Assembly (NCBI GenBank): GCA_009937615.1
Contig: JAACFB010000001.1
Location: 62,001-126,000 of the forward strand
Length of the DNA stretch: 64,000 nt
DNA from: Gammaproteobacteria bacterium
Lineage (GTDB): Bacteria; Pseudomonadota; Gammaproteobacteria; Steroidobacterales; Woeseiaceae
Reading direction: 5' to 3'
Part shown: positions 1-64,000 of the stretch, one piece after another
Position numbering within the stretch: the first letter of the stretch is position 1
Layout of the letters: each line of letters begins with the position of its first letter
Notes under the pieces: generated by a model
What the model saw: the letters and a program-made list of their open reading frames with translations, nothing else
Databases searched by the model: none
Told to the model about the DNA's origin: nothing
Position numbers and translations under genes: made by a program

Positions 1-582
1 CGGCGCATAACGACCGACCCGGGCTCGATCTGCTTCGGCCAGAAGCCGCCGTGTCTCACTGAGATACTGGGCTTTGATTGCAACGAGTTCGGCATCGCGA
101 TACAGGCCTATCGCCTCGATATCCCGGCGCTTCGATCCTTTGAGATCGCCGCGTTCGAGCAGGCTGATTGCTGCCGCGAACTTTTCCTGCGCGTCCTGCC
201 AGATCTCGGCGGCCAGTTCCGGTGCGCGGGCATTGGCGGCGTCCTGGCGGCTCTTCATGACCTGGGCCAAAGCCGTACTGGCGAGTTCGGCCGCTTTGGC
301 GGCCGCGTCGAAATACTGAGCCGCGTCGGCGGCATTCGAACGTACTATCTCGATGTTGCGGCCGCGCTCCAGCGCGTCTTCAGCGTCGCGATACTCACGC
401 ATGCCGCGCTCATAGTTCCGCGGTGACAGCAGTTCCGCGTTGGCAGCCTCGGCGGCGGCTTTCGCGGCATCGGCTTCTTTGAAAAACGTGTTGCGAAGTT
501 CGTTCTGGGCCTGGACGCTGCCCATCGCCAACAACACCGTAACCATCAGGACACATCTTGCGAATCCCGTTCTTGCGGCCAT
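1..582 (-). CDS. DUF4398/OmpA-type envelope protein, C-terminal part missing
   Basis: The frame is open from an ATG at 582 to the left edge, giving 194 visible residues. Residues 1-25 look like a Sec signal peptide (hydrophobic core, then SVQA before QN). The rest is an Ala/Glu/Arg-rich helical region made of repeated 'DAAxAAxxAxxLxP' and 'YxDAExALERG' elements, ending in LAEADRARVGRYAP at the edge. That pattern is what I know from the DUF4398 helical part of proteins that continue into a C-terminal OmpA peptidoglycan-binding domain, so an OmpA domain probably lies beyond the window. Expected location is the periplasm or outer membrane. The gene diverges from the small gene at 836. The coding assignment is good; the OmpA fusion is inferred. 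Confidence 0.75.
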   Translation of the reverse strand, partial: MAARTGFARCVLMVTVLLAMGSVQAQNELRNTFFKEADAAKAAAEAANAELLSPRNYERGMREYRDAEDALERGRNIEIVRSNAADAAQYFDAAAKAAELASTALAQVMKSRQDAANARAPELAAEIWQDAQEKFAAAISLLERGDLKGSKRRDIEAIGLYRDAELVAIKAQYLSETRRLLAEADRARVGRYAP

Positions 583-835
583 TTGCTTGTTTCCTAAGCT
601 GCTTAATTAAAGGCGACCGCCCCAGAGACAGGCGGTTGATTGCCAATATTACATATGCTGCGGCCTGAAATCTGTGCGCCGTGTCCATGATTTCTGCAGT
701 TCTTCGGATCTGACGCCGGCCCAGCGCTGCCGATGATAAGGGAATTAGCTCTGCATTTCATACACTTACCAGTCGATCCCCGGATTTGTGCGCTGGCTCA
801 CAGTCTCTTACAAAAGCCGGGGGTAGTCTTGAGCC
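583..835. other. Divergent intergenic region with a small hairpin
   Basis: This 253-bp gap separates two divergent genes and should hold both promoters. The only structure I see is an inverted repeat GACCGCC (615-621) and GGCGGTT (631-637), which would form a hairpin in the 5' UTR of the minus-strand OmpA-type gene. AT-rich patches at 600-610 and 645-656 could include promoter -10 elements, but I cannot pick a convincing pair of hexamers. Confidence 0.3.
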
Positions 836-1033
836 ATGTCCGCTAAGTACTACACGCAATTCGTATTGACCGACGCTCAGTATCGCGGCGGCAATGAATT
901 CAGCGGTGTCATCGAACTTAGCCATCCGATGGACCAGTACACGGATACACGGGACATAGAGGCAATACTGGCGCAAAATTTCGACCTGCAACAGAGCGCT
1001 GTCAAGCTCGTCAGCTGGTCAAGACTGCACTGA
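836..1033 (+). CDS. Small conserved-looking protein of unknown function (65 aa)
   Basis: I do not recognise a family. The protein is 65 residues, soluble, begins MSAKYYTQFVLTDAQY and ends VKLVSWSRLH. It has no signal peptide, membrane segment or metal-binding motif; it reads like a compact alpha/beta fold with alternating hydrophobic positions (IEAILAQNF, VKLVSW). Support for a real gene is threefold: an ATG preceded at a workable distance by the G-rich stretch GGGGGT, protein-like composition with no low complexity, and a strong intrinsic terminator 37 bp after the stop on the same strand. It appears to be a single-gene transcription unit between the OmpA-type gene and lipA. Confidence 0.6.
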   Translation: MSAKYYTQFVLTDAQYRGGNEFSGVIELSHPMDQYTDTRDIEAILAQNFDLQQSAVKLVSWSRLH

Positions 1034-1069
1034 AGTTCTCCTGGCGCACCAACGATTCCCCCTGATTCT

Positions 1070-1093
1070 CCCGGCTTCGGCCGGGATTTTTTT
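1070..1093 (+). terminator. Intrinsic terminator after the 65-aa gene
   Basis: A perfect 6-bp stem CCCGGC/GCCGGG closed by a TTCG tetraloop (1070-1085) is followed by A and seven T residues (1087-1093). This is a textbook Rho-independent terminator and isolates the small gene from lipA. Confidence 0.9.
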
Positions 1094-1104
1094 GCCGGGC
1101 TTGT

Positions 1105-1134
1105 TTGGAGCGCGGCTTTGACCGTTGCTACAAT
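1105..1134 (+). promoter_or_regulatory. Candidate sigma70 promoter of lipA
   Basis: TTGGAG (1105-1110), an 18-bp spacer and TACAAT (1129-1134) lie 35 bp before the lipA start and directly after the upstream terminator, where a promoter is expected. The -10 is one mismatch from TATAAT; the -35 is weaker. Confidence 0.5.
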
Positions 1135-1168
1135 GCCTGCCCTTTCACATGTGCCTGGCTGAATCCGG

Positions 1169-2173
1169 ATGAACAGCACGGACAAACAATTTCGCGGCAT
1201 TCCAATCGTACGCAGCGGCAGCAAGTACCGAACCGGCGAGGGTTTCTCGGCGATAAAGAACGGCGTGAAGCACAATCAAAATGCAGAACCGTTCGTCAGC
1301 GGGCAGAAGCCGGCTTGGCTGCGGGCGAAAATGCCGACCGGCAAGGGCTATTCCCGGACGCAGCAGATCGTAAAAGAGCAGCGCCTCAGTACTGTCTGTG
1401 AAGAGTCGATGTGCCCCAATATCGGCGAATGCTGGAATGCGGGCACGGCCACGATCATGGTGCTTGGCTCAGTCTGCACGCGAGCCTGCCGCTTCTGCGC
1501 GGTGGACACGGGTAACCCGAAGGGCTGGCTCGATGCCGAGGAACCTGCCAATACGGGCCGCGCGGTCAGGCTCATGGGTCTCGAGTACGTCGTCATTACG
1601 TCGGTCGATCGTGATGACCTTGCGGACGGCGGGGCATCGCATTATGCCGCCTGCATTCGCGCGATAAAGCAGCAAAATCCGAACACGGCAGTCGAGGCGC
1701 TGACGCCCGATTTCAACGGCGTGAAAGAACATGTCGAATGTGTCGTCGATTCGGGTCTCGACGTCTTCGCGCAAAATGTCGAAACAGTGCGTCGGCTAAC
1801 GCATCCGGTACGCGATCCGAGAGCCGGTTACGAAAAAACGCTGCGGGTACTCCGGCATGCCAAGGAGTTTCGTCCCGATGTCCTGACAAAAACGAGCCTC
1901 ATGCTCGGCCTTGGCGAACGCGACAACGAAATCATGCAGACAATGGACGAACTACGCGATGCAAAAGTGGATATCCTGACGCTTGGCCAGTATCTGCGGC
2001 CGACGCCGAATCACCTCGCGGTTGAACGTTACGTGACGCCGGAGGAATTCGAGGCCTTTCGTCGCGAAGGTCTCGACAAGGGATTTCTCGAGGTTGTTGC
2101 CGGCCCGATGGTGCGGTCGAGCTACAGGGCAGAGCAGGTGCTGCAGAAGAATAACGTCGGCCTCGCCGTTTAA
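1169..2173 (+). CDS. lipA: Lipoyl synthase LipA
   Basis: This cytoplasmic radical SAM enzyme inserts two sulfurs into protein-bound octanoyl groups to make the lipoyl cofactor of 2-oxoacid dehydrogenases and the glycine cleavage system. Both iron-sulfur motifs of the family are visible: the auxiliary-cluster cysteines C77, C82 and C88 ([12 protein letters not shown]) and the radical SAM CxxxCxxC at C103, C107, C110 (CTRACRFC). The C-terminal [10 protein letters not shown] contains the conserved RSSY that supplies the auxiliary cluster ligand serine. At 334 residues it is of usual length with a short N-terminal extension before the conserved PxWLRAK segment (about residue 48). lipB, often adjacent, is not in the window. 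sohB follows 36 bp downstream and may be co-transcribed. Confidence 0.97.
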
Positions 2174-2209
2174 GACAGACATCGGGGTCGCCCCGGATCC
2201 GGAATCATT

Positions 2210-3238
2210 ATGAGTCAGTTTTTTGCCGAATACGGCCTGTTTCTTCTAAAGGCCATTACTATCGTTGCGGCCATAGCCGCTACGCTCATCATTGTCGGCA
2301 CAGCCGCGGCCTCGGGGCACAAGGCGAGCCAGGAGATGCTCGAAGTCGAGAGCCTCAACAAGAAGTACCGGAATCTCGCCAGCTCATTGCGCAAGGCGGT
2401 GACGACGAAGAGCGAGCAGAAAAAGGCGGCCAAACAGGAAAAGCAGCGTGAAAAGGCCGAGGCGAAAGCGGCTGAGTCGCGGCCGCGAAGTTTTGTTATC
2501 GACTTCAAGGGAGACTTGAAGGCGACGGCCGTTTCGTCGTTGCGCGAGGAAGTCAGCGCAATCCTTGAAATCGCGGGCCCGGACGACGAGGTAATCCTGC
2601 GGCTCGAAAACCATGGCGGCGTCGTGCATGAACATGGACTTGCCGCCTCGCAGCTTGCCCGTATTCGCGATCGCGAGATACCGCTCTATGTGTGTGTCGA
2701 CAAAGTGGCTGCAAGCGGTGGTTACCTGATGGCCTGTGTTGCAACGAAGATTTACGCTGCGCCTTTCGCGATTCTTGGTTCGATCGGTGTGCTCGCGCAA
2801 ATACCGAATTTCAACAGGATGCTGGATAGCCACGGCGTTGACTTCGAGCAGATCACGGCCGGTAAGTACAAGCGGACAGTGACGATGTTCGGTGAAAATA
2901 CCGATGAGGATCGCGCCAAGCTGAAAGAAGAGCTCGAGGACGTTCATTCGCTGTTCAAAGGTGCCGTCGGCCGGTATCGGCCCGGCCTCGACCTCGACAA
3001 GGTCGCGACAGGGGAACACTGGTATGGCACTCGGGCGCTCGACCTGGGCCTGGCCGACGAGATCAGGACCAGCGACGAACTGCTGTCCGAGCGAGCCGCG
3101 GATCGGGATCTCTATACGCTGAGCTACAAGATCAAGCAGCCGCTGCAGAAAAGGCTGATGGCCAATATCGACGGCGTGCTGGAAAAAGCGGACGCGACGA
3201 CCTGGCGGCGCCGATTCGAGTCTCGCCTGCCTCGCTAG
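2210..3238 (+). CDS. sohB: SohB-type inner-membrane S49 peptidase
   Basis: The protein is an SppA-like signal-peptide-peptidase family member (S49) of 342 residues. An N-terminal membrane anchor spans about residues 11-35, followed by a Lys/Glu-rich coiled-coil-like segment (about 45-90), the S49 N-terminal domain and the catalytic domain. The Ser-Lys dyad is recognisable: S169 in DKVAASGGYLMA and a lysine in GKYKRTVTMFGE, most likely K221. SohB is known to act in the periplasm, anchored in the inner membrane, and suppresses loss of the DegP protease in E. coli; substrates are poorly defined. A small GC hairpin (2183-2195) sits between lipA and this gene. The next gene is a periplasmic M48 protease, giving two envelope proteolysis genes side by side. 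Confidence 0.93.
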   Translation: MSQFFAEYGLFLLKAITIVAAIAATLIIVGTAAASGHKASQEMLEVESLNKKYRNLASSLRKAVTTKSEQKKAAKQEKQREKAEAKAAESRPRSFVIDFKGDLKATAVSSLREEVSAILEIAGPDDEVILRLENHGGVVHEHGLAASQLARIRDREIPLYVCVDKVAASGGYLMACVATKIYAAPFAILGSIGVLAQIPNFNRMLDSHGVDFEQITAGKYKRTVTMFGENTDEDRAKLKEELEDVHSLFKGAVGRYRPGLDLDKVATGEHWYGTRALDLGLADEIRTSDELLSERAADRDLYTLSYKIKQPLQKRLMANIDGVLEKADATTWRRRFESRLPR

Positions 3239-3244
3239 GGACGG

Positions 3245-3264
3245 AACCGCTGCCGGCGGTTTTG
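3245..3264 (+). terminator. Possible terminator after sohB
   Basis: AACCGC (3245-3250) and GCGGTT (3256-3261) form a 6-bp stem with a 5-nt loop, followed by a short T run. The T tract is only four bases, so termination may be partial. Confidence 0.4.
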
Positions 3265-3276
3265 GTCGAAAATTCG

Positions 3277-3282
3277 TATAAT
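3277..3282 (+). promoter_or_regulatory. -10 element upstream of the M48 protease gene
   Basis: A perfect TATAAT lies 44 bp before the start codon at 3327. No good -35 is found 16-18 bp upstream because that segment is the GC hairpin after sohB, so strength or sigma dependence is uncertain. Confidence 0.45.
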
Positions 3283-3326
3283 CCTGCCAACCGCGGATCA
3301 GATCTCGCGCGGTTCGAGGTGTCTTT

Positions 3327-4142
3327 ATGAAATCGCAAGGCCTGAGAAGTATTTTAATGGTCGTGGCTCTAGCGCTGGTTGCCGCCACGAGTACGTCGCC
3401 GGCGTCCGCCGATGCGGGGCCGAACCGGCTATCGGACGATGAGATCGCGGCCGAAGCGGCGCGGCAGTTCGCCGAAATGAAGGCCTCTATGCCGCTGATC
3501 ACGGACCGCGCCACGATTGACTATATCGCCTGTGTCGCCAATGCCGTCGTGCAGGTGCTCGAACCCGAATACCGGGACCTGCCCTGGGAGATGGCCATTT
3601 TCGACGATGATTCGGTCAACGCCTTCGCGATGCCGGGCGGCAAGATAGGCGTGATGCAGGGAATTCTCAAGGCCGCGCAGAATCAGGACCAACTCGCCGC
3701 CGTCATCGGCCACGAGATAGCGCATGTCACTGCCGAGCACTCCAACGAGAGGGCAAACCGAACGAAGATCTCCGGCGTCGGCATACAGGTCGCGGCGGTG
3801 CTGCTGGGCGGCGGCAACCAGGGTGCGACCTATACAGCTTACGAAGCGCTGAATCAGGGTGTACCGCTGCTTGTCATGCTGCCGTTTTCCCGTAATCAGG
3901 AAAGCGAGGCCGACGTGATCGGCCTCAAGTACATGGCGCGCGCCGGGTTCGATCCGCGTCAAAGCGTACCGCTTTGGCAAAACATGCTGGGCGAGAGTGA
4001 CAATGCGCCTTCGGAGTTTTTGTCCACGCATCCTTCCGGAGAGAAACGCATTGATTCCCTGATTTCCCAGTGGGGCGAGACGTTGCCGCTATACAATGAG
4101 GCCCTGCAGGCGGGCCGGAACCCGGACTGCCGTCAACCGTGA
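3327..4142 (+). CDS. Periplasmic M48 family zinc metalloprotease
   Basis: A 271-residue exported Ste24/HtpX-type metalloprotease related to LoiP/BepA-like envelope quality-control proteases. Residues 1-29 form a Sec signal peptide (core MVVALALVAA, cleavage probably after ASA). There is no lipobox, unlike E. coli LoiP. The zinc site is complete: HEIAH at 129-133 and the third-ligand region ESEAD at 192-196. The MPGGKIGVM segment (102-110) is the conserved edge strand before the active helix. No TPR domain follows, so it is not BepA. Upstream is the SohB peptidase; downstream is an L,D-transpeptidase. The set suggests envelope maintenance. Family assignment is secure; the specific orthologue is not. 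Confidence 0.9.
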   Translation: MKSQGLRSILMVVALALVAATSTSPASADAGPNRLSDDEIAAEAARQFAEMKASMPLITDRATIDYIACVANAVVQVLEPEYRDLPWEMAIFDDDSVNAFAMPGGKIGVMQGILKAAQNQDQLAAVIGHEIAHVTAEHSNERANRTKISGVGIQVAAVLLGGGNQGATYTAYEALNQGVPLLVMLPFSRNQESEADVIGLKYMARAGFDPRQSVPLWQNMLGESDNAPSEFLSTHPSGEKRIDSLISQWGETLPLYNEALQAGRNPDCRQP

Positions 4143-4287
4143 TGGCGCAAAGTGCCGCATGCCCTGATTTCTGAACTGACCCGGACATGCGACGCGACAC
4201 AGGCTGTCTTTTCGATTAGTGTCGCGCGGGCTTTTCTGCGAAGATTGCCGGGTTCGGTATCGGGCACGAGTCTTGATCAATCAGCGA

Positions 4288-5418
4288 ATGACCATATTCC
4301 GCACTTCGCCGCTGCTGCTGCTGGTGCTGCTTGGCGGTTGCGCAACCCTCGAGGATTTTCTCGACGGAATGCGCACCGACAGCGCAGCGCAGCGCGTGCC
4401 GCTTGCGGAGAGGCCGATCAAAGAGCCGATTCCGCCAAATCATTTCACCCTCGCATCACCGGCCCAGTCCGTCGTCGGCGTTCCGCAGATTGTGTTCGCG
4501 CGGCACGAGGATACCTTGTCCGACCTCGCGCGCACCTATGGCCTCGGTTTCGACGAACTGAAGGCAGCCAATCCAGGCGTCGACCCATGGATGCCCGGTG
4601 CCGGAACGCCTGTCCTGCTGCCAACGCAGTTCGTTTTGCCCGACGTGCCACGTGAGGGCATCGTGCTGAATATCGCGTCCAAGCGCCTGTTCTACTTTCC
4701 GCCCGTGCCTGAGGGTGAGCCGCAAGTGGTGAAGACCTATCCGATCGGTATCGGCCGCGTCGGCTGGGAGACGCCGCTCGGTGCGACAAAGGTCGTTTCC
4801 AAAGCGACCGACCCGCACTGGTACGTGCCCCTGTCGGTGCGCCGTGAACACGCCGAAATGGGCAACCCGTTGCCCGCCGTTGTTCCGCCCGGGCCCGACA
4901 ACCCCCTCGGTGCCCACGTACTCAAACTCGACATGCCCGGCTACCTGATTCACGGCACCAACCAGCCCTATGGCGTCGGCATGCGGGTCAGCCACGGTTG
5001 CGTGCGCCTTTATCCCGAGAATATCGAGTTTCTGTACGAGCTCGTTGAGGTCGGCGAATCAGTGCAGATCATCAACGAGCCATTCCTGATCGGGCAGCTC
5101 GATGGCGAGATTTTCTTCGAGAGCCATCAGCCTCTCGAGGATGATCCGGTCAATCCGGCGGACCGGCTGGACAACCTGTTCGCGCGCCACGAAGAGGCCG
5201 CGGTGATTCGCTTCCGGCAAAGCGACAAGGACCATATGCGGGCGCTGGCGAGCGTGGCCACCGGCGTGCCTGCGCGAGTGTCACAGCACGATGCGGACGA
5301 GGTTCTCGCTCGTGTGGTACGGGTTCGCAATACCGTCGAAGAAGATCCGGAGGCGCCGACGTTGTCGGAAGTACGCGAGATGATTGACGAGGCCGTTCGC
5401 GAAGGCGAGGCCATGTGA
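4288..5418 (+). CDS. LysM and L,D-transpeptidase (YkuD) lipoprotein
   Basis: The protein makes or attaches peptidoglycan crosslinks through an active-site cysteine, as in the ErfK/YbiS/YnhG family. I start it at the ATG 4288 because this gives a lipoprotein signal (LLLLVLLGGC, lipidated C18); an in-frame GTG at 4219 would bury that signal behind 23 residues. Domains: LysM peptidoglycan-binding module about residues 68-113, YkuD catalytic domain about 123-258 with HGTN (222-225) and SHGCVRL (catalytic C238), then an acidic helical tail to 376. Members of this family either form 3-3 crosslinks or link Lpp-like lipoproteins; which applies cannot be told here. Its stop overlaps the GTG of a 45-codon gene. 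Confidence 0.92.
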   Translation: MTIFRTSPLLLLVLLGGCATLEDFLDGMRTDSAAQRVPLAERPIKEPIPPNHFTLASPAQSVVGVPQIVFARHEDTLSDLARTYGLGFDELKAANPGVDPWMPGAGTPVLLPTQFVLPDVPREGIVLNIASKRLFYFPPVPEGEPQVVKTYPIGIGRVGWETPLGATKVVSKATDPHWYVPLSVRREHAEMGNPLPAVVPPGPDNPLGAHVLKLDMPGYLIHGTNQPYGVGMRVSHGCVRLYPENIEFLYELVEVGESVQIINEPFLIGQLDGEIFFESHQPLEDDPVNPADRLDNLFARHEEAAVIRFRQSDKDHMRALASVATGVPARVSQHDADEVLARVVRVRNTVEEDPEAPTLSEVREMIDEAVREGEAM

Positions 5419-5552
5419 GCGAGTGGCTCGACCTGATGCTCGACGAGGTCACGCGCAAGCAGCGCGAGACCCGGGAAGCAGCCGCGGAACAGCAGCGTCG
5501 CTCTCAGCGCGCCGACGACGAAAAAGAGGAAGCGCCTGATCAGTCGAAGTAG
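5415..5552 (+). CDS. Tiny charged protein translationally coupled to the L,D-transpeptidase gene
   Basis: A GTG at 5415 overlaps the transpeptidase stop codon and opens 45 codons, beginning MSEWLDLMLDEVTRKQ and ending EEAPDQSK. The product is a single predicted amphipathic helix rich in Glu, Arg and Gln with an acidic tail; no signal peptide. The overlap of stop and start is a common coupling arrangement. The tail overlaps convergently by 13 bp with the desulfhydrase-like gene. I do not recognise it, and short length keeps confidence moderate. Confidence 0.5.
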   Translation: MSEWLDLMLDEVTRKQRETREAAAEQQRRSQRADDEKEEAPDQSK

Positions 5553-6598
5553 CGGCGAAATTCGTCCGGGAGCCTGACACCGTCACCCGGATTTTCGGTC
5601 GTCGCGGGCAATGGCCGCGAATTGTAGGTATTCCAGAAGAGCAGTGACTGACCGGCCAGCTCGGGCTGCCGGACATCGTGCAGCAGTGCTGCCATCGCCT
5701 TGCCGCTGTAGGTCGTATCGAGCGTCAGGCCGAGCTGTTCCCGGGCAATGCCGATTGCCGCGTCAGTGGCCGCGTCGCTTCGCGCATAGCCGCCCGCGAA
5801 GAATTCGTCCCGAAACCGGATCCTGCTTTTCTGCACGAGATCGGCGGGGATCGTGGCATCCAGGCGACGCATCAACAGCGCTGTTTTGACCATCAGCCGC
5901 TGCAAGGCCCGATGATTCGCGATCCAGTCCGGCGAAACGCGAACGGCATGGACCTCCGTGTGCAGGCCGGCCAACGCCAGGCCGAGTGCCAGTCCGGCCG
6001 CGGTGCCCATCGTGCCTGTAGCCACGTACAGGCGATCGGGCGATTCGGCCGCGCCTGAGGCCAACTGCTCAGCCAGTTCGAGACCGGCGTTGACATGACC
6101 GAGCACGCCGAGCCAGCAGGTTCCGCCCATCGGGATGACCCAGGTTTTCTGGCCCGCCAGGTGCTTTCGCAGCGTGGCGATGCGCTGGCGACGGCTGCCG
6201 CCGTAACGAACGATCTCAGTACCAATCCGCAGGTGCATGTTAAGCATGATTGCAGCTTGCGGCGTTCTTGACTGGTGCGACAGGAAACAGACGCTCTCGA
6301 ATTGTTGCGCGGCTCCGTACAAAGCCGTCGCCAGCGCATGGTTGGAGGCAACCGTACCGAATGTCGCTACGCGCCGGGCATTTCGATCACGAGCGCGCTG
6401 CAACAGGTACTCGAGTTTACGTACCTTGTTGCCGCCATACAGCGCCGCCGTCAGGTCATCACGCTTGATGGCGATGGGCACTGCGTCGGCCCCGTGGGGC
6501 AATAACCGGACTTCCAGTGGCGTTGGCAAATCCGCAAGCCGCAGGCTGGGCACGCGCGCTGCCAGGCGAGGAAACGCATCACTCAAATGATCGGTCAT
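5540..6598 (-). CDS. PLP-dependent D-cysteine desulfhydrase / ACC deaminase family protein
   Basis: A fold-type II pyridoxal-phosphate enzyme of 352 residues. Conserved landmarks are LADLPTPLE near residue 21, IKRDDLT (44-50) and the cofactor-lysine motif GGNKVRKLEY, with K58 the expected Schiff-base lysine, followed by TFGTVASNHALATA binding the substrate carboxylate. The glycine-rich phosphate loop is ATGTMGTAAGLALG. Family members degrade D-cysteine to pyruvate, H2S and ammonia, or cleave 1-aminocyclopropane-1-carboxylate; sequence alone does not settle which. I use ATG 6598 because family proteins begin just before LPTPLE; an upstream in-frame ATG at 6640 would add 14 residues and run into the divergent promoter region. 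Confidence 0.85.
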   Translation of the reverse strand: MTDHLSDAFPRLAARVPSLRLADLPTPLEVRLLPHGADAVPIAIKRDDLTAALYGGNKVRKLEYLLQRARDRNARRVATFGTVASNHALATALYGAAQQFESVCFLSHQSRTPQAAIMLNMHLRIGTEIVRYGGSRRQRIATLRKHLAGQKTWVIPMGGTCWLGVLGHVNAGLELAEQLASGAAESPDRLYVATGTMGTAAGLALGLALAGLHTEVHAVRVSPDWIANHRALQRLMVKTALLMRRLDATIPADLVQKSRIRFRDEFFAGGYARSDAATDAAIGIAREQLGLTLDTTYSGKAMAALLHDVRQPELAGQSLLFWNTYNSRPLPATTENPGDGVRLPDEFRRYFD

Positions 6599-6601
6599 TC
6601 G

Positions 6602-6621
6602 TTGAATAGTATCTAATTCAA
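6602..6621. promoter_or_regulatory. Inverted repeat TTGAAT-N8-ATTCAA, candidate operator
   Basis: A perfect 6-bp inverted repeat (6602-6607 and 6616-6621) sits in the only AT-rich part of the 81-bp divergent gap between the desulfhydrase-like gene and the sheath/GTPase unit. Symmetry and position suit a dimeric repressor acting on one or both promoters. No regulator gene is adjacent. Confidence 0.45.
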
Positions 6622-6679
6622 TAGCATATGGCGCGGCCACTGATTAGAATGGTTGCACGACAATCTGACTGTTGCGGAG

Positions 6680-8209
6680 ATGAACTTGTCAGATGTACTT
6701 GATCGTGGCATCACGGTCACCGAGTCGGGGCCGCTGGATCAGCCTATCGATGTATCTCGCGAGACCACGGCTGCATTTGTCGGACGTGCGCTCCGCGGTC
6801 CCCTGAATGAACCGATACTGATCACCAGTTTCGGCGACTTTCGTCGCCGTTTTGGCGAGGTGTGGTCGCGTTCCAGTCTTGGCCCGGCCGTGCAGCAGTT
6901 TTTCGAACACGGCGGCACGCGCGTCTATATCGTTCGGGTCGCGAACAGCGCGCGCGGCGCAATGGTCTGCCTGCCGGCCAGCGGGTCGGCGCTGTTGCTG
7001 CGAGCACTGGAGCCCGGATCGACCGAGCGCATACGTGTTGCAGTCGACTATGACGGTATCGATGCAGCCGACGAAGAACGCTTTAATCTGACGCTGCAGC
7101 GGGTCAATGCCGCGAACGGGCTCGTCAGTGACCAGGAATTATACCGTCATGCAAGTTTCCGCTCGGAGAGCGACAACTACATTGCCGACCTGATGCTGTC
7201 GTCGACGCTCGCGCGTGTCGTACCGCCCTGGCCGACACACCGTCCCGAGGCGACCTCGTCGGATGTCAACGTATCGATCGATTCTGCCTACGTGCTGCAC
7301 GCACAGGACGGAACGGATGGCCGGGAATTGTCGGACTACGATCTCGTGGGTTCGCGCAAGTCCCGGTCCGGTTTGTTCGCACTGCAGGGCGTTGAGCGAT
7401 TCGACATACTGTACTTGCCGCCGCCAGGCAGGGGACGGGATCTCGGACCGACGTCGGTTCTTGCCGCGGAGCGCTTTTGCCGCGAGCGGGGGGCGATGTT
7501 GATCGTCGATCCGCACAGTGCGTGGTCTGATCGCGCAGACGCCATCAGGAGCATCAAGGAACTCGGCTACGCGAGCCCGAACATGATCGGGTACTTTCCA
7601 CGCATGCGGTATCGTGGCGACAGGGACGGACCGACGCGCGCCGTGGGCGGCGCCATCGCCGGATTGCTCTGCAAGCTGGACAGAAGTCACGGTGCCTGGC
7701 AGGAACCCGGATCGCCAGGGCTCGCATTTAATCGTGGTCTCGTGCCGGCCGTATCGCTCGACGATGCGGGCGGACTGGCCCTGGCCCGCGCGGGTGTGAA
7801 CAGCATCGGCCCCGGTACGCGAGGTATGTCACGATTCTCGGCTACGGTAACGATGGGCCGCGGCAGCGAATCGCGGCGTGAATTTGCGAGTTTGCCCGTG
7901 CGACGCCTGTGCCTGCAGATAATTCATGCGATTGACGAAGCGACGCGGCTGGCCGCGTATGGACCTGGCGACGCAGCCACGCTGGCGCGAATCCGCAGCA
8001 AGATTACGGCGTACTTTTCAGCTCTGGCCGACATGGGCGCCTTGCAGAATGACCGGTTCAACGTACAGTGCGAGGCAGGACTCGGCGCCGAGGGTCGCGG
8101 CATCGCCAAAGGCATCACGATCCTGATCGAGTTTCAGCCGGCAGGTTGCGATCAGCCTCTGGCCATCACGTTGCAGCAGACAGTTGCAGGCTGCAGGCAC
8201 ACTGCCTGA
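6680..8209 (+). CDS. Orphan contractile tail sheath-like protein
   Basis: A 509-residue protein (517 if the TTG at 6653 is used) with the architecture of phage/contractile-injection-system tail sheaths. N-terminal features: ITVTESGPLDQPI, the 'TAAFVGRALRGPLNEPILITSFGDFRRRFG' type segment (about residues 29-57) and FFEHGGTRVYIVRV. The middle holds the sheath core (FDILYLPPPG, ERFCRERGAMLIVDPH). The C terminus has the conserved sheath domain: GVNSI, then LPVRRLCLQIIHAIDEATRLAAYGP-like helix and VQCEAG. No tail tube, baseplate, spike, tape measure or chaperone ATPase gene lies nearby, and flanks are chromosomal, so this is not a prophage. The stop is 2 nt before the next start, tying it to two GTPase genes. 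Function unknown; a cytoplasmic or membrane-docked sheath polymer is a guess. Confidence 0.85.
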   Translation: MNLSDVLDRGITVTESGPLDQPIDVSRETTAAFVGRALRGPLNEPILITSFGDFRRRFGEVWSRSSLGPAVQQFFEHGGTRVYIVRVANSARGAMVCLPASGSALLLRALEPGSTERIRVAVDYDGIDAADEERFNLTLQRVNAANGLVSDQELYRHASFRSESDNYIADLMLSSTLARVVPPWPTHRPEATSSDVNVSIDSAYVLHAQDGTDGRELSDYDLVGSRKSRSGLFALQGVERFDILYLPPPGRGRDLGPTSVLAAERFCRERGAMLIVDPHSAWSDRADAIRSIKELGYASPNMIGYFPRMRYRGDRDGPTRAVGGAIAGLLCKLDRSHGAWQEPGSPGLAFNRGLVPAVSLDDAGGLALARAGVNSIGPGTRGMSRFSATVTMGRGSESRREFASLPVRRLCLQIIHAIDEATRLAAYGPGDAATLARIRSKITAYFSALADMGALQNDRFNVQCEAGLGAEGRGIAKGITILIEFQPAGCDQPLAITLQQTVAGCRHTA

Positions 8210-8211
8210 TC

Positions 8212-9708
8212 ATGAAACTTGATCGCTTCATCCGGGGCGCGATCGCGCTGTTGATTTTGCTGGTCTTCATCATTGCGATAGCCGCGCTGCTGTTCGTTAC
8301 CGAATCAGCGCTTAATGTCTGGGATCGGCTGATCGAGGGTCCCCGCTGGCTGTTGTTCGGCTACCTGGTCGTAATGGCGTTACTCGCCGGTCTCGCCCTG
8401 TGGTTGATCTGGCGCCTCGTTGTTCGCCGCAAAGTCGGGCCGGGTCGCGCCAAGCCAGCAAACAAGCTGACGCGTTCCGAGATTGAGCAGCGTATGCGTG
8501 CGGCCGAGGCGGTTGGTGTCGACACCAGCGAGGTGCAGAGGGAACTGACGGAACTGGCGTCACGTCAGCGCGCCGGCTCGGTCCATCTTTGTTTTTTCGG
8601 CGAAATCAGTACCGGTAAGAGTTCATTGATCAAGGCCCTGGTTCCTGCTGCCGACGTCGCCGTGGATGTGGTTGGCGGATCGACCACCGATGCCCGGCAC
8701 TACCGCTGGCGCGGCAGCGGCGGTGCCGAGATCTTGCTCACGGATGTGCCGGGAACGGGCGGACATGAGGCAGGACTCGACGAAGTCGCGATCGAGGAGG
8801 CGCGGCGCTCGCACGTTGTCCTGTTTGTCTGCGACGGTGATCTGACGCGCGCGGAAGCCGACGTAGTCAGACGCTTGCTGGCGCTAGGCAAACCGCTGGT
8901 GCTGGTGCTGAACAAGTCCGATCGCTTCGATGTCGAGGAGCAGGCCGCGCTGATGCAGCGCCTGCTCGAACGCATGGACGGCCTGGGCGGAACGATCTCG
9001 CGTGACCGAGTGGTAGCCGTGTCGGCCGGCGGTGAAATTGATGTCATCGAGCGCAGCCCGGATGGCTCGGAGAACGTCTCGCGGCGCCGGCGTCCGGCGG
9101 ACGTCGGCGTGCTGGTCGTCGCGATCAATCGACTGCTCGCGGCAGATGCCGAAACGATCGATGCACAGCGTGAGCGGGCCGTCTTTCGGCTCGCGGCTGA
9201 CAAACTGGCTGAGGCGGAGTCCGAATACAGGGTTCAGCGCTCGGAGCAGATCATTCGCAGTTCGACGCGCAAAGCCGTCATCGGCGCACTTGCCGCTGTA
9301 AGCCCCGGTACCGACGTATTGATCCAGGGCTATATCGGCACGGCAATGACACAGGAGCTGTGCAAGCTCTATGGCGCTGCGCCCCGGGATCTCGATATCG
9401 AGGAATTCCTGAACCTGAGCCAGAGTCGTGTCGGACGGGCATTGCCGCTATCGCTCGCGGTCGCCGGAAACGGGCTGAAAGCGTTTCCCGGCCTTGGCAC
9501 TGTCGCGGGCGGGCTGGTGCACGCGGTCGCTTACGGCCTTATCTTCGATGCGCTTGGCCGCAGTCTCGTGCTCACATTATCCCGGCACGGTAAGCTGTTA
9601 CCCGAGGCGGCCGCGAAGGAATTCGAGGAAGGCATCAGTGAATATTTTCAAGCGGGCGTTGTCCGCGTTGCCAAAATGGCCCTGGACCAGGACGGCGGTA
9701 AAGACTGA
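8212..9708 (+). CDS. Membrane-anchored P-loop GTPase with DUF697/YcjF-like C-terminal region
   Basis: A 498-residue GTPase. Two N-terminal transmembrane helices lie at about residues 9-28 and 46-70. After a basic linker comes a Ras-like/dynamin-type G domain: G1 GEISTGKS (130-137), G3 DVPG (178-181), G4 NKSD (234-237), and a likely G5 VSAGG. The C-terminal third (from about residue 375) has glycine-rich hydrophobic helices (PGTDVLIQGYIGTAMTQELCKLYG; FPGLGTVAGGLVHAVAYGLIFDALG) like the DUF697 region of YcjF-type proteins, which can insert in membranes. The ATG at 8212 follows the sheath stop after 2 nt; a longer in-frame start at 8068 overlaps the sheath gene and is rejected. It probably works with the second GTPase and the sheath protein; its cellular task is unknown. 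Confidence 0.85.
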   Translation: MKLDRFIRGAIALLILLVFIIAIAALLFVTESALNVWDRLIEGPRWLLFGYLVVMALLAGLALWLIWRLVVRRKVGPGRAKPANKLTRSEIEQRMRAAEAVGVDTSEVQRELTELASRQRAGSVHLCFFGEISTGKSSLIKALVPAADVAVDVVGGSTTDARHYRWRGSGGAEILLTDVPGTGGHEAGLDEVAIEEARRSHVVLFVCDGDLTRAEADVVRRLLALGKPLVLVLNKSDRFDVEEQAALMQRLLERMDGLGGTISRDRVVAVSAGGEIDVIERSPDGSENVSRRRRPADVGVLVVAINRLLAADAETIDAQRERAVFRLAADKLAEAESEYRVQRSEQIIRSSTRKAVIGALAAVSPGTDVLIQGYIGTAMTQELCKLYGAAPRDLDIEEFLNLSQSRVGRALPLSLAVAGNGLKAFPGLGTVAGGLVHAVAYGLIFDALGRSLVLTLSRHGKLLPEAAAKEFEEGISEYFQAGVVRVAKMALDQDGGKD

Positions 9709-10996
9709 CGTTGGCGATGGTGGTTCCGACCATCTGACGCTGGCGCGGGAGAGTCTGCGCGAATTAGTCAGCGATTCGCGTCTGCCCGACGGCGTGCGCG
9801 AGTCTCTCGCGAACGACTATGCCGCCGTTAAGGCCATGCTGGAAAAACTCGAGCACGGCCACTTGCACCTGGCTGCTTTCGGTCGCGTCAGCACCGGTAA
9901 GTCATCGCTGCTGAATGCACTGATCGGCGAGGCGGTGTTTACGGTCAGTCCTCTGCATGGCGAAACGCGGCAGTCGTCGATGCGGCCCTGGAACCCGGTC
10001 GAAACCGGCGGCGTATACCTGATTGATACGCCCGGCCTCGACGAAGCCGGAGGCGAGCAGCGCGAGGCGATGGCGCGGGAGGTGGCGAGCAGGTCCGACC
10101 TCGTTATTTTCGTGCTGGACAGCGACATCACGGATACGGAGTTGGCGTCGCTGCGCACGTTGCTGGCGCAAGGTAGGCCGGTCGTCGTCGCCCTGAACAA
10201 GAGCGACCTCTTTACTGCCGATGAACAGCGGGCACTGCTGCAATCGGTGCGCGACAAGACGGCCGGCCTCGTTGCCGCCGAAAATGTACTTGCCGTGTCG
10301 GCTCAGCCGCGGCCGCAGACTGTCGTCGAAGTGAACGAGCGCGGCGAGGAGACGCTCAGGGACAGGGACCGCTCGCCGGAGATCGAGTCGTTGAGGCTGC
10401 GCCTGTGGGAGATTCTCGATACCGAGGGCAAGACACTGGCAGCGCTTAACGCGAGCCTGTTCGCGGCGGCTCTCAGCGATCAGGTCGGGCAGCGCATCCT
10501 TGCCGCACGCCGCGAACTCGGTGATCGGCTCGTGCGCACTTACTGCGTCGGCAAGGGCATCGCGGTCGCTTTCAACCCGGTGCCCGTTGCGGACCTGTTC
10601 GCGGCAGCCTTCATCGACGTCGGCATGGTCGTGCACCTGTCGCGCGTTTATGACCTGCCGCTCAGTCAGAAGGAAGCCGGGTCATTGGTCAAAGTGATTG
10701 TGGCCGAGTCCGCGGCTCTGATGGGCACCGTATGGGCGCTGCATTTTGTCTCGAGCGCTCTCAAAGTCGGCACCGTCGGCCTGTCGACGCTCGTGACGGC
10801 GGGTGCACAGGGTGCGATCGCGTACTACAGTACCTACGTCGTCGGCCAGGTCGCAGCGGAGTACCTGGGTAAAGGCAAATCGTGGGGCGCGGGCGGCCCG
10901 AAGCATGTCGTCCAACAGATTCTCGACAGCCTCGATCGCGACACGGTGCTTGCGGATGCCAGGCGTGAAATCCAGGCGCGCCTCGGCGTTGGCTGA
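9638..10996 (+). CDS. Second P-loop GTPase with hydrophobic C-terminal domain
   Basis: A 452-residue paralogue of the preceding GTPase without the N-terminal membrane anchor. Motifs: G1 GRVSTGKS (82-89), G3 DTPG (130-133) and G4 NKSD (187-190). The C-terminal region (FNPVPVADLFAAAFIDVGMVVHLS; ESAALMGTVWALHFVSSALKVG; GAQGAIAYYSTYVVG) again resembles DUF697 membrane-associating helices. The start decision rests on a strong ribosome binding site, GAGGAAGG at 9625-9632, 5 nt before GTG 9638; this lies inside the first GTPase gene, so the two overlap by 71 nt in different frames. An earlier in-frame ATG at 9494 lacks such a site. Paired, overlapping paralogues suggest a hetero-oligomeric membrane GTPase. 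Confidence 0.83.
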   Translation: MNIFKRALSALPKWPWTRTAVKTDVGDGGSDHLTLARESLRELVSDSRLPDGVRESLANDYAAVKAMLEKLEHGHLHLAAFGRVSTGKSSLLNALIGEAVFTVSPLHGETRQSSMRPWNPVETGGVYLIDTPGLDEAGGEQREAMAREVASRSDLVIFVLDSDITDTELASLRTLLAQGRPVVVALNKSDLFTADEQRALLQSVRDKTAGLVAAENVLAVSAQPRPQTVVEVNERGEETLRDRDRSPEIESLRLRLWEILDTEGKTLAALNASLFAAALSDQVGQRILAARRELGDRLVRTYCVGKGIAVAFNPVPVADLFAAAFIDVGMVVHLSRVYDLPLSQKEAGSLVKVIVAESAALMGTVWALHFVSSALKVGTVGLSTLVTAGAQGAIAYYSTYVVGQVAAEYLGKGKSWGAGGPKHVVQQILDSLDRDTVLADARREIQARLGVG

Positions 10997-11008
10997 CGCG
11001 CAGGGCCG

Positions 11009-11368
11009 ATGGACCGCATCGCACGCACACGCCGGATTCTGGACATGGTTCGCGAAATTCCGGAAGGACGCGTTGCGAGTTATGGCCAGGTCGCCGAACT
11101 GGCCGGGATACCGCGCGGGGCCCGCCAGGTCGGCCGGGCACTCGGGAGCCAGCCCGACGGGGACGACGTGCCGTGGCACCGCGTGATCCAGGCATCGGGC
11201 AGGATCGCTTTTCCCGAGGGCAGCGCACAGTATGATGAACAAAGCAGGCTTCTTAGGATGGAAAACGTTGCAATTGTCGCCGGCCGGATCGACATGCGGC
11301 AGTTTCGCTGGCAGCCCGATCTCGATGAGTTGTTGTGGAAGCCGACGCCTGCCTGGGACGAAGAGTGA
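11009..11368 (+). CDS. Alkyltransferase-like (ATL) MGMT-family DNA damage protein
   Basis: A 119-residue protein with the DNA-binding domain of O6-methylguanine methyltransferases: VASYGQVAELAG and RGARQVGRALG, the helix-turn-helix and arginine-finger region. The alkyl-acceptor motif PCHRV is changed to PWHRV (W56), as in ATL proteins, which bind O6-alkylguanine without repairing it and flag the lesion to nucleotide excision repair. The start at 11009 is 12 bp after the second GTPase stop, so it may be carried on the same transcript, but a functional link is not implied. Expected site is the nucleoid. Family call is firm. Confidence 0.9.
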   Translation: MDRIARTRRILDMVREIPEGRVASYGQVAELAGIPRGARQVGRALGSQPDGDDVPWHRVIQASGRIAFPEGSAQYDEQSRLLRMENVAIVAGRIDMRQFRWQPDLDELLWKPTPAWDEE

Positions 11369-11448
11369 ACCGCAGGCCGGCGTGGTATCGTCGAGCGGCA
11401 GATTGTGCGGCAGGTCGCGTCGGCTCATAGCGGCGCAGAGAGCTTGAT

Positions 11449-11943
11449 ATGACCACAGTGATTTTTTCGCACGGCCAGGAAAGCGGCCCCTGGGGCACGA
11501 AGATTCGTGCGATGGCCGATACGGCGCGGGAGTCAGGTTGCGAGGCGGACAGCATCGACTACCGGGGCATTGCCGATCCGGCGGCGCGCGTTCGCAAACT
11601 CATCGCCGAGTGCAGCGGTATCCATGACAAGTTGATTCTCGTCGGCTCCAGTATGGGAGGCCATGTGGCCACGGCCGGGGCCGAGGCTGTCGGTGCGGCC
11701 GGACTGTTCGTGCTCGCTCCCGCCTATTTCATGCCCGGTTACGAAGACTTGACGCCGAACGCACCCGAACTGCCGCTCGCTATCGTGCACGGCTGGCGAG
11801 ATGATGTGGTGCCGGTCGAGAACAGCATCCGGTTCGCGGCTGCCTGCAGAGCGGAACTGCACGTGATCGACGGCGACCATCGACTGACCGAGAACATCGA
11901 CGAAATCAATTACTATCTGAAACGATTCATCCAAAGAATCTGA
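11449..11943 (+). CDS. Small alpha/beta hydrolase
   Basis: A compact 164-residue alpha/beta hydrolase without lid domain. It opens with the oxyanion-loop segment FSHGQESG, then the nucleophile elbow LVGSSMGG (S68), an acid in HGWRDDVVP (D118 or D119) and the catalytic histidine in DGDHRL (H144). Small hydrolases of this class include YcfP/RbbP-like esterases; substrate cannot be inferred. No signal peptide, so cytoplasmic. The gene precedes a small lipoprotein by 30 bp and may be co-transcribed with it. Confidence 0.8.
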   Translation: MTTVIFSHGQESGPWGTKIRAMADTARESGCEADSIDYRGIADPAARVRKLIAECSGIHDKLILVGSSMGGHVATAGAEAVGAAGLFVLAPAYFMPGYEDLTPNAPELPLAIVHGWRDDVVPVENSIRFAAACRAELHVIDGDHRLTENIDEINYYLKRFIQRI

Positions 11944-11973
11944 CAAATGAACGCGGGTAGAGGAGAAAGTTCA

Positions 11974-12210
11974 ATGCGAAATTGGCTGATATTTGCGGCG
12001 CTCGCACTGGCGGGTTGCGGGGGTGGTTCGGATGACTCGCCGACGATGGGTGATGTCATGGACGAGGTCGAAGAGGCGGCTGAGGAGGTCTCTGAATCCG
12101 TGTCCGACGCTTACAACGATATGCTCGAAGAGGCCGAGGAAGTCGAAGAGACGCTGCAGGAAGCCGCGGACGAACTCGAACAGGCGCTCGATGAGGCGAC
12201 AGACCCTTAG
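11974..12210 (+). CDS. Small acidic coiled-coil lipoprotein
   Basis: A 78-residue protein: lipoprotein signal MRNWLIFAALALAGC with the lipidated cysteine at residue 15, a GGGS linker, then a highly acidic heptad-like helix (repeats of EEAEEVEETL). The ATG at 11974 has a strong ribosome binding site (AGAGGAGAAAG, about 11957-11967); an ATG at 11947 in the same frame would spoil the signal. Size and shape recall small envelope lipoproteins such as Lpp-like spacers, but the acidic composition is different and there is no C-terminal lysine. Function unknown. Confidence 0.7.
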   Translation: MRNWLIFAALALAGCGGGSDDSPTMGDVMDEVEEAAEEVSESVSDAYNDMLEEAEEVEETLQEAADELEQALDEATDP

Positions 12211-12296
12211 GCGTCGGTGCCAGCGTCGAGGCAATCCTAAATTGCTCTAAAAATCAATACTCTGCCATCAGCGCTTTTTCGCTAGACTGATCCGCG

Positions 12297-14771
12297 ATGT
12301 ATATCTTGGGAATCATGTTCAGGCCGTTCTACTGGCTGGCCGGCAAACTGTTCTCGGTTTGGGCGAGGCCGGCGATACAGCCGGATTCGCCGGCGGAACT
12401 GATCGACGACAGCGGTGGTGCTGTCTGTTACGTGCTGGAGAACGGTGGGTTGGCCGATTTGCTGGCGCTCGAACGCGCCTGCGCCCAGCACGGCTTGCCG
12501 TCGCCGACCGGGTCCTTCGAGTTCTGCGGACAGCGCTTCTCGCGTCGCTTGATAGTGCTCCGGCCGCTGCAGGGCTTTGTGTTCCGGAGGCCGGTTCCGA
12601 CCGGGTCCCGCCGATTGCGGCAAGTGATTGAATCGGCGGAAGGCAACGGCGAAAACCTGCTTCTTGTTCCGGTTGCGATCTACTGGGGGCGTTCGCCCGA
12701 CAAGGAGTGGTCGCTATTCAAGTTGCTGTTCTCCGAGAACTGGGATGTGGTCGGTCGCACGCGCAAGTTCTTCACGACCGTCGTGCTTGGGCGCAACACT
12801 TTGCTGCGATACAGCAAAGCTTTGCCACTGAATTCGATTCTGCAGGAGGGACTGGATCCGGCGATTGCGTTTCGCAAGGTTTCGCGCATTCTGCGCATCC
12901 ACTTCAGGGAAAGCCGCGCCGCGACGGTTGGGCCGGACCTGTCGCATCGGCGTACGCTGGTCAACCAGGTACTGCTGGCGCCGGCGGTCCAGGCGGCAAT
13001 CGGAGCTGAAGCGGCCGATGACCCGGCGAGCCGGGAAAAAGCTCACGAGAAAGCGCGCGAGTATGCGCTCGAGATTGCTGCCGACATCTCGTACCCGACG
13101 ATCCGCATTATCGAGCGGTTCCTGAAATGGCTATGGAACCGTATCTACGACGGCATCGAGCTCAACCATGTGGAGCAATTACACGAGATCGCAAAGGACA
13201 GGGAAATCATCTACGTGCCCTGTCATCGCAGTCATTTCGATTACCTGCTGCTCGGCTATATTGTTTACGAACAGGGGCTGCACCTGCCGCACATTGCCGC
13301 GGGGATCAACCTGAACTTGCCGATAGTCGGTCGCATCCTGCGTCGCGGTGGTGCCTTCTTCCTGCGCCGCAGTTTCAGCGGCAATCGACTGTATGCGGCT
13401 GTTTTCGACGCCTACATCCATCAAATCCTCGTGCGCGGCCACTCGATGGAATACTTCATCGAAGGCGGCCGCAGCCGCACGGGTCGCCTGCTGGCACCGA
13501 TGGGCGGCATGCTGGCGATGACCGTGAACTCCTACATCAAGGACCCCAAGCGGCCGCTTGCATTTGTACCGGTTTACTTCGGTTACGAGAAGCTGATAGA
13601 AGGCGACTCTTTCATCAACGAGCTCGAGGGTGCAGAAAAACAATCGGAGTCTTTGCTGGGCCTGATTCGTTCAGTCAAAGCGCTGCGGGAGAATTTCGGG
13701 CGCGTGTACGTCAACATCGCCAGGCCGATCGAACTAGAACCGCTTCTCGATGGGCTGCACCCGAACTGGCGCGAGACGTCCACCGAAAACGGTGATCGTC
13801 CTGACTGGCTCAACGACACCATCGACGGGCTCGGCCAAAGAATAATGCGCGAGATCAACGCGGCGGCAGCCGTTACGCCGATCAGCCTGCTTGCTTACGT
13901 ATTGCTCGCGACCCCGAAACAGAAAATGGGTGAAAAGGAGCTCGTCTCCCAACTGCAGCTCAGCATGGACCTGCTCAGGACATTTCATTATTCGGACCGC
14001 GTTACGGTACCTGACTGGAGTCCACAGGAGATCATCGCGCACGGTGAGCAGCTCGACGTCGTCAGCCGCAGCTCCCATCCGATGGGCGATGTCATCCACA
14101 TGGCCGAGCGTACGGCCGTGCTCATGACCTATTTCCGCAACAATATTCTGCACCTGCTCGCCGTGCCGGCATCGGTCGCCTGCTGCTTCATTCAGGGCAG
14201 ACAGCTCGAGCACACTGAGCTGCAGCGCCTGATCAACCTGATCTATCCCTTCATGTACAAAGAGCTGTGTCTGCAGTGGCCGGATCATGAAATCGACGAC
14301 GTGACGTCGGCCGCGATCACTGCGCTGGAACGCAAGCAGCTATTGCGCCGCCAGGGTGAGAGTTTGCTCGTCCGGCCGCCGACCGGATCGGCAAAGGCTT
14401 ACCAGCTGCTGATGCTTGGCCAGACAATGGTGCCCATGCTGCAGCGCTTCTTCCTCGTCATCGCGCTCCTCGTGCAGCACGGATCGGGCACGTTGACGCG
14501 GGCCAGGCTCGAACGATTGTGCCAGTTAAGCGCCGAGCGATTGTCGATGATCTACGGGCTGCACTCGCCGGACTTTTTCAACAAGACCTTGTTCCACGAC
14601 TTCATTCGCAAGCTGCAGGAACAGGATGTCCTGCGCCGTAATACTGACGGGTTTCTCGAGTTCGACGAGGGTATCACTGATATCGGCAAGGATGCGCGCC
14701 TCGTGCTCGGCGAGGAAATTCGCCACAGCATCCTGTCCCTGACGGTCCCGGCGGATAAGGCCGACGAATGA
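12297..14771 (+). CDS. plsB: Glycerol-3-phosphate 1-O-acyltransferase PlsB
   Basis: PlsB acylates sn-glycerol 3-phosphate at position 1 from acyl-CoA or acyl-ACP, the first step of phospholipid synthesis, at the inner membrane face. The 824-residue length matches the family (about 800). The acyltransferase motifs are present: block I HRSHFD with the HX4D pair H310/D315, and further down FIEGGRSRTGR and the proline-containing FVPVYFGYEKL, which bind glycerol phosphate. The N terminus is the family-typical long region of unknown function. The stop overlaps the start of trhO by 4 bases (ATGA). Confidence 0.96.
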   Translation: MYILGIMFRPFYWLAGKLFSVWARPAIQPDSPAELIDDSGGAVCYVLENGGLADLLALERACAQHGLPSPTGSFEFCGQRFSRRLIVLRPLQGFVFRRPVPTGSRRLRQVIESAEGNGENLLLVPVAIYWGRSPDKEWSLFKLLFSENWDVVGRTRKFFTTVVLGRNTLLRYSKALPLNSILQEGLDPAIAFRKVSRILRIHFRESRAATVGPDLSHRRTLVNQVLLAPAVQAAIGAEAADDPASREKAHEKAREYALEIAADISYPTIRIIERFLKWLWNRIYDGIELNHVEQLHEIAKDREIIYVPCHRSHFDYLLLGYIVYEQGLHLPHIAAGINLNLPIVGRILRRGGAFFLRRSFSGNRLYAAVFDAYIHQILVRGHSMEYFIEGGRSRTGRLLAPMGGMLAMTVNSYIKDPKRPLAFVPVYFGYEKLIEGDSFINELEGAEKQSESLLGLIRSVKALRENFGRVYVNIARPIELEPLLDGLHPNWRETSTENGDRPDWLNDTIDGLGQRIMREINAAAAVTPISLLAYVLLATPKQKMGEKELVSQLQLSMDLLRTFHYSDRVTVPDWSPQEIIAHGEQLDVVSRSSHPMGDVIHMAERTAVLMTYFRNNILHLLAVPASVACCFIQGRQLEHTELQRLINLIYPFMYKELCLQWPDHEIDDVTSAAITALERKQLLRRQGESLLVRPPTGSAKAYQLLMLGQTMVPMLQRFFLVIALLVQHGSGTLTRARLERLCQLSAERLSMIYGLHSPDFFNKTLFHDFIRKLQEQDVLRRNTDGFLEFDEGITDIGKDARLVLGEEIRHSILSLTVPADKADE

Positions 14772-15679
14772 ACGTCGTGTCGTTCTACCGGTTTCTGGAG
14801 CTGCCGGATCCGCCCGGCTTTCGAGATCGCCTGCAGGCCGTGTGCCAGGAGCAGGGGTTGTTGGGTACGATACTTGTGGCTGTCGAGGGCTTCAACGGCA
14901 CCCTTGCGGGAAGCGAGGGTGCGATCCGGAGCGTGTTTGCGTGGCTCGAAAACGAACTGTCGCTGCCGGTGCCGATCGAGGGCCGCTGGACCCATGCAAG
15001 CGATGCGCCTTTTCGCCGCATGCGCGTGAAGGTGAAGCAGGAAATCGTCACGCTCGGCAGAACCGACATACTGCCGCATCAGAAGACCGGTACCTATGTG
15101 GCTCCCGCCGACTGGAACGCGCTGCTCGATGATCCAAACGTGCTGGTTATCGACACGCGCAACCGTTACGAGGTAGAGGTAGGCACTTTCCCTCGCTCGA
15201 TCGATCCGGGCACCGACAGTTTCCGGCAGTTTCCGGATTTTGCGCGGGAGTTGGCTGCGGCCTCTAAAGACCGGCCGCTGGCGATGTTTTGCACCGGTGG
15301 AATTCGCTGCGAGAAGGCGACTGCCCTGATGCTGGAGCTCGGTTTCGACGAGGTCTACCACCTGCAGGGCGGGGTGCTGCGTTACCTGCAGGAGATGCCG
15401 CCGGAAGACAGTCGCTGGGATGGCGAGTGTTTCGTCTTCGATAAGCGCGTCGCGGTGGACCGGGATCTTGCTGAAGGCGGTTACGTGCAGTGCCACGCGT
15501 GCCGTCGTCCGCTATCGACAGAGGATCTCGCGGCGGCGGCCTACCGCGAAGGCGTATCCTGCCCGCACTGCATCGACGAGCTCGACGACGATCGCGCGGC
15601 CAGGCTCGAGGAACGTCGCAGGCAAGTCGATCTCGCCAGCCGGCGCGGGGAAAAGCATATCGGCCCAAGGGATTCATGA
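14768..15679 (+). CDS. trhO: tRNA uridine(34) hydroxylase TrhO (YceA-type rhodanese protein)
   Basis: TrhO installs the 5-hydroxyuridine precursor of cmo5U/mo5U at the tRNA wobble position in an oxygen-dependent reaction. The 303-residue protein has the usual layout: an acylphosphatase-like N-terminal domain (FNGTLAG at about 42-48), a rhodanese domain from about 110 (VLVIDTRNRYEVEVGTF) with active cysteine C175 in FCTGGIRCEK, and a C-terminal cysteine-rich segment (QCHACRRPL, CPHC) typical of the longer members. The ATGA overlap with plsB implies coupling in translation. The cytoplasmic assignment and family are secure. Confidence 0.93.
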   Translation: MNVVSFYRFLELPDPPGFRDRLQAVCQEQGLLGTILVAVEGFNGTLAGSEGAIRSVFAWLENELSLPVPIEGRWTHASDAPFRRMRVKVKQEIVTLGRTDILPHQKTGTYVAPADWNALLDDPNVLVIDTRNRYEVEVGTFPRSIDPGTDSFRQFPDFARELAAASKDRPLAMFCTGGIRCEKATALMLELGFDEVYHLQGGVLRYLQEMPPEDSRWDGECFVFDKRVAVDRDLAEGGYVQCHACRRPLSTEDLAAAAYREGVSCPHCIDELDDDRAARLEERRRQVDLASRRGEKHIGPRDS

Positions 15680-15724
15680 CGTCTTCCGCGCCCGGGTGCA
15701 GCGATCGTGCCCGCCTTAGTGCTG

Positions 15725-15940
15725 TTACGCATCAAGATCCGGAATCAGCTCGCTTTCCAGGTTTGCGATCATGTCCTTGATGAGTAATTTCCGCTTCTTC
15801 AGCCGGCGGATACGCAGCTGGTCTACCATCGGGTCGTGCTGCAATCGATCGATAAGGTAGTCGAGGTCCCGGTGACTCACGCGCAATTCGCGCAGCCGCT
15901 GGAGCTGCTTGAACGATTCGGTATCGACTTTCTCGGTCAT
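15725..15940 (-). CDS. YdcH family (DUF465) small protein
   Basis: A 71-residue all-helical protein: MTEKVDTESFKQLQRLRELRVSHRDLDYLIDRL region followed by LRIRRLKKRKLLIKDMI, the DUF465 signature of two antiparallel helices ending in a KKRKLxxKD block. Function of the family is unknown; members are small cytoplasmic proteins. It converges on trhO and is upstream of nothing obvious on the minus strand; cysQ lies 64 bp away on the same strand. Confidence 0.85.
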   Translation of the reverse strand: MTEKVDTESFKQLQRLRELRVSHRDLDYLIDRLQHDPMVDQLRIRRLKKRKLLIKDMIANLESELIPDLDA

Positions 15941-16004
15941 TCAGGGCGTACAGTACGTTCCGACTTCGGGCTTACTGCAATAGTAGCGCAGCGTGACCGC
16001 CATG

Positions 16005-16808
16005 CTACTCGTCGTCTGCCAGCAGCGCTAGCCAGTCGTGATCGGTCGGTCCCACGACCACGAAATAAGGATTGAGTATTTCAGATTTCTTATTATAAGA
16101 CAGAGGGTTACCGTCAAGTTCCAGGACCTGGCCGCCCGCCTGTTCAACAACAGCCTGCGCCGCAGCGGTATCCCATTCCGACGTCGGTCCGAGGCGCGGA
16201 TAGATGTCGGCCTTGCCCTCGGCAACCGTGCAGAACTTGAGTGAACTGCCCATCGCAACCATGTCCGCCGCGCCCAGCTTCTCGAGAAATGCGTCCAGGC
16301 TCGAGCCGCGGTGCGAACGACTGCCGACGACGCGAACCGGTTGGCTGCTGGACGTTGCAACGGCAATACGACTCGCTGCAGCGTTAGATTCCCGCAGCTC
16401 GGCGCCATGGCCTTCGCAGCCAATGTAGGTCTTGCCATGTACCGGGACGTGCACGACACCGAAGACGGGGCGGTTTGCCTCGATAAGCGCAATATTGACC
16501 GTAAACTCGCCATTGCGACTGACAAATTCCTTCGTGCCATCGAGCGGGTCGATCAACCAGTAACGTGGCCATTGAGAGCGTTCGGCGAAAGCCGGTAAAC
16601 CGGACTCCTCGGAGATAATCGGGATATCCGGCGTCAGGTCGCGGAGACCGGCAACGATACGCCGATGCGCGGCAAGATCAGCCTGGGTCAGCGGTGATGC
16701 GTCGTCTTTGCTTTGAACGTCGAAATCGGTCGCGTAGACTTCCAGTATTGCCTTGCCGGCCTCTTCGGACAGCGCCGTTACGGGCTCGATAAGTTTCTCG
16801 AGATGCAT
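16005..16808 (-). CDS. cysQ: 3'(2'),5'-bisphosphate nucleotidase CysQ
   Basis: CysQ hydrolyses 3'-phosphoadenosine 5'-phosphate to AMP, clearing a by-product of sulfate assimilation. The 267-residue protein carries the inositol-monophosphatase-superfamily metal sites: SEES (66-69), DPLDGTKEF (87-95) and, near the C terminus, SEWDTAAAQAVVEQAGG. I chose ATG 16808 since MHLEKLIEPV starts the usual first helix; an extended frame to 16931 lies over the divergent YrfG-like gene. Membrane association is reported for E. coli CysQ, but no membrane segment is seen here. Confidence 0.93.
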   Translation of the reverse strand: MHLEKLIEPVTALSEEAGKAILEVYATDFDVQSKDDASPLTQADLAAHRRIVAGLRDLTPDIPIISEESGLPAFAERSQWPRYWLIDPLDGTKEFVSRNGEFTVNIALIEANRPVFGVVHVPVHGKTYIGCEGHGAELRESNAAASRIAVATSSSQPVRVVGSRSHRGSSLDAFLEKLGAADMVAMGSSLKFCTVAEGKADIYPRLGPTSEWDTAAAQAVVEQAGGQVLELDGNPLSYNKKSEILNPYFVVVGPTDHDWLALLADDE

Positions 16809-16849
16809 ATGAAATTCCAGTCGCCGAGTGGGGCGCGCAGTATAAAGCA

Positions 16850-17512
16850 GTGACATTCGATCCCAAAACAGCACTCGAGCAATGCGAGACACTGATGCTC
16901 GATATGGATGGCACGGTGCTCGACCTCGCATACGATAATTACATGTGGCTGACGCACGTGCCCGGGCGGTACGCGGACGAGCACGGACTGTCCCTGAGTG
17001 AAGCCCGGCATTACCTGTTTTCCAAGTTCGGTGCCGCCCAGGGTGATCTGACCTGGTACTGCCTCGATCACTGGAGCGAACGGCTGGGCCTTGATGTGAT
17101 CAAGCTGCATCGCGACGAACACCATCGTATCGACTATTTGCCTGGAGCCCGGGAGTTTCTCGAGGTTGTGAGGGAACGGCATATTCGCGTGCTGCTGGTG
17201 ACTAACTCGCACCCTGACACGCTGCAGCTCAAGGACGAGGTAACGGGTCTCAGCCAGTACTTCGACGGAATATACAGTTCGCATTCATTCGGCTTTGCCA
17301 AGGAGCGGCAGGAATTCTGGCACGCGCTGCAGGAGGAAGTCGGCTTCGATGTCGGGTCGACGATGTTCGTCGACGACAGCCAGCCGGTCCTGGAAAGCGC
17401 CGCTGTTTACGGGGTCGGCAAACTCGTCGCGATCACGCGTCCGGACACCTCCGAAGCCCTGCGCGAGGATGTCGAATTCGTTGGCGTCGAGGGCGTATCG
17501 GACATGCTGTAG
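16850..17512 (+). CDS. yrfG: HAD-family GMP/IMP nucleotidase, YrfG type
   Basis: A 220-residue haloacid-dehalogenase-fold phosphatase. Motif I is LDMDGTVLDL (D18, D20), motif II VTNS, motif III the lysine in AKERQEFW, and motif IV FVDDSQP. The cap contains YNYMWLTHVP- and GDLTWYCLDHW-type segments characteristic of YrfG, which dephosphorylates purine mononucleotides. Translation starts at GTG 16850; no ATG fits before motif I. The ribosome binding site is weak. It diverges from cysQ with a 41-bp gap and converges on rhlB. Confidence 0.85.
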   Translation: MTFDPKTALEQCETLMLDMDGTVLDLAYDNYMWLTHVPGRYADEHGLSLSEARHYLFSKFGAAQGDLTWYCLDHWSERLGLDVIKLHRDEHHRIDYLPGAREFLEVVRERHIRVLLVTNSHPDTLQLKDEVTGLSQYFDGIYSSHSFGFAKERQEFWHALQEEVGFDVGSTMFVDDSQPVLESAAVYGVGKLVAITRPDTSEALREDVEFVGVEGVSDML

Positions 17513-17541
17513 GCGCCGCAGGTTCAAGCGCCCGTAACCAC

Positions 17542-17561
17542 GCTGACCGCATGGGGTCAGC
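17542..17561. terminator. Hairpin between the convergent yrfG and rhlB genes
   Basis: GCTGACC (17542-17548) and GGTCAGC (17555-17561) form a perfect 7-bp stem with a 6-nt loop between two converging genes. There is no T tract on either side, so it may block readthrough weakly or assist Rho. Confidence 0.35.
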
Positions 17562-17568
17562 AGCGGTA

Positions 17569-18849
17569 CTAGGTTTTGCGTGGTGGTGGCCGGCGGCCGC
17601 GTCCCGAGCCCTTGGCGGCGCCCTTCCTGCCCTGATGTGGGCCGGCCTGCCGGCGCGGCCTGTGTTTGGGCTTTATAAGCTCGGGCAGCAGCGCGGGGTC
17701 GTAATTGGCTACCGGGATCCTGTGACCAATGTACTCCTCGATTTCGGGCAGCGATACCGCGTAGGTTTCACAGCCAAAGCTGATCGCATCGCCCGCGGCT
17801 CCTGCGCGTGCGGTCCTGCCAATGCGATGCACATAATCTTCGGCCTCCTGCGGCAAATCGTAGTTAATAACGTATTGCACGTCAGGGACATGCAGGCCGC
17901 GCGAAGCAACATCCGTGCCGATCAGGACCGGTAACTCGCCACTCTGGAACTGCAAGAGCATTTTGAGGCGTTTTTTCTGCGGTACATCACCAGAGATGGC
18001 CTTGGCGTGAATGCCGTTGGTCTCCAGGTATGCTTCGACGCGCTCGGCTTCGCGCTTCATGTTGACGAAGATCATGATTCGTCCCGCGCCCATTTCGCGG
18101 ATCAGTCCGACCAGCAAGGGCATCTTTTCCTCGTTCGACGGAAAGAAGATGGCCTGCCGGACCCGATCGGCGGTCACCTTGTCCGGTTCGATGCGGACGA
18201 GTTCAGGTTCGTTCATGTGCTCGTAGGCGAGCTCCATGACCCGGTGCGAGAGCGTTGCCGAGAACAGCATGTTGAGCCGCTCGTTTGGAGGCGGCAGGCG
18301 CCTGAGCAGGTAGCGAATATCCTTGATGAATCCGAGATCGAACATTCGATCCGCCTCATCGAGCACGGCGACCTCGACACGGTCGAGCCGGAAAACGCCC
18401 TGTTTGAGGTAGTCGATGATCCGCCCGGGCGTACCGATCAGGATATCGATGCCGTCCTCTATCGTGCGCCGTTGCTGCTCGTATCCGGTACCGCCGAAGG
18501 CCAGGCCGATCTTGAAACCGGTATGCTTGCCGAGCAGTTCTGCGTCGTTTGCGATCTGCACGGCGAGCTCGCGGGTTGGCGCAAGCATGAAGGCACGCGG
18601 TTGTTTCTTTTCGCCTTCGGGAGGGTTCGAGGCCAGCAGGCGCTGAAATGTCGCGATCAGGAAGGCTGCGGTCTTGCCCGTGCCCGTCTGTGCCTGGCCG
18701 GCGACATCGCCATTATCCAGCGCGATCGGCAGTGTGCTTGCCTGTATTGGGGTGCAAAACTCGAATCCGGCATCGCGAATGCCCGCCTGCACGGTCTCGT
18801 GCAGTGTCATGGAATCGAATCTGAGGTCGCTCAGATGGTCTGTTGTCAT
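17569..18849 (-). CDS. rhlB: DEAD-box RNA helicase RhlB
   Basis: RhlB unwinds RNA for the degradosome. The 426-residue protein shows Q motif FCTPIQAS, Walker A AQTGTGKT (53-60), PTRELAVQ, DEADRMFDLGF, SAT, the RhlB-like MELAYEHMNEPE, VASRGLHVPDV and HRIGRTARAG. The tail after about residue 395 is basic and Arg/Gly/Pro-rich, the usual RNA- or RNase E-binding tail. Position confirms it: as in E. coli, it is divergent from trxA-rho. I start at ATG 18849 (MTTDHLSDLRF); an ATG eight codons upstream is possible. Confidence 0.95.
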   Translation of the reverse strand: MTTDHLSDLRFDSMTLHETVQAGIRDAGFEFCTPIQASTLPIALDNGDVAGQAQTGTGKTAAFLIATFQRLLASNPPEGEKKQPRAFMLAPTRELAVQIANDAELLGKHTGFKIGLAFGGTGYEQQRRTIEDGIDILIGTPGRIIDYLKQGVFRLDRVEVAVLDEADRMFDLGFIKDIRYLLRRLPPPNERLNMLFSATLSHRVMELAYEHMNEPELVRIEPDKVTADRVRQAIFFPSNEEKMPLLVGLIREMGAGRIMIFVNMKREAERVEAYLETNGIHAKAISGDVPQKKRLKMLLQFQSGELPVLIGTDVASRGLHVPDVQYVINYDLPQEAEDYVHRIGRTARAGAAGDAISFGCETYAVSLPEIEEYIGHRIPVANYDPALLPELIKPKHRPRRQAGPHQGRKGAAKGSGRGRRPPPRKT

Positions 18850-19108
18850 AGGAATAAGGCCGAAAAAGGGCAAATTAGGCTTGCAAAATGACTCGTGAAG
18901 CGTTCAAATTATGGAAACCGACGCGACAATCGTCGCACCCGCCAGTTTCGCAATCAACGAATCCAGATAGAAGCCGCGATTAAGCTGCGACATATTGCCT
19001 GATAGAGACGGCAGCGTCATCCACTTTAGATTGTTTGTTTCCCGGCAATGCAGGAAACGGACAGCACAACAATTATCATTTCATGCAATCCTAAGGAGGG
19101 AGTAGCCG

Positions 19109-19435
19109 GTGAGCGACAACATCGTGCACACCAATGACAGCGGTTTCGAAGCCGATGTACTGCAATCTGACAAGCCTGCGCTCGTCGACTTTTGGGCCGA
19201 GTGGTGTGGGCCCTGCAAGATGATTGAGCCTCTGCTTGTAGAGGTGGCAAACGAGTATGCCGATCGAATGTCGATCGTCAAACTGAATGTCGACGAAAGT
19301 CCGAATGTTGCGCAAAAATTCGGTATTCGCAGCATTCCGACACTGATGCTGTTCAAAGACGGCGCCGTACACGCGCAAAAGCTTGGCGCCATGTCGAAGT
19401 CACAATTGACTGAATTTCTGGAAACTAATCTGTGA
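19109..19435 (+). CDS. trxA: Thioredoxin 1
   Basis: A classic 108-residue cytoplasmic thioredoxin with the redox motif WCGPC (C33, C36), [10 protein letters not shown] context, cis-proline loop RSIPTLMLF and C-terminal helix. It reduces ribonucleotide reductase, PAPS reductase, methionine sulfoxide reductases and general disulfides. Translation starts at GTG 19109 behind a near-perfect ribosome binding site AAGGAGGG (19093-19100). Its stop overlaps the proposed start of rho, matching the conserved trxA-rho order. The 259-bp gap to rhlB must hold divergent promoters. Confidence 0.97.
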
Positions 19436-20865
19436 GAGGGTACTTGGGTAATCAAACGAAAAGCCGGCCGCCTAAGTCCGGCAACAAAAGCAAGGGCAGC
19501 CCTAATCGCCGCCGCCGCCGTCGTCCATCGCAGGACGAATATCCTGACGATGATGAGAGCAGTTTAGAGGTTATTCCGCCGGAGCAGCTCGAGCAAAGCA
19601 AGAACATCATGAACCTGACCGAGCTGAAGACGCGCCCGGCTGCGGCACTTGTCGAGCTTGGCGAGTCGCTGGGCCTGGAGAATCTCGCCCGGCAGCGCAA
19701 GCAGGACATCATATTCTCGATTCTCAATGCGCATGCGAAGAATGGGGAGGATATCTACGGCGACGGCGTGCTCGAGATTCTGCAGGATGGGTTTGGTTTC
19801 CTGCGATCGTCGGACAGCTCGTACCTTGCCGGACCTGACGATATCTATGTCAGCCCCAGCCAGATTCGCCGTTTTGCGCTGCGAACCGGCGATACCGTTT
19901 CCGGCCTTATTCGCCCGCCGAAAGACGGTGAACGGTATTTTGCGCTGCTGAAAGTCGGGCAGATCAATCACGACTCGCCCGAAAATGCGCGCAGCAAGGT
20001 CCTGTTCGAGAACCTGACACCGTTATTTCCCAGCGAACGGCTCAAGCTCGAGCAGGGCAACGGCAGTACAGAGGACCTGACGGCCCGAATCATTGATATG
20101 GTCGCGCCGATCGGCAAAGGCCAGCGCGGCCTGATCGTCTCGCCGCCCAAAGCGGGTAAGACGATGCTGCTGCAGAACATCGCTTCAGCCATCTGCGCGA
20201 ATACTCCGGACGTCGACCTGATTGTGTTGTTGATCGATGAGCGCCCCGAGGAGGTAACCGAAATGGAGCGCACGGTGCGCGGTGAAGTCGTGTCGTCGAC
20301 ATTCGACGAGCCGGCCAGTCGCCACGTGCAGGTAGCCGAAATGGTCATCGAGAAGGCGAAGCGGCTCGTCGAGCATAAACGCGACGTCGTTATCCTCCTG
20401 GACTCCATTACTCGTCTCGCGCGCGCCTACAACACGGTTGTGCCGTCGTCTGGCAAGGTCCTGACAGGTGGTGTCGATGCAAACGCGCTGCACCGGCCGA
20501 AGCGGTTCTTCGGTGCGGCGCGGAATATCGAGGAGGGCGGTAGCCTGACCATACTCGCGACCGCGCTGGTGGACACCGGCTCCAAGATGGACGAGGTCAT
20601 TTACGAAGAGTTCAAGGGCACCGGTAACATGGAAATCCATCTTGATCGCCGCATTGCAGAAAAGCGCGTGTTCCCGGCGATCAACATCAACCGGTCGGGC
20701 ACGCGCAAGGAAGAGCTGCTGACGGCGCCCGAAGAGCTGCAAAAGATGTGGGTGCTGCGCAAAGTCCTTCATCCGATGGATGAGCTTGCGGCCGTCGAAT
20801 TCCTGCTCAACAAGATGCAGGATACGAAGACCAATTCTCAGTTCTTTGAGGCGATGAAGCGCTAA
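19432..20865 (+). CDS. rho: Transcription termination factor Rho
   Basis: Rho is the hexameric RNA-dependent ATPase that ends transcription. From MNLTELK (residue 60) onward it matches the standard protein: the N-terminal helical domain, RNA-binding cold-shock domain ([15 protein letters not shown], 112-126), Walker A SPPKAGKT (237-244), Walker [14 protein letters not shown], the Q-loop, and the R-loop. The frame is open upstream to a GTG (19432) overlapping the trxA stop, adding 59 residues that are basic then acidic (RRRRRR at 26-31, YPDDDESS). Arg-rich Rho extensions exist in Xanthomonadales, so I keep the long form; the short alternative starts at ATG 19609. The gene appears co-transcribed with trxA. 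Confidence 0.93.
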
Positions 20866-21291
20866 CGAAGTACGCGATCGTCACCGTTTCCGGGGAGGCA
20901 GCCTGCTGGCTGCGCGATCCCCGGCAGGCATCCGGCTGGCGGGCGATGCGATTCATCGCGTCGTGCGCCGCGGCCCATCAGAAGCGACAGTTTTCAGCCA
21001 TCGCTGCCCGTACCCTGCAAAGTTTCAATGCCGCTCGCTGTCACAGCCGCGCCTGAATCCGGGAGCGTTCTATTCACACCTTACGAAGCGGCCGGCGACG
21101 ATCTCGTCGTATTCGAAGCGGCGATCCGGCCCCGGTAATGCGGCTAATACGGAGTCCGGCGGCCGGGTTTAGGGCGTAAAGTTGAGGGATCGAGCCGTTT
21201 TCAGGCCGTGCCGGGGCGAGTTCCACCTTCCTGCGACCGAATTTCCCGGCTTCCGCCGTCTAATGGTTCAGGGGCTGGGAGACAGCGCGCC
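20866..21291 (+). other. 426-bp non-coding gap with a long stem-loop after rho
   Basis: Apart from the hairpin at 20890-20924, I see no gene here. Short frames lack ribosome binding sites and protein-like composition. The 3' part should contain the promoter of the ECF sigma gene; an A/T-richer patch at about 21165-21195 is the likeliest place, but I cannot identify hexamers with confidence. Confidence 0.4.
20890..20924 (+). terminator. Stem-loop downstream of rho
   Basis: CCGGGGA (20890-20896) pairs with TCCCCGG (20918-20924), and inside it GCAGCC (20899-20904 region) pairs with GGCTGC around a TGCT loop. The two-tier hairpin starts 24 bp after the rho stop. There is no T run, so it may be an RNA 3'-end stabiliser or a Rho-associated terminator. 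Confidence 0.4.
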
Positions 21292-21912
21292 ATGCCGGTT
21301 TACCTTGACGATAAAAGGCTTGTAAAACAGCTACTTGGCGGTGATCAACGCGCCTTTGACCGGTTCTTCGAGGAGAACTTTGCGCGTCTGTATCGCTTCG
21401 CGATCGCGCGCCTGTCTGACGATCCGGAAGGCGCTCGCGAGGTCGCGCAGATTACGTTAATCCAGGCTGTCCGCAAGTTGCACACGTTCCGGGCGGAATC
21501 GGCCCTGTTTACCTGGCTGTGCGCGATTTGCCGCAACGAAATCAGTGATTGGCTGAGAAGGCAGGGGCGTTACCGCGAGCATATCGTGCTTGTCGAGGAC
21601 TACCCGGAGGTGCGGGCGGCGGTGGACTCGTTGCGCGTTTCAAGTGAAGACAGTCCCGAGCGCCAGTACCAGCGGACCGAGAAGTTGCGCTTGATCCAGG
21701 TCGCGCTCGACCAGCTGCCCCCGAAGTACGGCAATGTACTCGAGTGGAAGTATGTCGAGGGTTATTCGGTAAAGGAGATTTCGACGCGGCTCGAGATCGG
21801 TACGGAGGCGACGCAGTCATTACTCGCAAGAGCCAAGCGCGCATTTGCCGATGTCTATTCAACAATGACTGGCGCCCTGGCTGCGCAGTCGAACACGGTG
21901 GTGAACTCATGA
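21292..21912 (+). CDS. ECF-type RNA polymerase sigma factor
   Basis: A 206-residue sigma70-family extracytoplasmic-function factor. Region 2 runs about residues 20-95 (FDRFFEENFARLYRFAIARL; TLIQAVRKLHTFRAESALFTWLCAICRNEISDWLRRQ, the DNA-melting and -10 recognition helices). Region 4 is about 140-190 (LDQLPPKYGNVLEWKYVEGYSVKEISTRLEIGTEATQSLLARAKRAF), the -35 binding helix-turn-helix. I start at ATG 21292; an upstream GTG extension to 21208 is not protein-like. The stop overlaps the next gene by ATGA, and that gene encodes a FecR-type protein, so this is a sigma/anti-sigma pair controlling probably the downstream receptor. Confidence 0.92.
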   Translation: MPVYLDDKRLVKQLLGGDQRAFDRFFEENFARLYRFAIARLSDDPEGAREVAQITLIQAVRKLHTFRAESALFTWLCAICRNEISDWLRRQGRYREHIVLVEDYPEVRAAVDSLRVSSEDSPERQYQRTEKLRLIQVALDQLPPKYGNVLEWKYVEGYSVKEISTRLEIGTEATQSLLARAKRAFADVYSTMTGALAAQSNTVVNS

Positions 21913-22982
21913 GTGATATTCGAAAGGAGCTGGCGGCGAGCGCCGATGATGCGGTTGAGGTGTTGCTGCAACAGGCCGCGCCCAGACTGTCGCCGCCAAT
22001 TGTCGATGAGCGCCTGGTGCGCGAAGCCGTGCGTGCCGAGTGGCAAGCCGTGACGGGCAGGCGCAATGTGCGGCGGCGTATAGGCCATTTTGCGATCGCG
22101 GCGACTGTGCTGCTGGCGTTGGCCGCAACGTTCAATACGTTTCGAGTTGTCGGCGTGGTTCCGCAGCCGGTTGCGACGATCAGCAAGAGCCATGGCTCGA
22201 TCTACCTGTTGGGTGAACAGTCCGAGCTTCACCAGCTTCCTGACCTGGCGTCGATCTCGGTGGGAGAGACCATCGTCACTGGTGGCGACGCAGGTGTTGG
22301 ACTTGAATGGCACGGTGGCGGATCGCTGCGGATCGACGCCAATACACGAGTCGAGTTCCAGTCTCCGAATTCCGTTTACCTGCAATCCGGTCGTATATAT
22401 TTCGACTCGCAAACGACGCAGCTGATCGCGGGCACGGCGGACAACTTGCGCGCGCCGTTTCACACCGCATCTGGATCGCCGCATTCGGACCCGGCGCTCG
22501 AGTTTGAGACGGTTCACGGGACCGTGACACATCTGGGCACTCGGTACATGACCTATAGCGATGAAGATACCTTATCGGTCAGTGTGCGTGATGGCGAAGT
22601 CGTGGTAGACGGGCCGTACTTCGATGGAACAGCCGTTGCGGGGCAGCAGCTCACGATATCAGGGACCGGTCGACCGGCGCTTGCGAATGTTGCCAGCTAC
22701 GGAGGGGCCTGGGAATGGATCGAGGCGATAGCGCCCGCAGCCCAGCTTGACGGCAAGACCGTGCACGAGTTTCTGCGTTGGGTCAGCTATGAGACAGGCC
22801 TTGAGCTGAGCTTCGAAAGCAGCCTGGCGGAGCAGGTTGCAGACAGGGAACTGCTCCGCGGAACCGTGGAAACCGGACCGATGAATGCGCTGCGCGTGTG
22901 GATGATGGGGGTCGATCTCGATTGGCGCGTGGAGGGGGGAGTGATCTACGTGAACGTGATTGATTCTGACAGCGGCCGGTAG
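21909..22982 (+). CDS. FecR-family anti-sigma/sensor protein
   Basis: A 357-residue inner-membrane protein. A short cytoplasmic segment (1-58, presumably sigma-binding) is followed by one transmembrane helix (about 60-80, IGHFAIAATVLLALAATF) and a periplasmic FecR domain (GSIYLL, GETIVTGGDAGVGLEWHGGGSLRIDANTRVEF, TVHGTVTHLGTRYMTY, VRDGEVVVDG). The last ~80 residues form an STN-like piece (LDGKTVHEFLRWVSYETGLELSF). In known systems FecR passes a signal from an outer-membrane receptor to the sigma factor. The start ATGA overlaps the sigma stop. A longer frame upstream lies inside the sigma gene and is rejected. Confidence 0.88.
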   Translation: MSDIRKELAASADDAVEVLLQQAAPRLSPPIVDERLVREAVRAEWQAVTGRRNVRRRIGHFAIAATVLLALAATFNTFRVVGVVPQPVATISKSHGSIYLLGEQSELHQLPDLASISVGETIVTGGDAGVGLEWHGGGSLRIDANTRVEFQSPNSVYLQSGRIYFDSQTTQLIAGTADNLRAPFHTASGSPHSDPALEFETVHGTVTHLGTRYMTYSDEDTLSVSVRDGEVVVDGPYFDGTAVAGQQLTISGTGRPALANVASYGGAWEWIEAIAPAAQLDGKTVHEFLRWVSYETGLELSFESSLAEQVADRELLRGTVETGPMNALRVWMMGVDLDWRVEGGVIYVNVIDSDSGR

Positions 22983-22984
22983 AG

Positions 22985-25513
22985 TTGCGCTTTTTACTGG
23001 CCGCATTGTTGTTGCTGCCGGTGGCTGTTCAGGCCGCCGACGGTCAGGATCAGCCCTATTCAGGACGGCCGGTTGCCGATGTTATCGACGAGTTCCGTGC
23101 GGCGGGCGAGCCGTTCGCTTACAGCACGAGCCTCGTGCCTGCTGATCTGCTTGTTATTGCAGAGCCTGATGCCAGCGCCCCGCTGGAAATCGTCAGGCAG
23201 ATTCTGCGGCCGCACGGGCTGACGATACGGTCAGAGGCCGGCGTATACCTCGTGGTTCGCTACGATAGTGCGGAACTGCCCAGGGGCGGCATTCTGCTCT
23301 TCATCAAAACGCGGGCGAACGACGCACCCGTGCCGGGGGTCACCGTGTCGGTTGACCCGCGGCTCGATCAGTCGAACCGTGTCATGCCCGGCGTTTTCGA
23401 ATATCCAAGCGTCGAGCCAGGCCGCTACGTATTCGACATCCAGGCGGACGGTCACCAACAGGTCAGGCGCGTCGTCGACGTCTGGCCTGGAGACACGACG
23501 ATTGTCAATATCGGTATGGATGCCCCACAGTCGGAAATCGAGACGATCGCCGTTTCGGCGAGCCGTTACGAAATTTTGCGCGATGTGGCGACATCGCGCT
23601 TCGTGCTGGATCAGCGCACGATTCAAAATATGCCGGACGTCGGCGAAGACCCGGTCCGCGTGGCGCAACGTCTGCCGGGAGCCGCAGCCAGTGGTGCGTC
23701 TGCGAAAACACATTTTCGCGGCGGCGAGGACGGAGAGATCGGCATCATGCTGAACGGTCTGCAGCTCTTCGACCCGTTTCACGTTCGCGACTACCAAAGC
23801 ATATTCAGCGCCATTGACGCGCGCGCGATCGAGGGCGTCGAGGTGTATACCGGGGGTTTCCCGGTCCGGTTCGGTGACCAGATGAGCGGATTCGTGCTGA
23901 TGGAGTCGCTGGAGCCGCTTGAGTCGCGCCACTCAGAGATCGGCATCAGTGTATTCAACACATCTTTGCTGACGGCCGGCAAGAGCGTCGACAATCGATG
24001 GCTCCTCTCGGCACGACGCGGCAACCTCGACCTGGTTATCGACCCGCAGTTCGGTCAGCCGGCCTATTACGACGTATTTGGCGAGTTCGAGCACGATTTT
24101 TCCGCCGATGCGACGCTGTCGATCAATGCACTGTTCGCCGACGATGGCGTAAAGATCGTTCTGGAAAGCGAACCGGAGGAACTCGAACAGGTCGTGAGCG
24201 ACACGCGCAACGCGCAGCTCTGGATTCAGCTGGAGAATCGCTGGTCCGAGGAATTGACGAGCAAGCTCGTGCTGTCGGCACTGTCATTCGATAATCGTCG
24301 CGTCGGATCGTTGAATGACGAGGAGAAGATCGTTGCGACGGTTTTCGATGATCGCAAGGTCGAACAGTACGGTTTTCGGCAGGACTGGACCCTGACTCAC
24401 TCCGACAGCCACCTTGTGCAATGGGGCCTGGAGGCCGCTTACTCGACTGCCGACTATGACTACAGGAATGCGGCCGACTACTATGGGTTGCCGGCGTTGT
24501 ATGAAGATCAGCCAGAGTCGATCAGCAATGCGCTTAGGGCATCGCCCGCCGGCGGCATCTACGCGATGTATTTCGCCGACCGTTGGCGAATTTCGCCGGC
24601 AACGATCATCGAGTGGGGGCTGCGCTGGGACGATCAGACCTACACGAACATATCGTCGGACTCGCAGTTGAGTCCCCGCCTGTCAGTCTTGCGAGCGCTC
24701 GGCTCGGACACGGAGCTGCGGCTCAGCTGGGGCCGTTATCACCAATCTCAGCCGATCAACGAGCTGCAAATAGAAGACGGAATCGCAAATTTTTGGCCGG
24801 CGCAGCGTGCTGATCATTTCATCGCCGGTATGCGACACCTTTTCCGCGATACCTATTCGTTGCGCATCGAGCTGTTTCACAAGGACATGCAGAAACTACG
24901 GCCGCGGTTCGAGAACCTGTTTGAACATCTTGGCCTGATCCCGGAGATTCTGCCAGATCGCGTGCGGCTGGACCCGAGCAGCGCCCGATCGTCGGGCATC
25001 GAGATCTCCCTTGACCGGTCGACCGGACCGTTGACGTGGTGGCTGTCCTATACGTATTCGGAGGCCACCGACCGAATAGGCGGCGATAACGAATTTCGCA
25101 GTTGGGATCAGCCGCACGCGTTTCAGGGCGGCCTGGGCTGGAGCAGCGAAAAGTGGGACATCGCCGTCGCGACCAGCGTACACACGGGCTGGCCGGCAAC
25201 CGACCTGACGCTCGTCGAGGACGGGGTCGACGAGGAGGGCGAGCCTGAATTCATAGCGGTGCCCGGCGCGCGCAATGCGATGCGCCACGAGACCTTTGCC
25301 AGCCTCGATTTCCGAGTCGCGCGCAAGTGGAAGCTGAAACGAGGCTCCTTTATGGCGTTTTTGGAGGTCACGAACCTGACCAACCGCCGGAACGTCTGCT
25401 GTTTCGACTGGGACATCGAAGAGGATGAAGCCACTGGTGAGGAGGTACTCGAGAACAGTCTCGACTATTGGCTGCCACTCATGCCCGCAGTGGGCATCCT
25501 GTGGGAATTCTGA
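22985..25513 (+). CDS. TonB-dependent outer-membrane receptor with N-terminal STN domain
   Basis: An 842-residue receptor that begins at TTG 22985, 2 nt after the fecR-like stop. Signal peptide 1-17 (LLAALLLLPVAVQA). Then a secretin/TonB short N-terminal (STN) domain (about 25-90, ADVIDEFRAAGEPFAYSTSLV), a carboxypeptidase-regulatory-like beta-sandwich (about 96-178), the plug domain (VRVAQRLPGAAASG, THFRGGEDGEIGIMLNGLQLFDPFHVRDYQ), and a beta-barrel ending in VGILWEF, a terminal aromatic outer-membrane signal. The STN domain is the part that contacts FecR in transducing receptors, so the three genes form a plausible surface-signalling loop. The substrate is not evident: no siderophore or sugar genes are nearby. 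Confidence 0.88.
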   Translation: MRFLLAALLLLPVAVQAADGQDQPYSGRPVADVIDEFRAAGEPFAYSTSLVPADLLVIAEPDASAPLEIVRQILRPHGLTIRSEAGVYLVVRYDSAELPRGGILLFIKTRANDAPVPGVTVSVDPRLDQSNRVMPGVFEYPSVEPGRYVFDIQADGHQQVRRVVDVWPGDTTIVNIGMDAPQSEIETIAVSASRYEILRDVATSRFVLDQRTIQNMPDVGEDPVRVAQRLPGAAASGASAKTHFRGGEDGEIGIMLNGLQLFDPFHVRDYQSIFSAIDARAIEGVEVYTGGFPVRFGDQMSGFVLMESLEPLESRHSEIGISVFNTSLLTAGKSVDNRWLLSARRGNLDLVIDPQFGQPAYYDVFGEFEHDFSADATLSINALFADDGVKIVLESEPEELEQVVSDTRNAQLWIQLENRWSEELTSKLVLSALSFDNRRVGSLNDEEKIVATVFDDRKVEQYGFRQDWTLTHSDSHLVQWGLEAAYSTADYDYRNAADYYGLPALYEDQPESISNALRASPAGGIYAMYFADRWRISPATIIEWGLRWDDQTYTNISSDSQLSPRLSVLRALGSDTELRLSWGRYHQSQPINELQIEDGIANFWPAQRADHFIAGMRHLFRDTYSLRIELFHKDMQKLRPRFENLFEHLGLIPEILPDRVRLDPSSARSSGIEISLDRSTGPLTWWLSYTYSEATDRIGGDNEFRSWDQPHAFQGGLGWSSEKWDIAVATSVHTGWPATDLTLVEDGVDEEGEPEFIAVPGARNAMRHETFASLDFRVARKWKLKRGSFMAFLEVTNLTNRRNVCCFDWDIEEDEATGEEVLENSLDYWLPLMPAVGILWEF

Positions 25514-25528
25514 ATCAGGGTCAGCAAC

Positions 25529-25993
25529 TCAGCGCAGTCCGCGGCGCCATGCCGTAACCGTCTCGGCATAAATGCGCCGGTGCTTCTCGGCGAGCGCCGC
25601 CGACGGAGTCGAGCCGTTCGAAGCGATCGTTCTGGCTGCGCGGCGAAATACCGATCGTGAAATCGGGTTTCTTTGCCGGGCCTGATCGCGGCTTGCCGTA
25701 ATCACGAACGGGATCGAGCGCGTGAGGGTCAGCAACAGCCCGGCCTGGCCGCTGCGAATCTCGTGGACGTGCACAAGGTCGACGTCGGGCATCAGGCAGT
25801 AAGCCATGACGGGCGTTAGCACGACCGGCCCGACCCAGACTTTCGGGATGTCGGCCAGACGACGCGCCAGCCTGGCGCCGGCGACAAGGACATGCTGCTC
25901 GACGCCTTGCTCCGCGAGGGCCGCGACAAGTTCGATGAATCGCTCATCGCTGCTGCTCGCAGATAGGTCGAGAAATATTTGGCCAATTTTCAC
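25529..25993 (-). CDS. Short protein resembling a glycosyltransferase N-terminal domain
   Basis: A 154-residue protein beginning MKIGQIFLDLSASSSDERFIELVAALAEQGVEQHVLVAG, and with the segment DVDLVHVHEIRSGQAGLLLTL, which looks like the first Rossmann half of GT-B glycosyltransferases (the 'DxVHxH' turn). The nucleotide-sugar-binding C-terminal half is absent, and the protein ends in a short basic helix. It may be a truncated remnant or a specialised single-domain protein. It converges on the TonB receptor gene with 15 bp between stops, so no missing half lies downstream. Confidence 0.55.
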   Translation of the reverse strand: MKIGQIFLDLSASSSDERFIELVAALAEQGVEQHVLVAGARLARRLADIPKVWVGPVVLTPVMAYCLMPDVDLVHVHEIRSGQAGLLLTLTRSIPFVITASRDQARQRNPISRSVFRRAARTIASNGSTPSAALAEKHRRIYAETVTAWRRGLR

Positions 25994-26074
25994 GGTCGCA
26001 CAAGATTAACTGCCGGTCCATCTGCTTAGATGGCGGTGCCGGCAAAAATCGGTCGCCGCGGGCCGGGTCAGAGG

Positions 26075-26503
26075 TTAGATTGCTGTGGCGTCGGCTGTTT
26101 TCGCGTACCGGGGAAGCTCGTCATCGATGCATACCCAGGGTAGCTTGTCCTCGACCCAGATGTGAGCAACCGGCGCGAACTGCGTCGGGTCGTCAAAGCT
26201 CGATACCGTAATATCGATCTGGCCGGTCCGATCTTCGTCCTCGTAGGTCAGCGTCGTTCCACAGCTTGGGCAATGACCGCGTGTCACGCCCGGGCTGGAT
26301 CGAAACCATTGCATATCGCCGGCGAGCAGGCTCAGTCGCGCTTTTTCGAAAGTCGCCCAGGGAACGTATGCGCCGCCCGATGCCTTCCGGCAGCTTTGGC
26401 AATGACAAATGCAGCTGTACAGGACAGGACCGGTTATCTCAAAGCGGACCGCGCCGCACAGACAGCCGCCCTGCCGAGGTTGGTCAGGCAAGTGCGCCTC
26501 CAT
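26075..26503 (-). CDS. GFA (CENP-V/GFA) zinc-binding family protein
   Basis: A 142-residue member of the family named after glutathione-dependent formaldehyde-activating enzyme. Zinc-binding cysteines are all visible: GCLCGAVRF (C14, C16), CICHCQSCRK (C31, C33, C35, C38) and CPSCG (C78, C81). The family fold is a beta sandwich with two zincs; most members have no proven substrate, and the formaldehyde role of the founder is disputed. I start at ATG 26503, since the frame further up to 26584 lacks family features. It is divergent from the esterase gene. Confidence 0.85.
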   Translation of the reverse strand: MEAHLPDQPRQGGCLCGAVRFEITGPVLYSCICHCQSCRKASGGAYVPWATFEKARLSLLAGDMQWFRSSPGVTRGHCPSCGTTLTYEDEDRTGQIDITVSSFDDPTQFAPVAHIWVEDKLPWVCIDDELPRYAKTADATAI

Positions 26504-26613
26504 CCTGTCGCCGTGCGATTTTGCTGCGTAACAGGAAGCGGATATTGGTGAGCTGAGTATCTGGTGCAATAATTGCGATTGCAAGGCGGCCGGTCGCTAC
26601 CTGCGAGAAGACC

Positions 26614-27780
26614 ATGAACACATTATATTGCACGTTCATTGCCGCGGCGGTCGTACTATCGTCGCCGATATGCTCCGCTGAAACCGCCGACGGCCCGGCC
26701 GCCGGAGCGGCTGCGGCTAGCGCACCAATGCTGCGGCGCACGATTCAGCACGACGGAGTCGAGCGCGAATATTTCGTACACCTGCCTGATCAGAATACCG
26801 GTCCACGGGCACGGCTGCCGGTCGTGGTCGGCATCCACGGCTACACGAGCACGGCGACCGGCTTCCAGCTGGCTCACGACCTGAACCGTCACGCCGACAA
26901 GCATGGCTACATCATCGTTTACCCGCAGGGCAGCCATTTTCGGGCTGCTGATGCGCAGGGAAAGCCGGTCCTGATTACTACCTGGAATGACCTTACGGCA
27001 AATCAACCTCAGCCAACTGCCGGACCCCACTGCACGGACGCGAGTGCTCACTACCCATGCCCGCCCGAGTGCGGCGAGTGCGGTCGCTGTGCATGGCAGT
27101 CCTGCTATGACGACGTGGGATTTATCACAAAAGTCCTCGACCAGGTGCAGGTCGAATTTCGTGTTGATGAGCGCCGGGTCTACCTGCTGGGTGTCAGCAG
27201 CGGCGCGACCATGGCGTTACGGCTCGGATGCAGCCTCTCGGATCGTTTCGCGGCGATTGCGCCGATCATTGGGCAGCCGCTGCCGGGTCATGCCTGCAGT
27301 CCGTTTGTGGATACGCCGATGCTGCACCTGTTTGGCGCGAAGGATGAGGTCATTCGCTACGATGGCAAAGCGGGGCAGGCAGATGGGTTCATCTATACGT
27401 CGGCAGCCGATACGGCCGCAGCCTGGGCTGCCGGGCTGGCCTGCCAGGCTGGCCCGGACCGCTGGCAGAGCGCGATATCAGAACGCGCCGGCTTCGAGTG
27501 CACGGCGTATTCCCATTGCCGGGTCGAAGGCCAGGAGGTGGTCAGCTGCATGGATCCGGATGGCGGCCATGTTTGGCCCGAGCAGACCAGCGGGCTGCCC
27601 GACGCGACCTGTGTTACCTCCGAACAGTATGAATCGCTGCCCGACCAGCACCGCTGTCCGGCCCCGACCGGCGAAGCCAGGCATCTCGGCATGGACTTGA
27701 TCTGGGCCTTCTTCAGCCGTTATCGCCGATCGATTGCGATAACGCCGAAAACGGCCGCGGCCGGACCCGCCACCAACTGA
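26614..27780 (+). CDS. Secreted PHB-depolymerase/feruloyl-esterase family hydrolase
   Basis: A 388-residue exported alpha/beta hydrolase of the LpqC/PHB depolymerase group. Signal peptide 1-22. Oxyanion region VVGIHGYTST (71-80), YPQGSH, then the nucleophile GVSSG (S195), acid region LFGAKDEVI and the catalytic histidine in DPDGGHVWP. An insertion between strands holds an unusual dense cysteine set (C140, C149, C153, C156, C159, C164), which could form disulfides or bind metal. Expected role is cleavage of esters in the periplasm or outside, e.g. polyhydroxyalkanoate or aromatic esters. It overlaps convergently (68 bp) with the DUF2784 gene. Confidence 0.82.
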   Translation: MNTLYCTFIAAAVVLSSPICSAETADGPAAGAAAASAPMLRRTIQHDGVEREYFVHLPDQNTGPRARLPVVVGIHGYTSTATGFQLAHDLNRHADKHGYIIVYPQGSHFRAADAQGKPVLITTWNDLTANQPQPTAGPHCTDASAHYPCPPECGECGRCAWQSCYDDVGFITKVLDQVQVEFRVDERRVYLLGVSSGATMALRLGCSLSDRFAAIAPIIGQPLPGHACSPFVDTPMLHLFGAKDEVIRYDGKAGQADGFIYTSAADTAAAWAAGLACQAGPDRWQSAISERAGFECTAYSHCRVEGQEVVSCMDPDGGHVWPEQTSGLPDATCVTSEQYESLPDQHRCPAPTGEARHLGMDLIWAFFSRYRRSIAITPKTAAAGPATN

Positions 27781-28132
27781 CGACCACGAGCGCGCCGAAC
27801 GCCGTGTAGCAGGCCGCAAATACCCATGGCGGCGCGCTGTAATACAGGATGGCTTCGAGCCAGTGCGACATGAAGGTTTGCGAGTAGACGGAATCACCGG
27901 CACGTTCGCGCAGTGACATTTCGATCGTGGTCAGCGGGCAAATGACGCCAAGCCAGGATTGCACAACGACAACCGCGATTGCCGCCAGGTGGGCCAGCCG
28001 GAACCATGGGTTCCGGATCCATGTCCAGTTTCGCGCGCCGCCGACCAGGATGAGCACTAAACCGAATACCACAAACGCCACAAACAGCACATGCAGCAGC
28101 AACATCGCGTCGGCGGCTAGACCATACAGCAT
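27713..28132 (-). CDS. DUF2784 family membrane protein
   Basis: A 139-residue inner-membrane protein with four predicted helices (about 5-30, 45-62, 85-100 and 105-125). The signature is LLHVLFVAFVVFGLVLILVG, NPWFRLAHL and WLGVICPLTTIE with CPLT, matching DUF2784. Function of the family is unknown. I use ATG 28132 (MLYGLAADAM); the frame extends to 28192 without family support. Its last 68 bp overlap the 3' end of the esterase gene on the other strand. Confidence 0.8.
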   Translation of the reverse strand: MLYGLAADAMLLLHVLFVAFVVFGLVLILVGGARNWTWIRNPWFRLAHLAAIAVVVVQSWLGVICPLTTIEMSLRERAGDSVYSQTFMSHWLEAILYYSAPPWVFAACYTAFGALVVVSWWRVRPRPFSALSQSIGDNG

Positions 28133-28230
28133 GATTGACTCGGACGAGTGAACGCGTGGTTCCAGTATCTGGCCCGAAGGGAGCGGATGCAAGTTGAGCT
28201 ACAATGGCCACCTGACCCGGTCTTCAACAT

Positions 28231-28299
28231 GGAATGGAGGGTTTGATGAGGGGTCCAAGCCAATGAAATGGAGGTTAAGATGAGCAGGTCCGAGCCAAT
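28231..28299 (+). repeat. 34/35-bp tandem duplication of a ribosome-binding and start region
   Basis: Copy 1 (28231-28264) and copy 2 (28265-28299) align over their length with few mismatches and one base of indel. Each contains ATGGAGG, an ATG 34 bp apart (28246 and 28280) and the segment GGTCC-AGCCAAT. Copy 2 carries the true start of the aminotransferase. In copy 1 the ATG opens a 6-codon frame (MRGPSQ) that stops at 28264-28266. Confidence 0.75.
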
Positions 28300-29692
28300 C
28301 AGTAAGCGTGTAGCGAGCAGCAAGGAAATCTGGGAGCAGGACCGGCGACACCACGTTCACCCGTATCATAATTTTGCGAGCTACGACAAGCACGGCTCAC
28401 TGATCATCGAGGAGGGGCATGGAGCCTACCTGAGTGATATCGACGGCAAGCGATACTTCGATGCTGTCGGCGGCATGTGGTGCACGAATATTGGCCTTGG
28501 TCGCCAGGAAATGGTCGATGCTATCTCGAAGCAGGTCGCGAAGCTCGCCTACGCCAACCCTTTTACCGATATGTCGAATGAACCGGCTGCAATACTTTCC
28601 GCGAAGCTTGCGGAATTGGCGCCGGGCGACCTCAATCACGTGTTTTTCACCTGCGGCGGTTCAACAGCGAACGATGCCGCGTTCCGCCTGATACAGATGT
28701 ATCAAGGCGCTCGCGGCAAGAAGCAAAAGAAACACATTCTTTGCCGTCACGACGCGTATCACGGCACGACCTATCTTGCGGCTTCACTGTCCGGCAAGGC
28801 CGGCGACCGGATGCCCGACTTCAACTATATCGAGGACATCATTCATCACCTCACGAGTCCGAATTTCTACCGTGCCCCGGAGGGCATGGACGAGGCGCAA
28901 TTCTGCGACTACCTGATTGATGAAATGGAACAGAAAATCCACGAACTCGGCGCGGAAAATATCGCCGGCTTTTATGCGGAGCCGATACTGGGTTCGGGCG
29001 GGGTCATCGTTCCTCCCGAGCGATACAATCGAAGAACTTGGGAGCTCTGTCAGGAATACGACATCGTTTACGTTGCCGATGAAGTCGTCACCGGTTTCGG
29101 CCGCCTCGGGCACTGGTTTGTATCAAAAGAAATGTTCGATGTGCAGCCTGACATCATTTGCTGTGCCAAAGGACTGACATCCGCCTACCTGCCGCTCGGC
29201 GCGATGATCTTCTCGGATCGTATCTATGAGGTCCTCGGCAACGACGATGACAGGTGGTTCACCGGCGGCTATACCTACTCCGGCCACCCTGTGTGCTGTG
29301 CCGCGGCGCTAAAGAACATCGAGATAATGGAGCGCGAGCGCCTCTTCGACAACGTCAGGGAAGTAGGCGCTTACTTCGAGCAACAGCTGCATACCTTGCT
29401 GGATTTGCCGATCGTCGGCGATATCCGCGGACGCTTATTCATGATGTGCGTAGTCAACGTCATGAATAAGGAAACAAAGGAATTCTTTCCTCCCGAAGTA
29501 AATATTGGCAAGCGAATTTCGAATCACGCCGAGGATCAGGGGGTCATTATTCGGCCTGCGGCCGATCTGAATATCATGTCGCCGTCGCTGACGATGTCAA
29601 AAGAAGATGTGGACTTCATACTGCCCCGGCTGCGCAAGGCCATCGAATTGACGGTGCAGGATTTGCAGGTGGAGGGTCATTTTCCCGCGTAG
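28280..29692 (+). CDS. Class III omega-aminotransferase
   Basis: A 470-residue PLP-dependent fold-type I transaminase, best matching omega-amino acid/diamine:pyruvate aminotransferases. Signs are YLSDIDGKRYFDAVGGMWCTNIGLG, GGSTANDAAFRL (phosphate-binding loop), HDAYHGTTYLAASLSG, AEPILGSGGVIVPP, VADEVVTGFGR (the Asp that contacts the PLP ring nitrogen) and CCAKGLTSAYLPLGAM with the Schiff-base lysine. Start ATG 28280 follows GGAGG by 6 nt. Likely reaction is transfer of an amino group from a terminal amine (beta-alanine, putrescine-type or taurine-like) to pyruvate. Substrate unresolved; no amine catabolic neighbours are present. Confidence 0.9.
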   Translation: MSRSEPISKRVASSKEIWEQDRRHHVHPYHNFASYDKHGSLIIEEGHGAYLSDIDGKRYFDAVGGMWCTNIGLGRQEMVDAISKQVAKLAYANPFTDMSNEPAAILSAKLAELAPGDLNHVFFTCGGSTANDAAFRLIQMYQGARGKKQKKHILCRHDAYHGTTYLAASLSGKAGDRMPDFNYIEDIIHHLTSPNFYRAPEGMDEAQFCDYLIDEMEQKIHELGAENIAGFYAEPILGSGGVIVPPERYNRRTWELCQEYDIVYVADEVVTGFGRLGHWFVSKEMFDVQPDIICCAKGLTSAYLPLGAMIFSDRIYEVLGNDDDRWFTGGYTYSGHPVCCAAALKNIEIMERERLFDNVREVGAYFEQQLHTLLDLPIVGDIRGRLFMMCVVNVMNKETKEFFPPEVNIGKRISNHAEDQGVIIRPAADLNIMSPSLTMSKEDVDFILPRLRKAIELTVQDLQVEGHFPA

Positions 29693-29711
29693 TTTGACCG
29701 CGTCTGCCGCG

Positions 29712-30044
29712 TTACTGGCGAAAAAAAGCGACGTAAGCGAGCCATGCCAGGAATACCCCAACGTAGATAACCGGCCTCAGCGTGCGCGGTTTGGCCGGGA
29801 TGCAGCTGCCCGCCAGTCCGAGCGCCGAGTACAGCATTCCGTTGGCGACCGCCGCGAGCGGGTACTGAGTCCGGTTCGGGATATCCAGGATATCGACGGC
29901 ATACAGGTATGCCGGAGAGAAAACATTCGCCAGGATCACCGGAACGATTTGCCAGGTGCTGGAAAGGTCCAGCATGGCTGCAAACAGGACGGAGAGCAGA
30001 GGGATCGTGCAGCCGGCCAGAAACCAGGTCAGATGTCTTCGCAT
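29712..30044 (-). CDS. Small integral membrane protein of unknown family
   Basis: A 110-residue protein starting at ATG 30044 (a TTG six codons upstream is possible). It has three to four predicted membrane helices: WFLAGCTIPLLSVLFAAML, WQIVPVILANVFSPAYLYAV, PLAAVANGMLYSALGLAGS and VIYVGVFLAWLAYVAF. No known motif is recognised. It converges on the aminotransferase gene (19 bp gap) and is downstream of yaiI on the same strand. Confidence 0.6.
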   Translation of the reverse strand: MRRHLTWFLAGCTIPLLSVLFAAMLDLSSTWQIVPVILANVFSPAYLYAVDILDIPNRTQYPLAAVANGMLYSALGLAGSCIPAKPRTLRPVIYVGVFLAWLAYVAFFRQ

Positions 30045-30090
30045 GCAGTTAGCATCGGCCAAACGCCGGTAAAAAGCGACCTCGCTTTGC

Positions 30091-30561
30091 TTACGCAGAC
30101 CCCGGGCCCTCCAGATTCAGAAACTTCGTCAGTATTCGATCCAGACAGTTAGCGAAGGCCTGCCGGTCGCGCTGACTGAACGCGGCCGGGCCGCCGGTAT
30201 CGACGCCGCTTGCGCGCATCGTGTCCAGAAAATCCCTCATGTTCAGGCGCGCGCGAATGTTTTCTGTCGTATAGAGCTCGCCTCGGGGACTCAAGGCCTG
30301 GCCACCCTTGGCGATGACCTCGGCCGCGAGGGGAATATCGCTTGTGATGACGAGGTCTCCGGCCGCGACTCTTCTGACAATTTCATCATCCGCGACGTCG
30401 AATCCCCGCGGGACCTGCAGCGTTTTGATATAGCTCGAATTCGGGGTATTCAGGGGCTGATTCGCGACCAGTATCAGCGCTACCCCGGCGCGCTCGGCCG
30501 CCCTGAAGAGTATGTCCTTTACGACGACAGGGCAGGCATCGGCGTCAACCCAGATCTTCAT
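30091..30561 (-). CDS. YaiI/YqxD family (DUF188) protein
   Basis: A 156-residue protein with the DUF188 signature: [17 protein letters not shown] at the N terminus, [28 protein letters not shown] and [13 protein letters not shown]. The conserved acidic residues (D5-D7, D near DDEIV, SDIPLA) resemble PIN/NYN-type nuclease sites, so a nuclease-like role is suspected for the family, but none is proven. Its start overlaps the stop of the membrane protein gene at 30558 (ATGA), indicating coupled translation. Confidence 0.9.
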
Positions 30562-30944
30562 CTGCCGAGCCGATAGGTGATGTAGGGCAATAGTGTCAGC
30601 GCCAGAAGAAAAACAGGCCAGACGCGGCCGTGCAGTATGTTGTAGTCGTCGAGTAGCCGCGACCACGTATGCCCGGCGATGAAATGCCCGAAAACGAACT
30701 CGAAAACAATCGTAAAAACGAGCCAGCACAGCCCTATTGTCCAGGCTTGCCGTGCTGATTCGATTGGCCATACGCGATTAAGCCACCAGACTATGGCGCC
30801 CGCGGCGAGGAGCGCCGTCACCGTGGAAATCTGGTGAGCCGCCAGTTCCGACACGGCCTTCCCATAGGTCGTTTGCCGCAAAACACCATTCGCGATTGCA
30901 ACGACGGCCAACAGGAACCAGGCCAGAAGATATTTCACGAGCAT
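30558..30944 (-). CDS. Four-helix membrane protein coupled to yaiI
   Basis: A 128-residue membrane protein from ATG 30944 ([22 protein letters not shown]). Four helices are predicted at about 3-20, 38-55, 66-85 and 105-122. [27 protein letters not shown] is the most distinctive segment; I recall similar uncharacterised proteins in many proteobacteria but can assign no function. Its stop shares the ATGA with yaiI. Upstream frame to 30992 adds no plausible sequence. Confidence 0.65.
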
Positions 30945-31076
30945 TGAATATTTGCCACCGGGGATCCAGGCCGTATTGTGCCAGCATTTCAAGGACGTAT
31001 TCGCGCACTGAAAGCTTTGCGTAATGCCGTATTCCGAGGTGGACCAAAAATACCGGCGCAGTCGGCGCTGTCCGAT

Positions 31077-32282
31077 CTAGGCTTCGCGCCAACGATGTAA
31101 CTGTGCAGGGGTTCCTGAAGGAAAATCGGTTTGCTCCAGCGCGAGTTCGACGTAGCCGTCGGTGCCCGACAGTGACGCAAAATCGCCGGAAGTATTTGTG
31201 TGTACGGGCATAGCGAGCACTGGACCGCCGACGCTGTAGACCAGCCGGACCGGCAGGAAACAGGTTAGCCTGGGTTTGAACGTAACGTCCCGGGCGAGGC
31301 TCGCAAACTCAGGCGGCCTGGGTCGTAACCCCGCGGCCGCATTCAGGGCGGGAATGACGTATTGCCGGCAGCATACGAGCGCCGACACCGGGTTACCCGG
31401 CAATGCGAACACGGCCTGTTGCCTGGGGCCAAGGCCAAACCACATCGGCTTGCCCGGACGCTGGCTGATCTTGTGGAACACGACATCGACGCCGAGCGAA
31501 TCGAGCACCTCGGGCAGGAAGTCGGCCTTGCCCATCGAGACGCCGCCGCTAAGCACGAGCACGTCGGCCGCATCGAGGTGCCTGCCAATGTGCTCTTTCA
31601 GCAGTTCGGGATCGTCTACCAGGTGGTCGTGCGAGCAGTCTGAGAAGCCGTGACTGGCCAACATCGCGATAAGCGCCGGGCCGTTCGACATGCGTATTTG
31701 ATGCGGCGCGATAGGCTCGCCGGGCGGCACGAGCTCGTTACCGGTGGAAATGACGCGAATAGCTGGCGCACTGCTCACGGCAATCTCGGTCAGGCCGCAC
31801 GACGCGATGATCGCGATATCCATGGGCGAGATGCGTGTTCCGGGAGCGAGTAGTTCCGTACCCTTTAAATGGTCGGATCCCCGCGCATGAATGAACTGCC
31901 GTTGCTCAGCAGCATAACCGGCTTCGATTTCGGCCGCGCCGTTTGCGACCGCGATGCGCTCGACCGGCACGATGCAGTCGGCACCATCCGGTAATGACGC
32001 TCCGGTCATTATTTCAATGGCATGGCCGGGCTCGAGCGTCAGCGCCGGATCGCCCGCGGCCTGCATCGCCTGTATCGGAAACTGGCGTTTTCCGGCCATG
32101 AAGTCGGCATGAGAGATTGCAATGCCGTCCATCGTTACGCGATCGAAAGGTGGCTGGTCTCGCTCGGCATGAACACTCTGCCTGAGAATTCTGTTTAGAG
32201 CCCGGTCGATGCTCACGACCTTGGCACCCGCGTCCGGCACCGAGGCCAGGATGGCGTCAAGGGCTTCGGCAGTGGTCAGCAT
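31077..32282 (-). CDS. moeA: Molybdopterin molybdenumtransferase MoeA
   Basis: MoeA ligates molybdate into adenylylated molybdopterin, the last step of Moco synthesis. The 401-residue protein starts at ATG 32282 (MLTTAEALDAIL) and shows RDQPPFDRVTMDGIA, EIMTGASLPDGADCIVPVE, STGNELVPPG, the MPT-binding LSGGVSMGKADFLPEVL and ALPGNPVSALV. It lies 7 bp after purD on the same strand, so it is probably the last gene of the dusB-fis-purH-purD unit. MsrP in this window is a Moco enzyme that depends on this pathway. moaA/mog partners are outside the window. Confidence 0.94.
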   Translation of the reverse strand: MLTTAEALDAILASVPDAGAKVVSIDRALNRILRQSVHAERDQPPFDRVTMDGIAISHADFMAGKRQFPIQAMQAAGDPALTLEPGHAIEIMTGASLPDGADCIVPVERIAVANGAAEIEAGYAAEQRQFIHARGSDHLKGTELLAPGTRISPMDIAIIASCGLTEIAVSSAPAIRVISTGNELVPPGEPIAPHQIRMSNGPALIAMLASHGFSDCSHDHLVDDPELLKEHIGRHLDAADVLVLSGGVSMGKADFLPEVLDSLGVDVVFHKISQRPGKPMWFGLGPRQQAVFALPGNPVSALVCCRQYVIPALNAAAGLRPRPPEFASLARDVTFKPRLTCFLPVRLVYSVGGPVLAMPVHTNTSGDFASLSGTDGYVELALEQTDFPSGTPAQLHRWREA

Positions 32283-32289
32283 GCCAGGC

Positions 32290-33576
32290 CTAGGAGCGTT
32301 CCCGCGCGATCGCGCGGTGGCCGATATCGGGGCGGTAATAGGCATCGTCCCAGCGGATCTGAGCGACGGCGGCATAAGCCTCGTCGGCTGCGTCCGCGAC
32401 CGAGTTGCCAAGGCCGACGACGCAAAGCACGCGGCCGCCATTGGTCACGATCTTGCCACCCGACTCTGCGGTACCCGCATGGAACACTTTTTGCGAGTCG
32501 CTGTCGGCATTGTCGAGCCCACTGATTACCGTGCCCCTCGCGTAACTTTCCGGGTAACCGCCGGCCGCCATGACGACACCGAGCGAGGCGCGGGTGTCCC
32601 AGTCGGCCTGTGTTTCATCGAGCGTTCCGTTCAATGTCGCACTGCAAATCTCCACGAGGTCCGAACGCAGCCGGGCCATGATCGGCTGTGTCTCCGGGTC
32701 TCCCATGCGGCAATTGAACTCGATTACCCTGGGCGAGCTGTCGTCCATGATCATCAGGCCGGCATACAGGAAGCCGACGTAGTTGGCGCCGTCCTTGCGC
32801 ATGCCCTCGAGCGTCGGCCGGATAACGAGGTCCATGATCTTCTTCTCGACGAACGGTGTTACGACCGGCGCCGGAGAGTAGGCGCCCATGCCGCCGGTAT
32901 TCGGACCGACATCGCCTTCGTCGCGGGCCTTGTGATCCTGTGACGTCGCCATGGGAAGGATCTTGTTGCCGTCTGTGATGACGATGAAACTCGCTTCCTC
33001 GCCATCGAGGAATTCTTCGATCACGATGCGTGCGCCGGCGTCGCCGAACTTGTTGCCGGCGAGCATATCGGTCGCCGCCTGCTCGGCCTCCTCGAGTGTC
33101 CGGGCCACGATGACGCCCTTGCCCGCGGCAAGGCCATCGGCCTTGATCACGATCGGCGCGCCCTGTTCGCGTATGTAGTCGAGCGCCGGAGCGAGTTCGC
33201 TGAAGGTCTGATAGTCGGCTGTCGGGATATCGTAGCGGGCCAGGAAGTCCTTGGTGAAGGCTTTCGATCCCTCGAGCTGCGCCGCGGCGGCGCTGGGCCC
33301 GAAGCACGGCAGACCAAGCGCCTCGAAGCGATCAACAATGCCGGCGACCAGAGGCGCCTCAGGGCCGACGATTGTCAGGCCTATGTGCTCGGATTGTGCC
33401 AGCCGGAGCAGCGCCTCAATATCGTCCGAGGCGACCGCAACGTTGCGCACGCCGGCTTCACGAGCCGTACCCGCATTGCCCGGTGCGACCAGGACCTCAT
33501 CCACAGCGCCGGACTGTGCACACTTCCAGGCCAGTGCATGTTCGCGTCCGCCGCTGCCAATAACCAGGACTTTCAC
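32290..33576 (-). CDS. purD: Phosphoribosylamine-glycine ligase PurD
   Basis: PurD (GAR synthetase) joins glycine to phosphoribosylamine with ATP, step two of purine synthesis. The 428-residue protein starts MKVLVIGSGGREHALAWK and shows VGPEAPLVAGIVD, FGPSAAAAQLEGSKAFTKDFL, the ATP-grasp loop VIKADGLAAGKGV, EEFLDGEEASF and EFNCRMGDPETQ. Forty-two bp separate it from purH upstream; the purH-purD order is the gammaproteobacterial standard. Cytoplasmic. Confidence 0.97.
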   Translation of the reverse strand: MKVLVIGSGGREHALAWKCAQSGAVDEVLVAPGNAGTAREAGVRNVAVASDDIEALLRLAQSEHIGLTIVGPEAPLVAGIVDRFEALGLPCFGPSAAAAQLEGSKAFTKDFLARYDIPTADYQTFSELAPALDYIREQGAPIVIKADGLAAGKGVIVARTLEEAEQAATDMLAGNKFGDAGARIVIEEFLDGEEASFIVITDGNKILPMATSQDHKARDEGDVGPNTGGMGAYSPAPVVTPFVEKKIMDLVIRPTLEGMRKDGANYVGFLYAGLMIMDDSSPRVIEFNCRMGDPETQPIMARLRSDLVEICSATLNGTLDETQADWDTRASLGVVMAAGGYPESYARGTVISGLDNADSDSQKVFHAGTAESGGKIVTNGGRVLCVVGLGNSVADAADEAYAAVAQIRWDDAYYRPDIGHRAIARERS

Positions 33577-33618
33577 GTTGTTCCTCTCCGAAGCAGTCGC
33601 CCACAGGGCGGCCGGCGG

Positions 33619-35169
33619 TTAGTGTCGAAAGTGTCGCATGCCCGTGAAGACCATCGCCAGGCCATGTTCGTTGGCGGCCCGGATAACTTCGTCATCGCGC
33701 ATCGATCCACCCGGCTGGATGATTGCGGCGATGCCGGTTTCGGCGGCCGCGTCGATGCCGTCGCGAAACGGGAAAAATGCGTCGGAGGCCATGACCGAGC
33801 CTTCAACCTCGAGGTTCTCGTCTGCGGCCTTGATGGCGGCGATCTTGGTGCTGTAGACACGGCTCATCTGGCCTGCGCCCACGCCGATCGTCATGTAATC
33901 CTTGCAGAAAATGATCGCATTCGACTTGACGAACTTGATGACCGTCCAGGCAAACAGCATGTCCTCGATCTGCTGCGGAGTGGGTGCAATCTCGGTAACG
34001 ACGGTGAGGTCGCTCGCGCCAATCCGGCCGAGATCGCGGCCCTGCACGAGAAGACCGCCCGAAATTTTCTTGTAATCGAGACCGCCGGTCGAAGCTTGCC
34101 CGGCGCCGGTGTCCAGTACGCGCACGTTTTCCTTTTCGGCAAGTACGGCCTCCGCATCAGTATCAACGGCGGGCGCCACAATGACCTCGACGAACTGCCG
34201 ATCGATGATCGTCCTCGCAGTTGCGGCATCCAGCGCCCGGTTGAACGCAATGATGCCGCCGAAAGCGGACGTTGGATCCGTCCTGAACGCCTTGTCATAG
34301 GCAGTCCCGATGTCCTCGGCGACCGCCACGCCGCAGGGGTTCGCGTGCTTGACGATGACACAGGCCGGAGCCTCGAACTGGCGCACGCATTCCAGCGCGG
34401 CGTCACTGTCCGCAATGTTGTTGTACGACAATGCCTTGCCCTGCAGTTGCCTGGCCTTGGCAAGCGAACCTTCGGGTGCGCGCTGGTCGATGTAAAATGC
34501 GGCATCCTGATGTGGATTCTCGCCGTAGCGCATCCTCGCGACCAGGTGCCCGGCATACAGGTGGCTCTCGCCGAGCGGGTCGTCACCGAGCGATCGAGAG
34601 AGGTATTCAGTAATCGCCGTATCGTAGCTTGCGGTGTGAGCATAGGCCTTTGCGGCCAGTCGACGCCGGGCTTCAACGGTCAATTCGTCGTCCTCCAGCG
34701 AGTCGAGCACTTTGTCGTAGTCATCGGGATCGACGACGACCGCAACGTCAGCATGATTTTTCGACGCGGCGCGAATCATGGCGGGCCCGCCGATATCGAT
34801 GTTCTCGATCGCGTCGTCGATGGTCGCGTCCGCGCGCGAGATCGTTTCTTCGAACGGGTAGAGATTAACGGCCAGCAGGTCGATCGCCTCGATACCGTGT
34901 TCGTCCATGACGACATCGTCGATGCCGCGCCGTCCCAACAGGCCACCATGAATCACGGGATGCAGCGTCTTGACCCGGCCGTCCATGATTTCGGGAAAGC
35001 CGGTCTTTTCGCTGACTTCAGTGACTGCAACACCGGCTTCACGCAGCGCGCGGCATGTTCCTCCCGTGGAGAGAATTTCCACGCCGCATTCGACGAGTTT
35101 CGAGGCAAACGGAATCAAGCCGCGCTTGTCCGACACGCTGATCAGCGCCCGCCGCACCTTGAACATCAA
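33619..35169 (-). CDS. purH: Bifunctional AICAR formyltransferase/IMP cyclohydrolase PurH
   Basis: PurH catalyses the last two steps of de novo IMP synthesis. The 516-residue protein has the N-terminal MGS-like IMP cyclohydrolase domain ([41 protein letters not shown]) and the AICAR transformylase domain ([24 protein letters not shown] with the catalytic Lys-His pair, [31 protein letters not shown]). Start ATG 35169; a second ATG one codon later is equally possible. It begins 8 bp after fis, which fixes it in the dusB-fis operon. Confidence 0.97.
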
Positions 35170-35176
35170 AAAAGTC

Positions 35177-35458
35177 CTATTGAATCAACGAGTAAGAGCG
35201 TAATTTCTTGCGCAACGTGCCGCGGTTGATGCCGAGAATTCCTGCTGCGAGACTCTGATTGCCGTGGGTGTAGTCGAGCACAGCCTTGAAAAGCGGCCGC
35301 TCGACTTCGCCAATAACGAGGTCGTATAGATCGCCAGGGCGATCCCCGTTGAGACTCTCGAAATACTCGTTGAGTGCGTCTTCGGTGTGCTTGTGGAGTG
35401 GTTTTTTTCTTTGGGTGGCCTTGCGGAAGCCGTTTGTTCTTTCGTTTTTCTTGGCCAC
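35177..35458 (-). CDS. fis: Nucleoid-associated DNA-bending protein Fis
   Basis: A 93-residue Fis homologue. N-terminal half is basic and flexible (about 1-35), then helices of the dimer core ([35 protein letters not shown]) and the C-terminal helix-turn-helix [20 protein letters not shown]. Fis bends DNA, compacts the nucleoid and activates rRNA promoters in E. coli. It follows dusB (22 bp), the conserved arrangement in gammaproteobacteria, but here it is also followed directly by purH and purD. Confidence 0.95.
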
Positions 35459-35479
35459 TTTGGTCGAATCCTGTACCGA

Positions 35480-36466
35480 CTATGCTGCGAGAGAAACACC
35501 TCCACCCGAGTCGTCGAAGTATTCTGTCGTTAATCGAAGTTGTTCCTGAGCACTGTTTACACGCACCACCCGATGCCGAAATTCATCTGCGTTGACGAGA
35601 TGATTGCAGTACCAGGTCAGGTGCTTGCGAGCCACCCGGACACCGGTCGCTTCCCCATAAAACCGGTGCATTTCTTGTAGGTGGTCGACCATGATATCAC
35701 GCAATTCAGTTTTTTCTACTGGGACGTTTTCTTCGATGCCAGACACGAAATTGTTGAGCTCGCGAAATATCCAGGGACGCCCCTGTGCGCCGCGGCCGAT
35801 CATCAAGCCGTCAGCATTAGTTAGGCGCAGAACTTCAAGCGACTTCTCCGGTGTCGTGATGTCGCCATTTGCAATGACGGGGATGTCCACACTTTCCTTG
35901 ATCTGCGCAATCGTGTCGTATTCGGCGCGTCCCCTGTAGCGGCAATCTCGCGTGCGCCCGTGAACTGCAAGTGACTGAATGCCGCTTTGCTCGGCGATTC
36001 TCGCAATTGCAGGGCCGTTGCGGTGATCGGGATCCCAGCCCGTGCGCATCTTGAGCGTCACGGGAACTTCAACGGCCGCGACGACGGCCGCGAGAATGCG
36101 CGCGACCAGTCCTTCGTCCCTCAGCAGGGCCGAGCCGGCGAGCTTGTTACAGACCTTTTTGGCCGGACAGCCCATGTTGATGTCGATTATCTGCGCGCCA
36201 CGCTGCACACATGCCAGGGCGGCAAGTGCCATCTGATCCGGGTCGGAACCTGCGATTTGCACGGCAACCGGTTCGACATCGAGGTCCAGATCGAGTCGCC
36301 GGCGCGATTTTGGCGTTTGCCACAAGCGGATGTCAGCCGTCGTCATTTCCGACGTGGTCATGCCGGCCCCAAACCTGCGGCAGAGGCGGCGAAACGGTGC
36401 ATCGGTGACGCCGGCCATGGGCGCGAGAACGAACGGGCTCGGCAAAGTGTAAGGACCTATCTGCAT
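35480..36466 (-). CDS. dusB: tRNA dihydrouridine synthase DusB
   Basis: An FMN enzyme that reduces uridine at tRNA position 17. The 328-residue protein has the TIM-barrel signatures VLAPMAGVTDAPFRRL (13-28), VQIAGSDPD, INMGCPAKKV with the catalytic proton donor C100, TLKMRTGWDPDHRN, VHGRTRDCRYRG and IANGDI. The C-terminal helical RNA-binding domain is present to residue 328. First gene of the dusB-fis pair; 101 bp separate it from the preceding DUF3426 gene, enough for its own promoter. Confidence 0.96.
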   Translation of the reverse strand: MQIGPYTLPSPFVLAPMAGVTDAPFRRLCRRFGAGMTTSEMTTADIRLWQTPKSRRRLDLDLDVEPVAVQIAGSDPDQMALAALACVQRGAQIIDINMGCPAKKVCNKLAGSALLRDEGLVARILAAVVAAVEVPVTLKMRTGWDPDHRNGPAIARIAEQSGIQSLAVHGRTRDCRYRGRAEYDTIAQIKESVDIPVIANGDITTPEKSLEVLRLTNADGLMIGRGAQGRPWIFRELNNFVSGIEENVPVEKTELRDIMVDHLQEMHRFYGEATGVRVARKHLTWYCNHLVNADEFRHRVVRVNSAQEQLRLTTEYFDDSGGGVSLAA

Positions 36467-36567
36467 GGCGAGGATTGTACTGTATAGGCGGCGGCCGCGG
36501 TGTCCTGCAACGGGCCCGTCGCGAGGAAAGCTGCCAGCGGCAGAATCATGCCGGCTGTAGCTTTTCG

Positions 36568-39309
36568 TTACCTGAAGTCCTCGATCGCGCAGCGCAGCCG
36601 CCCACTCGTGAGGCGGTAACAGACATTGAGCTTGAAGCCCGTCGCGTCAACTGAAGGCGCATCGACGGCGATAACTGCATTAAACGCTGTGCCCGGCGCG
36701 ACCGGTATGCGCGGGTCCGGATCGCCAACGAGGTATTCGTTCGGTTCCACGACACGGCTGCCGATTATTTCCTCGAAGCGATCGGTCAGTGACAGGTGAA
36801 TGAGCGGGTAGGGCAGCGCTTTCTCGGACTTGTTGCCGACACGGGAATACACGGTCAGCCGCTGCTCATTCGCGTCGGTACTGCCCTTGGTCGCTTCGAA
36901 TCGCCAGCCGCTGATGTCCCAGTCCGGGGAGACAGGTTTACCGAGAACGCGATAAATTGGCCCGAGGGTACTGTTGAAAAACGGCAAGGTCGCCAGCGTC
37001 TCACGCGACTGGTGAACGGCCTGCACGCCCAGTAACAGCAGCAGTGCAATGCCCCCGAAAAGCAGACCCCTGCGGATCGGCTGGTCTTCGTCGTCATCGT
37101 GATCGTGATCGACGGGGCTGCTCCAGGACTTGATCGCCTGCATGCTCAGCCGGCGGCTTCCCCGGCCGCCGGATCCGGCGCCGTTATCGTCGGCGAGGCG
37201 CTCGCGATCGAGTTCGCTGCGAACGAAATCGCCCTCCATGATGATCGTCTCGACGATCGGGCTTTCATCCTGTTCCGCAATGTCGCCTTTATCGGTGCCG
37301 CCTTCAGCAGGTATGTCTTCGGCGCCTCTTAACTGCTTTTGCACGATGGTGGATGCGAAGCCTTCCTCATCCTGGACCGCGATCGCGAGCAGATCCTGAT
37401 CAATCATCATATTGATCGTCTTTTCTTCCTCGGACAGCTCCGGGAGAGTCAGGTCGCCGGCGTTGTCACCGCCCTGGTCCGGCGCGTGCCGGTCGATCGG
37501 GTCCTGGTTGCCGTCCTCGAACCCCTTGTCGCGGTTAAGTTCTTGCTCGGAGTCGGTGTCTTCGAGCTCGCTGTCGTCCAGCGTATCGGCCCTGGCCAGG
37601 TCCGCGTCGGTGTCGTCGTCCTCGAGTGCTTCGTCGTGGGCCAGGTCGTCGTCGATATCGGCATCATCGAGCTCCGTGTCGTCGGTCAGGTCCGCGTCGA
37701 TGTCGTCGTCATCAAACTCCACGTATCGGGTGAGTTCATCCTCAGTCTCGTCGTCCTCGAGCTCCGTGTCGCCGTCGAGTTTGTCGTCCCGGGTCAGGTC
37801 GTCGTCGATCTCGGCGTCCTCGAGCTCCGTGTCGCCGGTCAGGTCCGCGTCGACGTCGTCGCCGTCGAGTTTGTCGTCCTCGAGCTCCGTGTCGCCGGCC
37901 AGGTCGTCGTCGGTGTCGATCTCGGCGTCATCGAACTCCACGTCGCGGGTAAGTTCATCCTCAGTCTCGCCATCCTCGAGCTCCGTGTCGCCGGCCAGGT
38001 CGTCGTCGATCTCGGCGTCATCGAACTCCACGTCGCGGGTAAGTTCGTCCTCAGTGTCGCCATCCTCGAACTTCGTGCCGCCGGTCCGGTCCGCGTCGAT
38101 GTCGTCGCCGTCGAGTTCTCCGTCCCGGGTCAGCTCGTCGTCGGTGTCGTCGTCTTCGAGTTCTTCATCCCGGGTCAGCTCGTTGTCAGCCTCGTCGTCC
38201 TCGAGCTCCGTGTCGCCGGCCAGGTCGTCGTCGGTGTCGGCCGGCTTCCGTGCTTCGGAGGTGTCGCGTGCAGCCGCCTCGACCTCGAAAGCGGCGGCTA
38301 TCAGGTCTTCGTCGATCGACGTTTCCGTATCGTCTTCTTTGTACAGCGACTGGTCCGCCCCGGTTTCGGGATATTGGTCGAGGTCATCCTCGTCCATTAA
38401 CGTGTGGAGGCCACTCAGGTCGATGCCTAATGTCTCGGCCTGAATCGCGAACTGCGTGTCCGTATCGAGCGGACCGTCGGCAGGCGATCGCGACTCGATA
38501 TCGACCGATGCCACTGCCTCTGATCCTTCCCGGGAAAACTCCGCCGCCTCGTCAGCCGATTCCGGGGCGTCTTCTCCGCCGACCTCACCGAGCAGATCCT
38601 GCCACTCGTCCGGGTCGCCAAGCGCGAGATCGACCTGCGGGTCGTCAGGATCGCCGGGCGGCTCCGAGACCTCGATCATGGGCTCTGCCTCGGGTTCTTC
38701 CTCGACGTCGGATCCGAAGTCATCGGGTAACTGCGTGTTGTCGTCAAACCGCATTTCGTCGGCCGCAGGTGCTGATTCGTATTCGATTCGCCCGGCGTCT
38801 TCGATATCCGTTTCACCGTCGACATCGGCGGACACGGGCGCGTCCGGCTCCTGCGTCTCCTCCGAGTCGCCCGTTTCCGCATCCTGCAAAATGAACTTCA
38901 AAGAGCCGGTATTTGTGTCAGCCGGTTCGACGGCCGCATGCTCATCCTGCGCTGTTTGAGAGTCGTCGTCGTCAAGATCGAGGACGCGCCACTCCACGCC
39001 CGTGTCCTCGATGCGGATATCTTCGCCGGCGAGCTGATCCAGCGTCTTGAGCAGCGCAGCGCTTTGCGCGGCCGATATGGTCCGTGGCGTTCTATCGGCG
39101 TCCAGATCGTCATCCGGTTCCGGGATCAGTTCCGGCAGCTGCGGTTCCGGGTCGTCTTGCAGCGGCGCTTCAGGTTTGGACTCTGAAAGGTAATCGAGCG
39201 CATTGAAAGCCCTACGGCATCCGCCGCAGCGCACTTTGCCAGCAGCCTGCTTCAGTATGTCTGCGGTGACACGGAATGCTACGCCGCACTCAGGGCACTG
39301 GGTGTACAT
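36568..39309 (-). CDS. Giant acidic DUF3426 zinc-ribbon membrane protein
   Basis: A 913-residue protein. The N terminus is an MJ0042-type zinc ribbon (C5, C8, C28, C31). The C terminus has one transmembrane helix (GLLFGGIALLLLLGVQAV) and the DUF3426 domain (FFNSTLGPIYRVLGKPV, DWDISGWRFEATKG, VYSRVGNKSEKALPYPLIHLSLTDRFEE). Between them lie about 600 residues of very acidic low-complexity sequence, including degenerate 15-17-residue repeats of the form ELEDDETDDELTRD. Typical DUF3426 proteins are much shorter, so the expansion of this linker is the oddity. Topology suggests a cytoplasmic zinc-ribbon and acidic arm with the C-terminal domain in the periplasm. Role unknown. It sits between prmA and dusB, where such genes occur in related genomes. 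Confidence 0.88.
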   Translation of the reverse strand: MYTQCPECGVAFRVTADILKQAAGKVRCGGCRRAFNALDYLSESKPEAPLQDDPEPQLPELIPEPDDDLDADRTPRTISAAQSAALLKTLDQLAGEDIRIEDTGVEWRVLDLDDDDSQTAQDEHAAVEPADTNTGSLKFILQDAETGDSEETQEPDAPVSADVDGETDIEDAGRIEYESAPAADEMRFDDNTQLPDDFGSDVEEEPEAEPMIEVSEPPGDPDDPQVDLALGDPDEWQDLLGEVGGEDAPESADEAAEFSREGSEAVASVDIESRSPADGPLDTDTQFAIQAETLGIDLSGLHTLMDEDDLDQYPETGADQSLYKEDDTETSIDEDLIAAAFEVEAAARDTSEARKPADTDDDLAGDTELEDDEADNELTRDEELEDDDTDDELTRDGELDGDDIDADRTGGTKFEDGDTEDELTRDVEFDDAEIDDDLAGDTELEDGETEDELTRDVEFDDAEIDTDDDLAGDTELEDDKLDGDDVDADLTGDTELEDAEIDDDLTRDDKLDGDTELEDDETEDELTRYVEFDDDDIDADLTDDTELDDADIDDDLAHDEALEDDDTDADLARADTLDDSELEDTDSEQELNRDKGFEDGNQDPIDRHAPDQGGDNAGDLTLPELSEEEKTINMMIDQDLLAIAVQDEEGFASTIVQKQLRGAEDIPAEGGTDKGDIAEQDESPIVETIIMEGDFVRSELDRERLADDNGAGSGGRGSRRLSMQAIKSWSSPVDHDHDDDEDQPIRRGLLFGGIALLLLLGVQAVHQSRETLATLPFFNSTLGPIYRVLGKPVSPDWDISGWRFEATKGSTDANEQRLTVYSRVGNKSEKALPYPLIHLSLTDRFEEIIGSRVVEPNEYLVGDPDPRIPVAPGTAFNAVIAVDAPSVDATGFKLNVCYRLTSGRLRCAIEDFR
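37540..38230 (-). repeat. In-gene tandem repeats coding acidic ELEDDxTDDELTRD units
   Basis: This stretch of the DUF3426 gene is built from degenerate repeats rich in GTCGTC, CTCGAGCTCCGTGTC and GGTC motifs. The clearest recent duplication is 37882-37977 (96 bp) next to 37978-38067 (90 bp), almost identical apart from a 6-bp indel and single changes. Indels are in multiples of three, so the frame is kept. Confidence 0.85.
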
Positions 39310-39312
39310 CGC

Positions 39313-40239
39313 TCAACCCTCGATCCTGCGACCGGTCAGTCGTGCCCAGGTCTGCCCGCCCTGTTCCCTCACAACCGGGCGATCGAACGCTATCCATGGC
39401 GCGTAGGCGTCGAGCACATCATCGATCTGCTCGTAAAGTATGCCTGATAAAGCCAGTAAACGACCGATTTTGACATGGTGAGCGATCGACCCGGCGAGCT
39501 CGATCAGCGGTCCCGCGAGTATGTTGGCAACGACGACGTCGAACTCGCCCTGGATGTTCTTTGCGCCCTGTGTAACGGCCAGTCGTTCGATAACGCCGTT
39601 ACGATGCGCGTTGCTGAGCGTTGCGGTGACGGCTTGCGGGTCGATATCTGTCGCGCTGGCGGACTGGCTGCCAAGCAACAGGGCCGCGATTGCGAGTACG
39701 CCCGAGCCGCAGCCATAATCGAGCATCGTCGTGTCGGTCATCGGCAGTTCGTCGAGCCATTCAAGGCAGAGCGCCGTTGTCGCGTGGGTGCCGGTGCCAA
39801 AAGCCAGTCCAGGGTCTAGCCTGACGACGACGGCGTCATCGTCATCAACCGACGTGTCGCCTGGGCAGATCCAGAGACGCCTGCCGAACCGCATCGGCGA
39901 AAAGTCCTTCAGCCACTCGCGTTCCCAAGCGCGATTCTCGACCGTACCTGCCAGGTGAGTCGGTAATTCGTCGATACCGCAAGCCTGGAGCAAGTCGTCT
40001 TCAAGTTTCTCGAGGTCTGTATCGGGCGCGAACAAGCCGCTGATCCGGGTCTTTCGCCACAACGGTGTTTCACCCGGAGCGGGCTCGAGTAAAGGCTTGT
40101 CACCGGCATCGGTCAGCGTGATTGAGTACACCCCGTGACGCGCGAATACAGCTTCAACCGTGTCCGGATTGAGCGTCTCTAGATCCATGACAAATTGTCG
40201 CCAATCTATTGCGTCGTCACTGTGCTCCGGATCACACAA
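39313..40239 (-). CDS. prmA: Ribosomal protein L11 methyltransferase PrmA
   Basis: PrmA trimethylates L11 residues using SAM. The 308-residue frame has the N-terminal L11-recognition domain ([21 protein letters not shown], then [14 protein letters not shown]), the linker with the conserved W-E-W pattern in [12 protein letters not shown], and the Rossmann SAM-binding core [31 protein letters not shown] and [10 protein letters not shown]. The start is uncertain: the N-terminal domain requires codons before ATG 40188, so the TTG at 40239, which overlaps the accC stop by 8 bp, is the best candidate. The arrangement implies translational coupling to accC. Confidence 0.9.
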
Positions 40240-41575
40240 GACCGAGCCGTCTCTCCAGGTAATGAATATCCGTGCCGCCCTGCTGGAAGGCCGTGTGCTG
40301 AAAGATCTCCTGGTGCAGCGGCACGTTCGTCTTGATCCCCTCGATGACGATTTCGGTGAGTGCGTTTTTCATGCGTGCGATCGCGGCGTTTCGGTCGCCG
40401 CCGTGCGCGATGACCTTGCCGATCATGGAGTCGTAGAACGGCGGAACCCTGTAACCGCTGTAGATATGGCTGTCGACGCGCACGCCGGGGCCGCCCGGCG
40501 CGTGCCACAGCGTGATCAATCCCGGCGAGGGCATGAACGTCTTCGGGTCTTCGGCATTGATGCGGCATTCGATCGCGTGGCCCATCACGCGAACCTGGTC
40601 CTGGGTAACACTCAGTTTTTCGCCGGCCGCTATACGCAACTGCTCACGCACGATATCGATACCCGTGATCATTTCGGTGACCGGGTGCTCGACCTGGAGT
40701 CGCGTATTCATCTCGATGAAATAAAACTCGTCATCTTCGTACAGAAACTCGAATGTTCCTGCGCTGCGATAGCCGATTTCCTGGCAAGCCCTGACGCAGC
40801 GTTCGCCGATTCTGTTGCGTTGTTCCTCGCTGATACCGGGCGCGGGTGCTTCCTCGATGACTTTCTGATGGCGACGCTGCATTGAGCAGTCTCGTTCGCC
40901 GAGGTGGATCGCGTTGCCGTGGCTGTCGGCCAGGACCTGAAACTCGACGTGGCGCGGATGTTCCAGGAATTTTTCCATGTACACGGTGTCGTTGCTGAAG
41001 GCCGCGCGTGCTTCGGCTTTGGTAACCGTGATTGCAGCGATCAGCGACGCCTCAGCGTGCACAACCCGCATGCCGCGGCCGCCGCCACCCCCGGCCGCCT
41101 TGATGATGATCGGGTACCCAATGCTGCGGGCAATCCGGATATTTTCGTCGTGGTCGTCCCCGAGGGGACCGTCCGAGCCAGGCACGCACGGGACGCCGGC
41201 GGCCTTCATCGCGCGGATGGCCGACACCTTGTCGCCCATGAGGCGTATCGCGCTTGCTGGCGGGCCGATAAAAACGAAGCCGCTCGACTCTACGCGCTCC
41301 GCGAAGTCGGCATTCTCTGAGAGAAATCCGTAACCCGGGTGAACGCCGACCGCATCGGTTACTTCAGCGGCGCTGATGATGGCGGGCATGTCGAGATAAC
41401 TATCGGCCGATGGCGGCGGACCTATGCAAACGGTCTCGTCCGACAGCAATACATGCTTGAGGTTATTGTCCGCTGTTGAATGAACGGCGACGGTCTTGAT
41501 GCCCATTTCGCGGCAGGCGCGAAGAATGCGCAGGGCAATCTCGCCTCGATTGGCTATGACGACTTTATCGAGCAT
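40232..41575 (-). CDS. accC: Acetyl-CoA carboxylase biotin carboxylase AccC
   Basis: AccC carboxylates biotin on AccB with ATP and bicarbonate, the first half-reaction of malonyl-CoA formation. At 447 residues it matches the family. Visible: [34 protein letters not shown], the ATP-grasp glycine loop [63 protein letters not shown] and the active-site helix RLQVEH. It follows accB by 15 bp. Confidence 0.97.
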
Positions 41576-41590
41576 TGCTATCGCTTCCGC

Positions 41591-42064
41591 TCAGACGCCA
41601 TGCCGCTGGTCTATGACGAAGAGAGTCTGGCCGTATTCGATCGGTTCCCCGTTCTGTACCCGGATCGACTTGATGACTCCGGACACGTCGGCCTCGATCT
41701 GGTTCATCATCTTCATTGCCTCGATGATGCAGAGCGTATCGCCCTCGCTGACGCGGTCACCAACCTGCACGTAAGGCGCTGCGCCGGGCGAGGGCGCGGC
41801 ATAGTAAGTTCCGACCATCGGCGCGGAGACGAGAAAGCCATCGTCTTCGGGCTCGGCCGCCGGTGCCGCCGTGGCCACCGGAGCGGCCGCCGCTGCGGGA
41901 GCAGGTGCGGGAGCATGCGCGGGAACGGGCGCCGTGATCGCGACCGGCGCGTCCTTCGAATACCGGCTGATGCGGACGGACTCTTCTCCCTCCGTGATTT
42001 CGATCTCGGCAATGCCCGACTCGTCGAGCAGCTCAATCAGTTTTTTTACCTTTCGAATATCCAT
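41591..42064 (-). CDS. accB: Biotin carboxyl carrier protein AccB
   Basis: A 157-residue carrier of acetyl-CoA carboxylase. Layout is standard: an N-terminal helical segment ([26 protein letters not shown]), a long Ala/Pro-rich flexible linker, and the biotinyl domain with the acceptor lysine in EAMKMMNQIEAD and the thumb segment before it. The first base of its start codon overlaps the aroQ stop (ATGA arrangement at 42061-42064), continuing an aroQ-accB-accC-prmA run. Confidence 0.96.
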   Translation of the reverse strand: MDIRKVKKLIELLDESGIAEIEITEGEESVRISRYSKDAPVAITAPVPAHAPAPAPAAAAAPVATAAPAAEPEDDGFLVSAPMVGTYYAAPSPGAAPYVQVGDRVSEGDTLCIIEAMKMMNQIEADVSGVIKSIRVQNGEPIEYGQTLFVIDQRHGV

Positions 42065-42516
42065 TATTGTTCCTCGGCTTTCGCAAGGTGTTGGCTTGCG
42101 GCATGCAGCGCCAGTTCGTACCCGAGAGCGCCAAATCCAAATAAACAGCTTTGCGCTATATCACTGAAGTAGCTGTTGTGACGAAATTCCTCCCTCGCGA
42201 ACGTATTGCTCAGATGAATTTCGATAAACGGGATCGCCACCGCGAGAAACGCATCTCGCAGGGCAATGCTCGTGTGAGTGAATGCGCCGGGATTGAAAAT
42301 GATGAAGTCGACGCCGTCCGCTGCCGCTTTTTGAACCCTGTCGATCAGCTCGTGTTCGGCATTGCTCTGGAAGCAGTCAAGCTGGTGCCCGAGCTCTTCG
42401 GCGACATCGATGCAGTTGGCCTCGATGTCCTCGAGCCGCGTGGCCCCGTAAACCTCCGGTTCACGCGAGCCAAGCAGGTTCAGGTTCGGGCCATTTAGGA
42501 GTAAAAAACTGGACAT
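42064..42516 (-). CDS. aroQ: Type II 3-dehydroquinate dehydratase AroQ
   Basis: AroQ dehydrates 3-dehydroquinate in the shikimate pathway to aromatic amino acids. The 150-residue dodecameric-type enzyme shows [19 protein letters not shown] with the active-site tyrosine, [34 protein letters not shown] and [22 protein letters not shown], covering the catalytic Arg, His and lid loop. It is the first gene of the aroQ-accBC operon, behind a 289-bp gap. Confidence 0.96.
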
Positions 42517-42805
42517 TTATCGCCGTTCGAAACCAGTTCACCGAAGATGGCTGCAATTCTAGCTAATTTCTCAGACTTTAGCGCGAGTTTCTGACCCGGC
42601 TCTCGTCCGTGCCGGCCCCGGTGTGTGCCGGTGCCTGATCCCCGGGCCATCGAGCGGTTTGCGGCTGCCCAGAAACTTGCCCTAAACCACAATCCTCCGC
42701 GGGGCTGGCGCGCAATTAGATTGAAGGGGACTCAGCGGCAGCCGTCAGTCTGCACTGATTGAGCGAATAATAATTGGAGGATTGATGATCGCAGTGACGC
42801 CATGC
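42517..42805 (-). other. Intergenic region upstream of aroQ with spaced inverted repeats
   Basis: This gap should hold the aroQ-accBC promoter and the 3' end of the tlpA transcript. Two nested inverted repeats are visible: GGCTGCC (42663-42669) with GGCAGCC (42737-42743), and CAATCCTCC (42690-42698) with GGAGGATTG (42776-42784), each about 70-80 bp apart. They cross rather than nest cleanly, so a single RNA cannot form both. No ORF with protein-like features is seen. Confidence 0.3.
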
Positions 42806-43429
42806 TCACAGCGAGTTGATCGTCTCGCGAACGGCGTCTTTATCGATCTCGCCACGATCCAGTTGGGCCAGGACCGCCGCTATTTCGATGAGGTGTTCCT
42901 CGTGTATTTCGCCCATGTGAGTGCCGACCAGCTCACCGTCACTTGCCACGACCATCGTAAACGGCAGGCCGATGAAGTCGACGCCCGATGACTCGGCAAC
43001 CGCCATCGCATCCGTTTCTCCGACCAGGATCGGGTAGTTGAAGTCGGTCTCCTCGGCGTAAGCAATGACCGGCTCCATGAAATCGACGGCAATGCCGATG
43101 ACCTGTAACCCGTTGCCGGCGTGCTGATCCTGGAATGCCTTGAGCAGCGGGATTTCACGCCGGCACGGGGCGCACCATGTCGCCCAGAAATTCAGCAGGC
43201 GATGGCTGCCGGCCCATTCGTCAAAATCACGCTGCCGGCCTTCGATGTCGGATAACGCAAAAGAAACGTTCACGGGGTCTGAGGCGGCGGCCGGTTCGGC
43301 GGCAACCACGGCTTCCTGGTCGCGCAGCGCTGTTGTTTCTTGAGCAGTCGGAAGTTTTGCAGCGTAAAACAGAGCGCCGGCCATCAGGGCGACAAAAGCA
43401 GAAGCAAGAAGCAGGAAAGAACGTTGCAC
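42806..43429 (-). CDS. TlpA-type membrane-anchored thioredoxin
   Basis: A 207-residue thiol-disulfide oxidoreductase facing the periplasm. A membrane anchor/uncleaved signal is at about 5-24, followed by an Ala/Glu-rich linker and the thioredoxin-like domain with WCAPC (C86, C89), the TlpA/ResA insertion VIGIAVDFMEPVIAYAEETDFNYPILVG and the cis-proline GLPFTMVVASDG. Such proteins receive electrons from DsbD/CcdA and reduce apocytochrome c or other periplasmic disulfides. It lies 12 bp downstream of dsbD, consistent with this partnership. Confidence 0.9.
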   Translation of the reverse strand: MQRSFLLLASAFVALMAGALFYAAKLPTAQETTALRDQEAVVAAEPAAASDPVNVSFALSDIEGRQRDFDEWAGSHRLLNFWATWCAPCRREIPLLKAFQDQHAGNGLQVIGIAVDFMEPVIAYAEETDFNYPILVGETDAMAVAESSGVDFIGLPFTMVVASDGELVGTHMGEIHEEHLIEIAAVLAQLDRGEIDKDAVRETINSL

Positions 43430-43441
43430 GTCAGGGCCTTC

Positions 43442-45688
43442 TCAGGTTGTTTGCAAAGGCAATGCTGCGGGCGCCGCTGCAAAGGCCTTTTGCACATGTT
43501 CTCTAAAGTCGATCGCTTTCATGTAACCAACAACTTCGTAGCCGTGCCGCTGCCGGCCATCGGTGCCGAAGAATATAATCGTCGGCGGGCCGAAAACACT
43601 GAATCGCTTCAGCAGGGCTTGGTCCTGCTCGTCGTTTTTCGTGACATCGGCCTGCAATAATACCGTGTTTTCAAGCGCGGCCTGCACGCCGGCATCGGTG
43701 AAGGTATAGGTTTCCATTTCGATGCAGGAGACACACCAGTCGGCATAGAAGTCGAGCATTGCGGTCTTGCCCAGGCTGGATGCGGTCTCTAACTCGCGGT
43801 CGAGATCGTCAACGGTCTTGATGCGCCGGAACTCGATATGCCGTTCCTCGGCGACCATCGTGCCGCCAATATTGATCGTTGCCAACGGCTTGAGGGGATT
43901 GCTGCCGCCCGTGAGGGCGCCGAGAAACAGCAGCAGGCCATAGACAACAGCCAGGACGCCGAAACCCTTGCCGAGCTTCCGGGAAACCGGGGCATCGGCG
44001 GCCAGCTGGGTGAGCCCGCCCATGAATACGCCGGCCATGAATACCAACCCCGCCCAGAGGGCCAGCGTGATGCTCCCCGGCAGGATCCGTGACAGCATCC
44101 AGATAGCAAGGCCGAGCAGCATGAATCCGAACGAGGCCTTGACTGCCACCATCCAGCCGCCGGCCCTGGGCAACAGGTGCCCCTGCGCAGCGCCGACAGC
44201 CAGCAGCGGAGCGCCCATGCCGAGGCTCATCGCGAACAAGGATAAACCGCCGCGCACCATATCGCCGCTCTGAGCCATAACTGTCAGGCTTGCGATCAGG
44301 GCAGGGGCGACACAGGCCGTAACGATAAGCGCCGACAGGGCACCCATGATGAATGCGCCGATCGTGGTGCCACTTTTCTGGCTACCGCTGATCGATGCAA
44401 GCCGGCTCTGAATGCCGCTCGGCATCTGCAGGTCGTAGCCGCCGAACATGGCGAGTGCGAGCAATACGAAGAAACCCGAGAACAAGATCAGAACCCAGGG
44501 CTGGTTGAACGTCGCCTGCAGCTGGGCGCCGGCTGCCGCCGCCACAATGCCGGCTGCCGTGTACACAAGGGCCATGCCCATCACGTAGCTGAGCGCCAGC
44601 GTAAAGCCGCGCATAGGGCTCGTCCGGTGGCCTTCGCCAGCAATGATGGACGTCAGGATCGGGATCATCGGCAGCACGCACGGCGTGAATGCCAGGAGCA
44701 GGCCAAGTCCGAAAAACGTTATGAGCACCCAGCCGACATTTGCCTCGGTGATGAGCTTTGCAAGCCGGCCCTGTTCAGAGACCGGCGGCACGGATGAACG
44801 CAACGCCGTCAAATCAGTGATCGCGGTTGCCGCAGGCAGTGCGACGCTGAATACGGCCGTTTGTGGCAAATAGCACAGGCCGGCATCTGCACAACCCTGG
44901 AACCCGAGTTCGAGCTCGACCTGCGTCGCATCGGGAGTGGCGCGCGCGAGCGTCAGGCGGCCGATCACGTCGTTGTAGTACACCTCGGATTCGCCAAAGA
45001 ACTCGTCAACTTTGATCTTGCCTTTCGGCAGCTCGAGTTGACCGGCCATTACGCCGTCGCTCAATGAGCGTACCGACAGCTTGTCCCTGTAAAGGTAGTA
45101 GCCGGGGATGATCCGAAACCCCACCTCGACCGTATTGCCATCGATTGCAAGGACGTCGGGGAAAAAGACCTCTTCCGGAGGCGGAAAGTCATCGACGCCG
45201 GCAGGAGAGTCGCCGAATGCGCCGAGATCGAGTTTCGGCTTGATCGCGGCCGGCTGGCGAAGCGTTACCTCTTCGGTCCAGACCTGGGGCGGGTAGCACA
45301 GGCCGATGTCAGCGCAGCCCTGGCTCTTGATGATTAGCTGCATCGACTCGGGGCGATCGCCATCGATCCGATACGGCACGTTTACGTAGAAATGTTCGCG
45401 GTAGACCTGCTGTTTACCAAAGAATTCATCTTCGTGTTCGAGGCCGTCAGGCAGCCGCGCCTCCCCAAGGACGACGGCATCGGTGCCGCTCTCGAATCCG
45501 AGCTTGTTGCGGTACAGGTAATAGCCTTTCTCGATCGCCCAGTCGACCTCGATCGCATCACCGGTATCCGTGGTTGCGTAACGATAGGCAACCTCCGGGC
45601 GCAACGGATCCTCGTCCTGGGCCAGCGCAAACCCGAGCGGCGTGAGCAGCAGCAGGAGGATGCGGGCGAGAGGGTGGCTTTTCATCAT
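43442..45688 (-). CDS. dsbD: Thiol:disulfide interchange protein DsbD with doubled N-terminal domain
   Basis: DsbD moves electrons from cytoplasmic thioredoxin across the inner membrane to periplasmic thiol proteins. The protein is 748 residues, about 180 longer than E. coli DsbD. The reason is visible: two tandem nDsbD-like immunoglobulin domains, each with the motif CADxGLCYxP (CADIGLCYPP and CADAGLCYLP), instead of one. Then comes an eight-helix core with redox cysteines in AFTPCVLPMIPIL and TACVAPAL, and a C-terminal thioredoxin domain with WCVSC (C652, C655). Signal peptide 1-23. The neighbour tlpA is a likely electron acceptor. Alternative start one codon later. Confidence 0.94.
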   Translation of the reverse strand: MMKSHPLARILLLLLTPLGFALAQDEDPLRPEVAYRYATTDTGDAIEVDWAIEKGYYLYRNKLGFESGTDAVVLGEARLPDGLEHEDEFFGKQQVYREHFYVNVPYRIDGDRPESMQLIIKSQGCADIGLCYPPQVWTEEVTLRQPAAIKPKLDLGAFGDSPAGVDDFPPPEEVFFPDVLAIDGNTVEVGFRIIPGYYLYRDKLSVRSLSDGVMAGQLELPKGKIKVDEFFGESEVYYNDVIGRLTLARATPDATQVELELGFQGCADAGLCYLPQTAVFSVALPAATAITDLTALRSSVPPVSEQGRLAKLITEANVGWVLITFFGLGLLLAFTPCVLPMIPILTSIIAGEGHRTSPMRGFTLALSYVMGMALVYTAAGIVAAAAGAQLQATFNQPWVLILFSGFFVLLALAMFGGYDLQMPSGIQSRLASISGSQKSGTTIGAFIMGALSALIVTACVAPALIASLTVMAQSGDMVRGGLSLFAMSLGMGAPLLAVGAAQGHLLPRAGGWMVAVKASFGFMLLGLAIWMLSRILPGSITLALWAGLVFMAGVFMGGLTQLAADAPVSRKLGKGFGVLAVVYGLLLFLGALTGGSNPLKPLATINIGGTMVAEERHIEFRRIKTVDDLDRELETASSLGKTAMLDFYADWCVSCIEMETYTFTDAGVQAALENTVLLQADVTKNDEQDQALLKRFSVFGPPTIIFFGTDGRQRHGYEVVGYMKAIDFREHVQKAFAAAPAALPLQTT

Positions 45689-45848
45689 AGGTGTGTCCGG
45701 GCCAGGCGCCTCGCCTGAATGCCGATATAGACCGTCCCTGGTCCGAAATGTTACGCGAATCAGGGTCCGGGCGGCGCAGGATACCCGCGGTGGGCAGCGG
45801 TGTCATCGACCCAGGTCAAGTTTTTGCCATCATCACGGTGCAATAGAG

Positions 45849-45878
45849 CTTGAAATTTGCCGGCGCATCCCTATTATT
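45849..45878 (+). promoter_or_regulatory. Promoter of groESL, sigma70- and sigma32-like
   Basis: TTGAAA (45850-45855), a 16-bp spacer and TATTAT (45872-45877) make a sigma70-type promoter. The same DNA reads CTTGAA (45849-45854), 14 bp, CCCTATTA, close to the heat-shock sigma32 consensus CTTGAA / CCCCATnT. The -10 abuts the CIRCE operator. Confidence 0.7.
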
Positions 45879-45903
45879 AGCACTCCCAACGACCGAGTGC
45901 TAA
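45877..45903. promoter_or_regulatory. CIRCE operator (HrcA binding site)
   Basis: TTAGCACTC (45877-45885), a 9-bp spacer and GAGTGCTAA (45895-45903) exactly match the CIRCE consensus. HrcA bound here would block the overlapping -10 and initiation site, repressing groESL until heat shock. hrcA itself is not in the window. Confidence 0.97.
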
Positions 45904-45969
45904 TAGCCAGTGGTCAGGAAACCCGCATAAAGTCGGTTAAAAATCAATAAATTATAGGAGATAAACACC

Positions 45970-46260
45970 ATGAAGATTCGTCCGCTTCATGATCGAGTCA
46001 TCGTCAAGCGCATGGAAGAAGAGCGCACATCGCCCGGCGGAATCGTTATTCCGGACGCTGCGACGGAGAAACCGATCAAGGGTGAAGTCATCGCGGCCGG
46101 CAACGGCAAAATTCTCGACAGTGGCGACGTTCGTGCCCTTGACGTCAAGGTCGGCGACAAGGTCCTGTTCGGCAAGTACGCCGGGACGGAAGTCAAGGTC
46201 GATGGAGAAGAGCTGCTGGTGATGAAGGAAGACGACATCATGGCAGTGATCGAAAGCTGA
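45970..46260 (+). CDS. groES: Co-chaperonin GroES
   Basis: The 96-residue heptameric lid of the GroEL chamber. It contains [18 protein letters not shown], the mobile loop [45 protein letters not shown] and the C-terminal [15 protein letters not shown]. The ribosome binding site TAGGAG (about 45955-45960) is well placed. Only one groES copy is in the window. Confidence 0.98.
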
Positions 46261-46309
46261 TCATCGCCATACCCGGTACGGAATACCCATTCAAAATTAG
46301 CGGCGCTAG

Positions 46310-47980
<1,671 letters not shown>

Positions 47981-48004
47981 GTCAGTCGCCATCGAGCAAA
48001 GAAA

Positions 48005-48031
48005 AGCCCGGCACCTGCCGGGCTTTTTTTT
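48005..48031 (+). terminator. Intrinsic terminator of groESL
   Basis: AGCCCGGC (48005-48012), loop ACCT and GCCGGGCT (48017-48024) form a perfect 8-bp stem, followed by eight T residues to 48031. It lies 24 bp after the groEL stop. Confidence 0.95.
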
Positions 48032-48081
48032 GGTAGCGGCGTGCTAGCCGGCGACCGCCGCGTGCGCCCTGATAATACGGC

Positions 48082-48708
48082 TCAATGCGCCGAGTACAGC
48101 GGTTCCCTGCTGCGGCGGCGCAGCCACCACCAAAGCCTGATTCCGAGCAGCAGGCCCAGGATCAGCGCGTAGACCAGTGGCTCCCTGATGTCCTGCTTGA
48201 CCTGCCACCAGTAATGCCAGACACCGAGAATACCGACGGCATAAATACTGTAGTGCAGCTTGTTCCAACTCCGGCCCATGGCTCGACGGATCCGATCTGT
48301 GGAGGTCACGGCCATTGCGGCCAGCAGCAGCAGCGCGATGAACCCGACAGTGATGAAGGGTCGCTTGACCAGGTCTTCAGCGATGGCAGGGATTAGCAAG
48401 CCCTGGTCAAGAATCAGCCAGGTAAGAAAGTGCATGAGCACATAAAAGAACGTAAACAGTCCGATCATTCGCCGGAAGCGTCCAAGCCAGTTCCAGCCCG
48501 TCAGCCGCCGGAGCGGGGTGATGGCGAGCGTAATCATGATGAAGCGCAGGTTCCAGTTGCCGAATCGGTCGAGGATCTCCTCGATCGGATTCGCTCCGAG
48601 CCTACCCGTGATTCCCAAAGCGTCCGTGACGACCAGCAGGGCAGGCAGGAGACAGAGCAGGAACACAACCGGCTTCCAGATCAGCCGAATTTGCTGCAGC
48701 GTGTTCAC
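48082..48708 (-). CDS. msrQ: MsrQ heme-binding membrane subunit of the MsrPQ system
   Basis: The 208-residue inner-membrane b-type cytochrome (YedZ) that feeds quinone- or flavin-derived electrons to MsrP. It shows six predicted helices and the family pattern GNWNLRFIMITLAITPLRRLTGW, FFYVLMHFLTWLILDQG (heme-ligating His region), GRSWNKLHYSIYAVGILGVWHYWW (second heme His) near 150-175. It starts 5 bp after msrP ends, forming the usual msrPQ pair. Confidence 0.94.
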   Translation of the reverse strand: MNTLQQIRLIWKPVVFLLCLLPALLVVTDALGITGRLGANPIEEILDRFGNWNLRFIMITLAITPLRRLTGWNWLGRFRRMIGLFTFFYVLMHFLTWLILDQGLLIPAIAEDLVKRPFITVGFIALLLLAAMAVTSTDRIRRAMGRSWNKLHYSIYAVGILGVWHYWWQVKQDIREPLVYALILGLLLGIRLWWWLRRRSREPLYSAH

Positions 48709-48713
48709 GGAAG

Positions 48714-49673
48714 CTAGTAATGCCTGCGGAGCTTCAGGCCGTCGTAAAGATGCGCGACGTGTTCGGCATAGCCGTTGAACATCTGGGTTGGCTGCTTGCT
48801 CGCAAAGACGCTGGCGCCTATTCGCCGTTCGCGCGCCTGGCTCCAGCGCGGGTGGTCTACGTTCGGGTTAACGTTGGCATAAAATCCGTACTCGCGAGGT
48901 GCCGCCATCTCCCAGCTCGTCTTCGGCTGGCGCTCGACGAAGCGCATGCGCACGATGCCTTTTATGCCCTTGAAGCCATACTTCCATGGCACAACCAGTC
49001 GAATGGGGGCGCCGTTCTGGTTCGGGAGAGCTTCGCCGAAAACACCCACTGCCAGGATCGCGAGCGGGTTGGTCGCCTCGGCAATCGTCAGGCCTTCACG
49101 GTACGGCCAGTCGAGCACGCGGCGACTTTGGCCCGGCATGCGTACCGGGTCGTGTAATGTCTCGAAGGCGACATATTTTGCCCTGGAGGTTGGTTTGAAC
49201 GATTTGATGACTTCGGCAAGCGAAATGCCGACCCAGGGGATAACCATCGACCAGGCCTCGACGCAGCGCATCCGGTAGATTCGCTCTTCAAGATCGAAGG
49301 GCTTGATGAAGTCTTCAAAAAGAAACGAGCCGGTCTTTTCGGCATGCCCGTCGACCGTGATCGTCCAGGGCCGCGGTTCGAAGTCCTGCGCGTTCCTGAA
49401 GGGGTCTGCCTTGCCAGTACCGAATTCGTAGTAGTTATTATAGGTCGTGACATCTTCGTAGGTATTCGGCAGCTCGTCGGTGCTCAATCGGCTCGGGCGG
49501 ATGCCTTCGAGTTTCTCGCCGCTGCCCGCGGGCACGATGGCGCCGAGCGCCGGCGCGGCTATCGCCGCAGCGCCGACAATACTCCCTGCGCGCATGAAGT
49601 TGCGGCGGCTGAAATAGTTCGACTCGCTGGTGATCTCCGACGGACGGATATCAGCGGGCTTTTTGATTAGCAT
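48714..49673 (-). CDS. msrP: MsrP periplasmic protein-methionine-sulfoxide reductase catalytic subunit
   Basis: The 319-residue molybdopterin enzyme (YedY) repairs oxidised methionine in envelope proteins. The twin-arginine export signal is clear (SRRNFMRAGSIVG, residues 22-34). The molybdenum-coordinating cysteine C137 lies in RMRCVEAWSMVIPWVG. Other family features are LETLHDP, LDWPYREGLTIAEA and VPWKYGFKGIKG. I take ATG 49673 (MLIKKPADIRP) because it gives the Tat signal at the right distance; the frame continues to 49838 without meaning. moeA upstream in the window belongs to its cofactor pathway. MsrP and MsrQ form a unit. Confidence 0.96.
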   Translation of the reverse strand: MLIKKPADIRPSEITSESNYFSRRNFMRAGSIVGAAAIAAPALGAIVPAGSGEKLEGIRPSRLSTDELPNTYEDVTTYNNYYEFGTGKADPFRNAQDFEPRPWTITVDGHAEKTGSFLFEDFIKPFDLEERIYRMRCVEAWSMVIPWVGISLAEVIKSFKPTSRAKYVAFETLHDPVRMPGQSRRVLDWPYREGLTIAEATNPLAILAVGVFGEALPNQNGAPIRLVVPWKYGFKGIKGIVRMRFVERQPKTSWEMAAPREYGFYANVNPNVDHPRWSQARERRIGASVFASKQPTQMFNGYAEHVAHLYDGLKLRRHY

Positions 49674-49919
49674 CGATGCACTCCCTGAAACGGATACTAA
49701 AAGAGACCGTCCTAACCGAGTAAATATTGCACACTTTCGGGCGCATTCCGGCGTCTGCAACAATCTGTTACGAACATGCCGGTTTTCCTGCCGGGGGCGG
49801 CCGCCTCTCATGCCTTGAAATCGTCCCGAACCGCCCACAATTAAAGACCCACAGGAAAGTTCCGCGATTAATTTTCGGATTTTTTCAAACTTTTGCCGTA
49901 AGAGGCGATCGAAATCAAC

Positions 49920-50642
49920 ATGAGCGAATTATTCTCAACGAGCGAAAGAACCAGCGAACGCATTGCGCCGACGGCGACCCTGCATGTCGATGTCATCGCC
50001 GACCTGATTTGTCCTTTCTGCTACCTTGGCAAGCGACGCCTCGATCACGCGATGCGAGCCGTAAAGGGTCCGAGCGAAGTGAGCTGGTATCCCTACCAGC
50101 TGAATCCCGAGATGCCTGCAGAGGGCATGTCGTTTGACGAGTACCTGTCACGGCGCTTCGGTAATCCGGCGTCCATCCAGCCGGTGCTTGATGGACTTGC
50201 GGCCGAAGGTCGCCGCGACGACATCGGATTCCGTTTCGACCGGCTTACCCACGTCCCTAACACGCTTCCGGCGCACCAGGTCATGCATCTTGCCGAAGTG
50301 GAAGGCGCGGCGCAGTCGACACTTGCGGACGCTTTGATGCAGGCGTTTTTCGAGCAAGGCGAGAATATCGGCGAAACCGACGTGCTTGTCGCAGTTGCTG
50401 GCAGGTACGGACTTGCGGCGGATGACGTACAACGTGCCGTCGATGATGAACAATCCCGACAGATCGTCCTTTCGCGAGAAGCGCAGGTTCGCGCGAGCGG
50501 CATGGTCGGCGTCCCGGGCTATCTTCTCAATCGTCGCCTGCTCGTTGTCGGCGCGCAGTCGACCGAGACCTTGATCAATGCCTTTGACAGGGCGATGTTC
50601 GGCGAGGGTGACGACGCGATCGCTTCTCCGGCTCTGCATTAG
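49920..50642 (+). CDS. DsbA-family (FrnE-like) oxidoreductase
   Basis: A 240-residue DsbA-like thioredoxin-fold protein without signal peptide, so probably cytoplasmic. The redox motif is CPFC (C31-C34) in DLICPFCYLGKRRLDHAM. The alpha insertion follows (FRFDRLTHVPNTLPAHQVMHLAEVEGAAQSTLADALMQAFFEQGENIGETDVLV), typical of the FrnE/polyketide-synthesis DsbA group, and ends with GVPGYLLNRRLLVVGAQ containing the cis-proline. Family function is thiol-disulfide or isomerase chemistry; the substrate is unknown. It diverges from msrP and converges on the hydrolase gene with a 4-bp overlap. Confidence 0.87.
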   Translation: MSELFSTSERTSERIAPTATLHVDVIADLICPFCYLGKRRLDHAMRAVKGPSEVSWYPYQLNPEMPAEGMSFDEYLSRRFGNPASIQPVLDGLAAEGRRDDIGFRFDRLTHVPNTLPAHQVMHLAEVEGAAQSTLADALMQAFFEQGENIGETDVLVAVAGRYGLAADDVQRAVDDEQSRQIVLSREAQVRASGMVGVPGYLLNRRLLVVGAQSTETLINAFDRAMFGEGDDAIASPALH

Positions 50643-51652
50643 ACCGCATCAGGATCGTTTAGACGGAGGCCGGTTTCGTGGGCTTTATGCTGCCCGGGCG
50701 GCAGTCCCTGCATGCGCCGGTCCAGCCAGTCGATCAACAGTGAATTAACGTCGTCCGGCTTTTCCTGCTGGGTCCAGTGACCGCAGTTCTCGAGTATGTG
50801 AGTCTCCAGGTCAGGTACGAACGGCGTCATTGCGTCGATCTGCTCGGGCGAGATGATGACGTCGTCAACGGCACCGATAAACAAGCTCGGGACGCGCACG
50901 GTCTGGTCGAGATCAGCCGTGCTGTCCCAGTTGCGCGTCCAGTTTCTGTACCAGTTGATCGCCGGAGTGAACCCGCCAGCCTCGAAGGCATCCGCATAAA
51001 CCCGGGCGTCCTCGGCCGATAAAAGCGTGTCGCCAGCCGGCTGGTCGCGCTCGAGGGCGGCGAGCAGGCTAAAGCTCCGCATCGCTTTCGGCAGCTGGTT
51101 GAATCGCTCCCGCGTGATCGAATTTCTGCGCATCATGACCTCGAACACCCATGCAGGGTCGCGGTCACATCGCCGGTCCGCCGCGTCGGAGTCCTGAAAA
51201 TTGACGATGTAAAAGTCATCACCGAGAACGGTGCGCATCAGCGCGATCGGGTCGACAGGCGGGCGCGGCAGGAACGGCACGTTCAGGGCGACGAGACCGG
51301 CCATGCGCTCCGGCACCAGTAATGCCATCTGCCAGGCGAGCAGGGCGCCCCAGTCATGCCCGACGATGACGGCTTGAGTGAACTCTTTGGCATCGAGAAT
51401 CGCGACGACGTCGCCAACCAGTGCCTGGATCGAATAGGCGGCGACGCCGGCGGGTTTGCCGGTTCGCCCATAGCCACGCTGATCCGGCGCGATTGCGTGA
51501 TAGCCGGCTGCGGCCAGCGCCGGCAGTTGATAGCGCCATGAGTAGGCGAGCTCCGGAAATCCGTGCAGGAGAATGACGGGCCGGCCCTCACCCTGCTCAT
51601 AAACAGCGATTCGGACGTTGCCGGTGTCGATAAAATTCGGTTCAGGGAACAT
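50639..51652 (-). CDS. Epoxide-hydrolase-like alpha/beta hydrolase
   Basis: A 337-residue soluble alpha/beta hydrolase. Motifs: HGFPELAYSWRYQLPAL (oxyanion hole, 30-46), DQRGYGRTGKP, the nucleophile elbow VGHDWGALLAW (D100, aspartate rather than serine), and the C-terminal ENCGHWTQQEKP carrying the catalytic histidine. The Asp nucleophile and HGFPE segment point to epoxide hydrolases rather than esterases or haloalkane dehalogenases, though dehalogenases share the elbow. No neighbours reveal the substrate. It diverges from the ileS leader region. Confidence 0.85.
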   Translation of the reverse strand: MFPEPNFIDTGNVRIAVYEQGEGRPVILLHGFPELAYSWRYQLPALAAAGYHAIAPDQRGYGRTGKPAGVAAYSIQALVGDVVAILDAKEFTQAVIVGHDWGALLAWQMALLVPERMAGLVALNVPFLPRPPVDPIALMRTVLGDDFYIVNFQDSDAADRRCDRDPAWVFEVMMRRNSITRERFNQLPKAMRSFSLLAALERDQPAGDTLLSAEDARVYADAFEAGGFTPAINWYRNWTRNWDSTADLDQTVRVPSLFIGAVDDVIISPEQIDAMTPFVPDLETHILENCGHWTQQEKPDDVNSLLIDWLDRRMQGLPPGQHKAHETGLRLNDPDAV

Positions 51653-51716
51653 GCTGACTTCCGGCCTTGGAGGCTCTATCCAGACCCTCGAAACACTGGG
51701 GTATCGCCCCGATTTC

Positions 51717-51725
51717 TGCTAGTGT
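51717..51725 (+). promoter_or_regulatory. Candidate extended -10 promoter of the ileS leader
   Basis: TGC followed by TAGTGT (51720-51725) reads as an extended -10. Initiation about 7 bp downstream would begin the transcript at the base of the T-box leader (about 51732). The -35 position has no good hexamer, so this is tentative. Confidence 0.35.
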
Positions 51726-51732
51726 CCCATCC

Positions 51733-52006
51733 CGAGACGTCGAAGGGGAAGAGTAAGCGGAGGTCTCTGGCCTTAGCGACCGGGGGACGGTGTAAGCCCC
51801 GGGCCGGAATTCCGCCGAAGATCACCCCGGAGTCGCTGCCCGAAAGTCGAGTGACGAGTAGACGCAGCCGGCTGGCCGCCGATACCGGGCCACGGGTCCT
51901 TGACCTGACAAGGCGGCCAGCGCGAGCTTGCCGCGAATCCGGGTGGTACCGCGATACGTATTGATCGCCCCGGGCGCAGGTTTTGCGTCCGGGGCGATGT
52001 CGTTTT
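51733..52006 (+). promoter_or_regulatory. T-box riboswitch (tRNA-Ile sensing) upstream of ileS
   Basis: All expected pieces are visible in order. Stem I: AGTA (51752-51755) and GAAG (51817-51820) flank the specifier loop, closed above by GCGGA/TCCGC (51757-51761/51811-51815) and below by GGGG/CCCC (51745-51748/51825-51828). The specifier codon is ATC (51821-51823), an isoleucine codon, followed by A. A 10-bp helix GCTGGCCGCC/GGCGGCCAGC (51871-51880/51912-51921) fits stem III. The T-box core GGGTGGTACCGCG (51941-51953) carries TGGT, complementary to a tRNA acceptor end with discriminator A, as in tRNA-Ile. Antiterminator: CCGGG (51939-51943) with CCCGG (51969-51973) and GCGAT (51951-51955) with ATCGC (51964-51968), leaving the 7-nt TGGTACC bulge. 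Uncharged tRNA-Ile would stabilise this and let ileS be transcribed. Confidence 0.95.
51964..52006 (+). terminator. Riboswitch-controlled terminator of the ileS leader
   Basis: ATCGCCCCGGGCGCA (51964-51978) pairs with TGCGTCCGGGGCGAT (51984-51998) over 15 bp with a single G-T pair and a 5-nt loop, followed by GTCGTTTT. Its 5' strand is also the 3' strand of the T-box antiterminator, so the two structures exclude each other. The T tract is short, so termination may be incomplete. Confidence 0.85.
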
Positions 52007-52021
52007 GGAGAGAGGGTTTTG

Positions 52022-55000
52022 ATGTTTAAGGAAGTATCGGGCCGTTACAACGGGCCAGACCTCGAAGAGGAGGTGCTGGCGTTGTGGCGTGACAATGAGA
52101 TTTTTGCAAAGACCCTCGAGCAATCTCGGGACAGGCCGCGCTTCAGCTTCAACGAGGGGCCGCCGACTGCCAACGGCAAGCCGGGCATTCATCATGTGCT
52201 GGCACGCAGCTTCAAAGACATTTTTCCCCGTTACAAGACCATGCGCGGCTTTTACGCGCCGCGGAAAGCGGGCTGGGACACACACGGCCTGCCCGTCGAA
52301 CACGAGATCGAAAAAGAACTCGGCATCTTCGATAAAAAGGAAATCGAGGAGAAGGTCGGCATCGCCGAGTTCAACCGGCGCTGCCGGGAATCGGTCATGC
52401 GCTATATCGGGGACTGGGAGAAGATGACCGAGCGCATGGGCTTCTGGGTCAACCTGGATGAGGCTTATTACACGCTCGACAACACATTCATCGAGTCCGT
52501 CTGGCACCTGCTCAAAGACATTTGGGACAAAGACCTTATCTATCGCGGTTACAAGGTCGTGCCCTACGATCCACGTATTGGCGCAACGCTGTCATCGCAC
52601 GAGCTTGCACTCGGTTACCGCGAGGTCGAGGATCCGTCGATTACCGTGCGTTTCAGATTTGCAGACGAACAAAGCACGTCATTCCTCGTTTGGACCACGA
52701 CGCCCTGGACGTTGCCATCGAACCTCGCGCTAGCGGTTGGCACGGATATCGACTACAGCTTCTGTGACGTCGGTGACGAGACCCTGGTGGTTGCCGAGGC
52801 GCTTCGCGAATCGGTGATGCGCGACCTCGAGCACACGGTGACGAAGACCGTCAAAGGCGCGGCGCTGGTGGGTACGCGCTACGAACGCCTGTTCGACTAT
52901 CTCGATGTCGAAGCCGACAATGCGTTCCAGGTGTTTGCCGCGGATTTTGTCAGTACCGAAGACGGTACGGGAATCGTGCACACGGCCCCGGCGTACGGCG
53001 TCGATGATCTGGAGCTCGGCCGGGCCAACGGCTTGCCGGTTCTGCATGGTGTCGGGCTTGACGGCTACTTTGTCGATGCCGTCGAACCCGTGGCCGGTCT
53101 GTTCTTCAAGGATGCAGACAAACCCCTGATCAGGATCTTGAAGGAGCGCGGAATCATGTTTCGCTCCGAACGGTTCACGCACAATTACCCGTTCGGCTGG
53201 CGGACCGGCGATCCGATCATCTACTACGCAAAGAACGCCTGGTATATCCGCACTTCGAAGTTTCGCGAGCGCATGACCGAACTGAACAGGACCATCAAGT
53301 GGGTACCGGAGCATATCCGGGACGGGCGGTTCGGCAAATGGCTCGAAAACAATATCGACTGGGCGCTCTCCCGCGAGCGATTCTGGGGCACCCCGCTGCC
53401 CGTATGGACGGACGGCGAGGGCGGCTACCACTGTGTCGGTTCGCTCGGCGAGCTCGAGGAGCTGACGGGGCGAAAGCTGACGGATCTGGACCTTCATCGA
53501 CCGGCGATCGATGACATCGTGTTTGAAAAAAACGGCAGAACCTGGCAGCGCGTGCCCGAAGTCATCGACTGCTGGTTCGACTCGGGAGCGATGTCGTATG
53601 CGCAGTGGCATTACCCGTTCGAAAACGTCGACGTATTCGACAAGCATTTCCCGGCCGATTTCATTTGCGAAGCGATCGATCAGACGCGCGGCTGGTTCTA
53701 TTCATTGCATGCAATCGCAACCCTGGTGTCGGACAGCGTGGCGTACAGGAACTGTATCTGCCTGAATCTCATCGTCGACAAGGACGGCAAGAAGATGTCG
53801 AAGTCGGTCGGCAACATCGTCGATCCCTACGACGTTTTCGATACGGTAGGTGCCGATGCCTTGCGCTGGTACTTTCTGGCCCGGCTTTCACCCGACATCC
53901 CGAAACGGATTTCCGTAGAAATCGTCGCCGACGTCGCGAGCTCGTTTATCAATACGTTCTGGAATACGTATGGATTTTTTGTTCTCTATGCGCGACTCGA
54001 CGACGTCGATTTTTCCCGGGACATTCCCGTCGAAGAGCGGCCGGAGATCGACCGCTGGGCGCTTGCGCTGGCGCACAATACGATCGTAACGGCCACTGCG
54101 GCGCTGGATGACTATGATGCGAAAACGGCAGGCGAGGCTATCGAGTCGTTTGTCGATCAGCTCAGCAACTGGTATGTACGGCGTAACCGGCGCCGATTCT
54201 GGAAGTCGACAGATCCCGAGGACAAGCGCGCCGCCTACCTGACCCTGTACGAGTGCCTGCAGGTGGCGCACAAGTTGATGGCGCCTTTCGTACCGTTTCT
54301 TGCAGAGCACGTATACCAGAACCTCGTGCGCAGCGTGGACCCGGATGCACCCGAGAGCATTCACATGACAGCATGGCCCGCGGCAGACTCGTCGTGGCAG
54401 AACGATGCGCTGTTGTTTGACATTGGTGTCGTTCAGAAAGTCGTCGGTCTCGGGCGGGCTGCGCGCGGCCAATCCGGCGTTCGCACCCGGCAGCCGCTGT
54501 CGCGATTGCTAGTCCGGGCTCCGGACGACGGCGCCGCCAAAGCGCTCGAGGATCATCAGGACCAGGTCCTCGAGGAACTCAACGTCAAGTCCGTCGAGTT
54601 CATTGCACGAGACGCAGGGCTCGTCAGCTACCGCATAAAACCGAACCTGCCGCGCATCGGCAAGCAATATGGTAAACAGATTCCGGCTATTCGAGCGGCG
54701 CTGGAAAACGCGGACGGTGCCGCGATCGCCGGTGCTGCGACGCGCGGCGAGACGTTCGAGATTCTGGCGGGCGGCCAGGCGATAGTCCTCACGGGCGACG
54801 ATGTGCTCATCGAAACACATTCCGCCGAAGGCTATGCCTGCGCTGAGGACGCCGGGTTCCTGGCTGCGCTGGACACGACGCTGAACGACGCACTGATTGA
54901 CGAAGGCCTGGCCCGCGAAATCGTGCGCTCGGTGCAGGATGCGCGCAAACAGGCCGGTCTCGAGGTGTCGGACAGAATCGTACTCGGGGTTGCGGGGACC

Positions 55001-55153
55001 GGCGGGGTCGATCGGGCGCTTGCCACGCATCGTGATTATGTCATGACGGAAACCCTCGCCACGGACTGGGTGGTAGGGCAGCCTGCACCCCTTTTTACCT
55101 CCGAGCGGCAGCTGGGTGAGGAACGCTGGGCGATAGAATTCGGTAAGGCCTGA
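52022..55153 (+). CDS. ileS: Isoleucyl-tRNA synthetase, IleRS2-like with GIHH signature
   Basis: IleRS charges tRNA-Ile and edits valine. The 1043-residue protein is the eukaryote-like/actinobacterial type (IleRS2) rather than the classic gammaproteobacterial one: EGPPTANGKPGIHHVLARSFKDIFPRYKTMRGFYAPRKAGWDTHGLPVE-like opening. The catalytic HxGH is here G55-I-H-H58 (GxHH). The KMSKS loop is K591-S595. The editing domain has TTPWTLPSNLALAVG and the anticodon-binding domain NWYVRRNRRRFW. The usual zinc finger at the C terminus is missing, as expected for type 2. Start ATG 52022 follows GGAGAGAGG by 6 nt. No ribF or lspA, the usual neighbours of ileS1, is present. The GxHH variant is reported to confer strong mupirocin tolerance in other bacteria. 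A classical ileS may exist elsewhere. Confidence 0.95.
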   Translation: MFKEVSGRYNGPDLEEEVLALWRDNEIFAKTLEQSRDRPRFSFNEGPPTANGKPGIHHVLARSFKDIFPRYKTMRGFYAPRKAGWDTHGLPVEHEIEKELGIFDKKEIEEKVGIAEFNRRCRESVMRYIGDWEKMTERMGFWVNLDEAYYTLDNTFIESVWHLLKDIWDKDLIYRGYKVVPYDPRIGATLSSHELALGYREVEDPSITVRFRFADEQSTSFLVWTTTPWTLPSNLALAVGTDIDYSFCDVGDETLVVAEALRESVMRDLEHTVTKTVKGAALVGTRYERLFDYLDVEADNAFQVFAADFVSTEDGTGIVHTAPAYGVDDLELGRANGLPVLHGVGLDGYFVDAVEPVAGLFFKDADKPLIRILKERGIMFRSERFTHNYPFGWRTGDPIIYYAKNAWYIRTSKFRERMTELNRTIKWVPEHIRDGRFGKWLENNIDWALSRERFWGTPLPVWTDGEGGYHCVGSLGELEELTGRKLTDLDLHRPAIDDIVFEKNGRTWQRVPEVIDCWFDSGAMSYAQWHYPFENVDVFDKHFPADFICEAIDQTRGWFYSLHAIATLVSDSVAYRNCICLNLIVDKDGKKMSKSVGNIVDPYDVFDTVGADALRWYFLARLSPDIPKRISVEIVADVASSFINTFWNTYGFFVLYARLDDVDFSRDIPVEERPEIDRWALALAHNTIVTATAALDDYDAKTAGEAIESFVDQLSNWYVRRNRRRFWKSTDPEDKRAAYLTLYECLQVAHKLMAPFVPFLAEHVYQNLVRSVDPDAPESIHMTAWPAADSSWQNDALLFDIGVVQKVVGLGRAARGQSGVRTRQPLSRLLVRAPDDGAAKALEDHQDQVLEELNVKSVEFIARDAGLVSYRIKPNLPRIGKQYGKQIPAIRAALENADGAAIAGAATRGETFEILAGGQAIVLTGDDVLIETHSAEGYACAEDAGFLAALDTTLNDALIDEGLAREIVRSVQDARKQAGLEVSDRIVLGVAGTGGVDRALATHRDYVMTETLATDWVVGQPAPLFTSERQLGEERWAIEFGKA

Positions 55154-55185
55154 CGAGTCGGATTTCTGTATTCGCATCTGAGTAC

Positions 55186-55345
55186 TTGCGCCGACTTCGG
55201 AACATCTGTTATAAGAAACGGACGCAGGTACCTGATAGATCAAGAGTACTTAATGGACTAACCGGTTGAGAGGACCGGAGGCTACAGGAGGTAGTCGCTC
55301 TAAATGGCGTACGAAGCCGCAGCTTATGTAAATAAAGCGGCCTAA
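55186..55345 (+). promoter_or_regulatory. Leader with promoter, hairpin and 13-residue mini-ORF upstream of a hypothetical gene
   Basis: TTGCGC (55186-55191), 18 bp and TATAAG (55210-55215) give a possible promoter. Downstream is a hairpin CCGGT (55262-55266)/ACCGG (55274-55278). A mini-ORF at 55304-55345 encodes MAYEAAAYVNKAA and has AGGAGGT (55286-55292) 11 nt upstream. The arrangement of promoter, hairpin and tiny ORF 24 bp before the next gene could be a leader-peptide control or a coincidence. Confidence 0.35.
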
Positions 55346-55369
55346 CAATAACTAAACGCTGGAGTGGGT

Positions 55370-55741
55370 ATGAAATACCACGTCGATCGCTTTTTCGCCG
55401 CAGTCTCGATACTCGCGGGTCACGGAAATATCAAACAGAGACTTATCAAAGCCTACGAGGGCCAGCTCGAAGACATTCTCGAAGAAGAATTGCCCGTAGC
55501 AGCCCAACAGACATTCGCAGATCTCAGATCCCAAATGCACCGGGTTACGCCGCTGAATGGTGAAGGTCCCATTTGCGCCTCGGTACGCAAGATGTCGATC
55601 AGTGAAGCCAGTGAGTGTGCTGTGTCGGTGGTCGAACTGTATCGGGAGGTCAGCCGCACAGGCGATGATGCCGGTTCCGTTCTGCCGCTTACTCAGGACC
55701 TCTCCGAGCGGGTGCCGCCGTTCCTGGTCAAGTCTGTCTAG
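55370..55741 (+). CDS. Conserved-looking 123-aa protein of unknown function
   Basis: The protein starts MKYHVDRFFAAVSILAGHG at ATG 55370 with GGAGTGGGT just before it. It is mostly helical (IKQRLIKAYEGQLEDILEEELPVAAQQTFADL; ISEASECAVSVVELYREVSR) with no membrane segment or known motif, and a hydrophobic C-terminal strand. I do not recognise a family. Two short Cys residues (about 70 and 84) are not in a metal motif. It has its own long leader and ends exactly at the stop of the convergent SRPBCC gene. Confidence 0.65.
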   Translation: MKYHVDRFFAAVSILAGHGNIKQRLIKAYEGQLEDILEEELPVAAQQTFADLRSQMHRVTPLNGEGPICASVRKMSISEASECAVSVVELYREVSRTGDDAGSVLPLTQDLSERVPPFLVKSV

Positions 55742-56749
55742 CTAGCGAACCGGGTAGTAGACGTAAGTCACCAGTTGTTCCTCGGCCACCCTGGTCGGGT
55801 CGCTGACATAGGACTCCCATGCATCCCCGTTGCGGGCTATGCCCAGCGCCGCAAGATACGAAGCGATCTTCTGGTGAGTGTCACCAAGACGACGGTATGA
55901 ACCCAGGTGTTTCACGCGGATGACGTTACCGGCATAGGTGCTGCCGATCCTGACGCCCGCGCCGTCTCGAGGCACCGCTTCGCTGAGTCCCCGCACCGGA
56001 ATCGCGGCATCAAAAAGCAGTTCTGAACCGCTGAAAGAGCGCGTAATCGAGAGCGGCGCGCCGGCTTCCTCGAGATCGTGTCTGTCGATGAAGCTCAGGA
56101 CTTCGAAGTAGGCATTTCCCATCGCCGCTGAGATTGCGGCCGGCTCGGGTCTCGATGCTGTCGATAAGTAGGCGATATCCAACGCCTCGACGACGATTTG
56201 CTCGATCTCGATATCGCTGAAGTCGGCCCTCGGCAGGGTCTCGGCGAGATCTTTCAGGTTGATGAGACCTTTGACGTAATCGCGGCGCACGACGCCGGTC
56301 AGCAGCAGTGCAAAGTAACGTCCCACCAGGTTGTAACCGTAATCCACTTCGAAGGTCCACGTGACGGCAGTGCCGCCATTACCACCCTCGAGATCGAACC
56401 ACGAACGTGCCGAGCCGGGTTCGGCCGGATTGATAACGCTCTCCAGGTAGGTATGCGGCCTGCTGTCGGTGATGGTCTGGGTGCCGGTGCCGATAATCGT
56501 GCCGTCCCAGGTCATCGTGGCTCCTGCACCCCGTCCGGGACCGGAATATGTGATGCGCGCATTCGGGTCCGATTCGACCCAGGGGGACCACAGGGCAACC
56601 CGATGAAAATCATTGACGAGCGCGAAGACCGTCGCGGGATTGGCATCGATTTGCGTTGTCGCGCTAACGCTGGCGTGGCGCGGCAGGGCCAGGCCAACCA
56701 AAACCAGTATGAGAACGAATCCGCCGACGGCATAAAGTAGCTTTTGCAC
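55742..56749 (-). CDS. SRPBCC-domain protein with GyrI-like C-terminal domain
   Basis: A 335-residue protein. GTG 56749 gives a single N-terminal membrane anchor/signal (LLYAVGGFVLILVLVGLAL). Residues about 28-175 form a START/polyketide-cyclase (SRPBCC) fold: ATTQIDANPATVFALVNDFHRVALWSPWV, TMTWDGTIIGTGTQTITDSRP, WTFEVDYG. The last ~150 residues look like a GyrI/BacA-type effector-binding domain (ITRSFSGSELLFDAAIPV, HLGSYRRLGDTHQKIASYLAALGI, WESYVSDPT). This membrane-tethered combination binds small hydrophobic ligands in known relatives; its ligand is unknown. It is divergent from murI with a 46-bp gap. Confidence 0.8.
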   Translation of the reverse strand: MQKLLYAVGGFVLILVLVGLALPRHASVSATTQIDANPATVFALVNDFHRVALWSPWVESDPNARITYSGPGRGAGATMTWDGTIIGTGTQTITDSRPHTYLESVINPAEPGSARSWFDLEGGNGGTAVTWTFEVDYGYNLVGRYFALLLTGVVRRDYVKGLINLKDLAETLPRADFSDIEIEQIVVEALDIAYLSTASRPEPAAISAAMGNAYFEVLSFIDRHDLEEAGAPLSITRSFSGSELLFDAAIPVRGLSEAVPRDGAGVRIGSTYAGNVIRVKHLGSYRRLGDTHQKIASYLAALGIARNGDAWESYVSDPTRVAEEQLVTYVYYPVR

Positions 56750-56795
56750 GATGGGGATTATTCCACAGAGCGCCCTGCTTGGGCACAATGGTGCA

Positions 56796-57620
56796 ATGAA
56801 TGCAGATGTGAATACCTTGCCGATCGGCGTCTTCGATTCTGGAGTCGGCGGCCTCACGGTCCTGAAAGCGCTGCGCGAGGAATTGCCGCGCGAGAACCTG
56901 ATTTATCTCGGCGATACCGCGCGCCTGCCGTATGGCACCAAGAGTCCGGCGTCGATCTCTCGCTACGCGAGCCAGGCCACGAGGCAGCTGCAGGAGCAGG
57001 GCATCAAGCTGCTCGTGGTGGCCTGCAACACGGCTTCCGCAGTGGCGCTCGATACGCTGCGCGAGCAGATGCATCCCGTCCCCGTTACCGGCGTGGTGGA
57101 GCCGGGCGCGGCGGCAGCGGTTGCTGCCCGGCCCGGAGGTTCACACCTCGTGCTTGCCACCGAGGCAACGGTCCGGCTGGGCGCTTATCGGCGCGCGATT
57201 CACGAGCGAGATCCGGATGCCGAGGTGCGCGAGCTTGCCTGCGAACTGCTCGTTGCGCTGGCCGAAGAGGGCTGGCGCGACGGACCGATTGCCGAGTCGA
57301 TCGTCCGCCGTTACCTCGGCGAGCTGGGCAATCCGCCGCATGACCCTGACAGCGTCATCCTCGGCTGCACGCACTTTCCAATACTGCGCGACGCGATCGC
57401 CAGCGCCTTTGACCAGGCGGTGGTCATCGTAGATTCAGCCAGTACGACAGCCGCCGTGGCGCGCGAGCAGCTGCAGTCTCTTGCGATCGTCAACGGTCAG
57501 GACAGTCCCGGTTCGCTCACGCTGCTTGCGACGGATGGTGCCACGCGTTTCGCTCGGGTCGGCGGCCAGTTCCTGGGAGAGGACCTGGCGGCAGAGGATA
57601 TCCGCGTCGTCGACCTGTAA
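56796..57620 (+). CDS. murI: Glutamate racemase MurI
   Basis: MurI makes D-glutamate for peptidoglycan. The 274-residue enzyme has GVFDSGVGGLTVLKAL (11-26), YLGDTARLPYGTKS (37-50), the first catalytic cysteine C77 in VVACNTASA and the second C191 in LGCTHFPIL. ATG 56796 is chosen because MNADVNTLPIGVFDSG is the family start; an upstream ATG (56751) lies over the divergent gene. Cytoplasmic. Confidence 0.96.
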   Translation: MNADVNTLPIGVFDSGVGGLTVLKALREELPRENLIYLGDTARLPYGTKSPASISRYASQATRQLQEQGIKLLVVACNTASAVALDTLREQMHPVPVTGVVEPGAAAAVAARPGGSHLVLATEATVRLGAYRRAIHERDPDAEVRELACELLVALAEEGWRDGPIAESIVRRYLGELGNPPHDPDSVILGCTHFPILRDAIASAFDQAVVIVDSASTTAAVAREQLQSLAIVNGQDSPGSLTLLATDGATRFARVGGQFLGEDLAAEDIRVVDL

Positions 57621-57741
57621 CCGCAGCTCAGCGCGAGAGCGGCCATGAAAGATGCGGCGTGGCGTAGCGAGCCATGCCGATACGATTCAAGCGGCTGGCC
57701 TGTGCGATAATTCGAGGCCGAGTTCCTGTGCCGGAGCGTAA

Positions 57742-59403
57742 TTGAACTTCAGGATGACATTGGCCGCTGTCGTCGCGTGCCTCGCAATCGCCCAGCTTGC
57801 CGGCTGCGGCGCAGAAGCGCCAACCCAGGACACGGTGGAGCCGCTGACCGATGTCGCGCCCAGACCCGAGATCTATGCCGGTTTTGCACTGGCGGCCGAT
57901 CTGGGCATTTATACGGATGGTCAACGCGAGATGATAGCGCTGCTCATCGAAGCGTCCGAAATTATTGACGATCTGTTCTGGCAACAGACCTGGGGGCCAA
58001 ACCCTTCGCAGTGGCTGGCTTCGATCGACGACGACGATGCGCGCCTGTTTGCGGCACAGAATTATGGGCCATGGGACCGGTTGGACCGGCAAAGACCGTT
58101 CATCGAGGGTGCTGGTGCCAAGCCGCTCGGCGCAAACCTGTACCCGGCCGACATGACTCGGGAGGAATTCGAGTTCGCCTATCTGCCCGGCAAGGCCGAT
58201 CGTTACTCGCTGGTCCGGCGTAACGCGCGGGGCGAGTTGATCCTGGTGCCTTACCATGTCGCCTATGCTCAAGAGCTCAAGGCCCTCGCTCAGCTGCTGC
58301 GAAGCGCTGCTGATCTCGCCGAAAGCGCCGACTTTGCGACCTATCTCAAGCTGCGTGCCAGCGCGTTATTGAGCGACAACTATCAATTGAGCGATTTATT
58401 CTGGATGGACGTCAAGGATAACGAGATAGACATCATTATCGGTCCGATCGAAACTGGCGAGGATCGCCTTTTTGGCTATCGCGGTGTCTACGAGTCGGTA
58501 CTCGTTCTGAAAGACCTGGACTGGAGCGCGCGACTGGCGATTTTGGCCGACATGCTTCCTGAACTGCAGGCGGAACTGCCCGTTCCGGCCGAGTACAAAC
58601 AGCAATTTCCGGGCAGCGACGCCGACCTTAACGCCTATGACGTGATCTACTATGCGGGCTCTGGCAACGTCGGCGTGAAGGCGATGGAGTTGAGTCTGCC
58701 AAACGACGACCAGGTTCAGCTGCAGAAGGGCGCGCGTCGCCTCCTGCTAAGAAATGCGATGCGGGCCAAGTTCGAGACGATTCTCGAACCGGTCGCCGAC
58801 GTGCTGATCGACGACACCCAGCGGCAGCACGTAAATTTCGACGCGTTCTTCTCCATTAAAATGTTTCACGAGGTTGCACATGGTCTCGGGGTCCAGGATA
58901 CGATAAACGGCAAGGGCACGGTTCGCGACGCGTTGCGAGACATGGCATCCACCGTCGAAGAAGGCAAGGCCGACGCTCTCGGCCTCTACATGATCAGGGT
59001 GCTTAGCGAGGCCGGCGAACTCGACGAACTGGACCGGCAAGACTGCTACGTCACGGCGCTGGCCGCTGCGCTGCACGCAATTCGCGATGGAGCAGGTGGT
59101 GCCCAGGGCATGGCCAACGTCGTTCGCTTCAATGACTTCGTCGATAGCGGCGCGTTTGTACGTGACCCGGACTCCGGCCGGTATCGGGTCGATTTCGAGC
59201 GCATCGAGGCTGCGATCGAAGGCCTCGCGCGACGGTTACTAATGCTGCAGGGCGACGGCGCCTACGAAGAAGCGGTGCGGCTGACAAGCGTCCGCGGCGT
59301 CGTGAGTGCGCAGCTGCGGGCCGATCTGGAGAGGGTCGCAGAAAAGAATATCCCGATCGACATTACCTTCAACCAGGGGCTCGCCTACCTGGGTCTCGAG
59401 TAG
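57742..59403 (+). CDS. M49-like (DPP III-related) zinc peptidase lipoprotein
   Basis: A 553-residue lipoprotein: TTG start 57742 preceded by GGAG, signal MNFRMTLAAVVACLAIAQLAGC with the lipidated cysteine at residue 22 and a short linker. It resembles bacterial dipeptidyl peptidase III family members; key landmarks are EIYAGFALAADLGIY, DVIYYAGSGNVGVKAMELSLPND, the zinc motif MFHEVAHGLGV (H376, E377, H380) and the downstream ligand region VEEGKADALGLYMI (E406/E407). In classical DPP III the motif is HELLGH; here the histidines are spaced as in HEXXH. Expected to cleave short peptides in the periplasm. An ATG at 57754 is the alternative start. It is followed by another lipoprotein hydrolase. 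Confidence 0.87.
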   Translation: MNFRMTLAAVVACLAIAQLAGCGAEAPTQDTVEPLTDVAPRPEIYAGFALAADLGIYTDGQREMIALLIEASEIIDDLFWQQTWGPNPSQWLASIDDDDARLFAAQNYGPWDRLDRQRPFIEGAGAKPLGANLYPADMTREEFEFAYLPGKADRYSLVRRNARGELILVPYHVAYAQELKALAQLLRSAADLAESADFATYLKLRASALLSDNYQLSDLFWMDVKDNEIDIIIGPIETGEDRLFGYRGVYESVLVLKDLDWSARLAILADMLPELQAELPVPAEYKQQFPGSDADLNAYDVIYYAGSGNVGVKAMELSLPNDDQVQLQKGARRLLLRNAMRAKFETILEPVADVLIDDTQRQHVNFDAFFSIKMFHEVAHGLGVQDTINGKGTVRDALRDMASTVEEGKADALGLYMIRVLSEAGELDELDRQDCYVTALAAALHAIRDGAGGAQGMANVVRFNDFVDSGAFVRDPDSGRYRVDFERIEAAIEGLARRLLMLQGDGAYEEAVRLTSVRGVVSAQLRADLERVAEKNIPIDITFNQGLAYLGLE

Positions 59404-59431
59404 GCAAGCGCTGATCGTTATCGAGGGAAAA

Positions 59432-61153
59432 ATGAAAACGAGTTTACTTCTAACGGCGGCGGCCATGCTCGCGATCGCGGGTTGCGGCGGTGGTGACCAG
59501 CACCCAGCAACGCCTGAAAATACCAAACAACCCTGGGAGGAGTTTGTCGCCGACACGATAACGGCCTACTACGAAAGGAACCCCGAGTCGGCCGTCGGCG
59601 CGGGTCTGCACGAGTACGACGGCCGCATGGGCGACCGGAGCCTGGCTGGGCTGGACGGTTACGCCAAGTGGCTCGATGCCGTCATTACCGAGGCATCGTC
59701 ATACACGGATCTCGAAGGTATCGCGGCGTTCGAGCGTGATTACCTGCTGACGGAGATGAACGATCGGCTGTTCTGGTTGCGCGATTCCGACTACCCGACC
59801 AAGAATCCACTCTTTTACAGTATCAACGTCGGTGTTTATGTCGATCGCGACTATGCGCCGCTCGAAGCACGCATGGTGGCGTACACGGAATACATTGCCC
59901 AGGTTCCTGGCCTGCTCGAGACGATGAGGCGAAATCTCGAGCCACCGTTGCCGGCGCCGTACCTCGAGATAGGTAGTGCGATTCTTGGCGGATTCGCCGG
60001 GTACCTCGAGACGACCGTGCCCGAGCTGTTTGCGGCAGTTCAGGACGCGCAAAAGCAGCGGCGGTTCACGGCTGCGAACGCAGACGCGGTCGCAGCGGTC
60101 AAACGGGCGGCGGCCTGGCTTGACGAGCTAAAGGCGACGGCGACCGACGACTATGCGCTCGGCGAGCAGCGCTTCCTGAAAATGCTGCGGGCCACGCAGG
60201 GCATCGACATAACGCTCGAAGCGCTCAAGGAGGCCGGCGAACTCGATCTGCAGAGGAATCTCGATGCGCTGAATGCGGCTTGCGCCGAGTTCGCGCCGGG
60301 AGATAGCACCAAGGACTGCGTGCGCCGGGTACAGAACCGGAGGCCTCCCGAGGGTGCCGTGGGTGGCGCGAGCCGGCAGCTGCCTGCACTCAGGCGATTC
60401 GTAATCGATAACGAGATCGTTACGATTCCGAGCGACGAGGAAGCGATGGTCGCCGAGGCGCCCCCGCATCGGCGTTTCAATACGGCGTATATCGACATTC
60501 CGGGGCCGTTCGAGTCCGGGCTGCCGTCGGTGTACTACATAGCGCCGCCGGATCCTGCCTGGCCCGAAGAAGACCAGCTCGCCTACATTCCCGGTGAAGC
60601 AGACTTGTTGGGCATCTCGGTGCACGAGGTGTGGCCGGGACATTTCCTTCAATACCTGCATGCAAACCGGACAGAAAACAATATCGGGCGACATTTCGGC
60701 ACCTACTCGTTTAGCGAAGGCTGGGCGCATTACACAGAGCAGATGATGTGGGATGCCGGTCTGGGCGACGGTGATCCGGAGGTGCGTATCGGGCAGTTGC
60801 TGAACGCGCTGAAGCGAAACGTCCGCTACCTGTCGGCGATCGGGCTGCACGCGGAGGGCATGACCGTGGAAGAAAGCCGGGCCATGTTCCTGGAGCAGGC
60901 GCTACTCGACGTTGGCAACGCAAGCCAGCAGGCCTATCGCGGCACATACGATCCCGGCTACCTGAATTACACGCTCGGCAAGCTCATGATCAACAAGCTG
61001 CGCGAGGACTGGACCGCAGGACGCGGCGGCCGCGAAGCCTGGCGCCGTTTTCATGACGAGTTCCTGAGCTACGGTTCACCGCCGATCCCGCTCATCAGAG
61101 CGCAGATGCTTGGAAAGGACTACGACGGCGACACGGCCTTACTGCCCGACTGA
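59432..61153 (+). CDS. DUF885 lipoprotein, putative metallopeptidase
   Basis: A 573-residue lipoprotein: MKTSLLLTAAAMLAIAGC, cysteine at residue 18, Gly linker, then a helical DUF885 domain. The active-site-like HEVWPGHFLQ (H398, E399, H404) and the later SEGWAHYTEQMMW give the HExxxGH plus downstream Glu arrangement seen in this family (COG4805). Family members are little studied; a peptidase or hydrolase role is assumed. It starts 28 bp after the M49-like gene, so the two probably form an operon for peptide turnover in the periplasm. ATG 59432 is preceded by GAGGGA. Confidence 0.85.
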   Translation: MKTSLLLTAAAMLAIAGCGGGDQHPATPENTKQPWEEFVADTITAYYERNPESAVGAGLHEYDGRMGDRSLAGLDGYAKWLDAVITEASSYTDLEGIAAFERDYLLTEMNDRLFWLRDSDYPTKNPLFYSINVGVYVDRDYAPLEARMVAYTEYIAQVPGLLETMRRNLEPPLPAPYLEIGSAILGGFAGYLETTVPELFAAVQDAQKQRRFTAANADAVAAVKRAAAWLDELKATATDDYALGEQRFLKMLRATQGIDITLEALKEAGELDLQRNLDALNAACAEFAPGDSTKDCVRRVQNRRPPEGAVGGASRQLPALRRFVIDNEIVTIPSDEEAMVAEAPPHRRFNTAYIDIPGPFESGLPSVYYIAPPDPAWPEEDQLAYIPGEADLLGISVHEVWPGHFLQYLHANRTENNIGRHFGTYSFSEGWAHYTEQMMWDAGLGDGDPEVRIGQLLNALKRNVRYLSAIGLHAEGMTVEESRAMFLEQALLDVGNASQQAYRGTYDPGYLNYTLGKLMINKLREDWTAGRGGREAWRRFHDEFLSYGSPPIPLIRAQMLGKDYDGDTALLPD

Positions 61154-61178
61154 TCCCTGACACCGCCCTTGCAGCGGC

Positions 61179-62264
61179 TTACAGATCCTCCTTGTTCAGA
61201 ACGCCGAGTTCGTTCCCGAACAGGGCGGTCAGGTACAGCGCATCGTGGGTTTCCAAAACGCCGGTCAGGGCCGGGAATCGGGCGTGCGAATCCTGTAGAT
61301 CCATCAGTACTTCACCGTCGCCGTTGATCGCGAAAACATGCGACGATGGAACGGCGGCCGGCCGGTACTTTTCGGGCAGGCGCTGGGCGATCTTGCGCAG
61401 CAGCGGCTTGTCCGACGCGTCATCGAGCAGTGAGTCGCGCGGTGCCACGAGCCCGATCCAGAATCGCCCGTTCAGGCCGTTGTTGATGTTGTCCGGGAAA
61501 CCGGGCAGGTTGTCGATCAGGACTTCGGTGCGGCCGGCTGTCTCGCCGCGCAGCCAGTGCTTGAGAATGCGATAGGAACCGGTCTCAGCAATCAGCAGGT
61601 AGTCCTGGCTGTCGCTGATCGCCACGCCGTTGGCGAAATTCAGACCGTCCATGATTACGCGCGCGACACCTGTATCCGGCCGAAACTCGATGACCGCGCC
61701 GTGTCCGCCATGTTCCGTGATATCGAGAATCGAGGCTTCATAGGTGCCCCCGTACTGCTGTGCGCCGAAACGTGTGCTGGCCTCGGAGAAATAAATCGTG
61801 CCATCGGCCGCAATTGCGAGATCGTCGGTGTAAACGAGCGGCCGGCCCGCGACGGCGTCGAGCAGCGTGGTAACCGTGCCGTCCAGGTCAATGTGCTGAA
61901 GTCCGACGTAGGCATTGGCGACGATCATCGATCCGTCGGTTGCCGTTTCGATCCCCAGCGGTCGGCCACCGACGTCGGCAAAGGCGTCGTAATTTCGGCG
62001 ACCGTCAATTCTAAGGATGATGCCACCCGCTGTTGTCGCATACAGGTGGCCATCCGGACCGAGTGTGGCGTCCTCGGGCCCGACGTGATTGCCCAATGCG
62101 ATCGGGCGCGCGTGCCGCAGCCGGTTATTGGCGCCGAATGGATCGACAAGACCGCGATCGATAGGCGCATCCCAGGCTACCGGGTCGATCGGCACAGGCC
62201 AGGCCAGCAGGTATGCGGCCAGAGCTGTCAACACTACTCCGGCCGCAATCAGCGCTCGCTTCAT
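61179..62264 (-). CDS. SMP-30/strictosidine-synthase-like beta-propeller protein
   Basis: A 361-residue six-bladed propeller-like protein. An N-terminal membrane anchor (ALIAAGVVLTALAAYLLAWPVPI) precedes blades with the gluconolactonase/strictosidine synthase patterns GPEDATLGPDGHLYATTAGG, DDLAIAADGTIYFSEASTRF, MDGLNFANGVAISDSQDYLLIAETGSYRI, NLPGFPDNINNGLNGRFWIGL. The animal homologues are lactonases or paraoxonase-like; substrate here unknown. It lies 13 bp downstream of folE on the same strand and may share the transcript, but without a metabolic link I can see. Confidence 0.8.
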   Translation of the reverse strand: MKRALIAAGVVLTALAAYLLAWPVPIDPVAWDAPIDRGLVDPFGANNRLRHARPIALGNHVGPEDATLGPDGHLYATTAGGIILRIDGRRNYDAFADVGGRPLGIETATDGSMIVANAYVGLQHIDLDGTVTTLLDAVAGRPLVYTDDLAIAADGTIYFSEASTRFGAQQYGGTYEASILDITEHGGHGAVIEFRPDTGVARVIMDGLNFANGVAISDSQDYLLIAETGSYRILKHWLRGETAGRTEVLIDNLPGFPDNINNGLNGRFWIGLVAPRDSLLDDASDKPLLRKIAQRLPEKYRPAAVPSSHVFAINGDGEVLMDLQDSHARFPALTGVLETHDALYLTALFGNELGVLNKEDL

Positions 62265-62277
62265 GGCCTGATGGGAG

Positions 62278-62883
62278 TTACCGGGTGCCGTCGATCATGC
62301 GCAGGAATTCGGCCCGGGTCCTGGCATCTTTGCGAAAAGTGCCGACCATTTGGCTAGTGACCATCGAGACGTCGGACTTGTGCACGCCTCGGGTCGTCAT
62401 GCACTGATGAGCGGCTTCGATGACTACGCCGACGCCTTTCGGTTTCAGCACATCCTCGATGCAGTTCGCGATCTGAGCCGTCATCTTTTCCTGGACCTGG
62501 AAACGTCGCGCGAACGCCTCGACGACACGTGCAAGCTTGCTGATACCGACGACCTTGTTTCTGGGCAGGTAACCGACATGCGCCTTGCCGATGATCGGTG
62601 CCATATGGTGTTCACAATGTGATTCGAATTCGATATCCCGAAGGACAATCATTTCATCATATCCCTCGACTTCCTCGAACGTGCGCCGCAGGTAGCGAAC
62701 AGGGTCGTCCTTATAGCCGCTGAACCAGTCTTCATACGCGCTGGCGACGCGCTTCGGCGTATCGATCAGTCCTTCGCGCCGCGGATCCTCACCCGCCCAG
62801 AGCAAAAGCGTCCGCACGGCCTCTTCAGCCGCCTTGCGGCTGGGTCTGCGGGGTTTCCGATCGTTGCCCGTCTTTTTGGTCAC
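62278..62883 (-). CDS. folE: GTP cyclohydrolase I FolE
   Basis: FolE converts GTP to dihydroneopterin triphosphate, the entry to folate. With the GTG start at 62883, the protein is 201 residues, the usual length. A ribosome binding site AGGAAGG lies 4 nt before it, which decides against ATG 62934 further upstream. Features: [26 protein letters not shown], zinc ligands C90, H93 and C161 ([21 protein letters not shown] and [11 protein letters not shown]), and the catalytic histidine region. Cytoplasmic decamer in known relatives. Confidence 0.95.
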
Positions 62884-62994
62884 TGCGCCTTCCTGCCTTG
62901 TCGGGGGACTGGACGATACTACCGACATTGCCATACCCCGTACACCGTAAGGCGGCATGATTCGATAGTTGCCGTGAATCTGACTGCGCGGGTG

Positions 62995-63657
62995 TCAGGT
63001 CGCCTGAGCGTCGAGCGCCAGTCCGGCCGGACAACTGACGCCGGTGCCGCCAATACCGCAATAGCCGCCCGGGTTCTTCGCCAGGTACTGCTGGTGATAG
63101 TCTTCGGCGAAATAGAAGGTGTCAAGCGGCAGAATCTCGGTAGTGATCGGGCCATAACCGGCGCTCTTCAGTTCGGTCTCGTAGGCTACCCGTGAGCGCT
63201 GCGCAGCCACGTGCTGCGAGTCATTGAACGTGTATATCGCGGATCGGTACTGGGTGCCGACATCGTTGCCCTGGCGCATTCCCTGGGTCGGGTCGTGCGC
63301 CTCCCAGAAGACCCGCAGCAGCTCGGCGTAGCTGACTCGCTCCGGGTCGAATACGATCCTGACAACCTCGGTGTGGCCGGTCAGTCCCGAGCAAACCTCG
63401 CGATAATCCGGATTGGGCGTAATGCCGCCTGCATATCCGACCGCGGTGGAATAAACGCCTGGCGTTTCCCAGAAGATCCGTTCGGCTCCCCAGAAGCAGC
63501 CAAGCGCGAATACGGCCTGCTGCAAATTCTCGTCGAACGGGCCGGCCAGGGAATGACCGTTCACGAAATGCTGCTCGGGTACGGGCATACTTTCCGCCCG
63601 GCCAGGCAAAGCCTGTTCGCTCGAGGGCAGCGTCGATTTCTGTTCGAATTTGTTCAA
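62995..63657 (-). CDS. msrA: Peptide methionine (S)-sulfoxide reductase MsrA
   Basis: MsrA reduces S-methionine sulfoxide in proteins. The 220-residue protein has the active-site [10 protein letters not shown] (C54), [52 protein letters not shown] with the recycling cysteines near the C terminus. A ~40-residue N-terminal leader (through about [15 protein letters not shown]) is the E. coli-like long form. Two methionine repair systems, MsrA and MsrPQ, are in this window. A partial peptidase gene lies immediately upstream, 2 bp from its start codon. Confidence 0.96.
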
Positions 63658-63659
63658 AG

Positions 63660-64000
63660 CTAGAGTGCCTGATAGCGTCCGCCGCGGCGTGGTTTGCGAA
63701 TGATACCGTCGATACTCCGAAAACGCACCGGGATCGACTGCGTGTTGCCCCAGTCCGTTGCCCGGTACACGGCGAAATGCAAGTGCGGCATCGTTGTATG
63801 GCCGGTATTGCCCGAGTAAGCGATTTTTTGTCCCTGTGAAACGGTTTCGCCAACCGAGACGATTGCCCCGTTTTGCATCAGGTGATAGTACTCACCCGTC
63901 GTGCCGTCGCTGTGCAGGATAACGACAAAGTTGGCGAATTTACCGCAGCCGTCTTCCCAGCATCCCCGCGAGTTTCCCTCTTCGACGCGGGCGACGACCC
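63660..64000 (-). CDS. M23 family (LytM-type) endopeptidase, C-terminal part
   Basis: The gene enters from the right edge and ends at 63660; 113 residues are visible. They contain the peptidase signature: [28 protein letters not shown] with the HxH-type ligands, [24 protein letters not shown], which carries the last zinc ligands (HLH) and catalytic histidine. M23 enzymes cleave peptidoglycan or act as division regulators. The N terminus, signal and possible LysM or coiled-coil region lie outside the window. A pair of cysteines in CWEDGC is not usual for the domain. Confidence 0.85.

Follow-up and report, generated by a model that had tools for sequence, protein, structure and literature searches.

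A tail-sheath protein without a tube, conserved across most of the order that includes Woeseiaceae and probably repurposed

Contractile sheaths are known as parts that work with a tube, and their strand-exchange arms are conserved in working sheaths. In known sheaths, passages of PMC9230969 describe a core made of N- and C-terminal portions that appears to serve tube contact and assembly, and other domains that vary and are moderately conserved additions to this core. Among described systems, the sheath of the Streptomyces coelicolor injection system (8bky, 8bl4, 9gtp, 9gts) is a close match to the protein described here: the model of our protein superposes on 9gts with Z 34.4 and rmsd 2.5 over 323 aligned positions, and a 17-row sheath profile finds 8bky at E 2e-55. 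However, the Streptomyces sheath belongs, by its entry titles, to a sheath-tube module, whereas our protein is an orphan with no tube match in nearly all genomes. The contracted sheath of Halogeometricum borinquense (9ezm) is the best Foldseek match (E 8.1e-27) and resembles the orphan in its outer domain as well, but it is part of an injection system that mediates antagonism, as stated in an excerpt of PMC11566945. The nearest full-length homologues outside the order are gammaproteobacterial tube-type sheaths (loci L123-L131 and L142). Unlike the orphan, these adjoin a tube gene, conserve their arms and C-terminal domain, and vary in the outer domain.

The orphan sheath gene lies in a window of 64,000 nucleotides, by which we mean the whole stretch of DNA analyzed (G000, contig C1, positions 62001-126000). 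The draft genome G000 comprises 3.36 Mb and is 89% complete. Three open reading frames, for the sheath and two GTPases, were verified at the positions given in a first-pass annotation. The locus contains the following features:

4219-5418, plus strand: YkuD L,D-transpeptidase with a weak LysM match, the commonest close neighbor of the orphan sheath
5540-6640, minus strand: PALP-family enzyme, oriented divergently relative to the sheath
6680-8209, plus strand: orphan tail-sheath protein of 509 aa (PHROG_23, PDB, AlphaFold/Foldseek and profile matches), the sole sheath match in G000
8185-8211, plus strand: likely deletion scar, where the last sheath codons and a 2-nt gap resemble (by eye) the L031 DNA just upstream of GTPase 1
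8212-9708, plus strand: GTPase 1, a neighbor with an MMR_HSR1 domain and two N-terminal hydrophobic stretches seen by eye
9638-10996, plus strand: GTPase 2, a neighbor with MMR_HSR1 plus DUF697, overlapping GTPase 1 by 71 nt

The sheath frame opens with ATG at 6680 and ends with its stop at 8209; an in-frame TTG at 6686 marks the point where the sheath starts of relatives align. PHROG_23 (tail sheath) matched residues 5-460 with E 9.7e-21, and a sequence search against PDB gave 9ezm with E 4.4e-19. Two Pfam sheath models scored under their curated cut-offs (20.5 vs 27 bits and 16.6 vs 26.9 bits), PF17482 matched weakly at residues 401-459, and NCBIfam assigned no family to the protein. An AlphaFold model built from a 24-sequence alignment had pLDDT 85.5 and pTM 0.84, and its comparison with solved sheaths gave the values cited above. 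Homology to sheaths is thus beyond chance by sequence, profile and structure-model matches alike, and the protein is confirmed as a tail sheath in both fold and sequence family. The first-pass annotation had recognized a sheath-like protein with both core and C-terminal domain, and the check it proposed, a search of 6680-8209 against sheath profiles, upheld the homology (PHROG_23 and the PDB profile match at E 2e-55, together with the fold Z of 34.4).

Named relatives of the sheath came from Woeseiaceae, Woeseia, or gammaproteobacterial and proteobacterial assemblies less closely classified. Neither a signal peptide nor a membrane stretch was seen by eye in the sheath. Recent phage origin was considered and rejected, since none of 24 pattern matches in viral contigs was confirmed as a relative; in addition, tblastn at 1e-5 found no relatives among 50,697 phage records. 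Assignment to a defense system was also rejected: PADLOC reported nothing for the sheath, and its matches for the GTPases were to Leo and mad8.

The sheath is widespread in the order. A protein search detected it in 92 of 107 family genomes, including 42 of the 45 good ones, and 13 of the 15 family genomes with no match have sizes of at most 2.0 Mb; genus g10 contributes all nine of its genomes to this group. By profile search, a match was present in 188 of the 246 genomes of the order, and in 147 of the 179 that are good; the 188 include G483, with only a weak tube-type match, and a few fragments. Most order genomes are drafts. The match was single in 181 of the 188 carriers. Of the 369 genomes sampled from the class, 45 had a match, and the seven strongest full-length matches outside the order (L123-L129; E 4e-88 to 5e-102) each adjoin a tube gene.

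A search with PF06841 (tube) and PF04865 (baseplate) yielded no match in G000, 89% complete. Thus, the first-pass remark that no tube or baseplate gene is near, and its call to check the rest of the genome, led to the same result for these two families across the whole assembly. PF06841 matched in 5 of 107 family genomes and 10 of 246 order genomes, counts that a tube unlike PF06841 would escape. Eight of the ten tube genomes fall among the 188 sheath carriers, leaving 180 genomes with a sheath match and no tube match. In the seven genomes with both an orphan sheath and a tube, the two were on different contigs. Baseplate_J was found in 7 order genomes, G000 not among them; this probe matched only three of the ten tube genomes (G099, G061 and G483) and missed the other seven, so its absence is weak evidence. 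A tube encoded with the sheath, the mark of a contractile injection system or a myophage tail, was accordingly found neither in G000 nor in more than 10 of the 246 order genomes (PF06841). These data support the conclusion that the sheath is an orphan, with no tube gene in G000 and in nearly all related genomes.

The sheath might instead serve a complete but dispersed contractile system whose tube is too divergent to be found. Its conservation over the order, the incompleteness of the drafts and the restriction of the search to PF06841 and PF04865 would fit such a system. However, PF06841 detected the tube in all three tube-type control genomes, in none of six genomes of distant orphan carriers and in few order genomes, and the assembly domain of the orphan is relaxed, which makes this explanation highly improbable.

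In a tree of 44 sheaths, chosen from a 77-row alignment, a branch with 100/100 support divided the set into 32 orphans and 12 tube-type sheaths. For the orphan pairs computed (77-96% amino-acid identity), dN/dS was 0.04-0.15, with several dS values above 1.5 and near saturation. Judged by these ratios, the orphan sheath is under strong purifying selection and is a functional gene. The idea that the gene is a remnant in decay, left over from an injection system since lost, draws on the truncated copy in G066, where about 238 sheath residues were matched, and on the loss of the last codons from the window copy; it is already contradicted by the strong purifying selection and the retention in 188 of 246 genomes, and is barely credible. 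In locus L066 (9947-11246), the sheath gene is cut off after about 238 matching residues and followed by the hydrolase gene, and the GTPases and the MGMT-like gene are absent.

We also observed a second solitary sheath, of the tube type, in two genomes of the same genus (L071, G097 contig C3, 9188-10708, plus strand; L072, G076 contig C36, 8831-10360, minus strand). Both were placed with the tube type by sequence. The tube gene of L072 matches only 64 of 134 positions, and the L071 genome has no tube match. The pair had a dN/dS of 0.21, and here the machine seems to have been lost more recently.

Constraint along the orphan chain differed from that of tube-type sheaths in three regions:

6701-6769, plus strand: N-terminal arm (residues 8-30), under relaxed constraint in orphans, with a mean identity between families of 0.24 vs 0.72 in the tube type
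6941-7372, plus strand: outer domain (residues 88-231), with stronger conservation in orphans than in the tube type; holds R119, D125, Q140, R141 and Q152
7580-8188, plus strand: C-terminal assembly domain plus arm (residues 301-503), likewise under relaxed constraint in orphans (identity 0.21-0.33 vs 0.50-0.68)

In tube-type sheaths, inter-family identity was 0.72 in the N-terminal arm, 0.50-0.68 from residue 300 onward and 0.25-0.36 in residues 31-300; in orphans, it was 0.37-0.47 in residues 31-300 and 0.21-0.33 in the arms and C-terminal part. When residues 31-300 were set against the arms plus residues 400-503, mean identities were 0.41 and 0.27 for 20 orphans (of 60 rows, chosen to spread over families) and 0.30 and 0.66 for 9 tube-type sheaths (of 14 rows, with L071, L124, L125, L126 and the second sheath of L073 left out), the latter a small set that includes L072 with its truncated tube gene. 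Orphans had an outer-to-assembly ratio of 1.52, tube-type sheaths one of 0.46, and the resulting ratio of ratios, 3.3, was reached in none of 2000 label shuffles, which ignore relatedness. Leaving out each family in turn hardly changed the inversion. R119, D125, Q140, R141 and Q152 were each present in at least 95% of the 60 orphan rows and were not conserved in tube-type rows. Orphans thus reverse the published emphasis, with the outer domain conserved and the assembly core relaxed, a pattern to be anticipated after loss of the tube and a shift of the working surface to the outside. Folded alone, the outer domain matched that of 9ezm with Z 10.8. It is probably not an instance of another known fold: among the matches listed, only sheaths reached Z 5 or more, so that these matches give no clue to a ligand.

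The strand-exchange arms of orphans are not conserved as in working sheaths (0.24 and 0.21 vs 0.72 and 0.68), but some key residues are kept: G10 of the arm was retained in 95% and I23 in 100% of the 20 orphan rows, several C-terminal core residues also remain, and the C-terminal domain was confidently folded in the AlphaFold model. Self-assembly could therefore still occur. Accordingly, we considered that the orphan still polymerizes without a tube, in the manner of T4 gp18 polysheaths, to form a tubule or scaffold in the cytosol, with cargo bound by its conserved outer face. Retention of the full domain set and arm positions, preservation of the arm motif GITVTE in most Woeseiaceae, and the tendency of recombinant gp18 toward polysheaths, mentioned in a portion of PMC9230969, are all consistent with such a polymer. 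However, identity in the arm and C-terminal regions amounts to only one third to little over half of the tube-type level, and the motif is degenerate in L069, L078 and several rows of family f2. We consider this polymer a plausible but rather unlikely alternative.

With regard to the GTPases, GTPase 1 starts with ATG at 8212, 2 nt past the sheath stop, and GTPase 2 with GTG at 9638, preceded by GAGGAA; the two overlap at 9638-9708, and an overlap is also kept in relatives. The 2-nt gap, 71-nt overlap, two N-terminal helices and ribosome binding site reported in the first-pass annotation were all recovered, in the reading frames, in the hydrophobic stretches and in GAGGAA. Both proteins matched the slr1306 model (84 and 131 bits vs a curated cut-off of 490) and the LeoA/LeoBC models. 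The likeness of these two neighbors to slr1306-family and LeoA-like GTPases consists in such model matches; with slr1306 scores far under the cut-off, we claim no membership.

The same annotation had read the three genes as an operon in which a sheath polymer is worked by two membrane GTPases. In its favor are the adjacency in the window, a GTPase within 100 nt of the sheath in L038, L043, L065 and L081, and loci of f1, f186 and f191 in which a GTPase follows the sheath on its strand, an order that coordinates also indicate for other genomes, G484 and G540 among them. But the two genes part company at the family level. GTPase 1 was found in 88 of 107 family genomes and in 50 of 369 class genomes; 48 of these 50 lie outside the family, and 39 of the 48 have no sheath match. 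In the order, 52 of 167 genomes had GTPase 1, and none of these matches was from f2 or f3, which carry the sheath (the number of f2 and f3 genomes among the 167 is not given). G477, G482 and G490 (f183 and f188) likewise have a sheath and no GTPase 1 match, and f194 and f195 show the reverse, GTPase 1 with no sheath match. Among 65 orphan loci, 27 had a GTPase in reach: in 5 of them it was on the sheath strand and no more than 400 nt away, and in the other 22 the distance was 1.8 to 6.8 kb. Not included in this survey were 15 loci that were fragments or held tube-type sheaths, 5 that were duplicates or pieces of flank, and L051 and L082, both copies of the G046 locus. Since many loci end at contig ends, these counts are minimum values for linkage. 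The complete genome G105 has about 35 kb between sheath and GTPase 1, and G545 about 1.9 Mb.

Intervening genes were DUF885 alone in L031 and, in L036, an ECF sigma factor, DUF1800, DUF1501 and DUF885 among others. The latter form a cassette (L036, 11627-17803), with a Tat signal on the DUF1501 protein, and similar clusters recur in relatives. The window sheath lacks the C-terminal tail found in close relatives, and with the resemblance of 8185-8211 to L031, its closeness to the GTPases is likely a deletion scar and a local accident. A loose regional order is old, as several families have the GTPases downstream of the sheath and on its strand. One locus in G158, of an unrelated family (L142, 1-7697), has a tube and a tube-type sheath beside a GTPase pair whose GTPase 1 is split in two frames. 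This independent case would speak for a sheath-GTPase system, but it was unrepeated: no sheath was near the pair in either of the two relatives that have it. Mining of other neighborhoods for the sheath-GTPase-GTPase arrangement, also proposed in the first pass, thus revealed no conserved linkage, and with only 5 of 27 loci within 400 nt, the family-level dissociation and the likely scar, we regard the sheath-GTPase system as very unlikely. What survives of the first interpretation is an orphan sheath in a tube-less genome; the operon with the GTPases does not.

No other gene emerged as a fixed partner, as no neighbor was common to all 65 orphan loci. Even YkuD, the most frequent, lay within 3 kb in 38 of them, and in 7 it was on the sheath strand and no more than 400 nt away; it was present in loci of f1, f2, f3, f183 and f184, and none was seen near the sheath in the loci read from f185, f186, f187, f188, f190 and f191. 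Downstream of the GTPases, the window encodes an MGMT-like protein (11009-11368, plus strand) with PWHR at the position of PCHR, the active-site motif of methyltransferases. With this replacement, the product is probably an alkyltransferase-like protein. No RNA families or tRNAs were found in the window at threshold.

Considering the fold, the missing tube, the presence in most of the order, the purifying selection and the inverted constraint together, we infer that the sheath has probably been repurposed and works through its outer domain rather than as a syringe part. An injection-system sheath gene would have been captured early in a bacterial order, lost its tube and then been kept by descent as a solitary gene. 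Its product would no longer be part of a contracting syringe and may act in the cytosol through the outer domain, where R119, D125, Q140, R141 and Q152 would form part of a putative binding surface for a partner or ligand not encoded beside the sheath. The old assembly arms may now serve only folding or loose self-association, and the GTPases in the window would be neighbors brought close by deletion.

In the open-licence literature, we found nothing linking Woeseia to a phage tail sheath or Woeseiaceae to contractile injection, and nothing on point for Steroidobacter with a tail sheath or, among the matches listed, for other sheath topics; the word sheath was absent from the main text of the Woeseiales papers examined. 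The sheath family itself is known; as far as this literature shows, an order-wide, tube-less sheath with reversed constraint has not been described.

A strongly selected sheath that has no tube and an inverted pattern of constraint is a natural experiment on what this fold can do besides contraction. It seems likely that the whole order, Woeseiaceae included, runs a cellular function on a sheath that has shed tube and contraction and whose outer domain is the active, conserved surface. If true, this would be an order-wide exaptation of the sheath fold outside injection. The order of Woeseiaceae is reported to make up 1-22% of the 16S sequences retrieved from marine sediments (PMC7082342). Our analysis flags an unstudied gene that is common in Woeseiaceae, and its function could be tested in a cultured member.
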